From a virus, in IMG/VR virus record IMGVR_UViG_3300045243_000036, positions 1 to 39,976 of that record: DNA of 39,976 nucleotides; one strand, written 5' to 3'. The position numbers and the translations under genes are program-made. This document shows positions 1-39,976 of this stretch, piece by piece. The notes beneath the pieces are model-generated. The model was given only the letters and a program-made list of their open reading frames with translations. It was not told the origin of the DNA and ran no database searches. Every line of letters begins with the position of its first letter. The stretch's first letter is position 1.

Positions 1-218
1 CCGCCCCCGTCGGCTCGCTCATCCTCTACGGGCAGGGCCAGTCCGAGCACGTGGAGATCCTGTGCTCCCCGTCGAACGGGTCCACCGTTCATGCCGTCGG
101 CGGGAACACCTCGAGCGGTGACGGCAGCCAGTCAGACGGCGGCGGCGCATTCGAGAAGACACGGCCCATCGGCGGCGGGTTCCCCGTCCGAGGGTTCGCC
201 GTCCCCCGAGGGCTCTGA
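1..218 (+). CDS. Endolysin, C-terminal part (5' end lost at the window edge)
   Basis: The frame is open from base 3 to the TGA at 216-218 and has no start inside the window. The fragment encodes the second half of a CHAP/NlpC-like cysteine peptidase. A loop like GSLILYG leads to a His in HVEIL (codon 48-50), the expected catalytic His, followed by a Gly/Ser-rich GGNTS segment and a terminal strand. The matching N-terminal half with the catalytic Cys is at 39464-39976, so the two pieces are most likely one gene cut by linearisation of the assembly. The enzyme would cleave peptide bonds of host peptidoglycan at the end of infection. A small membrane gene follows two bases after the stop. Confidence 0.8.
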   Translation, partial: APVGSLILYGQGQSEHVEILCSPSNGSTVHAVGGNTSSGDGSQSDGGGAFEKTRPIGGGFPVRGFAVPRGL

Positions 219-220
219 CC

Positions 221-388
221 ATGCCCACCCGCAAGTGGATCGCTGCCCGCGTCGTCTCCGTCTCCGCGCTGCTGACGATGTGGGTCAGCACCGGCTCATG
301 GGACCGTGAGGAATCCGTCGGGCTCATCGGCGTCCTGTCCGCCGCGCTCATCTCCTGGCTCACCCCCAACCAGAAGGACACACCGTGA
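221..388 (+). CDS. Small two-helix membrane protein, holin candidate (55 aa)
   Basis: ATG at 221 follows the endolysin stop by 2 bases, suggesting translational coupling. The protein has a basic N-terminus (MPTRKW), a hydrophobic helix at about residues 6-22, a charged turn (DREE, 28-31) and a second hydrophobic helix at about 33-47. Size, topology and position directly after the endolysin fit a small class II holin, which would form pores that release or activate the endolysin. No sequence motif proves this; the related genes at 38403 and 38711 are competing holin candidates. Confidence 0.6.
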   Translation: MPTRKWIAARVVSVSALLTMWVSTGSWDREESVGLIGVLSAALISWLTPNQKDTP

Positions 389-456
389 CCATCGAACGCG
401 CCATTGCCATCGCCGTCCTGCTCGTCGCCCTTGTCTGGGTCGCGAACCACGTGTAA
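385..456 (+). CDS. 23-aa single-pass membrane peptide
   Basis: GTG at 385 overlaps the previous stop as GTGA. The peptide is almost entirely one transmembrane helix (TIERAIAIAVLLVALVWVAN) with TAA at 454-456. The stop codon is the first base-triplet of a hairpin. Its tight coupling to the holin candidate suggests a lysis accessory or antiholin-like role. A peptide this short could also be a chance frame, although its composition is typical of a real membrane segment. Confidence 0.45.
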   Translation: MTIERAIAIAVLLVALVWVANHV

Positions 457-474
457 CCCTCAACCCGAGGGTTA
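454..474 (+). terminator. Hairpin at the end of the lysis genes
   Basis: A perfect 8-bp stem (TAACCCTC with GAGGGTTA) encloses a 5-base loop and starts at the stop codon of the 23-aa peptide. No T-tract follows. It may be a weak terminator or an RNA 3'-end stabiliser acting with the stronger hairpin at 518-553. Confidence 0.4.
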
Positions 475-517
475 GCGTCCACGGGGCGCGCGAAACTGCA
501 TAGCTCCACCCCCTGAT

Positions 518-553
518 GAATCGCCCCTCGGCCTGCCTGCCGGGGGGCGATTC
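518..553. terminator. Bidirectional intrinsic terminator between convergent genes
   Basis: A perfect 10-bp inverted repeat (GAATCGCCCC at 518-527, GGGGCGATTC at 544-553) with further inner pairing is followed by GTCGTTT on the plus strand. It lies between the plus-strand lysis genes and the minus-strand lipoprotein gene that ends at 560, so it can stop transcription from both sides. Confidence 0.7.
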
Positions 554-559
554 GTCGTT

Positions 560-976
560 TCAGGGTTTCGACGGCGTCGGCTGTCCGTCCTTGCCGAGGT
601 AACAGACCTCGGCCGTGGAGTCGAGGCTGCCGCCGGACCCCTGCGGACCATCGCCGCTGTCGGTAACCGTGACAGTTCCCGCCGCGACCGCGCACTCACT
701 GAGGCGCATGTACGGGATCGACACGCGGCACTCCGTCCGCGGCCCACCGGTCGCAGCGCACTGGACGGTCGTGTCACCGAACGTTCCCGCGCCTCGCTTG
801 CGCAGTGCGGCGCGGTACTGCGGCACCGCCCGCGTCTCAACAAAGACCTTCGCCTCTGTCGGTGATGGGGCAGAGGCCGCGGGCGCTGCTGGCCTAGTGG
901 CCGGCGTGCTGCCCGCCCCCGGGGAGGAGCCGCAGCCAGCGACTAGCGCCGCCCCGACGAGGGCTAGCCGACGCAC
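560..976 (-). CDS. Small secreted lipoprotein (138 aa)
   Basis: The likely start is GTG at 976, giving MRR followed by a hydrophobic stretch and the lipobox LVAGC with Cys15. This predicts signal peptidase II cleavage and lipid anchoring outside the cell membrane. A Ser/Pro/Ala linker (about residues 16-40) leads to a compact domain with four Cys residues, possibly two disulfides. The start overlaps the 3' end of the upstream minus-strand gene (stop 964-966) by 13 bases, so the pair forms an operon. Opposite orientation to the lytic genes and its position beside the repressor suggest expression from the prophage. Superinfection exclusion or another surface change is possible but not shown. 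Confidence 0.75.
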   Translation of the reverse strand: MRRLALVGAALVAGCGSSPGAGSTPATRPAAPAASAPSPTEAKVFVETRAVPQYRAALRKRGAGTFGDTTVQCAATGGPRTECRVSIPYMRLSECAVAAGTVTVTDSGDGPQGSGGSLDSTAEVCYLGKDGQPTPSKP

Positions 977-1305
977 GTAATCGGGCGCCGCGTGAGAACC
1001 GGGTCGGGCTTCCGCGACCGGATGCGCACGTCGACCGTGCGCTTGCAAATCACGCCGCCCTGACCGAACTGGCCGATGGTGGTCTTGCATACGACCCACG
1101 TCGACGCACGCCGACGGCACGAGATCTCAGGCGCGAGCCACGAGCCGCCGCGCTGCTCCTTTTGGGCTTCGCTGTCTTTCATCGCCTGAGTGAGCGCCAT
1201 GTCACGCGCGGTCGCGTCGGACAGGTTGCGGGCCGCAAGCGCGGATGCGGGGGCGAGGGCCGCGGCAGTGAGTAGGGCTATTACGGCATGTGCGGGCTTA
1301 GGCAT
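964..1305 (-). CDS. Small exported cysteine-containing protein (113 aa)
   Basis: ATG at 1305 is chosen because GGAGA lies about 7 bases upstream and because it opens directly into a signal peptide: MPKP, a hydrophobic core (about residues 7-20) and an ALA|A signal peptidase I site near residue 25. The mature part has four Cys residues spaced as two pairs in a beta-rich segment. Small actinobacterial secreted proteins of unknown function often look like this. It is the first gene of a two-gene minus-strand operon with the lipoprotein. A run of 14 G/C lies about 100 bases upstream. Role unknown; a lysogenic-conversion factor is the best guess. Confidence 0.7.
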   Translation of the reverse strand: MPKPAHAVIALLTAAALAPASALAARNLSDATARDMALTQAMKDSEAQKEQRGGSWLAPEISCRRRASTWVVCKTTIGQFGQGGVICKRTVDVRIRSRKPDPVLTRRPITCVG

Positions 1306-1538
1306 GTAAACGTCTCCGTTTAGGGTTGGCTTGCAAACAAAGCGGTTGGCGTGTTCCCACACGTCCATGGCACGCGTATGTAGCGTGACCACAGAGAAAC
1401 AGCGGGGGGGGGGGGGGTAGGCAGCCCAACCGTCCGGGCTGGGTCCTAGATTCTGATTCCCGCCCCTGGCCGTCCGGGCGGGTGCCTTCGAAGGAGCGGA
1501 GGTGATGCGAACGGCCGCAAGACCGAGAGGTGGGCGAC
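1306..1538. other. Intergenic region with a 14-base homopolymer (G14/C14)
   Basis: This is the longest gene-free stretch. Bases 1404-1417 are 14 consecutive G on the plus strand (C14 on the minus strand), about 100 bases upstream of the exported-protein start at 1305. On the minus strand, a weak -10-like TACATA follows the C-run by about 20 bases, so the run sits near where a -35 element would be. No clear promoter for the plus-strand gene at 1539 was recognised. Confidence 0.5.
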
Positions 1539-1769
1539 GTGGGAAACACGCCGAACCTGACAGGAATCGAAGGCGGGGCAGGGCAGGAGTACAGCGGGAC
1601 GGACTTCGCCCGCGAGCTGTATGCGGTAGCGCGGAAGGGGACGCTGCGGCTCCCCGAGGGCAGCGAGTTCCAGGTCATCGCGGAGCAGCTTGCGGTTGAT
1701 CTGGGGACAATGCTGGGCCGAGACCGCTTCGTGCGCGTCCAAGGGCGGCACGCAGCACATCAGGGGTGA
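1539..1769 (+). CDS. Hypothetical protein (76 aa) convergent with the repressor
   Basis: GTG at 1539 has GAGAGG 8 bases upstream; an in-frame GTG at 1530 is an alternative. The sequence is protein-like, with an amphipathic helix around DFARELYAVARKG, and codons ending mostly in G/C. The last 95 bases overlap the minus-strand repressor gene (stop 1675-1677). In the overlap the codon bias favours this strand, so the repressor tail is probably the weaker constraint. Function not recognised. Its position between the exported-protein operon and the repressor suggests a gene expressed in lysogeny. Confidence 0.5.
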   Translation: MGNTPNLTGIEGGAGQEYSGTDFARELYAVARKGTLRLPEGSEFQVIAEQLAVDLGTMLGRDRFVRVQGRHAAHQG

Positions 1770-2097
1770 CGGCGTTGTTGCGTACGTCGTGAAGTTCGAT
1801 GCGCAGAGCGTCGACCTGGTGACGTAGAGCTTCGACTTCCTCGGCAAGGGTCGGCTGGTCTTCGATGGTTGACCAGCCGCCCTCGAGGAAGCGCATTGGT
1901 ACCCCGGTTGCCGCTTGGATAGCTGGCAGTTCGGAGGGGTCTTTGATGCCGCGCGGCTTTGTCGGGGAGACGATCCTCTTCAGTGTGTCGAAGGTGATTC
2001 CGGGGACTTTGGCTCTGTAGTCCTTTTCCCTGATGCCGGCGTAGGCGAGTGCTGCGCGTACGCGGGCTGCGGTTTCGCTGGGGTCTGCCTGTTCCAC
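1675..2097 (-). CDS. Immunity repressor-like DNA-binding protein (140 aa)
   Basis: Reading from GTG at 2097, the N-terminal 65 residues form a helix-turn-helix region (VRAALAYAGI...TFDTLKRIVSP) ending in a typical ATGVPMRFLEGGW segment of phage/XRE-type regulators. Residues about 78-110 form a coiled coil (EEVEALRHQVDALRIEL) suited to dimerisation. It is transcribed divergently from the Cro-like gene at 2178 across an operator array, the classic temperate-phage switch layout. No Shine-Dalgarno sequence precedes the start; a -10-like TACCGT ends 7 bases upstream, so the mRNA is probably leaderless. The C-terminal 30 residues overlap the gene at 1539 and have poor codon bias. Confidence 0.75.
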   Translation of the reverse strand: MEQADPSETAARVRAALAYAGIREKDYRAKVPGITFDTLKRIVSPTKPRGIKDPSELPAIQAATGVPMRFLEGGWSTIEDQPTLAEEVEALRHQVDALRIELHDVRNNAVTPDVLRAALGRARSGLGPALSPDQPQAAPR

Positions 2098-2104
2098 CCT
2101 TGCG

Positions 2105-2134
2105 ACGGTACGCGCAACTTTGCGCCGCTGCCAC
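2105..2134 (-). promoter_or_regulatory. Candidate repressor-gene promoter (leaderless)
   Basis: On the minus strand, GTGGCA (2129-2134) and TACCGT (2105-2110) are separated by 18 bases. The -10 element ends 7 bases before the GTG start at 2097, placing transcription start at or next to the start codon. Operator 1 lies in its spacer. Confidence 0.45.
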
Positions 2135-2184
2135 GCAAGCTTGCACGTGCTAGCGCAACTGTGCTATACCTAGCGCAATGTTGC
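2112..2184. promoter_or_regulatory. Operator array: four GCAA-N2-TTGC sites at 20-21 bp intervals
   Basis: Sites are at 2114-2123 (GCAACTTTGC, extended to a 14-base near-palindrome 2112-2125), 2135-2144 (GCAAGCTTGC, perfect), 2155-2164 (GCAACTGTGC, one mismatch) and 2175-2184 (GCAATGTTGC). Each is preceded by C, giving CGCAA half-sites. Start-to-start spacing is 21, 20 and 20 bp, about two helical turns, so bound dimers would line up on one face. Sites 2 and 3 touch the plus-strand -35 and -10, site 4 covers the start codon at 2178, and site 1 lies in the minus-strand promoter. Confidence 0.8.
2141..2170 (+). promoter_or_regulatory. Early (Cro-side) promoter, leaderless
   Basis: TTGCAC at 2141-2146 and TATACC at 2165-2170 are separated by 18 bases. 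The -10 element ends 7 bases before the ATG at 2178 and no Shine-Dalgarno sequence is present, so the transcript probably begins at the AUG. The promoter is embedded in the operator array and would drive the long early operon. Confidence 0.65.
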
Positions 2185-2435
2185 TCCAATCCACGCAGCC
2201 GACGAAGCCGAAAGCGCGGCGACCGAGGCGGAACCAGCACCTCATCGAGCTACGGCTCGACGCGGGCATGACTCCGAACGACCTCGCGCGCCGTGCCGGC
2301 ATCAGCGGCAACACCGTCCGGGCCGCAGAGCGCGGCCTCTACGTCGACCCCCGGTCGCAGTACGCCATCGCGACCGCCCTCGGCGTGCGTCCCCTCGAAG
2401 CGTTCCCGTTCGAAAGGCAGCGTGAAGCCGCATGA
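2178..2435 (+). CDS. XRE-family helix-turn-helix regulator, Cro-like (85 aa)
   Basis: The protein has a basic N-terminal arm (residues 8-18) and then an XRE helix-turn-helix: GMTPNDLARRAGISGNTVRA followed by a RG-Y-D-R-S-Y-I-A-LGV pattern, about residues 28-75. It is the first gene of the early operon, divergent from the repressor, and starts at a leaderless ATG inside operator 4. It should repress the repressor promoter or its own promoter, as Cro does. The family assignment is clear; the Cro role is inferred from position. Confidence 0.8.
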   Translation: MLLQSTQPTKPKARRPRRNQHLIELRLDAGMTPNDLARRAGISGNTVRAAERGLYVDPRSQYAIATALGVRPLEAFPFERQREAA

Positions 2436-2632
2436 GCTTCGACCTGACCACGGCCCGTCTGAACGAGGGCTTGAGCATCCGCGGCCTTGCCCGCGAGCTC
2501 GACATTCCCGAGCAGTCGATCCGCCGCCTCGAGTCCGGGTTCGGGATCAACCCGGCAACCGCGAAGAAGATCGCGGACAAGTTCGGGGTCGCTGTGACTG
2601 ACCTCCCGGTGTTCGCGGAGCGTGCGGCATGA
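2432..2632 (+). CDS. Small XRE-type helix-turn-helix protein (66 aa)
   Basis: ATG at 2432 overlaps the previous stop (ATGA). Nearly the whole protein is one XRE domain: GLSIRGLARELDIPEQSIRR is the helix-turn-helix, followed by a helix around PATAKKIADKFGV. It is co-transcribed with the Cro-like protein, so it may be a second regulator such as a CII-like activator, or an excisionase-like factor for the integrase. The sequence does not decide between these. Confidence 0.75.
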   Translation: MSFDLTTARLNEGLSIRGLARELDIPEQSIRRLESGFGINPATAKKIADKFGVAVTDLPVFAERAA

Positions 2633-2835
2633 GTCTCATCGACCTTGGTGTTCTCGTCTGCGCCGCGATGTGGGTGTTGTCGGTGGCGATCCTGGTCGTC
2701 CTCGTGATCCAGGAGGTTCGTTTGTGGCGTCGTGAGGATGCGGTGCGTGCTGCGTCCCGTGTGCGGGTTCCGGCGCGTGAGGTGTGCGACGAGCTCGGGC
2801 TGCGGCGTGAGCGTTCGCGCGGGGTGGCGTCGTGA
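2629..2835 (+). CDS. Small single-pass membrane protein (68 aa)
   Basis: Linked to the previous gene by an ATGA overlap. One long transmembrane helix (about residues 5-28, rich in V, L and I) is followed by a basic, Arg-rich cytoplasmic tail. Function not recognised. Confidence 0.65.
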   Translation: MSLIDLGVLVCAAMWVLSVAILVVLVIQEVRLWRREDAVRAASRVRVPAREVCDELGLRRERSRGVAS

Positions 2836-3230
2836 ACTCCCGGCCCTCACGTAGTGACGAATCTGGGAGTGCGGTACGGCTGCCCTGTCAGGTCTGCGGG
2901 CGTGCGCTGACGGTGCGCGCTGACGGCCTGGCGAGGCCGCACGGTCGCGGCGGGCGCTGTCAGGGGACGGGCTACCGCCTCGCCCGCTGGCCCGTCGAGC
3001 AGCGGCTCGTCCACTACACCGGCAGCGTCTTCGAGATCGTGGAAGACCTCGGTGGTCGCTGGGGCGACTACCTCGTGACCTGCGTGTGGAGTCAGACCGG
3101 GTTCGACGGCAAGCCGATGGAGGAGGTCGGCCGGGAGCGCGTGTTCCACGGCGAGTACCTGCACCGCGACGGCTGGGTGCCCGACCTGATGCACGCGCTC
3201 CATCACTCGCTCACGAAGGCCCGAGCATGA
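2832..3230 (+). CDS. Zinc-ribbon-like hypothetical protein (132 aa)
   Basis: GTG at 2832 overlaps the previous stop (GTGA). The first 15 residues carry the repeated SRSDESGS start-proximal motif. One CxxC pair (CQVCG, about residue 20) and a later Cys suggest an incomplete zinc site. The rest is a compact domain with several Trp and Tyr, as in small phage proteins of unknown role. Part of the early operon. Confidence 0.65.
   Translation: MNSRPSRSDESGSAVRLPCQVCGRALTVRADGLARPHGRGGRCQGTGYRLARWPVEQRLVHYTGSVFEIVEDLGGRWGDYLVTCVWSQTGFDGKPMEEVGRERVFHGEYLHRDGWVPDLMHALHHSLTKARA
2845..2871 (+). repeat. Start-proximal repeat A, copy 1
   Basis: Shares CACGTAGTGACGA with copy 2 (7051-7074) and AGTGACGAATCTGGG with copy 3 (14574-14597). 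Each copy lies within 20 bases after a start codon and encodes SDES in the same frame. TCAC-GTA-GTGA forms a short inverted repeat. Confidence 0.7.
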
Positions 3231-3436
3231 CCCCGCTCCCGGGTAGCTCGGGCATGGCTCGGTGTCATCGCTGCGGCACTCCGGCGGTGCCGGTCTTCGG
3301 CGCGATGTCCGTCGCCGAGGCCGAAGCTCACCCAAGCGTGACCGTCTGGTGCAGCGACTGCGCCCTTGCCGAGGAAGCCTCGCGGATCACCGCGCAGGCT
3401 GCGATCTTCGACGAGTTGGAGGACCACGATGTCTGA
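3227..3436 (+). CDS. Small zinc-finger protein (69 aa)
   Basis: ATG at 3227 overlaps the previous stop (ATGA). Two CxxC pairs (CHRCG near residue 13 and CSDC near residue 44) form a complete zinc-ribbon ligand set. The C-terminal part is an acidic helix. The N-terminus MTPLPGSSGM resembles the other start-proximal peptides. Role unknown. Confidence 0.65.
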   Translation: MTPLPGSSGMARCHRCGTPAVPVFGAMSVAEAEAHPSVTVWCSDCALAEEASRITAQAAIFDELEDHDV

Positions 3437-3743
3437 CCCACCTTCGGGCAGCAGCAGCGATCCGCTCGACGTCCTCGGCGACGCCTCGTGCTGGTGCGGA
3501 GGTCGCGGCATTTGTTCTGCGTGTCCGCCGTGCAAGGAGCCGGTTCCGCCGGCCCCGACGCTCACGGAGTTCGCGGCGTACGTGCAGGCGTCCGTGGTGG
3601 AGGGCGGGTCGATCCTGCCGCCGCCGTGCGAGACGTGCGATGGCAGCGGGACGATCAGCGAGGGGTACCGGGACGAGTACGGCAGCGTCGTGGAGCAGTC
3701 GTCTTCCACGTGCCCAAAGTGCAACGGAAGCGGTGATGCCTGA
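3429..3743 (+). CDS. DnaJ-type zinc-finger protein (104 aa)
   Basis: ATG at 3429 lies 8 bases inside the previous gene. The C-terminal half has two CxxCxGxG motifs (CETCDGSG and CPKCNGSG), the signature of the DnaJ cysteine-rich zinc domain; the N-terminal half has further Cys pairs (CWCGGRG, CSAC). There is no J domain, so it is a free-standing zinc module that might bind protein or RNA. The first codons carry repeat B. Confidence 0.7.
   Translation: MSDPPSGSSSDPLDVLGDASCWCGGRGICSACPPCKEPVPPAPTLTEFAAYVQASVVEGGSILPPPCETCDGSGTISEGYRDEYGSVVEQSSSTCPKCNGSGDA
3439..3450 (+). repeat. Start-proximal repeat B, copy 1
   Basis: The 12-mer CACCTTCGGGCA begins 10 bases after the ATG at 3429. Identical 12-mers are at 7290, 15625 and 15963. 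All four are just after a start codon and in the same frame, encoding PSG. Confidence 0.75.
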
Positions 3744-3898
3744 TGGGTCGGACTACCGCTGTCGTGCTCGCTTACGTGAACGCCGCCGGGTGTGCCGCGA
3801 ACGCTGCTGCGTACGCCACGACGCATCACCCGGGGTCACTCGCCGTGTGCGTCTTCGCTTGGTTCTCGTCCCTCATCGTCTCTAGGGAGATCCGCTGA
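3743..3898 (+). CDS. Small membrane protein (51 aa)
   Basis: ATG at 3743 overlaps the previous stop (TGATG). The protein has a short N-terminal hydrophobic segment rich in Ala (about residues 5-24) and a second one (about 31-44, LAVCVFAWFSSLIV), ending SREIR. It is probably an inner-membrane protein with one or two helices. Function unknown. Confidence 0.55.
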   Translation: MGRTTAVVLAYVNAAGCAANAAAYATTHHPGSLAVCVFAWFSSLIVSREIR

Positions 3899-4110
3899 TG
3901 TTCCGTGATGACGCGTGGTGGCTTGAGCGTGACCGTCGCCTTGAGCGTGCGGATGCAGCTGTTTGTTGCGGCCAGCACGTGGACCGGTGCCGTTGCAACG
4001 TGCGTGCGCTGCCGCGTTTGCGTGTGGCGCGTCCGATGCCCGACCGGGCCGGCGACCTCGTTGTCTTTCCACGGGCGAGCCATTACGACGATGGGCCGGT
4101 GGCGGCATGA
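3898..4110 (+). CDS. Small Cys/Arg-rich hypothetical protein (70 aa)
   Basis: ATG at 3898 overlaps the previous stop (TGATG). A charged N-terminal helix (WWLERDRRLERAD) leads to a cluster of four Cys (CCGQH, CRC), possibly a metal site. Ends in Ala-Ala at the ATGA junction with the HNH gene. Function unknown. Confidence 0.55.
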   Translation: MFRDDAWWLERDRRLERADAAVCCGQHVDRCRCNVRALPRLRVARPMPDRAGDLVVFPRASHYDDGPVAA

Positions 4111-4634
4111 GTACGTGCAAGTGCGGATGTGGCGAGTTCCCCAGCCCCGACAAGGACTTTGTGTTCGGCCACCACAAGCGCCTGCGCTCGTACTACACCC
4201 TCGAGGGTGAGTGCTGGATCTGGAACGGCCGCCTTAACCGCGGCGCTTACGGCGACGTGAAGCGGACAGTCGATGGCCGCACCCGGCACATCAAGGCCCA
4301 CAGGTGGATCTACACGCAGCTTGTTGGGCCAATCCCCGAGGGGATGCAACTCGACCACCTCTGCCGCAACCGCGCATGCGTCAACCCTGATCACCTTGAG
4401 CCGGTAACGAACTTTGAGAACGCGATCAGGGGCGATGCCGCACGCAAGCTCAGCCTTGAGGCCGCGTTGGACGTTCATCGCTTGCGCGGCGTGGCGAGCG
4501 GCCCTGAGGTCGCACGCCGATTCGGGCTGTCGCACCGGACGGTCTATCTGATTTGGCGTGGCGAGCGGTACCCCGACGCCTACGCCATCCACCACAACGA
4601 GAGCGGCGCGCCGTTGCACCGGCGCGCCGCGTAA
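4107..4634 (+). CDS. HNH homing endonuclease with C-terminal helix-turn-helix (175 aa)
   Basis: ATG at 4107 overlaps the previous stop (ATGA). The N-terminus has a CKCGCG zinc knuckle. The nuclease core has CWIWNG, a conserved HRWIY segment, LDHLCRNRACVNPDHLE (the HNH signature, about residues 87-103) and a following N. Residues about 120-155 form a helix-turn-helix (SGPEVARRFGLSHRTVYLIW) that would help DNA recognition. A close architectural relative lies in the tail module at 29139. Such free-standing genes usually spread into homologous phages by cutting them. Confidence 0.9.
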   Translation: MSTCKCGCGEFPSPDKDFVFGHHKRLRSYYTLEGECWIWNGRLNRGAYGDVKRTVDGRTRHIKAHRWIYTQLVGPIPEGMQLDHLCRNRACVNPDHLEPVTNFENAIRGDAARKLSLEAALDVHRLRGVASGPEVARRFGLSHRTVYLIWRGERYPDAYAIHHNESGAPLHRRAA

Positions 4635-4652
4635 CCCAACGGAGGTAACCCG

Positions 4653-4919
4653 ATGAGCTTGGACAACGATACCGAGCGCCTGACACGGCTCCTCGCCGAG
4701 GCGAAAGCCGACGAGGCCGCGATCCGGATGCACGAGGACTTGAAGGAACTGTTGATGGCGGCGGTTGATGCGTTGTTGGTGACGCATCCGGTGCTGTTGT
4801 CGTCGTGGAGCGCACAGGGGTTCGCGTTGTCGCGGAGCGAGTTCGCGGGGTTGTGGATGACGGACCTCGCCCTGTCGGCGAAGTTGACGATCGAGCAGAA
4901 CGAAAGGCGGGCGGGATGA
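4653..4919 (+). CDS. Hypothetical helical protein (88 aa)
   Basis: ATG at 4653 has the strong ribosome site GGAGG 6 bases upstream, after an 18-base gap; the same GGAGGTAACCCG precedes the HNH gene at 18614. The sequence predicts mostly alpha-helix, acidic at the N-terminus and hydrophobic in the middle (DALLVTHPVLLSSW). Function not recognised. Confidence 0.6.
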   Translation: MSLDNDTERLTRLLAEAKADEAAIRMHEDLKELLMAAVDALLVTHPVLLSSWSAQGFALSRSEFAGLWMTDLALSAKLTIEQNERRAG

Positions 4920-5383
4920 GCCCCGAGCGTCACGAGAGCGCCACGGCTCGCAAGCCGTTCTCGCTCGACAGCCTCGACGCGTTTATGCGGCCGGGAGCGA
5001 CGATCGAGAAGCGCGACGAGGCTCCTCACGCCGGGTGCTGGGTCACGCTCGCAAACGGCTGGGTCCTCAGCATCCAGTGGGGGAGCGGCACCTACGGCGA
5101 CAACTACCACGGCCCATGGGACACACCGCCCCAAGACTCCAACACAGCGGAGATCGCGTGCTGGCACACGGACGAAGGGCGTCAGGGCATGATCGCCTGG
5201 GGGACCAGCAGCTACGGCGAAACGGTCCAGGGGTACGTACCCATGGAGCGCGTTCAGCGCGTCCTTGACCTGCTCGACAGCGGCGAACTGATCCAGTCGT
5301 ACACGCCGCCACCCGAGCCGCCGCCGGAGCCCGAACTCCGCGCTGTAGATGGATGGGAAGACGACGACGAGGCCGACTCATGA
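4916..5383 (+). CDS. Hypothetical protein (155 aa)
   Basis: ATG at 4916 overlaps the previous stop (ATGA). The centre is rich in Trp and Gly (GSGTYGDNYHGPW, AWGTSSYGE), suggesting a beta-sheet domain with two similar YG-containing halves. A Pro-rich stretch (about residues 127-138) and a very acidic tail follow. No known family recognised. Confidence 0.6.
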   Translation: MSPERHESATARKPFSLDSLDAFMRPGATIEKRDEAPHAGCWVTLANGWVLSIQWGSGTYGDNYHGPWDTPPQDSNTAEIACWHTDEGRQGMIAWGTSSYGETVQGYVPMERVQRVLDLLDSGELIQSYTPPPEPPPEPELRAVDGWEDDDEADS

Positions 5384-5529
5384 GCCCGTCGATCAGCTAC
5401 GACCAGCGTCGGCAGACGGCTACGTTCAGCGGTCCCGGTGGTTTCACTGAGGTCGCGATGGACGAGGACACCGCGTCGCATGTCGCGATGGTTCTCGGAG
5501 TCGTGCTCAAGGTCAGGAGCGGACGATGA
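5380..5529 (+). CDS. Small hypothetical protein (49 aa)
   Basis: ATG at 5380 overlaps the previous stop (ATGA) and its own stop overlaps the next start. A beta-hairpin-like N-terminal half (SISYDQRRQTATFSG) is followed by a helix. Function unknown. Confidence 0.55.
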   Translation: MSPSISYDQRRQTATFSGPGGFTEVAMDEDTASHVAMVLGVVLKVRSGR

Positions 5530-5732
5530 CCGCGTTTCCGCTTGGTGCCCGGTGCATGTTCCGCACCGTCACGGCCTCCACCTACTGGAAGACCGGCACC
5601 GTCACACGCCCGCCGGTCGTGAACCTGGACGGCCTGCCGGTGATGGTCGACCTCACCGACCCCCAGGGCCGCACATGGCCCGTCGCGGTCAACAACATTC
5701 TTCAGACCGGATGGGAGTCCGAGGCAGCATGA
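5526..5732 (+). CDS. Small beta-rich hypothetical protein (68 aa)
   Basis: ATG at 5526, ATGA overlap on both sides. Alternating hydrophobic residues suggest a small beta-barrel, similar in style to small SH3-like phage proteins. It lies directly before the recombination ATPase. Function unknown. Confidence 0.55.
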   Translation: MTAFPLGARCMFRTVTASTYWKTGTVTRPPVVNLDGLPVMVDLTDPQGRTWPVAVNNILQTGWESEAA

Positions 5733-6544
5733 GCGACGTACCGACACCCCTGATCTTCGTGGACCCCGCCGCCACCGACCCTACCTACCGCGTGTGCCTG
5801 TGGGCCGCGCCCGGCGAGGGCAAGAGCGTCGCCGCGTCCTCAGCCCCGGACCCGATCCTCGTGCTGTCCGCCGACCGTCCGTCCGCCTACCTGTACGCCC
5901 GCAAGCACCATGCGGGGAAGGACATCCGCGAGGTTCGGTACGCCGGCGTCGACACTCTCACCCAGGTCTACACGTACCTCGCTGAGCCAGGCTGCGACAT
6001 CCGCACCGTGATCGTCGACCCGGTGAGCAACATCGTCGACCAACTCGCCGACGTAGCCCCCGCCGGACGGGAGGGCGGCCCGGACTACCAGTGGATCAAC
6101 AAGAAGATGCTGGGGTTCGTGAAGTCGCTGCGCCGGTTCGACGTGAACGTGGTGCTCGTGGCGCACGAAAAGGTCAACGACGGGAAGAAGGGTGACGGCA
6201 AGATGTACCCGTCGCTCGGCGGCGCGACGCTCATCAACAAGCTGCTGGCGGAGATGGACATCGTCGCCCACATCGAGCGGGTGACGCGCACGCTCTCGGA
6301 CGAGTCCGAGGAAACGGTGTGGGTTGGGCAGCTTCAGCCCGTGCGGAACCTTGTGTGCAAGGAGTCGACGGCGGCTGACCTCGGTGACCGTCGTGTGGCG
6401 GATCTGTCGCGGTGGTTCGCGTTGGCGAACGAGGCAACGCGCCCCGACAACAGCGACCTTCCGCTTGGCCTGGCTGACGATGAGCCGGACCCGGCAGCGG
6501 ACCCAGACATCGAGGAGCAGATCGCGCTTGGGGAGGCGGAATGA
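5729..6544 (+). CDS. Sak4-like RecA-fold ATPase (AAA_24 type), recombination (271 aa)
   Basis: ATG at 5729 (ATGA overlap). Walker A is APGEGKS at residues 27-33 and Walker B is TVIVDP around D97. A conserved VVLVAHEK segment and a glycine-rich PSLGGA region follow. This arrangement is typical of phage single-strand annealing ATPases of the Sak4 group, which work with single-strand binding proteins in recombination and replication. The last 40 residues are acidic. No separate SSB gene was recognised, so the partner may be from the host or one of the small unknown proteins. Confidence 0.8.
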   Translation: MSDVPTPLIFVDPAATDPTYRVCLWAAPGEGKSVAASSAPDPILVLSADRPSAYLYARKHHAGKDIREVRYAGVDTLTQVYTYLAEPGCDIRTVIVDPVSNIVDQLADVAPAGREGGPDYQWINKKMLGFVKSLRRFDVNVVLVAHEKVNDGKKGDGKMYPSLGGATLINKLLAEMDIVAHIERVTRTLSDESEETVWVGQLQPVRNLVCKESTAADLGDRRVADLSRWFALANEATRPDNSDLPLGLADDEPDPAADPDIEEQIALGEAE

Positions 6545-7044
6545 GCACGGGTAACGCTGACAACTTCCCGGTGGTGCAGGGCGAGTCGGGGCCGGCGATC
6601 ATCGACCGGGCGACGGGGGAGCTCATTCCGCTCACCGACGCGCCGGACGACGCTCTCGCGAGCCTGCGCGACTACCTGAAGGATCTGCGGTCGCGGATCG
6701 CGGAGGCCAATGCGTTGCTGGATTCCGAGGTCGTGAGGAGGATGGATCAGGACCGCTGCTGGACGATCCATGCCGGGGGCCTGACCCTGACGGCACCGTC
6801 CCCGGCACCGGCGTTTGAGTGGGATGCGCCGGGCCTGTACAGCGACCTTGAGGCGATGGTCGCTGATGGGGAACTGTCGGAGCGGGCGTTCCTCGCCGCT
6901 GTCGATGAAGTCGTGGGGTATCGCGTGAAGGCGGCGGGTGTGAACGCGCTGCTGAAGGGCGGTGGCCCGGTGGCGGAGATCGTCAAGGCGCATCGCACCG
7001 AGGTCGAGAAGCCCCGCCGCGTGTCCGTGAAGCGAGCGGCCTGA
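6541..7044 (+). CDS. Hypothetical protein coupled to the ATPase (167 aa)
   Basis: ATG at 6541 (ATGA overlap with the ATPase). A helical segment at about residues 35-68 (DYLKDLRSRIAEANALL) is followed by a small beta region and a helix ending in a basic tail. Tight coupling to the Sak4-like gene suggests a role in recombination or replication. No motif proves it. Confidence 0.6.
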   Translation: MSTGNADNFPVVQGESGPAIIDRATGELIPLTDAPDDALASLRDYLKDLRSRIAEANALLDSEVVRRMDQDRCWTIHAGGLTLTAPSPAPAFEWDAPGLYSDLEAMVADGELSERAFLAAVDEVVGYRVKAAGVNALLKGGGPVAEIVKAHRTEVEKPRRVSVKRAA

Positions 7045-7286
7045 TGGGCGCCTCACGTAGTGACGAGAGTGGGAGCCTGCTTCCGGGCGTCACGCACACC
7101 TGCCACCCGGACGGCGAGTGTTTCTGCGTCTACGAGGCGCTGTCGGGACCGACGCCGGAGGCGCTAGAGATAGCCCGGCTGCGTCGCATCATCGGCCTGC
7201 TGTACGAGCAACGCGGCCTAGACGCGGGGAAGCTCCGTCAGCGCATCCGCGCGGCGTTCCTGCTCTCCCGGGAGGTCGACTCGTGA
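7044..7286 (+). CDS. Small hypothetical protein (80 aa)
   Basis: ATG at 7044 overlaps the previous stop (TGATG). The N-terminal SRSDESGS is repeat A copy 2. It has three Cys (CHPDGECFC) and a C-terminal helix rich in Arg and Leu. Function unknown. Confidence 0.55.
   Translation: MGASRSDESGSLLPGVTHTCHPDGECFCVYEALSGPTPEALEIARLRRIIGLLYEQRGLDAGKLRQRIRAAFLLSREVDS
7051..7074 (+). repeat. Start-proximal repeat A, copy 2
   Basis: Identical to copy 1 over CCTCACGTAGTGACGA and then diverging slightly. Encodes SRSDESGS, exactly as copy 1 does, 7 bases after the ATG at 7044. Confidence 0.75.
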
Positions 7287-7678
7287 CTCCACCTTCGGGC
7301 ACAAGCGGGGCGGCGCCGAAGCGCGTCCGGCACACCTCCAAGACCATCGCGGTCGCCAAGCGCATGCACGAAACCGGCTGGACCCCGCACCAGATCCAGC
7401 AAGCCCTCACGAAAGCCGGAACGCCCGTCTCATGGGCAACCGTCAAAGCGTGGGTTGACCCCGACTACAAACGCATCCGCCGCGGAGAAGACCGCGAAGC
7501 CAAGCGAGTCCATCGCGCCCGCAACCAAGAAGGCGACTACGTGCTCAGGCAGATACGGAAGCTCAGGGAACGCGGACTGTCACCGCGGGCTATCGCGGTC
7601 GTGATGGACGAGTACCACGGCCGGAACATCACCGAGAGCAGCGTGAGGAACTTCCTCGACCGTCAGCAGGCGGCATGA
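7283..7678 (+). CDS. Tandem helix-turn-helix protein (131 aa)
   Basis: GTG at 7283 (GTGA overlap). Two resolvase-like helix-turn-helix units are visible: about residues 20-60 (TGWTPHQIQQALTKAGTPVS, then a recognition helix) and about 90-127 (ERGLSPRAIAVVMDEYHG, then SVRNFL). A highly basic linker joins them. It probably binds DNA and may regulate the early operon. N-terminal codons carry repeat B. Confidence 0.7.
   Translation: MTPPSGTSGAAPKRVRHTSKTIAVAKRMHETGWTPHQIQQALTKAGTPVSWATVKAWVDPDYKRIRRGEDREAKRVHRARNQEGDYVLRQIRKLRERGLSPRAIAVVMDEYHGRNITESSVRNFLDRQQAA
7290..7301 (+). repeat. Start-proximal repeat B, copy 2
   Basis: CACCTTCGGGCA, 7 bases after the GTG at 7283. The upstream junction GACTCGTGAC is shared with copy 4 (15963), so the repeat spans the stop/start junction. 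Confidence 0.75.
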
Positions 7679-7791
7679 ACCCGCCATGCCACAGGTGCCG
7701 GCGAACGCATGCGCTTATCGGCTGGCACCCCAAGGGCTATGTGTGCCCGCCCTGTCGGCGCATCATCAACACCACGAAGGAGACGACGTGA
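7675..7791 (+). CDS. 38-aa zinc-ribbon peptide
   Basis: ATG at 7675 (ATGA overlap). Two CxxC pairs (CHRC, CPPC) separated by 16 residues make a complete minimal zinc ribbon. The end, KETT followed by a GTGA junction, is repeated at the end of the next gene. Function unknown. Confidence 0.6.
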   Translation: MNPPCHRCRRTHALIGWHPKGYVCPPCRRIINTTKETT

Positions 7792-8033
7792 AGGGCTACT
7801 TCCACCAAGGGCCGCGTGTCCCCGACCCGGCATCGCCGGACGGGCGCTGCACCCACTGCGGGCACGCCGTGCCGTCCACATGCACCGTCTGCGACCGGGA
7901 AATGATCTGCGGTGAAGTTGGCGAGCCATGCACCACCGAGGACTGCCAAGAGAAGCGGCTACGGAACCCCGAACACGACCTCCGAACCTGCACACCAGAA
8001 GAACCGCGCATGGCGAGGAAGGAGACGACGTGA
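7788..8033 (+). CDS. Small Cys-rich zinc-binding protein (81 aa)
   Basis: GTG at 7788 (GTGA overlap) with AAGGAG 8 bases upstream. Seven to eight Cys in pairs (CTHCG, CTVC, then C at spaced positions) suggest two zinc sites. It ends in KETT at the same AAGGAGACGACGTGA junction as the previous gene. Function unknown. Confidence 0.6.
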   Translation: MKGYFHQGPRVPDPASPDGRCTHCGHAVPSTCTVCDREMICGEVGEPCTTEDCQEKRLRNPEHDLRTCTPEEPRMARKETT

Positions 8034-8536
8034 CCCGTGACTTTGAGCAGGATGCGCACATGCGATCCCTGATCGTCCGGCTGAACCTCATCAGCCACGT
8101 GCCCGCCAGCAACCCGAACAGTGGTGGCGGCAAAGCAACCGATGAGCATCCCGGCGGCAAGCAGCCGAAGGGCGGCGGCCGGTCCGGTGCGGACTGGTGG
8201 GCGATCTACCTCCGGGCCGACGACCCATCCGGGGTGATCCGGGAGGCGGAGGACGAACTCGAGCACGCATCGCACTCGGGCGGCGACCGTGACGTCACCG
8301 AAACCGCCGAGGAGTTGACCGCGCGCATCCGGGCCAAGAGGGCTGACGGCTGGTCGATCCGTGACGTGTCCATCGCGTTGCGCTGCACCGAAACCAGGGT
8401 GCGTCAGGCTGACCGGGACACCACCGTCGCGAAGGTGCTTGAGCTGCACGGCAAATGCACCATCCGGCAGATCGAAACGATTACTGGGGTGCCGAAGTCC
8501 ACCGTCCAACGCATCATCCAAGCGGAGGCAGCATGA
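8030..8536 (+). CDS. Helix-turn-helix DNA-binding protein (168 aa)
   Basis: GTG at 8030 (GTGA overlap, AAGGAG upstream). A Gly-rich linker (about residues 28-48) follows the N-terminus. Residues about 95-125 and 135-162 form two helix-turn-helix units (GWSIRDVSIALRCTETRVRQ and CTIRQIETITGVPKSTVQRI). A regulator or DNA-binding accessory is likely. Confidence 0.65.
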   Translation: MTRDFEQDAHMRSLIVRLNLISHVPASNPNSGGGKATDEHPGGKQPKGGGRSGADWWAIYLRADDPSGVIREAEDELEHASHSGGDRDVTETAEELTARIRAKRADGWSIRDVSIALRCTETRVRQADRDTTVAKVLELHGKCTIRQIETITGVPKSTVQRIIQAEAA

Positions 8537-8730
8537 GCATGGAACGTGACGAATCTGTGGCTGCGATTTCGCCGACCACGACGTGGAGGATTCACGTCTG
8601 CCCGCTGTGCGGGTTCCGTGTCGACCTGCGTTTCCGGCGTCCGGAGGACGTCCGCTGCTACGGGTTCGCGGGCGACCACCCAGGGACCCCGGTCAAGGAG
8701 ATCGTCGTGGCGGAGGTGCCGCATGCCTGA
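8533..8730 (+). CDS. Small zinc-ribbon-like protein (65 aa)
   Basis: ATG at 8533 (ATGA overlap). N-terminal RDES resembles repeat A. One CPLCG pair and a later single Cys suggest a degenerate zinc site. Function unknown. Confidence 0.55.
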   Translation: MSMERDESVAAISPTTTWRIHVCPLCGFRVDLRFRRPEDVRCYGFAGDHPGTPVKEIVVAEVPHA

Positions 8731-8917
8731 CCACGAAAGCGTGTCTCCGGTCGAGTGGCCGAAGGAGCGGATTCTCTCGTTCCTGAGGGCCTGCGGCCCG
8801 GCGTCAGACCCGGTGGAATGGCACAAAATCATGGAGCAGATCGACCCGGACTACGAAACGTCGGGGCCGGGCGCGTCCCGCCGCTGGTTGGAGCGGGAGC
8901 GTGACCGAAATGCCTGA
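8723..8917 (+). CDS. Small hypothetical protein (64 aa)
   Basis: ATG at 8723 overlaps the previous gene by 8 bases. A helical protein with a predicted winged-helix-like pattern (WPKERILSFLRACG...VEWHKIMEQI). Function unknown; DNA binding is possible. Confidence 0.5.
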   Translation: MPDHESVSPVEWPKERILSFLRACGPASDPVEWHKIMEQIDPDYETSGPGASRRWLERERDRNA

Positions 8918-9596
8918 TTCGGGCGCGCGGCCCATCCTGCTCGACCTGTTCTGCTGCGCCGGCGGGATGGCGATGGGCTACTACCGGGCGGGGTTCGACG
9001 TCATCGGCGTGGACATCGCGCCGCAGCCGAACTACCCCTTCGAGTTCCACCAGATGGACGCGCTCGACGCGCTGCGCTGGATGAACCTCGACCGGTGTAC
9101 GGCGATTCACGCGAGCCCTCCATGCCAAGCGCACAGCGACCTTCAGAAGCAGTCGAAACGCGAGTACGAGGACTTCATCCCGCCCGTCCGGGAAGCCCTG
9201 CGTGCGACCGGTTTGCCGTACGTGATCGAGAACGTCGAGGGCGCGCCGCTCATCGATCCGGTGATGCTGTGCGGGACGATGTTCCCCGGGCTGCGGGTGC
9301 TGCGCCACCGGCTGTTCGAGACGAACTGGCCGCTCGTCGCGCCGCGGCATGGCAGGCACCCGCTCGTGTTCACGCACGACAAGCGCAAGGCGCACTACGG
9401 GAAGCTCGACCAGAACACGGCGTTCGTGCAGGTCACCGGCGGCGGGAACTGCACCGTGGCGAACAAGGCCGACGCCATGGGCATCGACTGGATGACCGGC
9501 CGCGAACTGAACGAAGCGATCCCGCCGGCCTACGCGGAGTACATCGGGGGTGGGCTCCTCGCCCATCTGCTCTACGAAGAAGTGGAGGCAGCATGA
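8901..9596 (+). CDS. Short DNA (cytosine-5) methyltransferase (231 aa)
   Basis: Motif I (LDLFCCAGG, residues 14-22) binds S-adenosylmethionine; PPCQ at 73-76 holds the catalytic Cys75; ENV at 110-112 is motif VI; RHRLFE near 135 is motif VIII; IPPAYAEYIG near the end is motif X. It is complete but short, with a reduced target-recognition region. Start GTG 8901 or ATG 8910; the latter has GGGAGC 9 bases upstream. No restriction enzyme is next to it, so it is an orphan that may protect phage DNA from host enzymes. Confidence 0.9.
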   Translation: MTEMPDSGARPILLDLFCCAGGMAMGYYRAGFDVIGVDIAPQPNYPFEFHQMDALDALRWMNLDRCTAIHASPPCQAHSDLQKQSKREYEDFIPPVREALRATGLPYVIENVEGAPLIDPVMLCGTMFPGLRVLRHRLFETNWPLVAPRHGRHPLVFTHDKRKAHYGKLDQNTAFVQVTGGGNCTVANKADAMGIDWMTGRELNEAIPPAYAEYIGGGLLAHLLYEEVEAA

Positions 9597-9646
9597 CCCC
9601 GCTTTCCGATGACCCGAGGTCTGCCCCACGATCGGGCAAGGGCGGG

Positions 9647-9913
9647 TCAGTCCTCGAGCGGGGTGCGGGAGTACAGGCGGCCCTTCGCGACGTTCTCCCC
9701 AAGCCGCTGCGCCAGCCGGTTCAGTGCCGTGCACACACGGTCCGCATCCCACTCGACGGAGGCGACCGCCTTGCCCCGGTAGCTGACGCCCATGCCGTCG
9801 ATCCACCAGCCCGCCAGGTGCGGCTCGTCCGGCAAGGGGCCGGCGCACGTCAACTGATCCACCGTGAAGAACACGCCATCCACAAGCAGGCAGCATGACC
9901 GGACCGTGGACAT
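9647..9913 (-). CDS. Minus-strand orphan gene (88 aa), function unknown
   Basis: Read from ATG at 9913, the protein has a hydrophobic N-terminal part (CCLLVDGVFFTVDQL), a WWIDG segment and a helical, Arg-rich C-terminus. About 90% of its codons end in G or C, clearly better than the plus-strand frame through the same bases, which argues that this strand is the coding one. It sits alone on the minus strand inside the plus-strand operon, its start overlapping the start of the gene at 9895. It may be an independently expressed accessory (moron) gene. A later GTG or ATG could be the true start. Confidence 0.6.
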   Translation of the reverse strand: MSTVRSCCLLVDGVFFTVDQLTCAGPLPDEPHLAGWWIDGMGVSYRGKAVASVEWDADRVCTALNRLAQRLGENVAKGRLYSRTPLED

Positions 9914-10296
9914 TTGAGCAGGCGATGGCCGCATGCCAGCAGGCGTCGCAGCGTCAACGCGCCGCCGAAGACGCGATGCGCGAGGCATCCGTGACGTTCG
10001 CGGAAGCGGAGGAGGCGTACCGCAAGGCGCTTGCGGTCGCGATCGTGACGAAGCACGACACGGACGGTGTCGCATGGACCGTCGCCCCGGACCTCGCTCG
10101 CGGTGACCCCCTGGTCGCCCGCCTGCGCCGTGAGCGCGACATCGCCGAAGGCGTCCGCGAGGCGTCGCAGCAGGCGGCGTGGAGGCGTGCCGCCGACCGG
10201 AAGGACGCACAGCGGTTCGCGGACTGGTCGCAGCGTCGTGAGGTCGCGGAGAACGGGCAGCCCGACGAGCGCCTGGCATGGAAAGCGAGCGCCTGA
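9895..10296 (+). CDS. Coiled-coil hypothetical protein (133 aa)
   Basis: ATG at 9895. Almost entirely charged helix: residues about 10-50 (heptads rich in Ala, Glu, Gln) and 75-125, with a short beta-like VAWTVAPDLARGD between. Similar helical proteins occur in the recombination regions of actinophages, but the role is unknown. Confidence 0.6.
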   Translation: MTGPWTFEQAMAACQQASQRQRAAEDAMREASVTFAEAEEAYRKALAVAIVTKHDTDGVAWTVAPDLARGDPLVARLRRERDIAEGVREASQQAAWRRAADRKDAQRFADWSQRREVAENGQPDERLAWKASA

Positions 10297-10460
10297 TGCC
10301 CGCATCCAAGCCATACCTCGGACCGGTCATTTGTCTCACCGTCCGCGAGGGCCTCGCCCTGCTCCCCGGTGCGAAAGACCCTGACGCGTACACGACGGCG
10401 CTCGGCAAGATCCAGGCCGCCCGAGACAGCGACCCGCGCTGGAAGCTGCCGACGCGATGA
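10296..10460 (+). CDS. Small hypothetical protein (54 aa)
   Basis: ATG at 10296 overlaps the previous stop (TGATG); an in-frame ATG at 10278 is possible but less well placed. No motif recognised. It is the last plus-strand gene before the integrase, which ends 17 bases downstream on the other strand. Confidence 0.5.
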   Translation: MPASKPYLGPVICLTVREGLALLPGAKDPDAYTTALGKIQAARDSDPRWKLPTR

Positions 10461-10477
10461 GCGACGCGCACCTTCAC

Positions 10478-11953
10478 TCAGCCGCCCGCGCCCTCGAGCG
10501 GGTCCTCAAGGCCCGGCACCCGGAGCACGAGTTCATCGTCGATGTCCTCCCGCGCGATGCTCTGAACCGGAAGCGGGACACCGCCACCCCGGTAGCTGGT
10601 GAACATCCCCGCGCCGTGCCGCAGCACGACGGTCCTGCCGTTGACGGCGGGCGCACCGCCCCGGCCAGCGGGCCACACGATCACCGCTTCGATGAGGCCG
10701 CGTAGCACCGTGTTCCTCTCCCCAACGGTCAACCGTCCCCACACGTCCGTCATCGGCCCAGACAGTGGCGCGACGGGCCTGCGCCCCATTTCGGTGTGCA
10801 GCCTCGCCTCGGCGGCTTGCACCACCTCCCGGCGTTGCGTGGCCCCAGCGGCGAACGCTTCCTCCCCGATGTCCGCAGCGGACACGGCAAGCACGAACGC
10901 CCGTAGTTCCGCCTTTGCTGCGGCGAGCGCCTGGCGCGCATCATCGACCGCATCACTGCCGATCGACGCCCGCGCCGACAGCACCTCGAGCACGGGTAGC
11001 GCGACCGCCTGCACGTGCTCGTCGAGCAGCCGTGCGGTGATCCCCGCCGGTTGCTGGCACCGCCCCGTGGAGTGGCTGGCCGCGCAGGAATACACCACGC
11101 GCTTCGTGTTCCCCCGGGACATAACATGCCCGCAGGAGCCGCATCGGACGAGCCCGGCGAGCAAGGCGGGGCCAGCCTCCACCGCCCGCGGCGGGCGCGG
11201 CACGCTGATCTGCGCCGCCTGCCACACGTCCTCCGTGACCAACGCCGGATGCGCCGACGGGTTCGTGTGCGAGCCGACCGTGAGTTCACCGAGGTACAGC
11301 CGGTTCCGCAGTAGCGCCCTGACACCTCCCGGTGTCATGCCGACCTCGCGTGCGAGCTCACTGATCGACGCTCCCGCCCCGCGCCGCTCGAACAGCCGGG
11401 CCACCTGCCCAGCATCCGGGCCGGGCGTGAGCTTCCGTGTCTCCGGGTCCTTCACGTATCCGCGCGGGATCTGCCTCCGCTGCCAGATCCCTGCGGTGGT
11501 CGCCCACTCGCGCAGGTTCTCGAACTTCTCGGCGTGCCGCTCGCGCTCCGCGGCGTTGATTGACGACCTGATCCGCCGGACCATCCGGCCGTCCACGGTG
11601 GCCGTGTCGAGTCCGTCGAGCGCCATGACGATCTTGCCGCCGGCCGCCTCGACGCGCCGCCACACCGCTTCTTCTTCTTCGACCTCGCGACCCAGCCGGG
11701 AGTGGTACGCAACGATGATTCCCACGTACTTGCCGGACTCGACGCCTTCGACGGCGGCGAGCAACGACGGACGATCCCGGAGGGGTGTGCCGCCGCTGAC
11801 GTCGAGCTCTGAGGGGAGGATGTCGGGGCGGTCACCTTCGGGTACCGCTGCGACGGCGGCGGTGATCTGGTCGCGTTCGGAGTGGAAGTCTGCGGCCCCG
11901 GTTTGCCGGGCGCCCATGTGCGAGACTCGGACGACGATGGCCCAGGTGTTCAT
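10478..11953 (-). CDS. int: Large serine integrase (491 aa)
   Basis: The N-terminal resolvase domain has the catalytic Ser11 in VRVS, and arginines in HSRLGRE (R86, R89). The recombinase domain follows at about residues 160-235 (IPRGYV start). The zinc ribbon has Cys at 271, 274, 290 and 299. A helical coiled-coil region at about 330-395 and a C-terminal beta segment complete a normal-length serine integrase. It would recombine phage attP with a host attB, and with a directionality factor excise the prophage. It is opposite to the early operon, so it has its own promoter. An attP-like inverted repeat lies 16 bases upstream of its start. Confidence 0.93.
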   Translation of the reverse strand: MNTWAIVVRVSHMGARQTGAADFHSERDQITAAVAAVPEGDRPDILPSELDVSGGTPLRDRPSLLAAVEGVESGKYVGIIVAYHSRLGREVEEEEAVWRRVEAAGGKIVMALDGLDTATVDGRMVRRIRSSINAAERERHAEKFENLREWATTAGIWQRRQIPRGYVKDPETRKLTPGPDAGQVARLFERRGAGASISELAREVGMTPGGVRALLRNRLYLGELTVGSHTNPSAHPALVTEDVWQAAQISVPRPPRAVEAGPALLAGLVRCGSCGHVMSRGNTKRVVYSCAASHSTGRCQQPAGITARLLDEHVQAVALPVLEVLSARASIGSDAVDDARQALAAAKAELRAFVLAVSAADIGEEAFAAGATQRREVVQAAEARLHTEMGRRPVAPLSGPMTDVWGRLTVGERNTVLRGLIEAVIVWPAGRGGAPAVNGRTVVLRHGAGMFTSYRGGGVPLPVQSIAREDIDDELVLRVPGLEDPLEGAGG

Positions 11954-11968
11954 GGGTCGGGCAGGCTA

Positions 11969-12012
11969 CACGGTGACGCACGCTCGTAGTGCTAGGGGTG
12001 CGCATCACCGTG
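11969..12012. promoter_or_regulatory. Candidate attP: imperfect inverted repeat beside the integrase
   Basis: Left arm CACGGTGACGCAC (11969-11981) and right arm GTGCGCATCACCGTG (11998-12012) are complementary apart from a 2-base insertion, around a 16-base core. The 44-bp length, symmetry and position next to a serine integrase match known attP sites. The 7-mer GCAGGCT directly flanks both sides (11961, 12012). An integrase autoregulatory operator is the main alternative. Confidence 0.5.
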
Positions 12013-12031
12013 CAGGCTGTCGGGGTGTGGC

Positions 12032-12412
12032 ATGAGCACGCTTGGGCATGGCATCTCAGAGTTTCTGAGCACGTACCCTCGCGCTCGGTGCAACATCCGT
12101 GGACCGGAGCACGGGGACCCGGCGTGGCGGCTGAACGTCACGACATCCACGGGTGACGTCCTGAGCTTCGACGGGCCGACACTGGCCGGCGTCATCAGGC
12201 TTGCTGAGACGTCGATGCTCGGGAACTTCTCCTCTCAGGCCGTGTCTCCGGGCGTAACGACCACCCAGCGTGTCGCCCTGGCCTTGGTCAACGCCGAGCG
12301 GTACTGGCACGACCTCGAGCCGCTCGACTCCCTCGCGTCGCTCACGCAGACCGACCGGGTGAAGTGGATCGCGTTCGCGCAGATCGCCAAGACTGAGATC
12401 GAGTCCGCATGA
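12032..12412 (+). CDS. Hypothetical protein (126 aa)
   Basis: ATG at 12032, first plus-strand gene after the integrase, without a strong ribosome site. A beta-rich N-terminal half is followed by helices (QRVALALVNAERYW). Ends at an ATGA junction with the RuvC-like gene. Function unknown; nearness suggests DNA metabolism. Confidence 0.55.
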   Translation: MSTLGHGISEFLSTYPRARCNIRGPEHGDPAWRLNVTTSTGDVLSFDGPTLAGVIRLAETSMLGNFSSQAVSPGVTTTQRVALALVNAERYWHDLEPLDSLASLTQTDRVKWIAFAQIAKTEIESA

Positions 12413-12897
12413 CCGCCGTCTTCCTCGGCATCGACCCGGCTTCGTCCCTTGCTGCTGTCGCGTCTATCGACGAGCACGCAGGCTTGCGTTACGCGGAGTT
12501 GCGTGCGTCCGGGGAACCGCTCCGGCGCCTGGACTCCATCGGCCGTCAGCTTCGCGAGTTCCTGAACGCGGCGGCGGACGTGGGGGTGCATGCGTGTGTG
12601 ATCGAGCGGCCCGTAACGCGCCACGGTGGCATGACCCTGGGTGGGGCGTTCGGGGTGTGCGGCGTGGAAGCGGTCCGGGCGCTTGCGTGCCCGGTGGTGG
12701 ATTGGACGCCGGCGCAGATAGATGCGCGCGTGTACCGGGCCGGGAAGCCCGCTGGTGGCGACCGGAAGGCGCGGAGCATGGCGCACGCCCGCAGCCTGGG
12801 TTATGAGGGCGGGTCGCAGGACATCGCGGACGCCCTGGTGGCAGCGGACTGCGCCCGGCTGCTTTGCATGGACAACGACGCGAAGGAGGCAGCGTGA
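12409..12897 (+). CDS. RuvC-like Holliday junction resolvase (162 aa)
   Basis: ATG at 12409 (ATGA overlap). The RNase H-like fold opens with FLGIDPASS (D9), then VIERP (E66) and QDIADALVAAD (D138, D141). These four acidic residues match the RuvC catalytic tetrad almost position for position (D7, E66, D138, D141 in E. coli). It would resolve branched DNA before packaging. It directly precedes the replication initiator. Confidence 0.85.
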   Translation: MTAVFLGIDPASSLAAVASIDEHAGLRYAELRASGEPLRRLDSIGRQLREFLNAAADVGVHACVIERPVTRHGGMTLGGAFGVCGVEAVRALACPVVDWTPAQIDARVYRAGKPAGGDRKARSMAHARSLGYEGGSQDIADALVAADCARLLCMDNDAKEAA

Positions 12898-13496
12898 GTG
12901 CCCGGTTCGACAAGTTCATGATCCACGTGGACATCGGCACGGACGAGAAGCTCGCCGGGTTCTCGGATTCGGAGCGCCTGTGTCACATCGCCGGTGTGCT
13001 CGCCATCGCGGCGAAGTCTCCGATGCGCGGCTGCCTTGTCGTGGGTGACCTCGAGGCGACCGCTGAGCACGTCGCGCGACGGGCCGGCGTCACTGCCCGT
13101 GTGGCGAAGTCCACGATGAAGAAGCTGACTGAGGCGGGAATCTTGGTCTACGACGACGACCTCGGCTGCTTGCGGGTCCATAACTGGGAGCGGTTCAACC
13201 CGGCCCCGAAGAAGGACACGGGAAACGCGGAACGGCAGGCGCGTTGGCGGAAGCGTCAGGCCGAACGTAACGCCTTGAGTAACGCCCCGCGTAACGCGTT
13301 ACGTAACGGCAAAAGTAACGCGCGTAACGCCGACGAAGGAGAAGGGGAAGCTGAAGTAACTCCTTTTAGCGCCGGTCTTACTTCTGAGGTTGTGGGGGAT
13401 TGGAGCGAGCCGGGCGATCCGGGGCCGGAGCCGCCTTGCAACGTGGTGGACATCCTCGACGGTAAGACGATCAATCAGGAAAGGGGGGTTGCCTGA
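12894..13496 (+). CDS. Replication initiator-like protein with internal origin (200 aa)
   Basis: GTG at 12894 (GTGA overlap) has GAAGGAGG about 8 bases upstream. Residues about 1-95 form a winged-helix domain as in phage replication initiators (HVDIGTDEKL... through a VAKSTMKKLTEAGIL recognition helix and RVHNWERFNP). A basic helix (about 107-122) follows, then Asn/Ala/Arg repeats encoded by the iteron array, then an acidic tail. The lambda O gene carries its origin in the same way. No helicase or loader gene was found, so host replication proteins must be recruited. Confidence 0.75.
   Translation: MSARFDKFMIHVDIGTDEKLAGFSDSERLCHIAGVLAIAAKSPMRGCLVVGDLEATAEHVARRAGVTARVAKSTMKKLTEAGILVYDDDLGCLRVHNWERFNPAPKKDTGNAERQARWRKRQAERNALSNAPRNALRNGKSNARNADEGEGEAEVTPFSAGLTSEVVGDWSEPGDPGPEPPCNVVDILDGKTINQERGVA
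13267..13329. repeat. Iteron array inside the initiator gene (putative replication origin)
   Basis: GTAACG occurs at 13267, 13279, 13291, 13303, 13315 and 13324: four intervals of exactly 12 bp and one of 9. A seventh copy is inverted at 13297-13302, making an 11-12 bp palindrome with the next. Just downstream (about 13350-13395) the sequence is less GC-rich, with runs such as ACTCCTTTTAG, a possible unwinding element. Confidence 0.75.
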
Positions 13497-13666
13497 TGAG
13501 CGTGCTCTATCTGGTCCGCGGCCTGGTCTTGATCGTGTGCGCTTGCGGCATCGCCGGGGTTAGTGCTCAGAGCGGGGACGTCCTGTGCTTCGTGCTCGCC
13601 CAGCCTGTTGCGCTGTTCGGTGGCGTGTCGCTCGCCGAGGCGCACTCCGCATGGGAGGAGCGATGA
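13496..13666 (+). CDS. Small membrane protein (56 aa)
   Basis: ATG at 13496 (TGATG overlap). Two hydrophobic stretches, about residues 3-22 and 28-45, suggest two membrane helices, with an acidic C-terminus. Function unknown. Confidence 0.6.
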   Translation: MSVLYLVRGLVLIVCACGIAGVSAQSGDVLCFVLAQPVALFGGVSLAEAHSAWEER

Positions 13667-14043
13667 CCCCGAACCCTGATCCTCGGAAGGCTGCGGTGGA
13701 TGCGTGGTGGATGGGCCTTGAGCGGGAGAACCGTCAGCCGACGCCGAAGGAAGTTCATGCGAAGTGGCTCGAGGCGATGGAGGCCCGCTACCTCAACGAG
13801 ACGGACCTCGCCTCGGACTGGCTTGTGGCCCGTGTGCCGGCGCTGCTTACCCCGTCGGGGTTTGCGTGCGGCTACGCGATCCATGCGCTGAAGGGCTTGC
13901 GTCGTGATCGCCCGGACTTGACGGGTGACGCGCTGTTGGCCGCTGTGCTCGCGTACAGGGATGAGCGGTTGCGGGCGATCGGTGCGGAGGACTTGATCGT
14001 CGGGGTGCCCGGCGAGGACAGCGACGAGCGGGTGGCGGCATGA
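13663..14043 (+). CDS. Hypothetical protein (126 aa)
   Basis: ATG at 13663 (ATGA overlap). Helical and Trp/Arg-rich, with PTPKEVHAKWLEAMEARYLN suggesting a DNA-binding-like helix pair. No family recognised. Confidence 0.55.
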   Translation: MTPNPDPRKAAVDAWWMGLERENRQPTPKEVHAKWLEAMEARYLNETDLASDWLVARVPALLTPSGFACGYAIHALKGLRRDRPDLTGDALLAAVLAYRDERLRAIGAEDLIVGVPGEDSDERVAA

Positions 14044-14141
14044 CACCGGAGGAAGAGACGATCCTGCTGTTGAAGATCTGCGCCGTCATCACCGTGTGCT
14101 CTGTGGTGGTCGCGGTCTTGTGCGCGGCGGGTGTGCGATGA
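14040..14141 (+). CDS. 33-aa single-pass membrane peptide
   Basis: ATG at 14040 (ATGA overlap both ends). Short acidic N-terminus (TPEEE) and one transmembrane helix (about residues 9-30). Its tight overlaps with both neighbours support it being translated. Function unknown. Confidence 0.5.
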   Translation: MTPEEETILLLKICAVITVCSVVVAVLCAAGVR

Positions 14142-14578
14142 CCGCCGATCACGCTGATGACCGGCGTCGCGTCTTCCTCGCCCTGCACGACAACCCCGGC
14201 GGGATCACGTGCATCGACCTCGAGCGGGAACCCACTATTGACGGGCTGCCGCCGATGACGCGGGTGGCTGCACGGATTCACGAGCTCCGGGAGGAACACG
14301 TGATCCCCGAGGGGTTGCGTAGAGGGGCGTTTGCGCTGTACCGGCTGACGAGGGCAGGCGAGGGCACTGTGAGGCGTCTGCGGGCACGCGAGGCACCGCA
14401 CACGGGACGCGACGGCTACACGCCCGTCGTGTTCTGCGCCCGGTGCGTGAGCACGTTCCCCGCCGGCCACACCTGTGCCCTGGGCGGGCGGCTCGAGCAG
14501 TGGCAGACAGGCACCGGGCCGATGCGCCTGGCGTGCCCCGCACACATCAACGAACAGGAGGAGCGGCATGCCGCTTAG
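14138..14578 (+). CDS. Winged-helix protein with zinc-binding tail (146 aa)
   Basis: ATG at 14138 (ATGA overlap). Residues about 8-75 resemble a phage winged helix (LALHDNPGGITCIDLE..., then VAARIHELREEHVI, and a wing LYRLTRAG). The C-terminal third has CARC and two later Cys. Likely DNA-binding. Confidence 0.6.
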   Translation: MTADHADDRRRVFLALHDNPGGITCIDLEREPTIDGLPPMTRVAARIHELREEHVIPEGLRRGAFALYRLTRAGEGTVRRLRAREAPHTGRDGYTPVVFCARCVSTFPAGHTCALGGRLEQWQTGTGPMRLACPAHINEQEERHAA

Positions 14579-14882
14579 TGACGAATCTGGGGGTGGGATT
14601 CCTGCCCCTGACGGCGTGACGTGCGACTGCTGCGCCGAGAAAAAGTCGGGCTGCGTCTACTACGACATGGACCCTGACGGAGCGACACTCTGTCCCGAGT
14701 GCGTCGAGCCGCTGGTGGAGGGCAACCCCAACGACGTCAAGGACACCGTGGCCCTGTGCGTGGTGATCCTCGGCGGCCTGACCGATGTGTGGGCACCGCT
14801 CGACTACGCCGAGCGGTGCGCCCGCGCGGAGAACGAGCTTCGGCACCTCCTCGACCGCATCGACCCGGATGGTGCGGCATGA
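14568..14882 (+). CDS. Zinc-ribbon protein (104 aa)
   Basis: ATG at 14568, overlapping the previous gene by 11 bases, with GGAGGAG upstream. LSDESGG is repeat A copy 3. CDCC and CPEC pairs form a zinc ribbon (about residues 19-46). Helices follow. Function unknown. Confidence 0.6.
   Translation: MPLSDESGGGIPAPDGVTCDCCAEKKSGCVYYDMDPDGATLCPECVEPLVEGNPNDVKDTVALCVVILGGLTDVWAPLDYAERCARAENELRHLLDRIDPDGAA
14574..14597 (+). repeat. Start-proximal repeat A, copy 3
   Basis: AGTGACGAATCTGGG is identical to copy 1 and lies 8 bases after the ATG at 14568; it encodes SDESG in the same frame. A shorter relative (GTGACGAATCTGTGG) follows the start at 8533. Confidence 0.7.
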
Positions 14883-15310
14883 CCCCCGACTGCGACCACC
14901 CCGGCAATCACCTCGCCGGATGCGGCTGCGCCCTCTGGGCCAACTCAGGCCCGACCCACGACATCGCCGGGCGGCTGACGTCGCACGGCAAGACCCAGCG
15001 AATCGCTGAGCTTGAGGCCCAGCTTTCCGCGCTACGAGAGGCGTTCATGAAGCGATTTCCGAAGGACAAGGACCTGCGGCCGGGCGACGTGATGATGGCT
15101 GTCGCGCTCGGAGGCGGGACGGCCCTGGATGCCTTGCCGACCATCGTCGAGCGGATGCGCGACCAGCATGCCGCCGTCGCGATCGAGCGCGGGCAGCAGG
15201 GCGGATGCGACCTGATCCTCATGACCGTTCCGCAGGGGCGGGGGCGGCCGTTCGTGGACGGCCTCATGGAGAGCATCGCCAACGATGAGGGCGGCGAGGT
15301 CATCCGATGA
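14879..15310 (+). CDS. Hypothetical protein (143 aa)
   Basis: ATG at 14879 (ATGA overlap). Cys/His-rich N-terminus (CDHPGNH, CGC), a short coiled coil (about residues 40-60, RIAELEAQLSALREAF) and a globular C-terminal part. Function unknown. Confidence 0.55.
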   Translation: MTPDCDHPGNHLAGCGCALWANSGPTHDIAGRLTSHGKTQRIAELEAQLSALREAFMKRFPKDKDLRPGDVMMAVALGGGTALDALPTIVERMRDQHAAVAIERGQQGGCDLILMTVPQGRGRPFVDGLMESIANDEGGEVIR

Positions 15311-15615
15311 GCCGCCTCACCGACGATCCGAAAGACCCGCGGCTGGGGCGCGGCGTCGACTCCGAACCGCGCCCGCAGCAGGAGGTCTACCTCGTCCTCT
15401 CCGAGGCCGAGCGGGCTAAGGGCTTCGTGCGCCCGTACCGCGACGCCTACCGCCACACGACGTGCGGCTCGGTGACGACGATGGGCGTCGCGCTGTCCGA
15501 GACGTACGCCCGCAACCCGGCGTTCTACGGGGCGACGTACTGCGTGAAGTGCCAGATGCACAAGCCTGTCGCCGAGTTCACGTGGACCGCTGATGGGGAG
15601 GTCGTGGGCTCGTGA
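15307..15615 (+). CDS. Hypothetical protein with one Cys pair (102 aa)
   Basis: ATG at 15307 (ATGA overlap). N-terminus LTDDPKDPR resembles the start-proximal peptides. A CVKC pair and one further Cys (TTCGS) suggest a zinc site. Function unknown. Confidence 0.55.
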   Translation: MSRLTDDPKDPRLGRGVDSEPRPQQEVYLVLSEAERAKGFVRPYRDAYRHTTCGSVTTMGVALSETYARNPAFYGATYCVKCQMHKPVAEFTWTADGEVVGS

Positions 15616-15959
15616 CCGAAGCCTCACCTTCGGGCATGAGGCGGTTCCTCCGCGTGTTCACGGACTGGCTCGGGATGCTGCCGTGGCGGCTGCGGCACCC
15701 GTCGTGCGGCCGGTGCCCGTGGTGCAAGAGCACCTGGGAGCCGCGGTCGTTCATGGCCGCGAACGGCGGCATGTGCCACGACTGCGCCCACCGAACCGAG
15801 CCGATCGAGTTCATGTACGCCGACCCGATCGACGAGAACGGCAACAAGCTCGGCACGGTCACCTTCACGAACGTCACGGCCTCCTGGGGGCCGGTGCGGA
15901 CGACGAAGGTGCCGTACGACGAGCTAGGTCTGCCCCGCATTCAGGGAGACGACTCGTGA
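15612..15959 (+). CDS. Zinc-ribbon protein (115 aa)
   Basis: GTG at 15612 (GTGA overlap). CGRCPWC and CHDC pairs make a four-Cys zinc ribbon (about residues 32-65), followed by a beta-rich part. Carries repeat B copy 3 in its first codons. Function unknown. Confidence 0.6.
   Translation: MTEASPSGMRRFLRVFTDWLGMLPWRLRHPSCGRCPWCKSTWEPRSFMAANGGMCHDCAHRTEPIEFMYADPIDENGNKLGTVTFTNVTASWGPVRTTKVPYDELGLPRIQGDDS
15625..15636 (+). repeat. Start-proximal repeat B, copy 3
   Basis: CACCTTCGGGCA, 13 bases after the GTG at 15612, in the same reading frame as the other copies. Flanking CCTCA and TGAGG can pair around it. Confidence 0.75.
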
Positions 15960-16021
15960 CCTCACCTTCGGGCAAAGGTGAAGACACGATTTGCCTGCAC
16001 ATCGGTCTATTCCAGTTGTAG
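15956..16021 (+). CDS. 21-aa peptide at the end of the operon segment
   Basis: GTG at 15956 (GTGA overlap) and TAG at 16019-16021. The first codons are repeat B copy 4, and the 3' half encodes ICLHIGLF within the left arm of an inverted repeat. It may be a leader peptide for the downstream structure or a truncated gene left by recombination at repeat B. Confidence 0.4.
   Translation: MTSPSGKGEDTICLHIGLFQL
15963..15974 (+). repeat. Start-proximal repeat B, copy 4
   Basis: CACCTTCGGGCA, 7 bases after the GTG at 15956. Here the repeat forms a perfect 7-bp hairpin: TCACCTT (15962-15968) with AAGGTGA (15975-15981). Confidence 0.75.
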
Positions 16022-16038
16022 TCGTCCGACCGATGTGC
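15997..16038. promoter_or_regulatory. Perfect 11-bp inverted repeat over a promoter
   Basis: GCACATCGGTC (15997-16007) and GACCGATGTGC (16028-16038) are exact complements around a 20-base centre. The right arm lies between the -35 and -10 of the candidate promoter. It could be an operator or an RNA hairpin that ends upstream transcripts. Confidence 0.6.
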
Positions 16039-16045
16039 GTACACT
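16016..16045 (+). promoter_or_regulatory. Candidate internal promoter
   Basis: TTGTAG (16016-16021), an 18-base spacer and TACACT (16040-16045) lie in one of the few real gaps of the operon, 50 bases before a gene with a strong ribosome site. It probably gives a separate transcript for the genes leading to the terminase. Confidence 0.5.
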
Positions 16046-16095
16046 CTGTCCCAGCGCGCCGTTTACCCCTGCGCGCTTACGGGAGGTGGTTGCGA

Positions 16096-16413
16096 ATGGC
16101 CCCGACGTGTCAAGGCCCCTACCACTGCCCCGGCTGTGCGACCTGCACCGCCATTCCTGCTCCCAGGCGCCTCACCGCCTCTGAGGAGCGGCGCATCCAA
16201 CGCGCGCTACGTGACCACCCGCCGATACACGGGCCACGGCCGCTACGCCTCGTCCAGCAGAACCCGGAAACCACGACATACCAAGCGCCGGCAAGCTGCG
16301 ACGGGACCTACGGATGCGACTGCGAACGCTGCCAACAGCAGCGCCTCGTGCTCGTCCGGCAAGGGCACAAGCACGTCCGTCAGCCCTGGCAGGCCGTGAG
16401 GCGGGCCGCGTGA
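16096..16413 (+). CDS. Cys-rich hypothetical protein (105 aa)
   Basis: ATG at 16096 is chosen because GGGAGG lies 9 bases upstream. Two Cys clusters, CQGPYHCPGCATC at the N-terminus and CDGTYGCDCERC near residue 80, could each bind a metal. A basic middle contains a helix. First gene after the internal promoter. Function unknown. Confidence 0.6.
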   Translation: MAPTCQGPYHCPGCATCTAIPAPRRLTASEERRIQRALRDHPPIHGPRPLRLVQQNPETTTYQAPASCDGTYGCDCERCQQQRLVLVRQGHKHVRQPWQAVRRAA

Positions 16414-16414
16414 C

Positions 16415-16546
16415 ATGCGTGAGCGCATCACACCCGACCTCGTACGCCTCGCCCTCTGGGCAGGCTGCCTGACGTACTGCGCCGGACTCTGGATCTGGAT
16501 ACGCATCGACCAGATCCGGCACCCCGACGAATGGCCCACACCATGA
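16415..16546 (+). CDS. 43-aa single-pass membrane protein
   Basis: ATG at 16415, one base after the previous stop. A charged N-terminus, then one membrane helix (about residues 9-30, rich in L, A, W, I) and a polar tail. Function unknown. Confidence 0.5.
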   Translation: MRERITPDLVRLALWAGCLTYCAGLWIWIRIDQIRHPDEWPTP

Positions 16547-16746
16547 GCCAACCACGGGACCCACGAATCAGCGTGTACCCCACCTACGACGCCGACACGT
16601 GGACATGGACCGTCACAAGCAGCCCCGGGCGCTTGCCCCGGTTCGCTGTGATGGGCCGCGAAGCCACCGAGCTCGACGCCTGGCGACACGCCGAAAACGC
16701 CCTCCTCGTCTGCGACCCGCCAGCCGTTGCGAAGGCCGCAGCGTGA
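16543..16746 (+). CDS. Small hypothetical protein (67 aa)
   Basis: ATG at 16543 (ATGA overlap). A small alpha/beta protein: beta-hairpin (ISVYPTYDADTWTWTVTS) then a helix (ATELDAWRHAENALL). This resembles HicB-like or dsRBD-like small folds, but no active residues are diagnostic. Function unknown. Confidence 0.55.
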   Translation: MSQPRDPRISVYPTYDADTWTWTVTSSPGRLPRFAVMGREATELDAWRHAENALLVCDPPAVAKAAA

Positions 16747-16913
16747 GTGACCGGCCCGACATCGACGCCATGAAGCGCGACCTCGTCCACGACCTCGCCG
16801 ACGAAGTACGCCGCGCCCGCGCCGAACGCGACGCAAACCACACACGCGACTGGGTCAAAGACCCCGCATGGACACACAAACCAAGCGACGACTTCGGGGG
16901 ATGCGTCGAATGA
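16743..16913 (+). CDS. Small charged helical protein (56 aa)
   Basis: GTG at 16743 (GTGA overlap). A strongly charged helix (about residues 5-35, DLVHDLADEVRRARAERD). Function unknown. Confidence 0.5.
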   Translation: MSDRPDIDAMKRDLVHDLADEVRRARAERDANHTRDWVKDPAWTHKPSDDFGGCVE

Positions 16914-17137
16914 GCCAGTTCACGCAGTGCGCGATGGGCCACAAGATCAACCCACCCATCGACGACACGTACACCGGCATGAAGCGCGACTGCGGATGCC
17001 CCGCGCCCGACGTATCGCTCGGCCTCAGCGAAGGCGAAGCACGCTGGCTCGTCTGGTTCCTATCTAACGGATCAGGGAGCACCAAGGCTCTCCGCGAAGA
17101 CATCGCCGATCGCATCGCCCGGAACATCGGCGGCTGA
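16910..17137 (+). CDS. Small hypothetical protein (75 aa)
   Basis: ATG at 16910 (ATGA overlap). Three Cys in the N-terminal half (QCAMGH, DCGC) and a C-terminal helical half. Function unknown. Confidence 0.5.
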   Translation: MSQFTQCAMGHKINPPIDDTYTGMKRDCGCPAPDVSLGLSEGEARWLVWFLSNGSGSTKALREDIADRIARNIGG

Positions 17138-17139
17138 TC

Positions 17140-17616
17140 GTGTTCAAGCCAGGCATCCACCCGTGGGCACACTGCGGCGGCAACCCAGAACACCACGAGT
17201 ACGACCACGCAGGCGGCACACACCACGGCGTCGACATCGACCCCACCGCCACGATCTCCGCCTACTGCTCCGTAGACGGCGGCATGAACGCCCCGACACG
17301 CGTCGGGGCGCGCACCGTTCTCCTGCAACACGCCCACGTCGGACACGACGCCTGGATCGGCGACGACGTCACGCTCGCAACAGGGTGCGTCATCGGCGGG
17401 CACGCGGTCGTCGGCGACGGCGCGCGGATCGGGCTCAACGCAACGATCGTCCCGCACCGCACCGTCGGCGCCGGCGCGGTCGTTGGCGCAGCAGCGAACG
17501 TCGTCCACGACGTCCCACCCGGAGTGACCGTCGCAGGCAACCCCGCCCGCATCGTCACGCCCCGAAGCACCCTGCCGCACACCGAGCGACCAGCCGCCGA
17601 CCGCCTCGCCGCATGA
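17140..17616 (+). CDS. Left-handed beta-helix (hexapeptide) acyltransferase (158 aa)
   Basis: GTG at 17140, two bases after the previous stop. From about residue 27 to 130 the sequence follows the [LIV]-G-x4 hexapeptide rhythm (VGHDAWIGDDVTLATGCVIG, GDGARIGLNA, VGAGAVVG), and ends with VAGNPAR, typical of sugar O-/N-acyltransferases such as the NeuD and LpxA relatives. His residues in HAHVGH could be catalytic. These trimeric enzymes move an acyl group from acyl-CoA to a sugar. Its stop overlaps the glycosyltransferase start, so the two probably build or modify one glycan. Confidence 0.85.
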   Translation: MFKPGIHPWAHCGGNPEHHEYDHAGGTHHGVDIDPTATISAYCSVDGGMNAPTRVGARTVLLQHAHVGHDAWIGDDVTLATGCVIGGHAVVGDGARIGLNATIVPHRTVGAGAVVGAAANVVHDVPPGVTVAGNPARIVTPRSTLPHTERPAADRLAA

Positions 17617-18284
17617 GCAAGGTCGTCGGCCTCCTCTCGTTCTACGACGAGACCGAAGCGTTCCTCCACCGGCTCATCGCAAGCCTGCCGCTCGCAGGCG
17701 TCGAACACCTCGTAGCCCTCGACGGGCGTTACCAGACCTTTCCGGCACTCGAGGACGTGTCGCCCAGCGAGCAACACGAAGCCATCGAAGCCGCATGCGA
17801 CATGGCAGGCATCGGCCTCACACTCCACGTCCAAGGCCCATGGGCGTCGGAGATCGAGAAGCGGTCCGCGCTGTTCGCGCTCGGTGAGAAGCACACGCAG
17901 CCCGACGACTGGTACTGGATCGCAGACGGCGACGAACAAGTCACCCACGCCCAACACGTCCACGACGTCCTCGACCACACACCCTTCGACGTCGCCCAAG
18001 TAACCATGACCGGACGCGACGCAAACCCACAGTTCCCCAAATACTTCCGGGCCATCCGCGGCCTACACGTGTACGCCAACCACTACACGTACCGCACCCC
18101 CGACCACCGCTACCTGTGGGGCAACCAACGCACCACACTCCTACAGCCACGCGCCATCGTGAACCTCACCGTCCACCACCACGAGCGCACCGCCAGGCGA
18201 CGCACACAAGCCGTCGGCTACTACGCCACCCGCGACCAAGCCGGCGACCTCGAGCACCACAACCCACTAAGGCACGCAGCATGA
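17613..18284 (+). CDS. Glycosyltransferase-like protein (223 aa)
   Basis: ATG at 17613 (ATGA overlap). VVGLLSFYDE opens a Rossmann-like N-terminal fold; HLVALDGRY and WYWIADGDEQV carry the acidic residues expected for metal-nucleotide-sugar binding in GT-A (family 2-like) enzymes. Two His-rich segments follow (HVYANHYTYR, VHHHE). It is shorter than many GT2 enzymes. The target could be a cell-surface glycan, a virion protein, or modified bases in DNA; the window does not show which. Confidence 0.7.
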   Translation: MSKVVGLLSFYDETEAFLHRLIASLPLAGVEHLVALDGRYQTFPALEDVSPSEQHEAIEAACDMAGIGLTLHVQGPWASEIEKRSALFALGEKHTQPDDWYWIADGDEQVTHAQHVHDVLDHTPFDVAQVTMTGRDANPQFPKYFRAIRGLHVYANHYTYRTPDHRYLWGNQRTTLLQPRAIVNLTVHHHERTARRRTQAVGYYATRDQAGDLEHHNPLRHAA

Positions 18285-18544
18285 GCCTCCGCGCCTGCCT
18301 CGGCTGCGGTGAGCTCATCGGACACGGCTCACGCTGCGGAGAATGCACACCGAAGGCCGGCCACACCTACGCCTACCAGAAGAAGCGCGCAGCCATGCTC
18401 AAGCCCGGCACGCGCTGCTACATCTGCGGCGACCCGGCCACACAGATTGACCACGTGATCCCCGTCATCAAGGGCGGCACCGATCACCCATCCAACCTGC
18501 GCCCGATCTGCTGGCCCTGCAACAGGGAGAAGTCAGACCGGTAG
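18281..18544 (+). CDS. HNH endonuclease near the terminase (87 aa)
   Basis: ATG at 18281 (ATGA overlap). CLGCGE and CGEC form one zinc knuckle; CYICGDPATQIDHVIPVIKG, SNLRPICWPCN is the HNH core with the DH pair and the closing N. Small HNH proteins beside terminase genes assist cos cleavage and packaging in HK97-type phages, as HK97 gp74 does. Confidence 0.85.
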   Translation: MSLRACLGCGELIGHGSRCGECTPKAGHTYAYQKKRAAMLKPGTRCYICGDPATQIDHVIPVIKGGTDHPSNLRPICWPCNREKSDR

Positions 18545-18560
18545 AGCCAGCGACTAAAGC

Positions 18561-18591
18561 GCCCTCGCATCCGCAGCAACGGACCGAGGGC
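18561..18591 (+). terminator. Hairpin between the two HNH genes
   Basis: GCCCTCG (18561-18567) pairs with CGAGGGC (18585-18591), with CCG/CGG pairing inside. No T-tract. It may end the early operon or reduce read-through. Confidence 0.4.
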
Positions 18592-18613
18592 ATGACACCC
18601 GGAGGTAACCCGG

Positions 18614-19492
18614 ATGCAGCACGAAGCCTACGCGCTTGCCAAGACCTGTTCCGTCTGCAAGCAAGAGAAGCCGCTCGACGACTTCCCCAAAGACAGCAGC
18701 CGCAAAGACGGACGCATGGGCCGATGCCGACCCTGCGACAACGCACGCTCGGCTGACTACTACCAACGCAACCACGCGAAAGCCCTCGCCAAGCGCAACA
18801 CCGCAACGCGGGCAAAGCGGAAAGTGCGGGTCCTCGCCCCGGCGCTATGCGCATCCTGCGGCGAAGCTTTCACGCCGACCCACGCAGGGCGAAGCACCTA
18901 CTGCTCCCGGAAGTGCGGAGAGCGCAAGCGCGACGCCGAGAACCCCAACCGCTACAAGCCTCGCGTCTGCATCGTCTGCGGTGATCAATACAAGCCGACC
19001 GGATACCACGCGAAGGTCTGTGCCGATCCGGTCTGCCGGTACTTGCAGAACGGCCGCAAGAACTACAGCCCGATCCGCTTCAGGCTCGCGGTTTCCACAT
19101 GGAAGCCAGAGCCGAAGCGACCCACGAGCGTTCGCACGTGCCCCGAATGCTCAGGCACGTGGGTGTCCGGCGAGCGCCACCTGTCACGGCGCTACTGCTC
19201 TAGGCGTTGCGCACGACGAGCGCAACGGCGCAGGACCAAGGCAATCCGTAGAGCGCGGCTGATGAATGCGCCGAAGCGTGAGGTCATCGACCTCAACGTG
19301 CTGGCCGAGCGCGATGGTTGGCGATGCCACATCTGCAAGCGCAAGGTCACGCGCACGACGTGGAGCCACGACCACCTCGTGCCGCTGTCGCACGGTGGCG
19401 ATCACACGTACGCCAACGTGGCGCTTGCGCACCACCGATGCAACACGCTTCGCGGCGCGCACGGCGCAGCCCAGCTCCGCCTCTGCGGATAG
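18614..19492 (+). CDS. Multi-zinc-finger HNH endonuclease (292 aa)
   Basis: ATG at 18614 follows GGAGGTAACCCG, the same ribosome site as at 4653. Five Cys-pair modules run along residues about 10-205 (CSVCKQ, CASCG, CIVCGDQ, CPECS and CSRRC types). The HNH nuclease is at the C-terminus: WRCHICKR, then WSHDHLVPLSHGG, then ANVALAHHRCN. Located immediately before the likely packaging site and terminase, so it is either the packaging-associated HNH or a homing endonuclease placed there. Confidence 0.85.
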   Translation: MQHEAYALAKTCSVCKQEKPLDDFPKDSSRKDGRMGRCRPCDNARSADYYQRNHAKALAKRNTATRAKRKVRVLAPALCASCGEAFTPTHAGRSTYCSRKCGERKRDAENPNRYKPRVCIVCGDQYKPTGYHAKVCADPVCRYLQNGRKNYSPIRFRLAVSTWKPEPKRPTSVRTCPECSGTWVSGERHLSRRYCSRRCARRAQRRRTKAIRRARLMNAPKREVIDLNVLAERDGWRCHICKRKVTRTTWSHDHLVPLSHGGDHTYANVALAHHRCNTLRGAHGAAQLRLCG

Positions 19493-19611
19493 GGGGCAGG
19501 GGTACGAATCGTCGCGATCGATGCTCCAAACCCCGAGAACCCAGCGCGAAAAAATCCGGCGCTGAGCGATTTTCGGGCCGACCCTTTCCCGCGCGCCCGT
19601 AGGAGGCCCGA
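19493..19611. other. Gap before the terminase; candidate cos/packaging region
   Basis: This 119-base gap lies between the HNH and terminase genes, where cos sites of related phages occur. It has an imperfect inverted repeat (CGAAAAAATC near 19551, GATTTTCG near 19568) and an AT-richer core. The end of the window lies elsewhere (in the endolysin), so the physical ends cannot be read from the assembly. The distal part carries the ribosome site GTAGGAGG for the terminase. Confidence 0.35.
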
Positions 19612-20046
19612 ATGGCGTCACCGCCGATGGCAGAGCGCCCTCCGAAGGGCCTAGATGCTGAGCACCTTGGGGTTTGGCGGCATGCGTTGAAGACCTTGCA
19701 GGAGCAGGGGTCCTGGGCGTGGGAACTTGCGCCGCTGCTCGCCGAGTACGTCTACGCGCTGATGGCTGCAAGGGATGCGCGTGACGGCTTCGCGTGGCTC
19801 GACCACCTGGACAAGGTCGCGGAGTCTGAAATCGACTTCGTGAAGCTCGCCCAGATCGCCGGCGGACTCCCGGCTCAGTGGGACCGACACACGAAGCGCG
19901 CTGCGGCTCTTGCCGATCAGCTTGCATTGACCCCACGGGGCAGGAAGGCGGTGGGCGTTGGCGACCAAGACGACAGCGACGCCCAGCCGGCCGACCCGTT
20001 CGCCGCGATCGACGAGCTCGCAGCGCGGCGCACACAAGCCTCTTAG
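19612..20046 (+). CDS. terS: Terminase small subunit (144 aa)
   Basis: ATG at 19612 with TAGGAGG upstream. Mostly helical, with a LAEYVYALMAARDA segment and a late LTPRGRKAVG motif, typical of the P27-like small terminases of actinophages. It would recognise phage DNA and start packaging. Its 3' end overlaps the large subunit by 89 bases. Confidence 0.75.
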   Translation: MASPPMAERPPKGLDAEHLGVWRHALKTLQEQGSWAWELAPLLAEYVYALMAARDARDGFAWLDHLDKVAESEIDFVKLAQIAGGLPAQWDRHTKRAAALADQLALTPRGRKAVGVGDQDDSDAQPADPFAAIDELAARRTQAS

Positions 20047-21445
20047 ACCGTTCACGGTCGATCACTTCCGGGCGTACACGAGCCTGATGGTGCTCGATAA
20101 CGGCGACTACTGGACGCTCGAGGGCTTTCAGGCTGAGGTCGTCGAGGACATCTTCGCCGGGTTCGCTGACGTGTGGGTGGTCATCCCCGAAGGCAATGCG
20201 AAGACCACGCTCATGTCCGGGGTATCCCTGTACCACACGGACTTCACGCCTTCGGCGAACTGTTTGGTTGCGGCAGCTTCCCGCGACCAGGCGGGCATCC
20301 TGTTTTCGCAGGCGGCCGGGCTGATTCACCGTTCGCCGGGGTTCGATAACCGCTTCCGGGTGTTCGAGGGGTACCGGCGGATCGTGTCCCACGGGACGCA
20401 GGGCCGCATTCAGGTGATGGCGGCGGATGAGCGCACCGGGGATGGTGCGATCCCGTCGCTTGGCATGGTCGACGAGCCGCATCGGATGCGGGATCTGAAC
20501 CTTTACCGGACGTGGCGCGGCAAGCTCGACAAGCGCGGCGGCCAGCTTGTCGCTATCTCAACGGCGGGTGAGCCGGGCGGCGAGTTTGAGGAGGTCCGGG
20601 CGCGGATGCACTCCGATGCGACCGACTCGCGTGTCGACGGGTCGCATACGCGGTCTGCCTCGGAGGATTCGGTCATCCATGACTGGCGGATCGATCCGGA
20701 CGCTGACCATGCGGACATGGAGGCGGTGAAGGCCGCCAACCCGCTGTCGACGATCACCGTTGAGACGTTGGCGAAGCGGTACCGGTCGCCGTCGATGAAG
20801 CCGGAGCATTGGGCGCGGTTTGTTTGCAACGTCGCGACGATGGCCGGCGGGGCGTGGCTTCCGCCGGGCCGCTGGGGCGAGCTTTACGAGGAGAACGTCG
20901 AGATCCCGGAGGGCGCGGACGTTGTGCTCGGCGTGGACGTCGGCACCAAGTCCGACACCTCCGCGGTGACGCGACTGTGGCGGCGTAACGACGGGAAGAT
21001 AGTTGTCGAGGCTGAGGTGTTCACGCCGCAGGGCGACGGGACCGCGATGGAGATCGCGATCGTCGAACGAGCCGTCCGCGCGAACGCCCGCCGGTACCGC
21101 GTGAAGGCTGTCGTCTACGACAAGTGGTCGTTCGAGCGCTCGGCGCAGGAACTCCGCGGCGAGGGCCTGCTGATGGTCGAGCAGCCGATGAGCGTCGAGC
21201 GGATGGTCATCGCCTCGCAGAACCTCTTTACAGCGGTGATGGAAGGCCGGTTCGCTCACAACGGGGACCCGGTGCTCGCCGCGCACGTGAACGCCGGCGG
21301 CGTAAAGGACCAGGGGGACCGCGGCTGGCGCCTTGTGAAGGGGCCAGCGAAGCGGCCAATCGATGCGCTGATCGGGATGGCGCTCGCGTTCTCGCAGATG
21401 AGCAAGCCCCCGCGCCCCAAGCCAAAGTTCGAGGTGATCGCATGA
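19958..21445 (+). CDS. terL: Terminase large subunit (495 aa, TTG start)
   Basis: The start is TTG at 19958, with AGGAAGG about 9 bases upstream; there is no ATG, GTG or TTG between it and the conserved PFTVDHFRAY block, so TTG is the best start. ATPase: Walker A PEGNAKTT (77-84) and Walker B VDE (171-173). Nuclease: LGVDVGTKSD (D327), VVYDKW (D388) and PIDALIG (D469). The motor drives DNA into the prohead and cuts it. The 89-base overlap with the small subunit indicates coupled translation. Confidence 0.95.
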   Translation: MATKTTATPSRPTRSPRSTSSQRGAHKPLRPFTVDHFRAYTSLMVLDNGDYWTLEGFQAEVVEDIFAGFADVWVVIPEGNAKTTLMSGVSLYHTDFTPSANCLVAAASRDQAGILFSQAAGLIHRSPGFDNRFRVFEGYRRIVSHGTQGRIQVMAADERTGDGAIPSLGMVDEPHRMRDLNLYRTWRGKLDKRGGQLVAISTAGEPGGEFEEVRARMHSDATDSRVDGSHTRSASEDSVIHDWRIDPDADHADMEAVKAANPLSTITVETLAKRYRSPSMKPEHWARFVCNVATMAGGAWLPPGRWGELYEENVEIPEGADVVLGVDVGTKSDTSAVTRLWRRNDGKIVVEAEVFTPQGDGTAMEIAIVERAVRANARRYRVKAVVYDKWSFERSAQELRGEGLLMVEQPMSVERMVIASQNLFTAVMEGRFAHNGDPVLAAHVNAGGVKDQGDRGWRLVKGPAKRPIDALIGMALAFSQMSKPPRPKPKFEVIA

Positions 21446-21666
21446 CCAAGTGGTTTTCCCGCCTTGTGCGGCATCAGGTCGTGATCACCGTCACCGGCGG
21501 CACCACCTACCGCGGCATGCTCCTTCACGGCGACCGGCACACCGTCACGCTGTCCCAGGTCGAGGTGCTCCCGGTTGATGGGGAGCCCGTCGAGGTTGCG
21601 GGACATTGCGTGTTTCTGCGGGAGCAGATCACCGAGCCGATTCAGGTTCCGGGCGGGGTTCGCTAG
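21442..21666 (+). CDS. Sm-like small beta-barrel protein (74 aa)
   Basis: ATG at 21442 (ATGA overlap with terminase). The pattern VVITVTGGTTYRGMLLHGDR, then VTLSQVEVL, then a final VFLREQI strand matches a five-strand Sm/Lsm-like barrel. Small proteins lie at this place in many siphophages but are usually unassigned. RNA binding or a packaging accessory role is possible. Fold call is from pattern only. Confidence 0.55.
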   Translation: MTKWFSRLVRHQVVITVTGGTTYRGMLLHGDRHTVTLSQVEVLPVDGEPVEVAGHCVFLREQITEPIQVPGGVR

Positions 21667-23172
21667 ATGCCGGTTCTTGTCGGTGCGTCGAACCAGTTGA
21701 TCCTTGCGAACGGTTCCCCGTCGGGGCTGCCGAAGCCGTCTGCGCCCTTGTCGTTTTTTGAGGGTGCGATGGGCATCAACCTTGCCGGCGGCGCGACGGT
21801 GTCCTACCAGCAGATTTACGAGAATCAGCAGTGGGTCGGGGTGGCGGTCAACAAACTGTCGCGGGCGATCGCGTCGCTGCCCTTGAACGTGTATCGGCTG
21901 CTGGACGAGGCGACGGGTGAGCGGGAGCGCGTCTTCGCTCATGACCTGAACAAGCTGCTGAACGAGCCGATGCCTTTGCGTGGCCCGATGTGGCTGAAGC
22001 AGCAGCTTGCGTGGCCCGCCCTGCTGCACGGCAACTCCCTCCTGGCGGTTGGGGTGGAGTCGCCGGGTGCGCCGCCGTCGAAGCTGATTCCGCTGGATTG
22101 GCGGTTCGTGACGCCGCACTTCACGGACAACACCCTCACTGAGGTTGAGTTCTGGGAGACGCGCCAGTCGGGCGAGGCGATGTACCTGATGCCGGACTCG
22201 GTGCTGCACATGGCATGGCACGCCGGTCGTGGCGACCTTGGCCTGTCGCCTCTGCGGCACATCGCTGACACGGTGGCGCTTGAGGACGCGGCGCAGCGGT
22301 ACCAGGCGGCGTCGTTCAAGAACGGTGTGCGGCACTCGAGCGTCTACGTGCTCCCCCCGGATGTCGACCTCGACAAGGAAGAGCGCGCAGAGCTCCGGGC
22401 AGCGATCGTCGCGCAGCAGGGCGGCGTTGATCAGGCGTTCCAGATGGCATTGGTGTCAGGTGGCGGCGACATCAAGCCCCTGTCACACACGGCGGTCGAA
22501 GCAGCCCTCATCGAGCAGCGGAAGCTGAACCGTGAGGAGATCGCCGCCGTCTACGACATTCCGCCGCCGATGATCGGCATCCTCGACAAGGCGACGCACA
22601 GCAACATCACCGAGCAGGCGAAGCAGATGGCAGGCCCCGTGCTCGCCCCGTGGCTCGGTCTGATCAAGGAAGCGATCCAGACACAGATCATTGATCGGTA
22701 TCAGCCGTGGAAGGACGAGCGGCTGTTCGTCGACTTCGACCTGTCGCAGGTGCTTCGCGGGGAGCCGCTGGCTGAGATTCAGGCGATTCAGGTCGGGATC
22801 AACACCGGGGTTCTGACACCCAATGAAGGACGGCAGCGTCTGAACCTTCCGCCGTCGTCTGATCCAGAGGCGGCGAAGCTGCACATGCCGACGAACAACC
22901 TCACCGTCATGGGCGACGGGTCGGCTACGCCGCCCGCAGACCCGAACGCGAACCTGACGGACGTCACGCCGGGAACCCCGGATGTCGTAAAGGCGCACCT
23001 TGAGCGGGTCGCCTACCGCGTCGGCCGGAAGGGCTGGGACGCCCTCGACCTCGAGCGGTTCCGCACGGAGCTTGCCGCTGATTCGCAGGACCCGCAGCTT
23101 GCGGACGAGTGGGCCGACCGCCTTCTCGCCGCTGCCAGTGAGCGGCGCGACCTTCGCGCCCTCACCGCCTGA
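21667..23172 (+). CDS. Portal protein, HK97-like (501 aa)
   Basis: ATG at 21667 directly follows the previous stop. The core has the features of phage portal family proteins: VAVNKLSRAIASLPLNVYR, then WPALLHGNSLL, a central domain, and IPPPMIGILDKATHSNITEQ, the helix that reaches the channel. Residues after about 400 are a Pro-rich linker and a helical C-terminus. The portal forms the dodecameric entry ring at one capsid vertex. Order terminase-portal-protease-capsid is standard. Confidence 0.93.
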   Translation: MPVLVGASNQLILANGSPSGLPKPSAPLSFFEGAMGINLAGGATVSYQQIYENQQWVGVAVNKLSRAIASLPLNVYRLLDEATGERERVFAHDLNKLLNEPMPLRGPMWLKQQLAWPALLHGNSLLAVGVESPGAPPSKLIPLDWRFVTPHFTDNTLTEVEFWETRQSGEAMYLMPDSVLHMAWHAGRGDLGLSPLRHIADTVALEDAAQRYQAASFKNGVRHSSVYVLPPDVDLDKEERAELRAAIVAQQGGVDQAFQMALVSGGGDIKPLSHTAVEAALIEQRKLNREEIAAVYDIPPPMIGILDKATHSNITEQAKQMAGPVLAPWLGLIKEAIQTQIIDRYQPWKDERLFVDFDLSQVLRGEPLAEIQAIQVGINTGVLTPNEGRQRLNLPPSSDPEAAKLHMPTNNLTVMGDGSATPPADPNANLTDVTPGTPDVVKAHLERVAYRVGRKGWDALDLERFRTELAADSQDPQLADEWADRLLAAASERRDLRALTA

Positions 23173-23198
23173 AACACCCCACGCCCGAGGAGGGCCAC

Positions 23199-24011
23199 AT
23201 GGAGCTCAAGCGATTCGCCGTGAGCGAAATCAAGGCCCTGCCCGACGGTGCCGGCCAGCCCGGCGAGTTCGAAGCCTTGGTGTCGGTGTTCGGGAACGTC
23301 GACAGCGTCGGCGACATCGTCGAGAAGGGCGCGTTCGCCGACAGCCTCTCCAAGGGGCTTCCGCCGATCGTGTGGAGCCACCAGTGGGACGTGCCGCCGA
23401 TCGGCACGACCATGTCCGCGACCGAAACGGACCAGGGCCTCGTCATCAAGGGGCGCCTGTTCGTCGGTGAGGGCGAGGACTCCCCGATGGCCCGCGCCGT
23501 CTACACCGCCATGAAGGCGAAGGACGGCCGCGGCGAACCGACGCTGAAGGAGTTCAGCTTCGGGTTCTGTGTCACCGACGCGGAATACAAGACCGTTGAC
23601 GGTGAGGAGATCCGGTCCCTGAAGGGCATCGACCTCTTCGAGGCCGGTCCGTGCCTGAAGGGCGTCAACCCCGCCACGCAGCTTCTCGCGGTGAAGTCCG
23701 CGCTCGAGGTCGACCAGAAGGCCGGCCGCGTGCTGTCGAAGGCGAACGAGGACGCGCTGAAGCAGGCCGCCGACCTCATCAACGCCGTCGTCGAGCAAGT
23801 CGCCGCCCCCAAGGCGGACACCGCTCCGACGGAAGCCAAGAACACCCCCACTTCGGCGCCCGAAGAGGCGCCCGAGAACGACACACCCGCAGACCCGAAC
23901 GTCGCCCCCGACCTCACCCCCGCCCCCGTGGCGAGCCAGGAGGACCGGGCCAGGATCGCAGGGCTGCTCCTCGCCAGTCCCCATGACCCCACTCCGCAAA
24001 AGGAGCAGTAA
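23199..24011 (+). CDS. Prohead protease, HK97/S78 family (270 aa)
   Basis: ATG at 23199 after GAGGAGGG. The protease domain spans about residues 1-165: an N-terminal block with FGNVDSVGDIVEKGAF, the catalytic His61 in WSHQ, and the catalytic Ser120 in KEFSFGF. The C-terminal 100 residues are Ala/Pro/Glu-rich and may act as a scaffold or be self-cleaved. It would remove the capsid delta domain during maturation. Confidence 0.92.
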   Translation: MELKRFAVSEIKALPDGAGQPGEFEALVSVFGNVDSVGDIVEKGAFADSLSKGLPPIVWSHQWDVPPIGTTMSATETDQGLVIKGRLFVGEGEDSPMARAVYTAMKAKDGRGEPTLKEFSFGFCVTDAEYKTVDGEEIRSLKGIDLFEAGPCLKGVNPATQLLAVKSALEVDQKAGRVLSKANEDALKQAADLINAVVEQVAAPKADTAPTEAKNTPTSAPEEAPENDTPADPNVAPDLTPAPVASQEDRARIAGLLLASPHDPTPQKEQ

Positions 24012-24014
24012 CCC

Positions 24015-25319
24015 ATGTCTGACCTGACCAAGAAGCTCGCCGAGGTGAGCGACCAGATCAAGGGCCTCGAGTCCGACGCCCAGGCCAAGTGGGCCGCGTT
24101 CGAGAAGGCCCGCGGCGAGTTCGCCGAGTCCGGCGCCGACGCCTCCACCACCGACAGCGACCAGTTCAAGTCCGCTCACGAGGCGCACGCCGCCTACGGT
24201 GAGGTCAAGGACCGCATCCAGGAGCTCGAGCAGGTTCGCACCGGCATCCTCGAGATGGGCGCAAAGTCCGGCCCCGCCGCCCCTGCCGCGTACGCGCCGC
24301 AGGCGGAGACGAAGGCGCAGGGTGACGCCATCGGCAGCCTCGCGTCGCTCATGGCCGATCGCATCCTCTCCGGTGAGGGCATGAAGGGACTCGACGAGCT
24401 CGCCGAGTCCTCCGCACCGTTCGGGACCAAGTTCCTCGGCAAGGGCCTCGACGCCGCTGAGACCAAGACGCTGCTCTACACCGGCGGTTCCACGTCGGCG
24501 GGCACGTTCCTCACCCCGCAGCGCGTCGGATACGTCCCCGACCCGCAGCGCCGCCGGACGGTCCTCGACCTCCTCACGATGGGCACCACGAACACGTCGA
24601 GCATCCAGTACGCCCGACAGAACGCGTTCAGCAACAACGCCGCACAGGTCCCCGAGGCCACCGCCACGTCGACCGGCACCAAGCCCGAGGCGACGATCGC
24701 GTTCACGCTCATCACCGAGACGGTCAAGACCGTCGCGAACTGGATTCCCGCGTCCCGTCAGGCGCTCGCCGACGCCGGCCAGCTCCGCATGATCATCGAG
24801 CAGCAGCTCCGCTACGCGCTCGAGAAGTACACCGAGGAGCAGATCATCGCCGGCACCGGTTCCGGTGGCGACTTCACCGGCATCCTCAACACGTCGGGCA
24901 TCCTCACCCAGCCGAAGTCCTCGGACTCCGTCCCGGACGCGATCCACAAGGGCCTGACCCAGATCCGGCTCGGGTACATCGAGCCGAACGGCGTCGTGAT
25001 GCACCCGAACGACTGGGAGGTTGTCCGGCTCGGTAAGGACAGCTACGGCGGCTACTACTACGGGCCGCCGGCGCTCGCCGGGCAGGAGCAGATCTGGGGG
25101 CTCCCGGTCGTCGTGACCGCAGCGTGCCCGGACGACACCTCCATCGTCGGCGACTTCCGCCAGGCCGCAATGTGGATTCGCGAAGGCGTGCAGGTGCTCG
25201 CGTCGGACTCCCACAGCGACTTCTTCGTTAAGAATTTGATCGCCGTACTTGCGGAGTTTAGGGCTGCGTTTGGAGTTCTTATGCCCAAGGCATTCTGCCA
25301 GATCACGGGCGTCGACTGA
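24015..25319 (+). CDS. Major capsid protein, HK97 fold (434 aa)
   Basis: ATG at 24015, three bases after the protease stop. Residues about 1-85 form a coiled-coil delta domain (scaffold). Then come HK97 capsid blocks: a LTPQRVGYVPDPQRR start, the ETVKTVANWIPASRQALADA spine-helix region, ALEKYTEEQIIAGTGSGGDF, an axial segment NGVVMHPNDWE and a C-terminal FRAAFGVLMPKAF. The cleavage site is probably between residues 85 and 130. A perfect hairpin follows the gene. Confidence 0.95.
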   Translation: MSDLTKKLAEVSDQIKGLESDAQAKWAAFEKARGEFAESGADASTTDSDQFKSAHEAHAAYGEVKDRIQELEQVRTGILEMGAKSGPAAPAAYAPQAETKAQGDAIGSLASLMADRILSGEGMKGLDELAESSAPFGTKFLGKGLDAAETKTLLYTGGSTSAGTFLTPQRVGYVPDPQRRRTVLDLLTMGTTNTSSIQYARQNAFSNNAAQVPEATATSTGTKPEATIAFTLITETVKTVANWIPASRQALADAGQLRMIIEQQLRYALEKYTEEQIIAGTGSGGDFTGILNTSGILTQPKSSDSVPDAIHKGLTQIRLGYIEPNGVVMHPNDWEVVRLGKDSYGGYYYGPPALAGQEQIWGLPVVVTAACPDDTSIVGDFRQAAMWIREGVQVLASDSHSDFFVKNLIAVLAEFRAAFGVLMPKAFCQITGVD

Positions 25320-25333
25320 CCCCAGCAGTAGCC

Positions 25334-25361
25334 GGTGCCGGGGACACGCGTCCCCGGCACC
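25334..25361 (+). terminator. Strong hairpin after the capsid gene
   Basis: A perfect 12-bp stem, GGTGCCGGGGAC with GTCCCCGGCACC, has a 4-base ACGC loop and is followed by TTCGCCC. It would act as a partial terminator or protect the 3' end, keeping capsid mRNA more abundant than that of downstream genes. Confidence 0.7.
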
Positions 25362-25398
25362 TTCGCCCACCTGATGTCCCCTGCTTCGGAGGTCCGTC

Positions 25399-25599
25399 AT
25401 GCCTGAAAAGAAGATCGCTGAGAAGGCCATCGTCAAGAAGAACGAACTGGGACAGCGGGTGGTGGTCGTGCCGAAGGGGCAGCCGATCCCGGGCGAGTTC
25501 GTGAGCGACAAGCCGAAGGCGAAGAAGCCGGCGGCGAAGAAGGTCGCTGCGCCTGTTGAGGACAAGGCTCGTAAGGGGCCGCGGAAGAAGTCGGACTAG
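25399..25599 (+). CDS. Lysine/alanine-rich small head protein (66 aa)
   Basis: ATG at 25399 with GGAGG 9 bases upstream. Lys makes up nearly a third of it, and the C-terminal half is a Lys-Ala-Pro tail like that of H1-like proteins (KPKAKKPAAKKVAAP). It may bind DNA at the capsid inside or act as a head accessory. No family assigned. Confidence 0.55.
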   Translation: MPEKKIAEKAIVKKNELGQRVVVVPKGQPIPGEFVSDKPKAKKPAAKKVAAPVEDKARKGPRKKSD

Positions 25600-25602
25600 C
25601 TG

Positions 25603-27021
25603 ATGTCTGCTTCGTTTCCTACGCCGCCTGATGGGTCGGTGACGCCGGCGAAGTTTGCTGGTTCTCCGTCGCTTGGGGTGGATCAGGTGGCGGTGTGGGA
25701 TGGCTCGGTATTTGTCCCGGGTGATCTTGCTGCGGCTGGTGTTGCGTCGGTGAATGGTCATGCCGGGGTGGTTGTTCTGGGGGCGTCGGATGTTGGGGCG
25801 CAGCCGGTGGATTCGGATCTGACGGCGATTGCTGCTCTGAGCACGACGACGTTCGGGCGTTCCCTGCTTGCGCTTGCTGACGCTGCCGCGGGCCGTACCG
25901 CTCTGGGCCTCGGCACTGCGGCGACGACGGCGAGCGGGGCGTATGACGTTGCGGGTGCTGCTGCGGCGGCGCAGGCTGCGTCTCAGCCGCTTGACTCGGA
26001 CTTGACGGCTATCGCGGCCTTGTCGACGACTTCGTACGGGCGGGCGTTTCTGGCGCTCGCGGATGCGGCTGCGGCGCGTACGGCGCTTGGGCTGGGGACG
26101 GCCGCTACGTCTGCGTCTTCCGCCTTTGATGCTGCCGGTGCTGCGGCTGCTGCGCAGGCAGCGAGCCAGCCGCTTGACAGCGACCTGACGGCGCTTGCTG
26201 CGATTGCGCCGGCGAATGATGATCTTGTGCAGCGGAAGGCTGGTGCGTGGACGAATCGCACACCGGCCCAGGTGAAGACCGACCTTGCGCTCGTCAAGGG
26301 CGACGTGGGACTCGGGAACGTCGATAACACGGCGGATACCGCGAAGCCCGTCAGCACGGCGCAGCAGACGGCGCTGAACTTGAAGGCGGATCTTGCGTCC
26401 CCGGCCTTGACGGGTACCCCGACCGTTCCGACTGCTGCGGTTGACACGAACACGACCCAGGCCGCGTCGACGGCGTACGTCATTGCCCAGGCGGCGTCGG
26501 CTACCCCGGTGGTTGATGGCGCGGGTGCGGCGGGCACTTCGACGCGGTTTGCTCGAGCGGATCACGTTCATCCCACGGACACGTCCCGTGCGCCGCTGGC
26601 CTCCCCGACCTTCACTGGCACGCCTGCCGCCCCGACGCAGACCGCCCGGGACAACTCGACGAAGCTGGCGACGACCGCGTACGTGGACGCGGCGGACACG
26701 GCGATCACCGCGAACACGCAGACCGCGTCGTACACGCTCGTCCTCGGTGACGCTGGCAAGGTCGTGGAGGAGAACTCCGCCTCGGCGACGGTCGTGACGA
26801 TCCCACCGAACTCGTCGGTCGCGTTCCCCACCGGGACAGTCATCGAGATCTGTCGGATTGGCGCAGGGTCGGTCACGATCACCCCGGGTTCGGGGGTCAC
26901 TATCCCGAACCGGCTTGAGGCGGCCGGCACGACGTCTAGGACGATCAACGCCCAGTACTCCACAGTGTCGATCCGCAAGCGGGCGACCGACACGTGGGTG
27001 CTCGTCGGAGACATCGCTTAG
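25603..27021 (+). CDS. Fibre-like structural protein with 61-residue repeats (472 aa)
   Basis: ATG at 25603. Residues 67-127 and 128-188 are near-identical 61-aa repeats starting QP[VL]DSDLTA, with a third partial one from 189. Then come motifs frequent in tail fibres (GDVGLGNVDNTADTAKPVS; ASPTFTGTPAAP) and a C-terminal beta domain (about 390-472). Trimeric fibre-type fold is likely. Its place between capsid and connector genes, not with the tail tip, suggests a head fibre or a decoration protein. Confidence 0.75.
   Translation: MSASFPTPPDGSVTPAKFAGSPSLGVDQVAVWDGSVFVPGDLAAAGVASVNGHAGVVVLGASDVGAQPVDSDLTAIAALSTTTFGRSLLALADAAAGRTALGLGTAATTASGAYDVAGAAAAAQAASQPLDSDLTAIAALSTTSYGRAFLALADAAAARTALGLGTAATSASSAFDAAGAAAAAQAASQPLDSDLTALAAIAPANDDLVQRKAGAWTNRTPAQVKTDLALVKGDVGLGNVDNTADTAKPVSTAQQTALNLKADLASPALTGTPTVPTAAVDTNTTQAASTAYVIAQAASATPVVDGAGAAGTSTRFARADHVHPTDTSRAPLASPTFTGTPAAPTQTARDNSTKLATTAYVDAADTAITANTQTASYTLVLGDAGKVVEENSASATVVTIPPNSSVAFPTGTVIEICRIGAGSVTITPGSGVTIPNRLEAAGTTSRTINAQYSTVSIRKRATDTWVLVGDIA
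25801..26349 (+). repeat. 183-bp tandem coding repeats
   Basis: Units begin at 25801, 25984 and 26167, each with CAG CC and a DSDLT coding block, at an exact 183-base period; the third unit is only partly conserved. They are a substrate for recombination that could change fibre length. Confidence 0.75.
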
Positions 27022-27720
27022 ATGGGTGTTCTGGCCGTCCACAGGAGGGGCGTTCTCGCCGTGCCTACGGGGTTCAACCCGGCGTCCATCTCCGGCCTTC
27101 AGGCGTGGTACGACGCCTCGCAGTTGACAGGGTTTGCCGACGGAGATCCGATCGGGTCCACGACGGACTTCTCCGGAAACTCGCGGCACGCGACGCAGTC
27201 CACAGGGTCCAAGAAGCCGGTCTACAAGACGGGCATCTTGAACGGCAGGCCGGTGATGAGGTTCGACGGCGTCGATGACGTTCTATCCGCCTCGTTCACG
27301 CTGGCACAGCCGCTCAGCGTGGCTGCGGTCGTCAAGTCCACAACAACCTCCGGGCAGCATCACGTGATCGACGGCGGCACCGGGACACGTGCCGTGGTCT
27401 ACCAAAAGCTAGGCGAATGGTACCTCTATGCCGGGGCAGAGACGGACTCGGGGATTGCTGTCGACACCACGAACCCTCATGTCTTGTTCTTTTCGTTCGA
27501 CAACACCTCAAGGCCCGAGTACGTGGACGGTGTTGCCGGCTCGTCGGTGAATCCCGGGTCCGGGGGATACGTGTCTCCCGTGAATCTCGGGTCTGATGGG
27601 TCGGGCTTCAACTTCTGGTCGGGCGACATCGCCGAGGTGCTGGTCTACAACACGGCACTCTCGACGGGCAACAGAACAACGGTTCAGACCTACTTGAAGA
27701 CCAAGTGGGGGACGCCCTGA
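27022..27720 (+). CDS. LamG/concanavalin-like lectin-domain protein (232 aa)
   Basis: ATG at 27022 directly after the previous stop. ISGLQAWYDASQLTG, then GNSRHATQ, then VMRFDGVDDVL is a pattern seen in LamG/concanavalin-like domains of phage and bacterial surface proteins; a DIAEVLVYN block near the end closes the fold. It would bind carbohydrate. With the preceding fibre-like gene it probably decorates the virion and helps it stick to host glycans. Confidence 0.75.
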   Translation: MGVLAVHRRGVLAVPTGFNPASISGLQAWYDASQLTGFADGDPIGSTTDFSGNSRHATQSTGSKKPVYKTGILNGRPVMRFDGVDDVLSASFTLAQPLSVAAVVKSTTTSGQHHVIDGGTGTRAVVYQKLGEWYLYAGAETDSGIAVDTTNPHVLFFSFDNTSRPEYVDGVAGSSVNPGSGGYVSPVNLGSDGSGFNFWSGDIAEVLVYNTALSTGNRTTVQTYLKTKWGTP

Positions 27721-28091
27721 TGGCCTACGACCGCCGTGCGATCATCGTCGCCCGTCCCGCCGTCGCCACGGCGATGAACCAGGCCGCCGCGACTATCGAC
27801 ACGCTCGGCGGATCACAGACGTTTACCGTCCCGCTCCGCACGTCCGGCGATGCTACGAACACGATCGTCGGCTACTGGTGCTCATGGGCGCTCACCGCAG
27901 CTCTTGTAACGCAGCTTCGCACTGCGCTACAGAACAAGGGTGCCACCGCGAGTGAGGCAACGGTAATCCTTGCAGGGCAGACCCCCACCCCAGGAAACCG
28001 CGTCTACTTTTTCGACGGCCGCGAGGGCATCGGATGGTCACCGGATAGCGTGCTTGCCGCGCTGGGCGCGGACCGGCTCAGTCTCGCTTGA
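27720..28091 (+). CDS. Hypothetical structural-region protein (123 aa)
   Basis: ATG at 27720 (TGATG overlap). Beta-rich and Thr/Ala-rich, with no motif recognised. Coupled to the fibre and lectin genes, so a virion accessory is likely. Its last 14 bases overlap the minus-strand gene ending at 28078. Confidence 0.55.
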   Translation: MAYDRRAIIVARPAVATAMNQAAATIDTLGGSQTFTVPLRTSGDATNTIVGYWCSWALTAALVTQLRTALQNKGATASEATVILAGQTPTPGNRVYFFDGREGIGWSPDSVLAALGADRLSLA

Positions 28092-28263
28092 ACTTGCCGG
28101 TTGTGGCAGCTAGCGCGCCGTCTGCTGTGGTGATCGAAAGCGCGTTGCCAGTCCTGGCGTTGAACGCCGCCGCGACCTGCGGGACCTTCTGACCGGGGAT
28201 CGGTCCTAGTCGCTCGCCCGTGGCCTGATCGGTCACGAAGTACATCGTGTCTGGGTCGAACAT
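28078..28263 (-). CDS. Minus-strand orphan gene in the structural module (61 aa)
   Basis: ATG at 28263. The sequence is protein-like: MYFVTDQATGERLGPIPGQK leads to a helix VPQVAAAFNARTG and a basic end. No Shine-Dalgarno site is present; TACGAT (minus strand, 28070-28075 upstream of the start at offset 28270-28275) ends 6 bases before the ATG, consistent with a leaderless mRNA. Lone antisense orientation suggests expression apart from the late operon, perhaps in lysogeny. Function unknown. Confidence 0.6.
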   Translation of the reverse strand: MFDPDTMYFVTDQATGERLGPIPGQKVPQVAAAFNARTGNALSITTADGALAATTGKFKRD

Positions 28264-28311
28264 CCACGCATCGTAGTGCCGTTGTGCCCCACCGTCACAG
28301 GAGGTGACCGT

Positions 28312-29139
28312 ATGAGCATCACCACCCCGACCGGGGGCACCTTTGAGGCGACCGTCGACAACGCCCCCACCGGCCTCGTCGGCACCCTCACCGTCCGCAT
28401 CGAAGACGGCCAGAACGGAATCGTCACCGCCGCCACGACGAGCGGCATCGTGGAGTCGGGGACGGGGGTTTATACCGCGACCCTGACGACCCCTGACTAC
28501 GGCCAGTATGTCGTGATCTGGAACGAAGGGTCCGGCACGGAGGCTGCCGAGGATCTGTTCGTCAACTCGTACGCCATCGCGGATTCGTACGTGACGGTCG
28601 CGGACCTTCGGGCGCGCTATGCGGAGATCACCGTCCCGAAGTACAGCGACGACGATGTTCAGGACGCGATCGACCTTGCGACGGAGGCGTTCGAGCGTGC
28701 GGCGGACGTGGCGTTCATGCCGCGCACGGAGGTGCTGACGCTGACGGCGGATGACGGATACCGTCTGAGCATTCCGCGCGCCCGCGTGACGGCGGTGTCG
28801 TCGGTGTCGGGGTCCTCGTCGGGGAGCATCACGCTCAACGGGCAGATCATCGCCGGTGGTTTGTTCGTCAACGCTTCGTCGTGGCTTACGACGGAGACGC
28901 TGACGGTCACCGTCACGCACGGATACACCGTCACCCCGAAGCCCGTGATTCGTGCGGTGCAGCTCCTTGCGCGCACGTGGCTTATTCGTGGCCCTGTCGA
29001 TGACCGGGCGACGCAGATCCCCTCTGCTGAGGGCGGCGTCATCAACCTTGCGACCCCGGGTCTGTTCGGCTCCACGTTCGGGATTCCTCACGTCGACAGC
29101 GTGCTTGAGCAGTATCGCCACCACGCGTTGGTGCCGTGA
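28312..29139 (+). CDS. Head-tail connector/adaptor-like protein (275 aa)
   Basis: ATG at 28312 with AGGAGG 7 bases upstream. An N-terminal Ig-like beta part (about residues 1-85) is joined to a helical adaptor part: SYVTVADLRARYAEIT..., DDDVQDAIDLATEAFERA, then a beta domain. The second part matches the gp6-like head-completion adaptors of HK97-type phages. The fused N-terminal domain is unusual. Confidence 0.7.
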   Translation: MSITTPTGGTFEATVDNAPTGLVGTLTVRIEDGQNGIVTAATTSGIVESGTGVYTATLTTPDYGQYVVIWNEGSGTEAAEDLFVNSYAIADSYVTVADLRARYAEITVPKYSDDDVQDAIDLATEAFERAADVAFMPRTEVLTLTADDGYRLSIPRARVTAVSSVSGSSSGSITLNGQIIAGGLFVNASSWLTTETLTVTVTHGYTVTPKPVIRAVQLLARTWLIRGPVDDRATQIPSAEGGVINLATPGLFGSTFGIPHVDSVLEQYRHHALVP

Positions 29140-29657
29140 TGTTCTGCCGTTGCGGATGTGGCCAGGTGACACGGGTGGCAGCCCGGAGCAACAAGGGCCG
29201 CGGTGAGGTTCGCGGCCAGCATCGCCCATACGTCAAGGGGCACAACAACCGCAAGGCGGTCCGCTACGTGGAGTCCGACCGGGGACATTCGTCGCCTTGC
29301 TGGATCTGGCAGCTGTACTGCGACAAAGACGGCCACGGCAAGGTCACCATCAACAACAAGGTCCAGTTTGCACACGTCGCCGCCCTTGAGGACGCGACCG
29401 GCGAGCGCGTCGCAGACGAGATGGTTGTCCACCATCTCTGCGAAGTCCCTTCGTGTGTCAATCCCGGTCACCTAGTAGCGCTGTCGATCGCGGAGCACAT
29501 GCGACTCCACAACGCCAAGCTCGGGTGGGATGAGGTCAACGAGATGCGTGCGCTATACGCGTCCGGCGCTCGCCAATGCGACCTGTCCCGACGCTTTGGC
29601 GTACACGCGGTCACGGTGCACAACGTGGTCCATGAAGTTACGTGGAGACCGGCATGA
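29139..29657 (+). CDS. HNH homing endonuclease in the tail module (172 aa)
   Basis: ATG at 29139 (GTG at 29136 is an alternative), overlapping the previous stop. It has the same plan as the gene at 4107: CRCGCG start, SPCWIWQ, VHHLCEVPSCVNPGHL as the HNH core, then a helix-turn-helix (GARQCDLSRRFGVHAVTVHN). It sits precisely between two late genes without harming either, as expected for a homing endonuclease insertion. Confidence 0.9.
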   Translation: MFCRCGCGQVTRVAARSNKGRGEVRGQHRPYVKGHNNRKAVRYVESDRGHSSPCWIWQLYCDKDGHGKVTINNKVQFAHVAALEDATGERVADEMVVHHLCEVPSCVNPGHLVALSIAEHMRLHNAKLGWDEVNEMRALYASGARQCDLSRRFGVHAVTVHNVVHEVTWRPA

Positions 29658-30100
29658 GCCTGCGTTCCTCGAGCGCCCTTCCGTCGAAGCGGGCGATCCT
29701 TGCGCTGATCCAGGCGGACAGCGAGTTCGCGAGCGCCCTGGTGCGGATGGGCCTTCCCGTTGAGGAACCAACCGAGCTTGAGCGTGCCTACGTGCTTCCG
29801 AACCTTCCGCGCGAGTACGCGGACCTGACGCAGCAGGCCGGGAAAGCCGAAACGCTGAAGGTCCCCGTTCGTATCGAGGTTCGGATGGTAGGCCGCGACG
29901 AGGCCGAAGAGCTCGAGGACAGGCTCGAGGCTCTCGCCGGCCGCGTCTTCGATCTCGTTGAGGAGGACCGCGAACTCGGCGGGGCGTGCATCGACGCGAC
30001 GTGCGACCAGATCGAAGGTCCGTTCGTTGCGCCCGCGCCGGCGAACGACGGATGGATCGGCAGCATCACCGTTCAGGTCGCTGTTGACGGGTGGATGTGA
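29654..30100 (+). CDS. Tail terminator-like neck protein (148 aa)
   Basis: ATG at 29654 (ATGA overlap). The second half, VPVRIEVRMVGRDEAEELED then a long helix and a final GWIGSITVQVAVDG strand, is typical of tail terminator/neck proteins. Would cap the tail tube and join it to the head. Assignment rests on position and pattern. Confidence 0.6.
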   Translation: MSLRSSSALPSKRAILALIQADSEFASALVRMGLPVEEPTELERAYVLPNLPREYADLTQQAGKAETLKVPVRIEVRMVGRDEAEELEDRLEALAGRVFDLVEEDRELGGACIDATCDQIEGPFVAPAPANDGWIGSITVQVAVDGWM

Positions 30101-30555
30101 TGGCCGACAACGAGGCACGGTTCGCGCTGTCGATGAACACCAGCGATCTGCGGGACGCCCTGAACTCCGTCGAGCTCGGACTCGGCCGCCAGGTCGGCCA
30201 GATCCTCAAGGCGTACGCGGCACCCATCGCCGCGGAGGCCGCGACGCTCGCCCCGTTCGACCCGAACCACGACAAGAACCACGCGAAGGACGGCCTGCCG
30301 CATCTTCGCGACACGATCCGGCAGGGCGGTTCTTCCGCACTCGCCGCGACGATCGTGTCGTCGCATCCGGCCGCGTCGATCTTTGAGTGGAACGACGGCG
30401 TGACGCCGGCGATCGCACCGCGCGGCGTTCCGCTGACGATCAAGACCGTCGCGATGGCCCACAAGGCGTTTGAGCATCAGCGTGACCGGATGGCCGCTGA
30501 CGTGCAGGACAAGCTCGATCAGCTCGCCCGGAAGTACCTCGACGAGCCCGTGTAG
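30100..30555 (+). CDS. HK97 gp10-like neck protein (151 aa)
   Basis: ATG at 30100 (TGATG overlap). A helical N-terminus (DLRDALNSVELGLGRQVGQI), PHLRDTI, and a middle beta-rich part with VSSHPAASIFEWNDG match gp10-like tail-completion proteins. A helical C-terminus follows. Immediately before the tail tube gene. Confidence 0.7.
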   Translation: MADNEARFALSMNTSDLRDALNSVELGLGRQVGQILKAYAAPIAAEAATLAPFDPNHDKNHAKDGLPHLRDTIRQGGSSALAATIVSSHPAASIFEWNDGVTPAIAPRGVPLTIKTVAMAHKAFEHQRDRMAADVQDKLDQLARKYLDEPV

Positions 30556-30643
30556 CACCCCTCTTTCCCCGCAGTAAATCCTCGCCCCCGGTCCCGGTGG
30601 GCTCCATCCAGGCCACACCTACCCCCACACGGGAGGACACCTC

Positions 30644-31309
30644 ATGACTGAGTTCCTGACCTACGATCAGAACAACCTGATCGGGGCGGGTGCGAACGTG
30701 TATTACGCACCGTTCAGCACCACGCGTCCGGCGTACATGTCGGACATCTTCGACGGCACCGACCCGTACGGCACCAAGACCGGCTGGTCGAAGTTCGGTG
30801 CCACGTCCGGCCCACCGGTGATCGCCCGGAACCTCACGGTCGCCGGGTTCCAGATCCAGCAGACGAACGTGACGCTGCTCGAGGAGCCGACCGATCTGAA
30901 GCGCACGCTTCAGGTGCCGATCGCCGAGTTCTCCCCGACGATCCTTGCGCTGCTTGAGGAGTCGACGGCAGCCACGTACGCCTCTGGCACGAAGCGTGGC
31001 ACGGGCACGAACGTGCCTTTCGGCAACATCAACAGCCTCTCGTCGTTCCGGCTCGCGGTGTTCGCCCGCAAGTCCAAGCAGCAGGGCCTCGTCACCGAGA
31101 CGGCAACGTCGAAGACGCGTGGCGCGTTCTTCGGGTGGGTCGCCTACAAGGCGTCGCTCTCCGGCGACAACCTTCAGACGTCGATCGCCCGTGGCGCGCT
31201 CGCGGACATCACCGTCACCTTCAACCTGTATCCCGATCCGGCGGTGACGACCGAGGGCGCCGAGATGGGCATGTGGATGTCCGAGGACGCCGGCCAGTCG
31301 ATCACCTAA
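30644..31309 (+). CDS. Major tail tube protein (221 aa)
   Basis: ATG at 30644 with GGGAGGA 8 bases upstream. LIGAGANVYYAPFST at the N-terminus and a beta-rich body are typical of actinophage tail tube proteins, as is the place between the neck genes and the tail assembly chaperone. Confidence 0.8.
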   Translation: MTEFLTYDQNNLIGAGANVYYAPFSTTRPAYMSDIFDGTDPYGTKTGWSKFGATSGPPVIARNLTVAGFQIQQTNVTLLEEPTDLKRTLQVPIAEFSPTILALLEESTAATYASGTKRGTGTNVPFGNINSLSSFRLAVFARKSKQQGLVTETATSKTRGAFFGWVAYKASLSGDNLQTSIARGALADITVTFNLYPDPAVTTEGAEMGMWMSEDAGQSIT

Positions 31310-31331
31310 AGCGGGCTAGGGGGAATCAGAT

Positions 31332-31919
31332 ATGCCTGTTGAGATCACGCTCGGCGCCGACCCCGTCACGGGAGAGGGCGGCGTCACCGTGCCCGTCTAT
31401 GAGCAGCGGCACGCCTACATCATCAACCGCCTCGGCCGGTGGTTCACCGGTCTCGGCGGCGCCCTTCAGGGCATGGCCCCCGGGGACATCCTCGCGATGG
31501 CCGGCAGCGAAGCCTACGGCCTCGTCGTGGCGGTCATTCCAACGGTCGAGAAGCGCATGTCGGAGTGGGAGTTCCGCGGGTTCGCGTCCCGTGAGGCGAT
31601 GGAGGCCGGGGACTACAACCCCGCCCTCGACACGACCTCACCATCGATCCCTGAGATCAAGAACGCGATCCGGGTCGGCGGGGAGGTGGTCGGCCTCGAC
31701 GTGTTCCTGCATCTGAAGACGGCCCTGGGTCAGTTCGTGGACCCTACGGTGCTGCGGGCGATCGTCTCGGAGAAGCTGATGGAGGCGGTCGACTCAGTCT
31801 CGACGACCTCGCCCTCATCGCCGTCCGAGACTGGGGATTCACCCTCGACGAGTTCTGGGATGAGTCCCCGAACCTCGACGGAAACCGAGGGCTCACGATC
31901 CCTCGACTTCGCAGCCTGA
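31332..31919 (+). CDS. Tail assembly chaperone, short form (195 aa)
   Basis: ATG at 31332. The first ~150 residues are a good protein, ending around SEKLMEAVDS. The last ~45 are a Ser/Thr/Pro-rich run that looks like read-through of another gene's shadow, so the useful product is likely made by a ribosomal frameshift near 31780-31800. The short form and the frameshifted form normally guide tube protein around the tape measure in siphophages. Confidence 0.75.
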   Translation: MPVEITLGADPVTGEGGVTVPVYEQRHAYIINRLGRWFTGLGGALQGMAPGDILAMAGSEAYGLVVAVIPTVEKRMSEWEFRGFASREAMEAGDYNPALDTTSPSIPEIKNAIRVGGEVVGLDVFLHLKTALGQFVDPTVLRAIVSEKLMEAVDSVSTTSPSSPSETGDSPSTSSGMSPRTSTETEGSRSLDFAA

Positions 31920-32071
31920 CGGAGTCGTGGAAGAAGCAGCGCCTTCGGGAGCTGCGTGAGGAGGGGTCGGTGAACGCGCTTGCGTTCAACGATCCGGGCG
32001 GTTTGAACGACGCCCTCGCTGAGCCTGTCGTGGCGCCTTCGGGTGGGCGCGGGTTCAACACGGACGACTGA
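31784..32071 (+). CDS. Tail assembly chaperone, -1 frame extension
   Basis: This frame (-1 relative to the upstream gene) has no start codon of its own in the first part but encodes a clear protein: LSLDDLALIAVRDWGFTLDE, then a basic helix (LTESWKKQRLRELREE) and an end GGRGFNTDD before TGA at 32069. Similar extensions in siphophages are made by frameshifting. The exact slip site is not evident; the coordinates show the minimal extension. Confidence 0.75.
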   Translation, partial: GGRLSLDDLALIAVRDWGFTLDEFWDESPNLDGNRGLTIPRLRSLTESWKKQRLRELREEGSVNALAFNDPGGLNDALAEPVVAPSGGRGFNTDD

Positions 32072-32091
32072 CCCAAGGGGGAGGTGAGCGC

Positions 32092-34560
32092 ATGGCCGGA
32101 CGTAAACCGTTGCTCCGCATCGGTGGTGATGTCAGCGAGGCGCGCCGTGCGCTCGCCGAACTCAAGGATGACGCCAAGGACTTCGACCGCATCCGTGCCC
32201 AGGCACGGTTCACGATCGAAACCGCGGCAGCGCAACTGAAACTCGATCAGCTCAACGCCAACCTCAAGCGGCTCGCGGCGCAGGAGTACACGCCGAAAGT
32301 CGCCCTTGAGGAAGGCCGCGTTACCGCCCAGATCGCACGCCTCGAGGAGAAACTGCGCCGCCTCAACGGCCAGGCAGTTCACGTGAAGGTGAAGGTCGAC
32401 GGGGATTCCGTTGACCGGACCTTGAAGAAGCTTTCCGGGGCGGTTCCGACGGGGGCTGGCGGCGGGTTCTTCTCTGCGATCTTCAGCGGTGTCGCGTCCG
32501 TCATCTCGTCGATCGGGTCGCTGTCGGGCGCGGTCGGCAAGGGCGTCTCGTCGCTCGCGTCTTTGATCCCCGTCGTCGGCGAGTCCGCGGCGGGGTTCCT
32601 TGGGTTGGGGGCCGCGATGCTGACGGCGATCCCGCTGCTCGGGTTGTTCGCTGCGGGCATCGCCGTGGTGATCGGTGTGCTCGGTGCCCTCGCCGCGTCG
32701 TTCGCCTCGGCTATCGCAGGTGCGGCGATCCTCGCGACGGCGTTCGGCGGTGCGCTTCTCGGACCTATCGCGATCGCTGTTGCGGCGTTCGTGAAGTTGA
32801 TCTCGATCTTCAAGGCGTTCGGGGCGCAGCAGAAGTCAGCGCAGGCCGACTCGCAGGCGTCGCAGGCGGCGGCATTGCAGGAGGCGCAGGCGAAGCAGAC
32901 GCTCTCGGACGCGTACGCGAACCTTGCTCAGCAGACGCGGGCCGCGCGTGACGCTCAGGTCGCGGCTACGGAGGCGGTCAAGGACGACCTTCTCGCGCGG
33001 CAGCAGGCGTCGCTGGGGATCGACCAGGCGAAGCTGAACACGAAGCAGGCCGAGAAAGCGCTTCAGGACTTCAGGGCGCCGTCGGGCGCGAACCTCAACG
33101 GGTCGGCGTTCCAGAAGTTCACGGACGTCAACGTCGACGAGTCGAAGCTGAAGAGCGCCCTGGCGAAGGCCGGCGCTGCAGCCGGCGCGACGAAGGGCGA
33201 CTCCCTCGAGCTTCAGCAGCTCATCCTGAACGTTCGCCAGGCGAAGCTGAACGAGAAGCAGGCCAACGACAGCCTCCACGACTCCAACACGAAGCTCGGC
33301 CAGGACCGACGGACCGAGTCGGACTTCCTCACGAAGGGCCTGTCGGCGTACCCCGGGTACGTGTCGGCGCTCCATCAGGTCCGCGACGCGCAGAACCAGG
33401 TGCGGCGTGCCGCGCAGCGTGCAAGCGATGCCCAGACCTCGCAGGCCAAGGGCCTCGACACCCTGAGCCCGAAGGAGCTGACGTTCGTCGGTGCGCTTCG
33501 CGGCATCGGCAAGTCGTTCAAGGACCTGTTCACCCCGGCGGTCGACAAAGCCCTCGGCGGCCTTGTCCGCGGCCTCAAGATCCTCTCCGGGGTAGCGAAG
33601 GACCCGAAGATCAGGAAGGCGATAGCGGGGATCGGGGATGCGCTCGGGCAGGCATTCGTACGGATTGCGATCTTCCTGTCAGACCCTGCGTCACGTCGCG
33701 CGCTTGAACGGTTCCTTGGCTCCGGCAAGAAGCTGATCAAGCCGCTGACCGACCTGTTCATCGCGCTCGGGAAGCTCATCCGTGATCTCGCACAGGACGC
33801 GCTCCCGTCGCTGATCAGGGGACTCGACCGCTTCGCGAAGAAGGTCACGGTCTTTGAGGACAAGCACGGCGGCGCGAAGAAGCTCGCCTCCACCGTCAAG
33901 GGCCTCATCGGGTCGTTCAACAACTTCGTGAAGATCGGCGAGGGACTGTCGTCGATCATCCTCGCGTTCTTCCGCGCCGGGAAGACGGAGGGCGACAAGC
34001 TCACCGGGTCACTCGGCGACGCCCTCGTCAGCTACGGCAAGTTCCTGAACTCCAAGAAGGGCCAGAAGGAACTGAAGGGGTTCTTCCACGACGTCAAGAC
34101 GATCGTCGTCGACCTCGCGAAGATCCTGGATCACATCGTCCGGACCATAGGCGGCATCCCCGGGAAGGTCGCGAAGGCCGTCAAGGACACCAAAAGCAAC
34201 CTCGGCGGCATCCTCGACTTCGGCAAGGGGGTGTTCGGCGACGTGTTCGGTTCGCCGCGCCAGAAGGGACGCGCGTCCGGCGGCCTGGTCAACGGGTTCG
34301 CGTCCGGCCACGACAACGTCCTGACTCCGCTCTCCGGTGGCGAGTACATCATCCGCCGCTCCGTTGTGGACGCGCTCGGCCTGCCGTTCCTCAACGCGCT
34401 GAACGCCGGCGGCAACCCGCGTGCCGCGCTTGCTGGTAGTGGCGGTGGCGGCACCACGCACATCACGAACAACAACCACTTCCACACGCCCGGCGGTGTC
34501 GCTGACCCGAGGGTGGCGGCGGCCCAGTTGTCGCGTGAACTTGCGAGGCGTGCCGGATGA
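32092..34560 (+). CDS. Tape measure protein (822 aa)
   Basis: ATG at 32092 after GGGGGAGG. An N-terminal coiled coil (about 1-110) precedes a long hydrophobic middle with several membrane-like helices (about 130-245), then Gln/Ala-rich helices with many repeats (about 245-430), and a C-terminal glycine-rich part ending with HITNNNHFHT. About 820 residues suggests a tail of roughly 120 nm by the usual 1.5 angstrom per residue rule. It sets tail length and helps DNA cross the membrane. Confidence 0.9.
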   Translation: MAGRKPLLRIGGDVSEARRALAELKDDAKDFDRIRAQARFTIETAAAQLKLDQLNANLKRLAAQEYTPKVALEEGRVTAQIARLEEKLRRLNGQAVHVKVKVDGDSVDRTLKKLSGAVPTGAGGGFFSAIFSGVASVISSIGSLSGAVGKGVSSLASLIPVVGESAAGFLGLGAAMLTAIPLLGLFAAGIAVVIGVLGALAASFASAIAGAAILATAFGGALLGPIAIAVAAFVKLISIFKAFGAQQKSAQADSQASQAAALQEAQAKQTLSDAYANLAQQTRAARDAQVAATEAVKDDLLARQQASLGIDQAKLNTKQAEKALQDFRAPSGANLNGSAFQKFTDVNVDESKLKSALAKAGAAAGATKGDSLELQQLILNVRQAKLNEKQANDSLHDSNTKLGQDRRTESDFLTKGLSAYPGYVSALHQVRDAQNQVRRAAQRASDAQTSQAKGLDTLSPKELTFVGALRGIGKSFKDLFTPAVDKALGGLVRGLKILSGVAKDPKIRKAIAGIGDALGQAFVRIAIFLSDPASRRALERFLGSGKKLIKPLTDLFIALGKLIRDLAQDALPSLIRGLDRFAKKVTVFEDKHGGAKKLASTVKGLIGSFNNFVKIGEGLSSIILAFFRAGKTEGDKLTGSLGDALVSYGKFLNSKKGQKELKGFFHDVKTIVVDLAKILDHIVRTIGGIPGKVAKAVKDTKSNLGGILDFGKGVFGDVFGSPRQKGRASGGLVNGFASGHDNVLTPLSGGEYIIRRSVVDALGLPFLNALNAGGNPRAALAGSGGGGTTHITNNNHFHTPGGVADPRVAAAQLSRELARRAG

Positions 34561-35378
34561 CCGACATGTTCGACATCGACTCCGGTGTTCTCGGCCTTGA
34601 GGCTATTTGGACGTGGTCGGTCGGCTCGTTCGTTCTCAACGACCAGGCTGCGAAGCCTGAGTGGCTGATCGTCACGCGTGTCACGGGTCTGTTTGACGGC
34701 CCTGATCATGAGGCGCCGGCGGATAAGCGTGTGGGTCGGATCGGCGAGAACTTCCGGCCTGCGTCGGCGGGCGGGAAGACGATCGTGATCGAGGGCGAGG
34801 CGCGTTCGTTGACGATCGACGGTCTGCGGACGATGTGCCGTGGATTGCGCGCAGCGTTCGCCCCGGCGGTTGCTGAGGGTGTGATGGCGATCGCCCCGAA
34901 CGCTGCTGTCGGCGGCCCGACGGGCGGCATCAACTGTCGGCCGATCGCGTTGCAGATGGACGAGGTGCAGGCCACCGCAACGTGGCGTCGCCCTTTCATT
35001 CTCAGCCTTCGGGCGTCCGACCCCAGGGTGTACTTCCCGTCGCTCGCCGTCGATGAGACGGGGTCCTCGAGCGTGTCGGTCACAAACGACGGGTCCGCCC
35101 CTGCGGACCCGGTCGTGACGATCACCGGGGCGTCGGGGGACGTGACCCTGTCAGACGGCACCCACACCCTCACGTGGGTTGATGTGCCGTCCGGGACGCT
35201 CGTCGTGGACTTCGCCAAGCGCACCGCGAAAGTCGGAACTGATCACGCGCCGCTCGTTGTGAGCTCGTCGGATTGGTGGGACAGCTTCACCGACGGCATC
35301 GCCCCCGGCGCCACCGTCACGATCACGCAGACGGGCGGCACCGGTATCGAAGTTGCGTTCACGCCGGCGGTGTGGTGA
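34557..35378 (+). CDS. Distal tail (Dit) protein (273 aa)
   Basis: ATG at 34557 (ATGA overlap). N-terminal beta-rich domain with a conserved VTGLFDGPDHEAP segment and GRIGENFRPASAGGKTIVIE, then a galectin-like C-terminal part. Position immediately after the tape measure gene supports Dit, the hub at the tail tip. Confidence 0.75.
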   Translation: MTDMFDIDSGVLGLEAIWTWSVGSFVLNDQAAKPEWLIVTRVTGLFDGPDHEAPADKRVGRIGENFRPASAGGKTIVIEGEARSLTIDGLRTMCRGLRAAFAPAVAEGVMAIAPNAAVGGPTGGINCRPIALQMDEVQATATWRRPFILSLRASDPRVYFPSLAVDETGSSSVSVTNDGSAPADPVVTITGASGDVTLSDGTHTLTWVDVPSGTLVVDFAKRTAKVGTDHAPLVVSSSDWWDSFTDGIAPGATVTITQTGGTGIEVAFTPAVW

Positions 35379-37009
35379 TGAGCCTCCGGATCGGCGACAA
35401 CACGATCTACACCGCGACGTCGGTCACGCTCCCGGACGGCTACATCGACGGCTACGAGTTCGTGGCCCCCGCCGACGGATTCGTTGAGCATCTGTACTTC
35501 CGGACGAACGCGACCGCCCCGACCTGCACCTCGCTCGTCCTTGGGGTGTTCGACCTTCTCACGGGGGACACGGCCGACTGGAACTACACGACGAGCATCG
35601 CTGCTTCGTCGTGGCTTACCACCACTTCGCTGTACGCGCAGGTGACGGCAGGGCGCACCTACCTGCTGACGATTCAGCCACTCGGCGGCACCGTTTCCTA
35701 TGACGTTGCGGACACCGGGGGACTCGGCCGCCGATCGACCGCTGCTGCCGCCGAGGGCATCGGTACGTTCCCGGCAAGCGACGCGCACAACGTCGGCCCG
35801 GCGAGCATCTACGGCCTAGAAGCGGCGACCGTCCAGTCTCATGGGCTGCGGTTTCAGTTCACCGGCCTATGGAAGCCCGGGGAGACAACGGTCCCGTTCT
35901 ACGGCACCGTGAGCGACCCGCTCGCCGGGGAGGTCGTGATCCCCCTGAACGACTCGCGTACCGCGTCCGTCACCGTCAGCACCCGCGACCCGGTCATTGA
36001 GGTGCTAGAGGCGCTGCCGCAGCAGACCCATGCCGTGTTCCTCAAGGTGTTCTATGAGGGCAACCTTGTGTTCTGGGGACCGGTGAAGGTCCGATCCCCC
36101 GAACTCGCGGCGGGCACCGTGAGGTTCGATGCGGTCGACATGACCCTTCGGCTGATCAATCACATGCTCAGGCGCGGTGACGAGCTCGCCGACGGTCCGC
36201 TCGCCCAAGCCAACCAGGACAAGGGCTATGTGCCGGTCAGTCAGGCCGGTTTGATGATGCTCGTCGCTGCCGCCGACACCGACAGCTTCCCGAAACTCGG
36301 GATCGTCAGCGGCACTGACTCGTTCGGGGACGCTGTGCACCTCATCGGCTTTGAGCGGGGAAACCCGATCTACACGGCGTGGCAGCAGGTCGCCGACTCC
36401 CTCGGCCCGGACTGGTCCCTCGATCCTGTCGACACGCTTCCGCAGACGTATGCGGCCCTCAACACGTTCGATCATCAGGGTTCGGATGTGTCGGCCCTGG
36501 TGCAGCTTCATTACGGGTGCGGGCACATGAACCTTGAGTCCTTTTCGTTCTCCGAGGGCGAGGAGTACGTAAACCTCGTTCATGTCCTTGACCGGGACAA
36601 CAAGCGGCAGGTGCCCGTAGCGAACGCGACCGCTCTCGCAAGGACCGGCCCGTACATCCAGTGGGGAGCGACGGAGTACGACATCACGGGCCTGTCAGAC
36701 ACGGACGCTGACGCGGTCCTTGAGGCGTACGGCCAAGACGTCATCAAGGCCTACAGCTACCCGCTGCTGACCGTCACTGTCGGCCTCGCGGTCGACACCC
36801 CGGACAGCCTTCATTTCGGGATCGACTTCGGGATGGGTGACACGGTCGGCATCGCCGGCAAGGACGGGTTCGTCGAGGTTCCCGAGGCCGCCTATCGCAT
36901 CACGCGATGGGCGGCGACGCTCGACGGGCAGGACGGAGCGGTCCGGCAGACGCTCGACGTCATCCCTGACCGCGTCGGCGACGACACGATCGACGAGACG
37001 CCCGTCTGA
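35378..37009 (+). CDS. Tail-associated (Tal-like) minor tail protein (543 aa)
   Basis: ATG at 35378 (TGATG overlap). Residues about 1-165 form a jelly-roll-like domain (IDGYEFVAPADGFVEHLYFR) that may bind sugars. From about 180 the sequence follows the Tal/gp27-like baseplate hub pattern with alternating beta blocks, and ends in ITRWAATLDGQDGAVRQTL, common near the end of such proteins. It forms the tip through which DNA leaves. Confidence 0.75.
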   Translation: MSLRIGDNTIYTATSVTLPDGYIDGYEFVAPADGFVEHLYFRTNATAPTCTSLVLGVFDLLTGDTADWNYTTSIAASSWLTTTSLYAQVTAGRTYLLTIQPLGGTVSYDVADTGGLGRRSTAAAAEGIGTFPASDAHNVGPASIYGLEAATVQSHGLRFQFTGLWKPGETTVPFYGTVSDPLAGEVVIPLNDSRTASVTVSTRDPVIEVLEALPQQTHAVFLKVFYEGNLVFWGPVKVRSPELAAGTVRFDAVDMTLRLINHMLRRGDELADGPLAQANQDKGYVPVSQAGLMMLVAAADTDSFPKLGIVSGTDSFGDAVHLIGFERGNPIYTAWQQVADSLGPDWSLDPVDTLPQTYAALNTFDHQGSDVSALVQLHYGCGHMNLESFSFSEGEEYVNLVHVLDRDNKRQVPVANATALARTGPYIQWGATEYDITGLSDTDADAVLEAYGQDVIKAYSYPLLTVTVGLAVDTPDSLHFGIDFGMGDTVGIAGKDGFVEVPEAAYRITRWAATLDGQDGAVRQTLDVIPDRVGDDTIDETPV

Positions 37010-37455
37010 TGGGGCGTTCACCGCAGCCCCGGGGTCTGCTTCAGCGCATCCTCGACGCCGAGCGTGACGTCACCGCACTGAAGCGCCTCGCCCGGCACCA
37101 CACCGAAACCAAGACGTTCATCGTCGGCGGCACCGTCGACTCAAGCCTCATCGTCCCCCCGGTCCTCGTGAGCGTGAACCCCGACGATCAGTCCCCCGAA
37201 ACGAAGCGGCTGATCGCCTTCCACGGCATCACGACCACCGGCACCATCGACGTGTTCTGGCAGCTCAACGGGTCAACGGTCCTGACCGGCCACACCCTCG
37301 ACAGCGCAGGTTCAACCGGCGGCACCCGTGCTGATCTCCTCGCCGGGTTCGGGTCGCTGCCGATCCTTCAGGGCGAGAACTGGCTGACCCTCGTCATCGC
37401 GAGCGGCACCGCCACGGATATCTCGGCCGGGTTCACGATCGTCACCGACCGATGA
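37009..37455 (+). CDS. Minor tail protein (148 aa)
   Basis: ATG at 37009 (TGATG overlap). A short N-terminal helix (LLQRILDAERDVTALKR) which could trimerise, followed by a beta-sandwich. Likely a tip-attached protein or fibre. No catalytic motif. Confidence 0.6.
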   Translation: MGRSPQPRGLLQRILDAERDVTALKRLARHHTETKTFIVGGTVDSSLIVPPVLVSVNPDDQSPETKRLIAFHGITTTGTIDVFWQLNGSTVLTGHTLDSAGSTGGTRADLLAGFGSLPILQGENWLTLVIASGTATDISAGFTIVTDR

Positions 37456-38276
37456 GCTACCGCGACTCCAACGCGTTCATCGGCCTCGCCCCGGACTTCG
37501 CGTTCACGAACTCCGGCACCGTGTATCAGCGCGTGTTCTTCGACTACGTCGAAGACGAATGGCACGAGTCCGCCGGCACTCACCTGTGCGCCCACACCCG
37601 GGAGACGTTCCCGTTCGACACCTACGACGTCGAATGCCCCGACGCCGGCGACCTCACCCACGACTGGAGCCTCGGGATCACCGACGTGCCCGGCCCGCCG
37701 ATCGGCTCGTCTTTCGGTGGGATCACCACCCTGTGGCCGACGCTTGCGGACTACATCGCCGATCGTGCCCCGGACTACATCCAGATCGTCGTCCGAGACC
37801 TGTCCTCCACTCCGTTGTCGACCGCTGGCGGAAACCCCGGATGCCCGACCCTGACCGCACCGTTCCCGTGCCTTGATCCGCTTGACGGAACCGTCACCTA
37901 CGACATCGCCACAAGCCTCGGCGACACCTACCCCTACGGGGTGACCGAGCCTGCGGAGGTCGGCGCATCATCCGGGCACACCTACCATGATCAGGTCGTG
38001 TTCTGTCCCGGTGGTGTCGTTGATCCGTTCGACCCGGCAACCGGCGGCACCACCACGTATCTGCGGCGCGACCCGTCCTCGGCGACCTATACGGGGGACC
38101 CGGACAATCTCGCGACCGACACGCTCATCCCAGTATCTGAGATCACCGGTGAGACGTTCCACTGGAACATGACGGGGTCGCCGCTGAACGCGCTTGCCGA
38201 GTCCGCGGCTGAGGTCGTGATCTACCCGTGGCACATCATCACCCCACGCACCGGCGGACTGATGTGCGTCCTGTAG
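37452..38276 (+). CDS. Tail tip or receptor-binding candidate (274 aa)
   Basis: ATG at 37452 (ATGA overlap). Beta-rich, with many aromatic residues and several Cys, and no coiled coil. It is the last protein of the tail module, where receptor-binding proteins are usual. No recognised domain; assignment by position only. Confidence 0.5.
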   Translation: MSYRDSNAFIGLAPDFAFTNSGTVYQRVFFDYVEDEWHESAGTHLCAHTRETFPFDTYDVECPDAGDLTHDWSLGITDVPGPPIGSSFGGITTLWPTLADYIADRAPDYIQIVVRDLSSTPLSTAGGNPGCPTLTAPFPCLDPLDGTVTYDIATSLGDTYPYGVTEPAEVGASSGHTYHDQVVFCPGGVVDPFDPATGGTTTYLRRDPSSATYTGDPDNLATDTLIPVSEITGETFHWNMTGSPLNALAESAAEVVIYPWHIITPRTGGLMCVL

Positions 38277-38295
38277 CGGGGTCGTAACCAGTCGC

Positions 38296-38327
38296 CCCGG
38301 CGGGCGCCGGTCAGGACGCCCGCCGGG
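38296..38327 (+). terminator. Hairpin ending the tail operon
   Basis: A perfect 11-bp stem, CCCGGCGGGCG with CGCCCGCCGGG, with a 10-base loop lies 20 bases after the tail stop. No T-tract. It may partly separate the tail and lysis transcripts. Confidence 0.6.
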
Positions 38328-38356
38328 ACTACACCCGGAACCCTGGGAGGCCCCGG

Positions 38357-38413
38357 ATGCCCACCAACACTTACACGAAGCGCGCATGGAGCGGGCAGCC
38401 TTGTGTCTCCTGA
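38357..38413 (+). CDS. 18-aa leader peptide before the lysis genes
   Basis: ATG at 38357 has GGGAGG 8 bases upstream, the best ribosome site here. It overlaps the next gene's GTG (38403) by 11 bases and stops inside it, so its translation may deliver ribosomes to the next start. Peptide sequence shows no motif. Confidence 0.4.
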   Translation: MPTNTYTKRAWSGQPCVS

Positions 38414-38714
38414 AGATCACGAGGCAAGCCTTGCCGCCGACCGAGAGCGGCGCCTCAACGACATCGTGCGGGATCTTCGCGAGCTCGAGCAGGAACACCA
38501 CGCCTCACAGGCAGGCATCGGGAAGCTCGCGGAAACGCAGGCGGCGCAGCGCGTCGACATGGACTCGCTGCATCAGTCCGTTCGTGATCTCCGCGACGAC
38601 GTCAAAGTCATCCGCGACGGGCAACGGACTCTCGTAATGGTCCTCGTCGGGTTCGCGTTCACTGTCGCTGGTTCCGCTATCGGCCTCGCGTTGGCCCTTG
38701 GGGGGCACACATGA
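38403..38714 (+). CDS. Coiled-coil membrane protein, XhlA/holin-like (103 aa)
   Basis: GTG at 38403. Residues about 10-72 are a coiled coil (RDLRELEQEHHASQ, VRDLRDDVKVIRD), followed by one C-terminal transmembrane helix (about 77-99). This plan is seen in XhlA-type lysis proteins of phages. Next to two other small membrane proteins and the endolysin. Confidence 0.65.
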   Translation: MSPEDHEASLAADRERRLNDIVRDLRELEQEHHASQAGIGKLAETQAAQRVDMDSLHQSVRDLRDDVKVIRDGQRTLVMVLVGFAFTVAGSAIGLALALGGHT

Positions 38715-38950
38715 CCATCTCACGTTGGGTTCTCGGGCTGCTCGCGTTCCTCGGTGTCGTGACGCTCGTCGCATTCGCGATCGCGATCCAGGGTGTGCGG
38801 ATCGGCCAGCAAGCCACCGACCGGAAGGTGACGGAGGTGACAAGGATCGTGTCGATGTCACCGTGCGCGAACCTCACCCGCGCGGCGTGCTTCCACCGCC
38901 TCATACAGGCCGCGGCACCTTCGGACATCGAGGCGGTGCGGGGCCAATGA
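38711..38950 (+). CDS. Small membrane protein, lysis cassette (79 aa)
   Basis: ATG at 38711 (ATGA overlap). One N-terminal transmembrane helix (about residues 6-27) and a polar domain with two Cys (SPCANLTRAACFH), probably outside the membrane. A holin partner or spanin-like role is possible. Confidence 0.55.
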   Translation: MTISRWVLGLLAFLGVVTLVAFAIAIQGVRIGQQATDRKVTEVTRIVSMSPCANLTRAACFHRLIQAAAPSDIEAVRGQ

Positions 38951-39366
38951 TCGGCAAGCGCGAGATAGCCGCCGGAGTCGTCGTGATGATGGCGTTTCTC
39001 GTCGGCGCCACCGCTCTCGGGTCCGCCTGGCAGAACCGGTCAGATCGCGCAGCCGCCAAGCTCGGGTACCGGCAGGACGTCAGTCGATGGCATGACCTTC
39101 AGCGTGGCTGCGCTCGCACGGTACGTGACCGGCTCGGCAGCATCCGCCTGCTGACGTTCTCCGCAATAGCGAACCAGGCGGTCGCGGACGACAACTTCAA
39201 CACGGCGTCCGTGCGGCACTACCGGCGGCTTGAGGCTGCTGCTCAGCGCCGGGCGATCCGGGGCCTTCGCGAGAGTGTCCCGGGCAAGGACCCACGTAGG
39301 GGGTTCTCCTGTCTGCGGGCGTACCCGAAGCCTGTCGCGCCTTCCGGCGTCTCGCCGCTGCCCTAG
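38947..39366 (+). CDS. Membrane-anchored lysis-region protein (139 aa)
   Basis: ATG at 38947 (ATGA overlap). One N-terminal membrane helix (about residues 7-26) followed by a charged, mostly helical outer part with two Cys (GCART and FSCLRA). This fits a spanin-like or holin-accessory protein, though hosts with thick walls rarely need spanins. Confidence 0.55.
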   Translation: MIGKREIAAGVVVMMAFLVGATALGSAWQNRSDRAAAKLGYRQDVSRWHDLQRGCARTVRDRLGSIRLLTFSAIANQAVADDNFNTASVRHYRRLEAAAQRRAIRGLRESVPGKDPRRGFSCLRAYPKPVAPSGVSPLP

Positions 39367-39379
39367 CGGGCTTTCCTTC

Positions 39380-39435
39380 TGCCGGCCCGCTTGTGGGCCA
39401 TCCCCCAGGCCGTTTCCCGCACAAGTGGGTCGGCA
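39380..39435 (+). ncRNA. Long RNA hairpin upstream of the endolysin gene
   Basis: TGCCGGCCCGCTTGTG (39380-39395) pairs with CACAAGTGGGTCGGCA (39420-39435) over 16 contiguous pairs, of which two are G-U, around a 24-base loop. As the two non-Watson-Crick positions are G-U only in the plus-strand RNA (they are A-C in the other strand), the structure looks like a plus-strand RNA element. It ends 17 bases before the endolysin ribosome site. Confidence 0.6.
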
Positions 39436-39463
39436 GACACCTACTCGACCCCGGGAGGTCGAC

Positions 39464-39976
39464 ATGCAGCCCAAGCCGTTCCGCACTCTGCGGCTCGTCA
39501 GCCCTTACACCCATGGCCCCGACGTTCTCGCCCTACAAACCGCGCTCGGCGTCGGCGAAGACAGCGACTACGGACCGAACACCGCCCACGCCGCGAAGCT
39601 CCGTGCCCTTGAGCTCGGTGCCGCAACGTCGCACGTGCAGGCCGGTGTTACGCCGCACGCCCAGACGATCATCCGCAACCCGGCAGCCCGCAGCCTCGTC
39701 GAGAAGTACCGGGCCAAGCAGCGCGCAAAGAGCGCCGCCAAGACCGGCGAGGGCGCAACAGGCGCAGTTGCGCTCGCCCTCAAGCTCGCCCGGCAGACAC
39801 CGCACATCACCGAGTCCCCGGCCGGGTCAAACCGCGGGCCGCTCATCGACGTGATGCAGCGCGAGGTAGGCATGCTCGCCCAGCCGTGGTGTGGGGCGTT
39901 CGCCCACTACGTCCTCAAGCACGGCGGCAACATCACCGTCGACCCCCAGGTGCGGTACTGCCCCTGGACCGAAGCG
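39464..39976 (+). CDS. Endolysin, N-terminal part (3' end lost at the window edge)
   Basis: ATG at 39464 with GGGAGG 5 bases upstream. Residues about 8-50 form a peptidoglycan-binding domain (LRLVSPYTHGPDVLALQTAL, DSDYGPNT). A helical linker (about 75-110) leads to a cysteine peptidase of the CHAP-like type: ITESPAGSNRG and PWCGAFAHY, with the catalytic Cys143. The window ends 171 codons in, just after a YCPWTEA segment; the rest is at 1-218. Confidence 0.85.
   Translation, partial: MQPKPFRTLRLVSPYTHGPDVLALQTALGVGEDSDYGPNTAHAAKLRALELGAATSHVQAGVTPHAQTIIRNPAARSLVEKYRAKQRAKSAAKTGEGATGAVALALKLARQTPHITESPAGSNRGPLIDVMQREVGMLAQPWCGAFAHYVLKHGGNITVDPQVRYCPWTEA

Follow-up and report, generated by a model that had tools for sequence, protein, structure and literature searches.

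The 39,976-nucleotide stretch of viral DNA analysed here (the window) carries six copies of the hexamer GTAACG crowded into the middle of an initiator-like gene. The locus raises the question of whether this array is kept for the peptide that it encodes or for the DNA itself and, if the latter, what purpose it serves and which part of which protein reads it. Sequence comparisons suggest that the array is probably the iteron part of the phage's replication origin, placed inside its own initiator gene and read through a short basic helix of the encoded protein. The features concerned are as follows.

12894..13496, plus strand: initiator-like gene of 200 amino acids, GTG start at 12894 and stop at 13496 (open reading frame and translation)
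12969..13178, plus strand: predicted winged-helix domain, residues 26-95 (AlphaFold2 model)
13218..13280, plus strand: predicted basic helix, residues 109-129 (TGNAERQARWRKRQAERNALS; AlphaFold2 model and covariation in relatives)
13267, 13279, 13291, 13303, 13315 and 13324 (span 13267..13329), plus strand: six direct GTAACG iterons, in steps of 12, 12, 12, 12 and 9 bp
13297..13302, minus strand: one inverted iteron (CGTTAC on the plus strand), within the direct array
13335..13350, plus strand: purine tract of 16 nt, the longest purine run of the window, beginning 6 bp past the last iteron
13335..13394, unstranded: candidate DNA unwinding element; only one other separate 60-bp stretch of the window is less stable

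The gene has AAGGAGG at 12883-12889, ahead of the GTG at 12894, and its product is laid out as a winged helix, a basic helix, the iteron-encoded linker and a disordered tail. In the AlphaFold2 model the winged helix comprises helices at residues 26-41, 53-64 and 68-80 and strands at 47-49, 84-87 and 92-95, with pLDDT mostly 84-93 over the block. Residues 109-129 are modelled as a single helix, with pLDDT ~90 over most of it, and the disorder that follows residue 129 takes in most of the array-encoded linker. The protein gives weak matches to PHROG 2447 (replication initiation, E 0.0043), to PHROG 391 (O-like, the lambda O family, E 0.093) and to further HTH models, and hhalign against PF09681-type initiators aligns 104 columns, running through the basic segment (E 2e-4, probability 47%). 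A Pfam/NCBIfam scan returned no family at E 0.001, PF09681 (Phage_rep_org_N) was absent from the matches of the protein even at E 5, and a PDB sequence search and Foldseek gave weak matches only, mostly to generic winged-helix regulators. No close relative was detected in the phage, IMG/VR or GTDB collections, so that the family evidence rests on distant homology. Taken together, the modelled winged helix and basic helix and the weak PHROG and hhalign matches characterise the product as a predicted DNA-binding protein of the initiator type. The model of a PF09681-type relative (L140) has the same order, a winged helix and then a helix at residues 114-141.

The six direct copies and the inverted copy at 13297 lie exactly where the preliminary description had placed them, and its statement that the repeat keeps codon frame also holds, since all intervals (12, 12, 12, 12 and 9 bp) are in frame and the encoded peptide is R/S-N-A/G. 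The presence of an in-frame R/S-N-A repeat in the protein would fit a disordered linker that has grown by tandem duplication, with no role for the DNA. The statistics of the array speak against this. GTAACG is the most clustered hexamer of the window, with 6 copies in 63 bp, whereas the best cluster of any hexamer in 40 first-order Markov sequences held 3-4 copies in 63 bp and never more than 4; its window-wide count is only 16 against 9.2 expected, so the signal is one of clustering. When the protein was held fixed and codons were resampled at the phage's own usage, the array region held 0.75 sites on average, and none of 200,000 draws yielded more than 5; the observed number is 7. The array's Arg and Ser residues need minor codons each time, CGT (19%) and AGT (3%), and the probability that all six sites read xGT-AAC is 6e-7 from the phage's own codon usage. 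Permuting codons within the gene, a stricter procedure in which the array's own codons are re-used, gave 35/20,000.

Other phage initiators bear on the same point. A first survey scanned IMG/VR for three spaced GTAACG and found arrays in many initiator-like genes, just after the basic segment; among 27 aligned proteins, the window's included, members match replisome organiser, DnaD-like and replication initiation families. Some of the scanned loci were unrelated coding repeats (V-T-G-N structural repeats, for example) and were left out of the initiator set. Because this first sample was recruited by the motif, further IMG/VR initiators were recruited by the winged helix alone, as sets A3 and A2. 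In the A3 linkers GTAACG is the top hexamer over a synonymous null (182 against 21 expected), and in the A2 linkers the top two are GTCACG (89 against 11) and GTAACG (98 against 16). Same-strand sites in relatives are spaced 10-12 bp apart, and every gene with at least three sites uses at least two coding phases (85/85; 21/21, 21/21 and 43/43). The outcome named beforehand as telling against a DNA role was a conserved protein repeat with different synonymous codons in homologues. The relatives present the opposite: the hexamer is kept while reading frame, strand and encoded peptide change, the peptides being quite different. One phage (L063) also has 13 GTAACG/CGTTAC sites at similar spacing in a region with stops in all six frames (reverse-complement coordinates 2568-2710), ~880 bp upstream of its own initiator gene, which carries 5 more.

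The protein-repeat explanation therefore fails on the codon null, the several coding phases in relatives and the non-coding L063 array, and we regard it as extremely unlikely. We conclude that the array is preserved as DNA sequence and not for the encoded protein. Arrangements beyond the linker occur too: L085, L095, L119, L406 and L414 have, besides the linker array, a second small iteron cluster inside the winged-helix coding region, and L005 (2695-2760) has seven GTAACG at exact 10-bp spacing in a gene that is not clearly an initiator.

Just downstream of the array, 13335-13394 has a nearest-neighbour stability at a rank fraction of 7.5e-5 among 60-bp stretches. The less GC-rich flank previously described at 13350-13395 is thus real, but by stability it starts earlier than was thought. 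The tract is rich in purines and its AT content is only moderate, which would be in keeping with 67% GC; its position and strand asymmetry match those of relatives. In set A3 the purine words AGAGAA and AGAAGA follow GTAACG, and the purine tract starts 0-3 bp from the last site in most genes. Three high-GC phages, L123 (Yvonnetastic), L124 (Appa) and L065, have CCCGT or GACCC repeats after the array, with a strand asymmetry opposite to that of purine tracts.

An initiator-type gene, iterons and an easily melted tract are accordingly all present, and the lambda-ori-like anatomy proposed for the locus stands: as in lambda O and its ori, repeated sites constrained as DNA lie inside the gene, beside a tract that should melt easily (13335-13394). 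The lambda ori in gene O, with its Stx-phage versions, shares the mid-gene iterons and the adjoining easily melted tract; its iterons are longer and different in sequence, in contrast to the 6-bp core repeated every 10-12 bp here. Lambda O protein binds its own gene, the iterons lying mid-gene beside the easily melted tract (PMC7466680). In SPP1, which has oriL and oriR, the direct repeats bound by gp38 lie both within its own gene and at another origin (PMC6316719); inside gene 38 there are direct repeats and an AT-rich DUE, and the second origin lies elsewhere, an arrangement with which L063, possibly a two-origin phage like SPP1, may be compared. In the genes of Staphylococcus phi11 gp15 and the phiEf11 replisome organiser (PF09681), the linker that comes after a basic segment holds GTAACG arrays, and purine-rich or GATAAAGATA tracts follow them; these genes differ from the window gene in encoding the PF09681 winged helix, to which the window protein has no match. 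For mycobacteriophage RepA, the origins were suspected to be within repA or immediately ahead of it, and no iterons were found (PMC7157519); our actinophage alignment was too diverse to serve for scanning.

An array preserved as DNA could also bind its own protein mainly for control, whether autoregulation or copy number, with the origin elsewhere. Iteron initiators often autoregulate, and on the minus strand of L060 GTAACG sites occur both in the linker and immediately ahead of the initiator's start codon, which suggests autoregulation. The window array, however, is mid-gene rather than at a promoter, a melting-prone tract is fixed beside the array in many phages, and Staphylococcus phage 80alpha offers a precedent for an ori in this gene, so that control as the main function appears unlikely. 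According to the 80alpha record, the initiator gene contains a rep_origin; ORF20 is not complementable in trans, and ORF20 and ORF21 together drive plasmid replication (PMC5499656). The ORF20 ori resembles the window locus as an origin within an initiator gene, and differs in having its own GGAAAAACCGTTAA-type repeats with a ACTAATAAT tract.

Which part of the initiator reads the iteron can be approached through relatives in which the core differs. Among 59 non-redundant PF09681-type genes, 26 have GTAACG and 28 have GTCACG, and the residue that follows the invariant Arg of the basic segment sorts them completely (26/26 and 28/28), with V, L or Q accompanying GTAACG and K or N accompanying GTCACG. 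On the best tree of the winged-helix bodies, built without the basic segment, iteron type switches at least 14 times and the key residue switches alongside. Well-supported branches alone give four independent switches, all concordant, which are too few for significance by themselves (sign test p 0.125). L203 may be set beside L206 and L208: their winged-helix bodies are identical, yet their basic helices and iterons both differ.

A second family, recruited by its body, behaves in the same way: V occurs with GTAACG in 5/5 genes and K with GTCACG in 14/14, genes with T or M (e.g. L531, L533 and L535) have GTGACG, and neither of the two main cores is present in the 37 genes with A or S, where GAACGC is enriched (120 against 36 expected). 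In L474-L553 of this family GAACGC appears as a third iteron core, its initiators having A at position 4 of the helix and W at position 7. The covariation also holds in pairs from a third family. The covarying positions are 0, 4 and 7, with Arg at 3 and 8, and would share one face of a helix. Those that covary with iteron type in relatives correspond in the window protein to R114, Q115, W118 and R119, R114 being nearly invariant among the 27 aligned initiators, the window's included. Only aligned families were used here, because anchors slipped and the result was noisy when the basic segments of unrelated families were compared by regex. Glutamine at the key position was considered as a diagnostic of GTAACG and rejected, as it occurs with both cores in other families; the reader assignment for the window itself, which has Q, is therefore made by homology.

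This survey of other phages suggests that the short basic helix of the same protein reads the iteron. The preliminary description had assigned binding to the winged helix, and this is probably wrong. The winged helix does have a predicted DNA-binding fold (AlphaFold2) and could be the reader, the basic helix adding nonspecific contacts only, but this seems improbable: among PF09681-type relatives the bodies fail to predict iteron type, as the 14 switches and the identical bodies with different iterons illustrate, whereas the basic helix does predict it. That another protein (a host factor, or a phage repressor, partition or packaging protein) reads GTAACG would fit the recurrence of the core across many phage lineages, but is very unlikely given that, within families, a switch of core goes with a change in the initiator's own helix.

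The main alternative to a functional code between helix and iteron is physical linkage, since the two are adjacent in the gene and recombination could transfer both together. Function is favoured, though not proved, by the recurrence of the pattern in unrelated families and by the absence of mismatched combinations there. We lean towards the view that many phage initiators share an exchangeable cassette of a reader and its own target, in which the basic helix specifies the core of the array downstream, the window being a high-GC example. In such a cassette, on slightly better than even chances, two or three helix positions would set the core (GTAACG, GTCACG, GAACGC or GTGACG), and the array would lie shortly downstream in the same gene. 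If so, origin specificity changes by the swapping of one small segment. The basic regions of bZIP proteins provide an analogy only, with specificity-linked residues at 0, 4 and 7 and Arg at 8 on one predicted helix; they have no homology to the phage helix, which follows a winged helix, and in the AlphaFold2 model of the window protein the helix stops at residue 129 and a leucine zipper is not evident.

The covariation across families is more surprising than the single array in the window. It offers a DNA recognition code that can be tested directly and, perhaps, a basis for compatibility groups among plasmids derived from phages. To our knowledge the origins of most sequenced phages are unmapped, and a hexamer array with a purine tract in the initiator linker would allow origins to be located from sequence in many of them. 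A literature search by hexamers and phage ori terms, with most subscription papers outside its scope, found no description of this array type, of these iterons across phages or of such a code.

The reading of the array as part of the origin appears well supported by the array itself, selection at the DNA level, recurrence in other phages, the adjoining tract and the covariation in relatives; for the window phage we infer protein binding, melting, helicase loading and origin activity. The GTAACG sites lie roughly one helical turn apart, and initiator molecules would occupy them via the basic helix (residues 109-129) that follows the winged helix. The assembled complex would then melt the purine-rich, low-stability tract just downstream, at which the helicase would be loaded. 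Among the window proteins that were scanned, none was recognised as a helicase or loader, and GC skew of the window gave no clear origin signal. Genes of the early region, at 12409-12897, 5438-6544 and 8901-9596, gave matches to families of RuvC-like resolvase, Sak4-like annealing protein and DNA methyltransferase.
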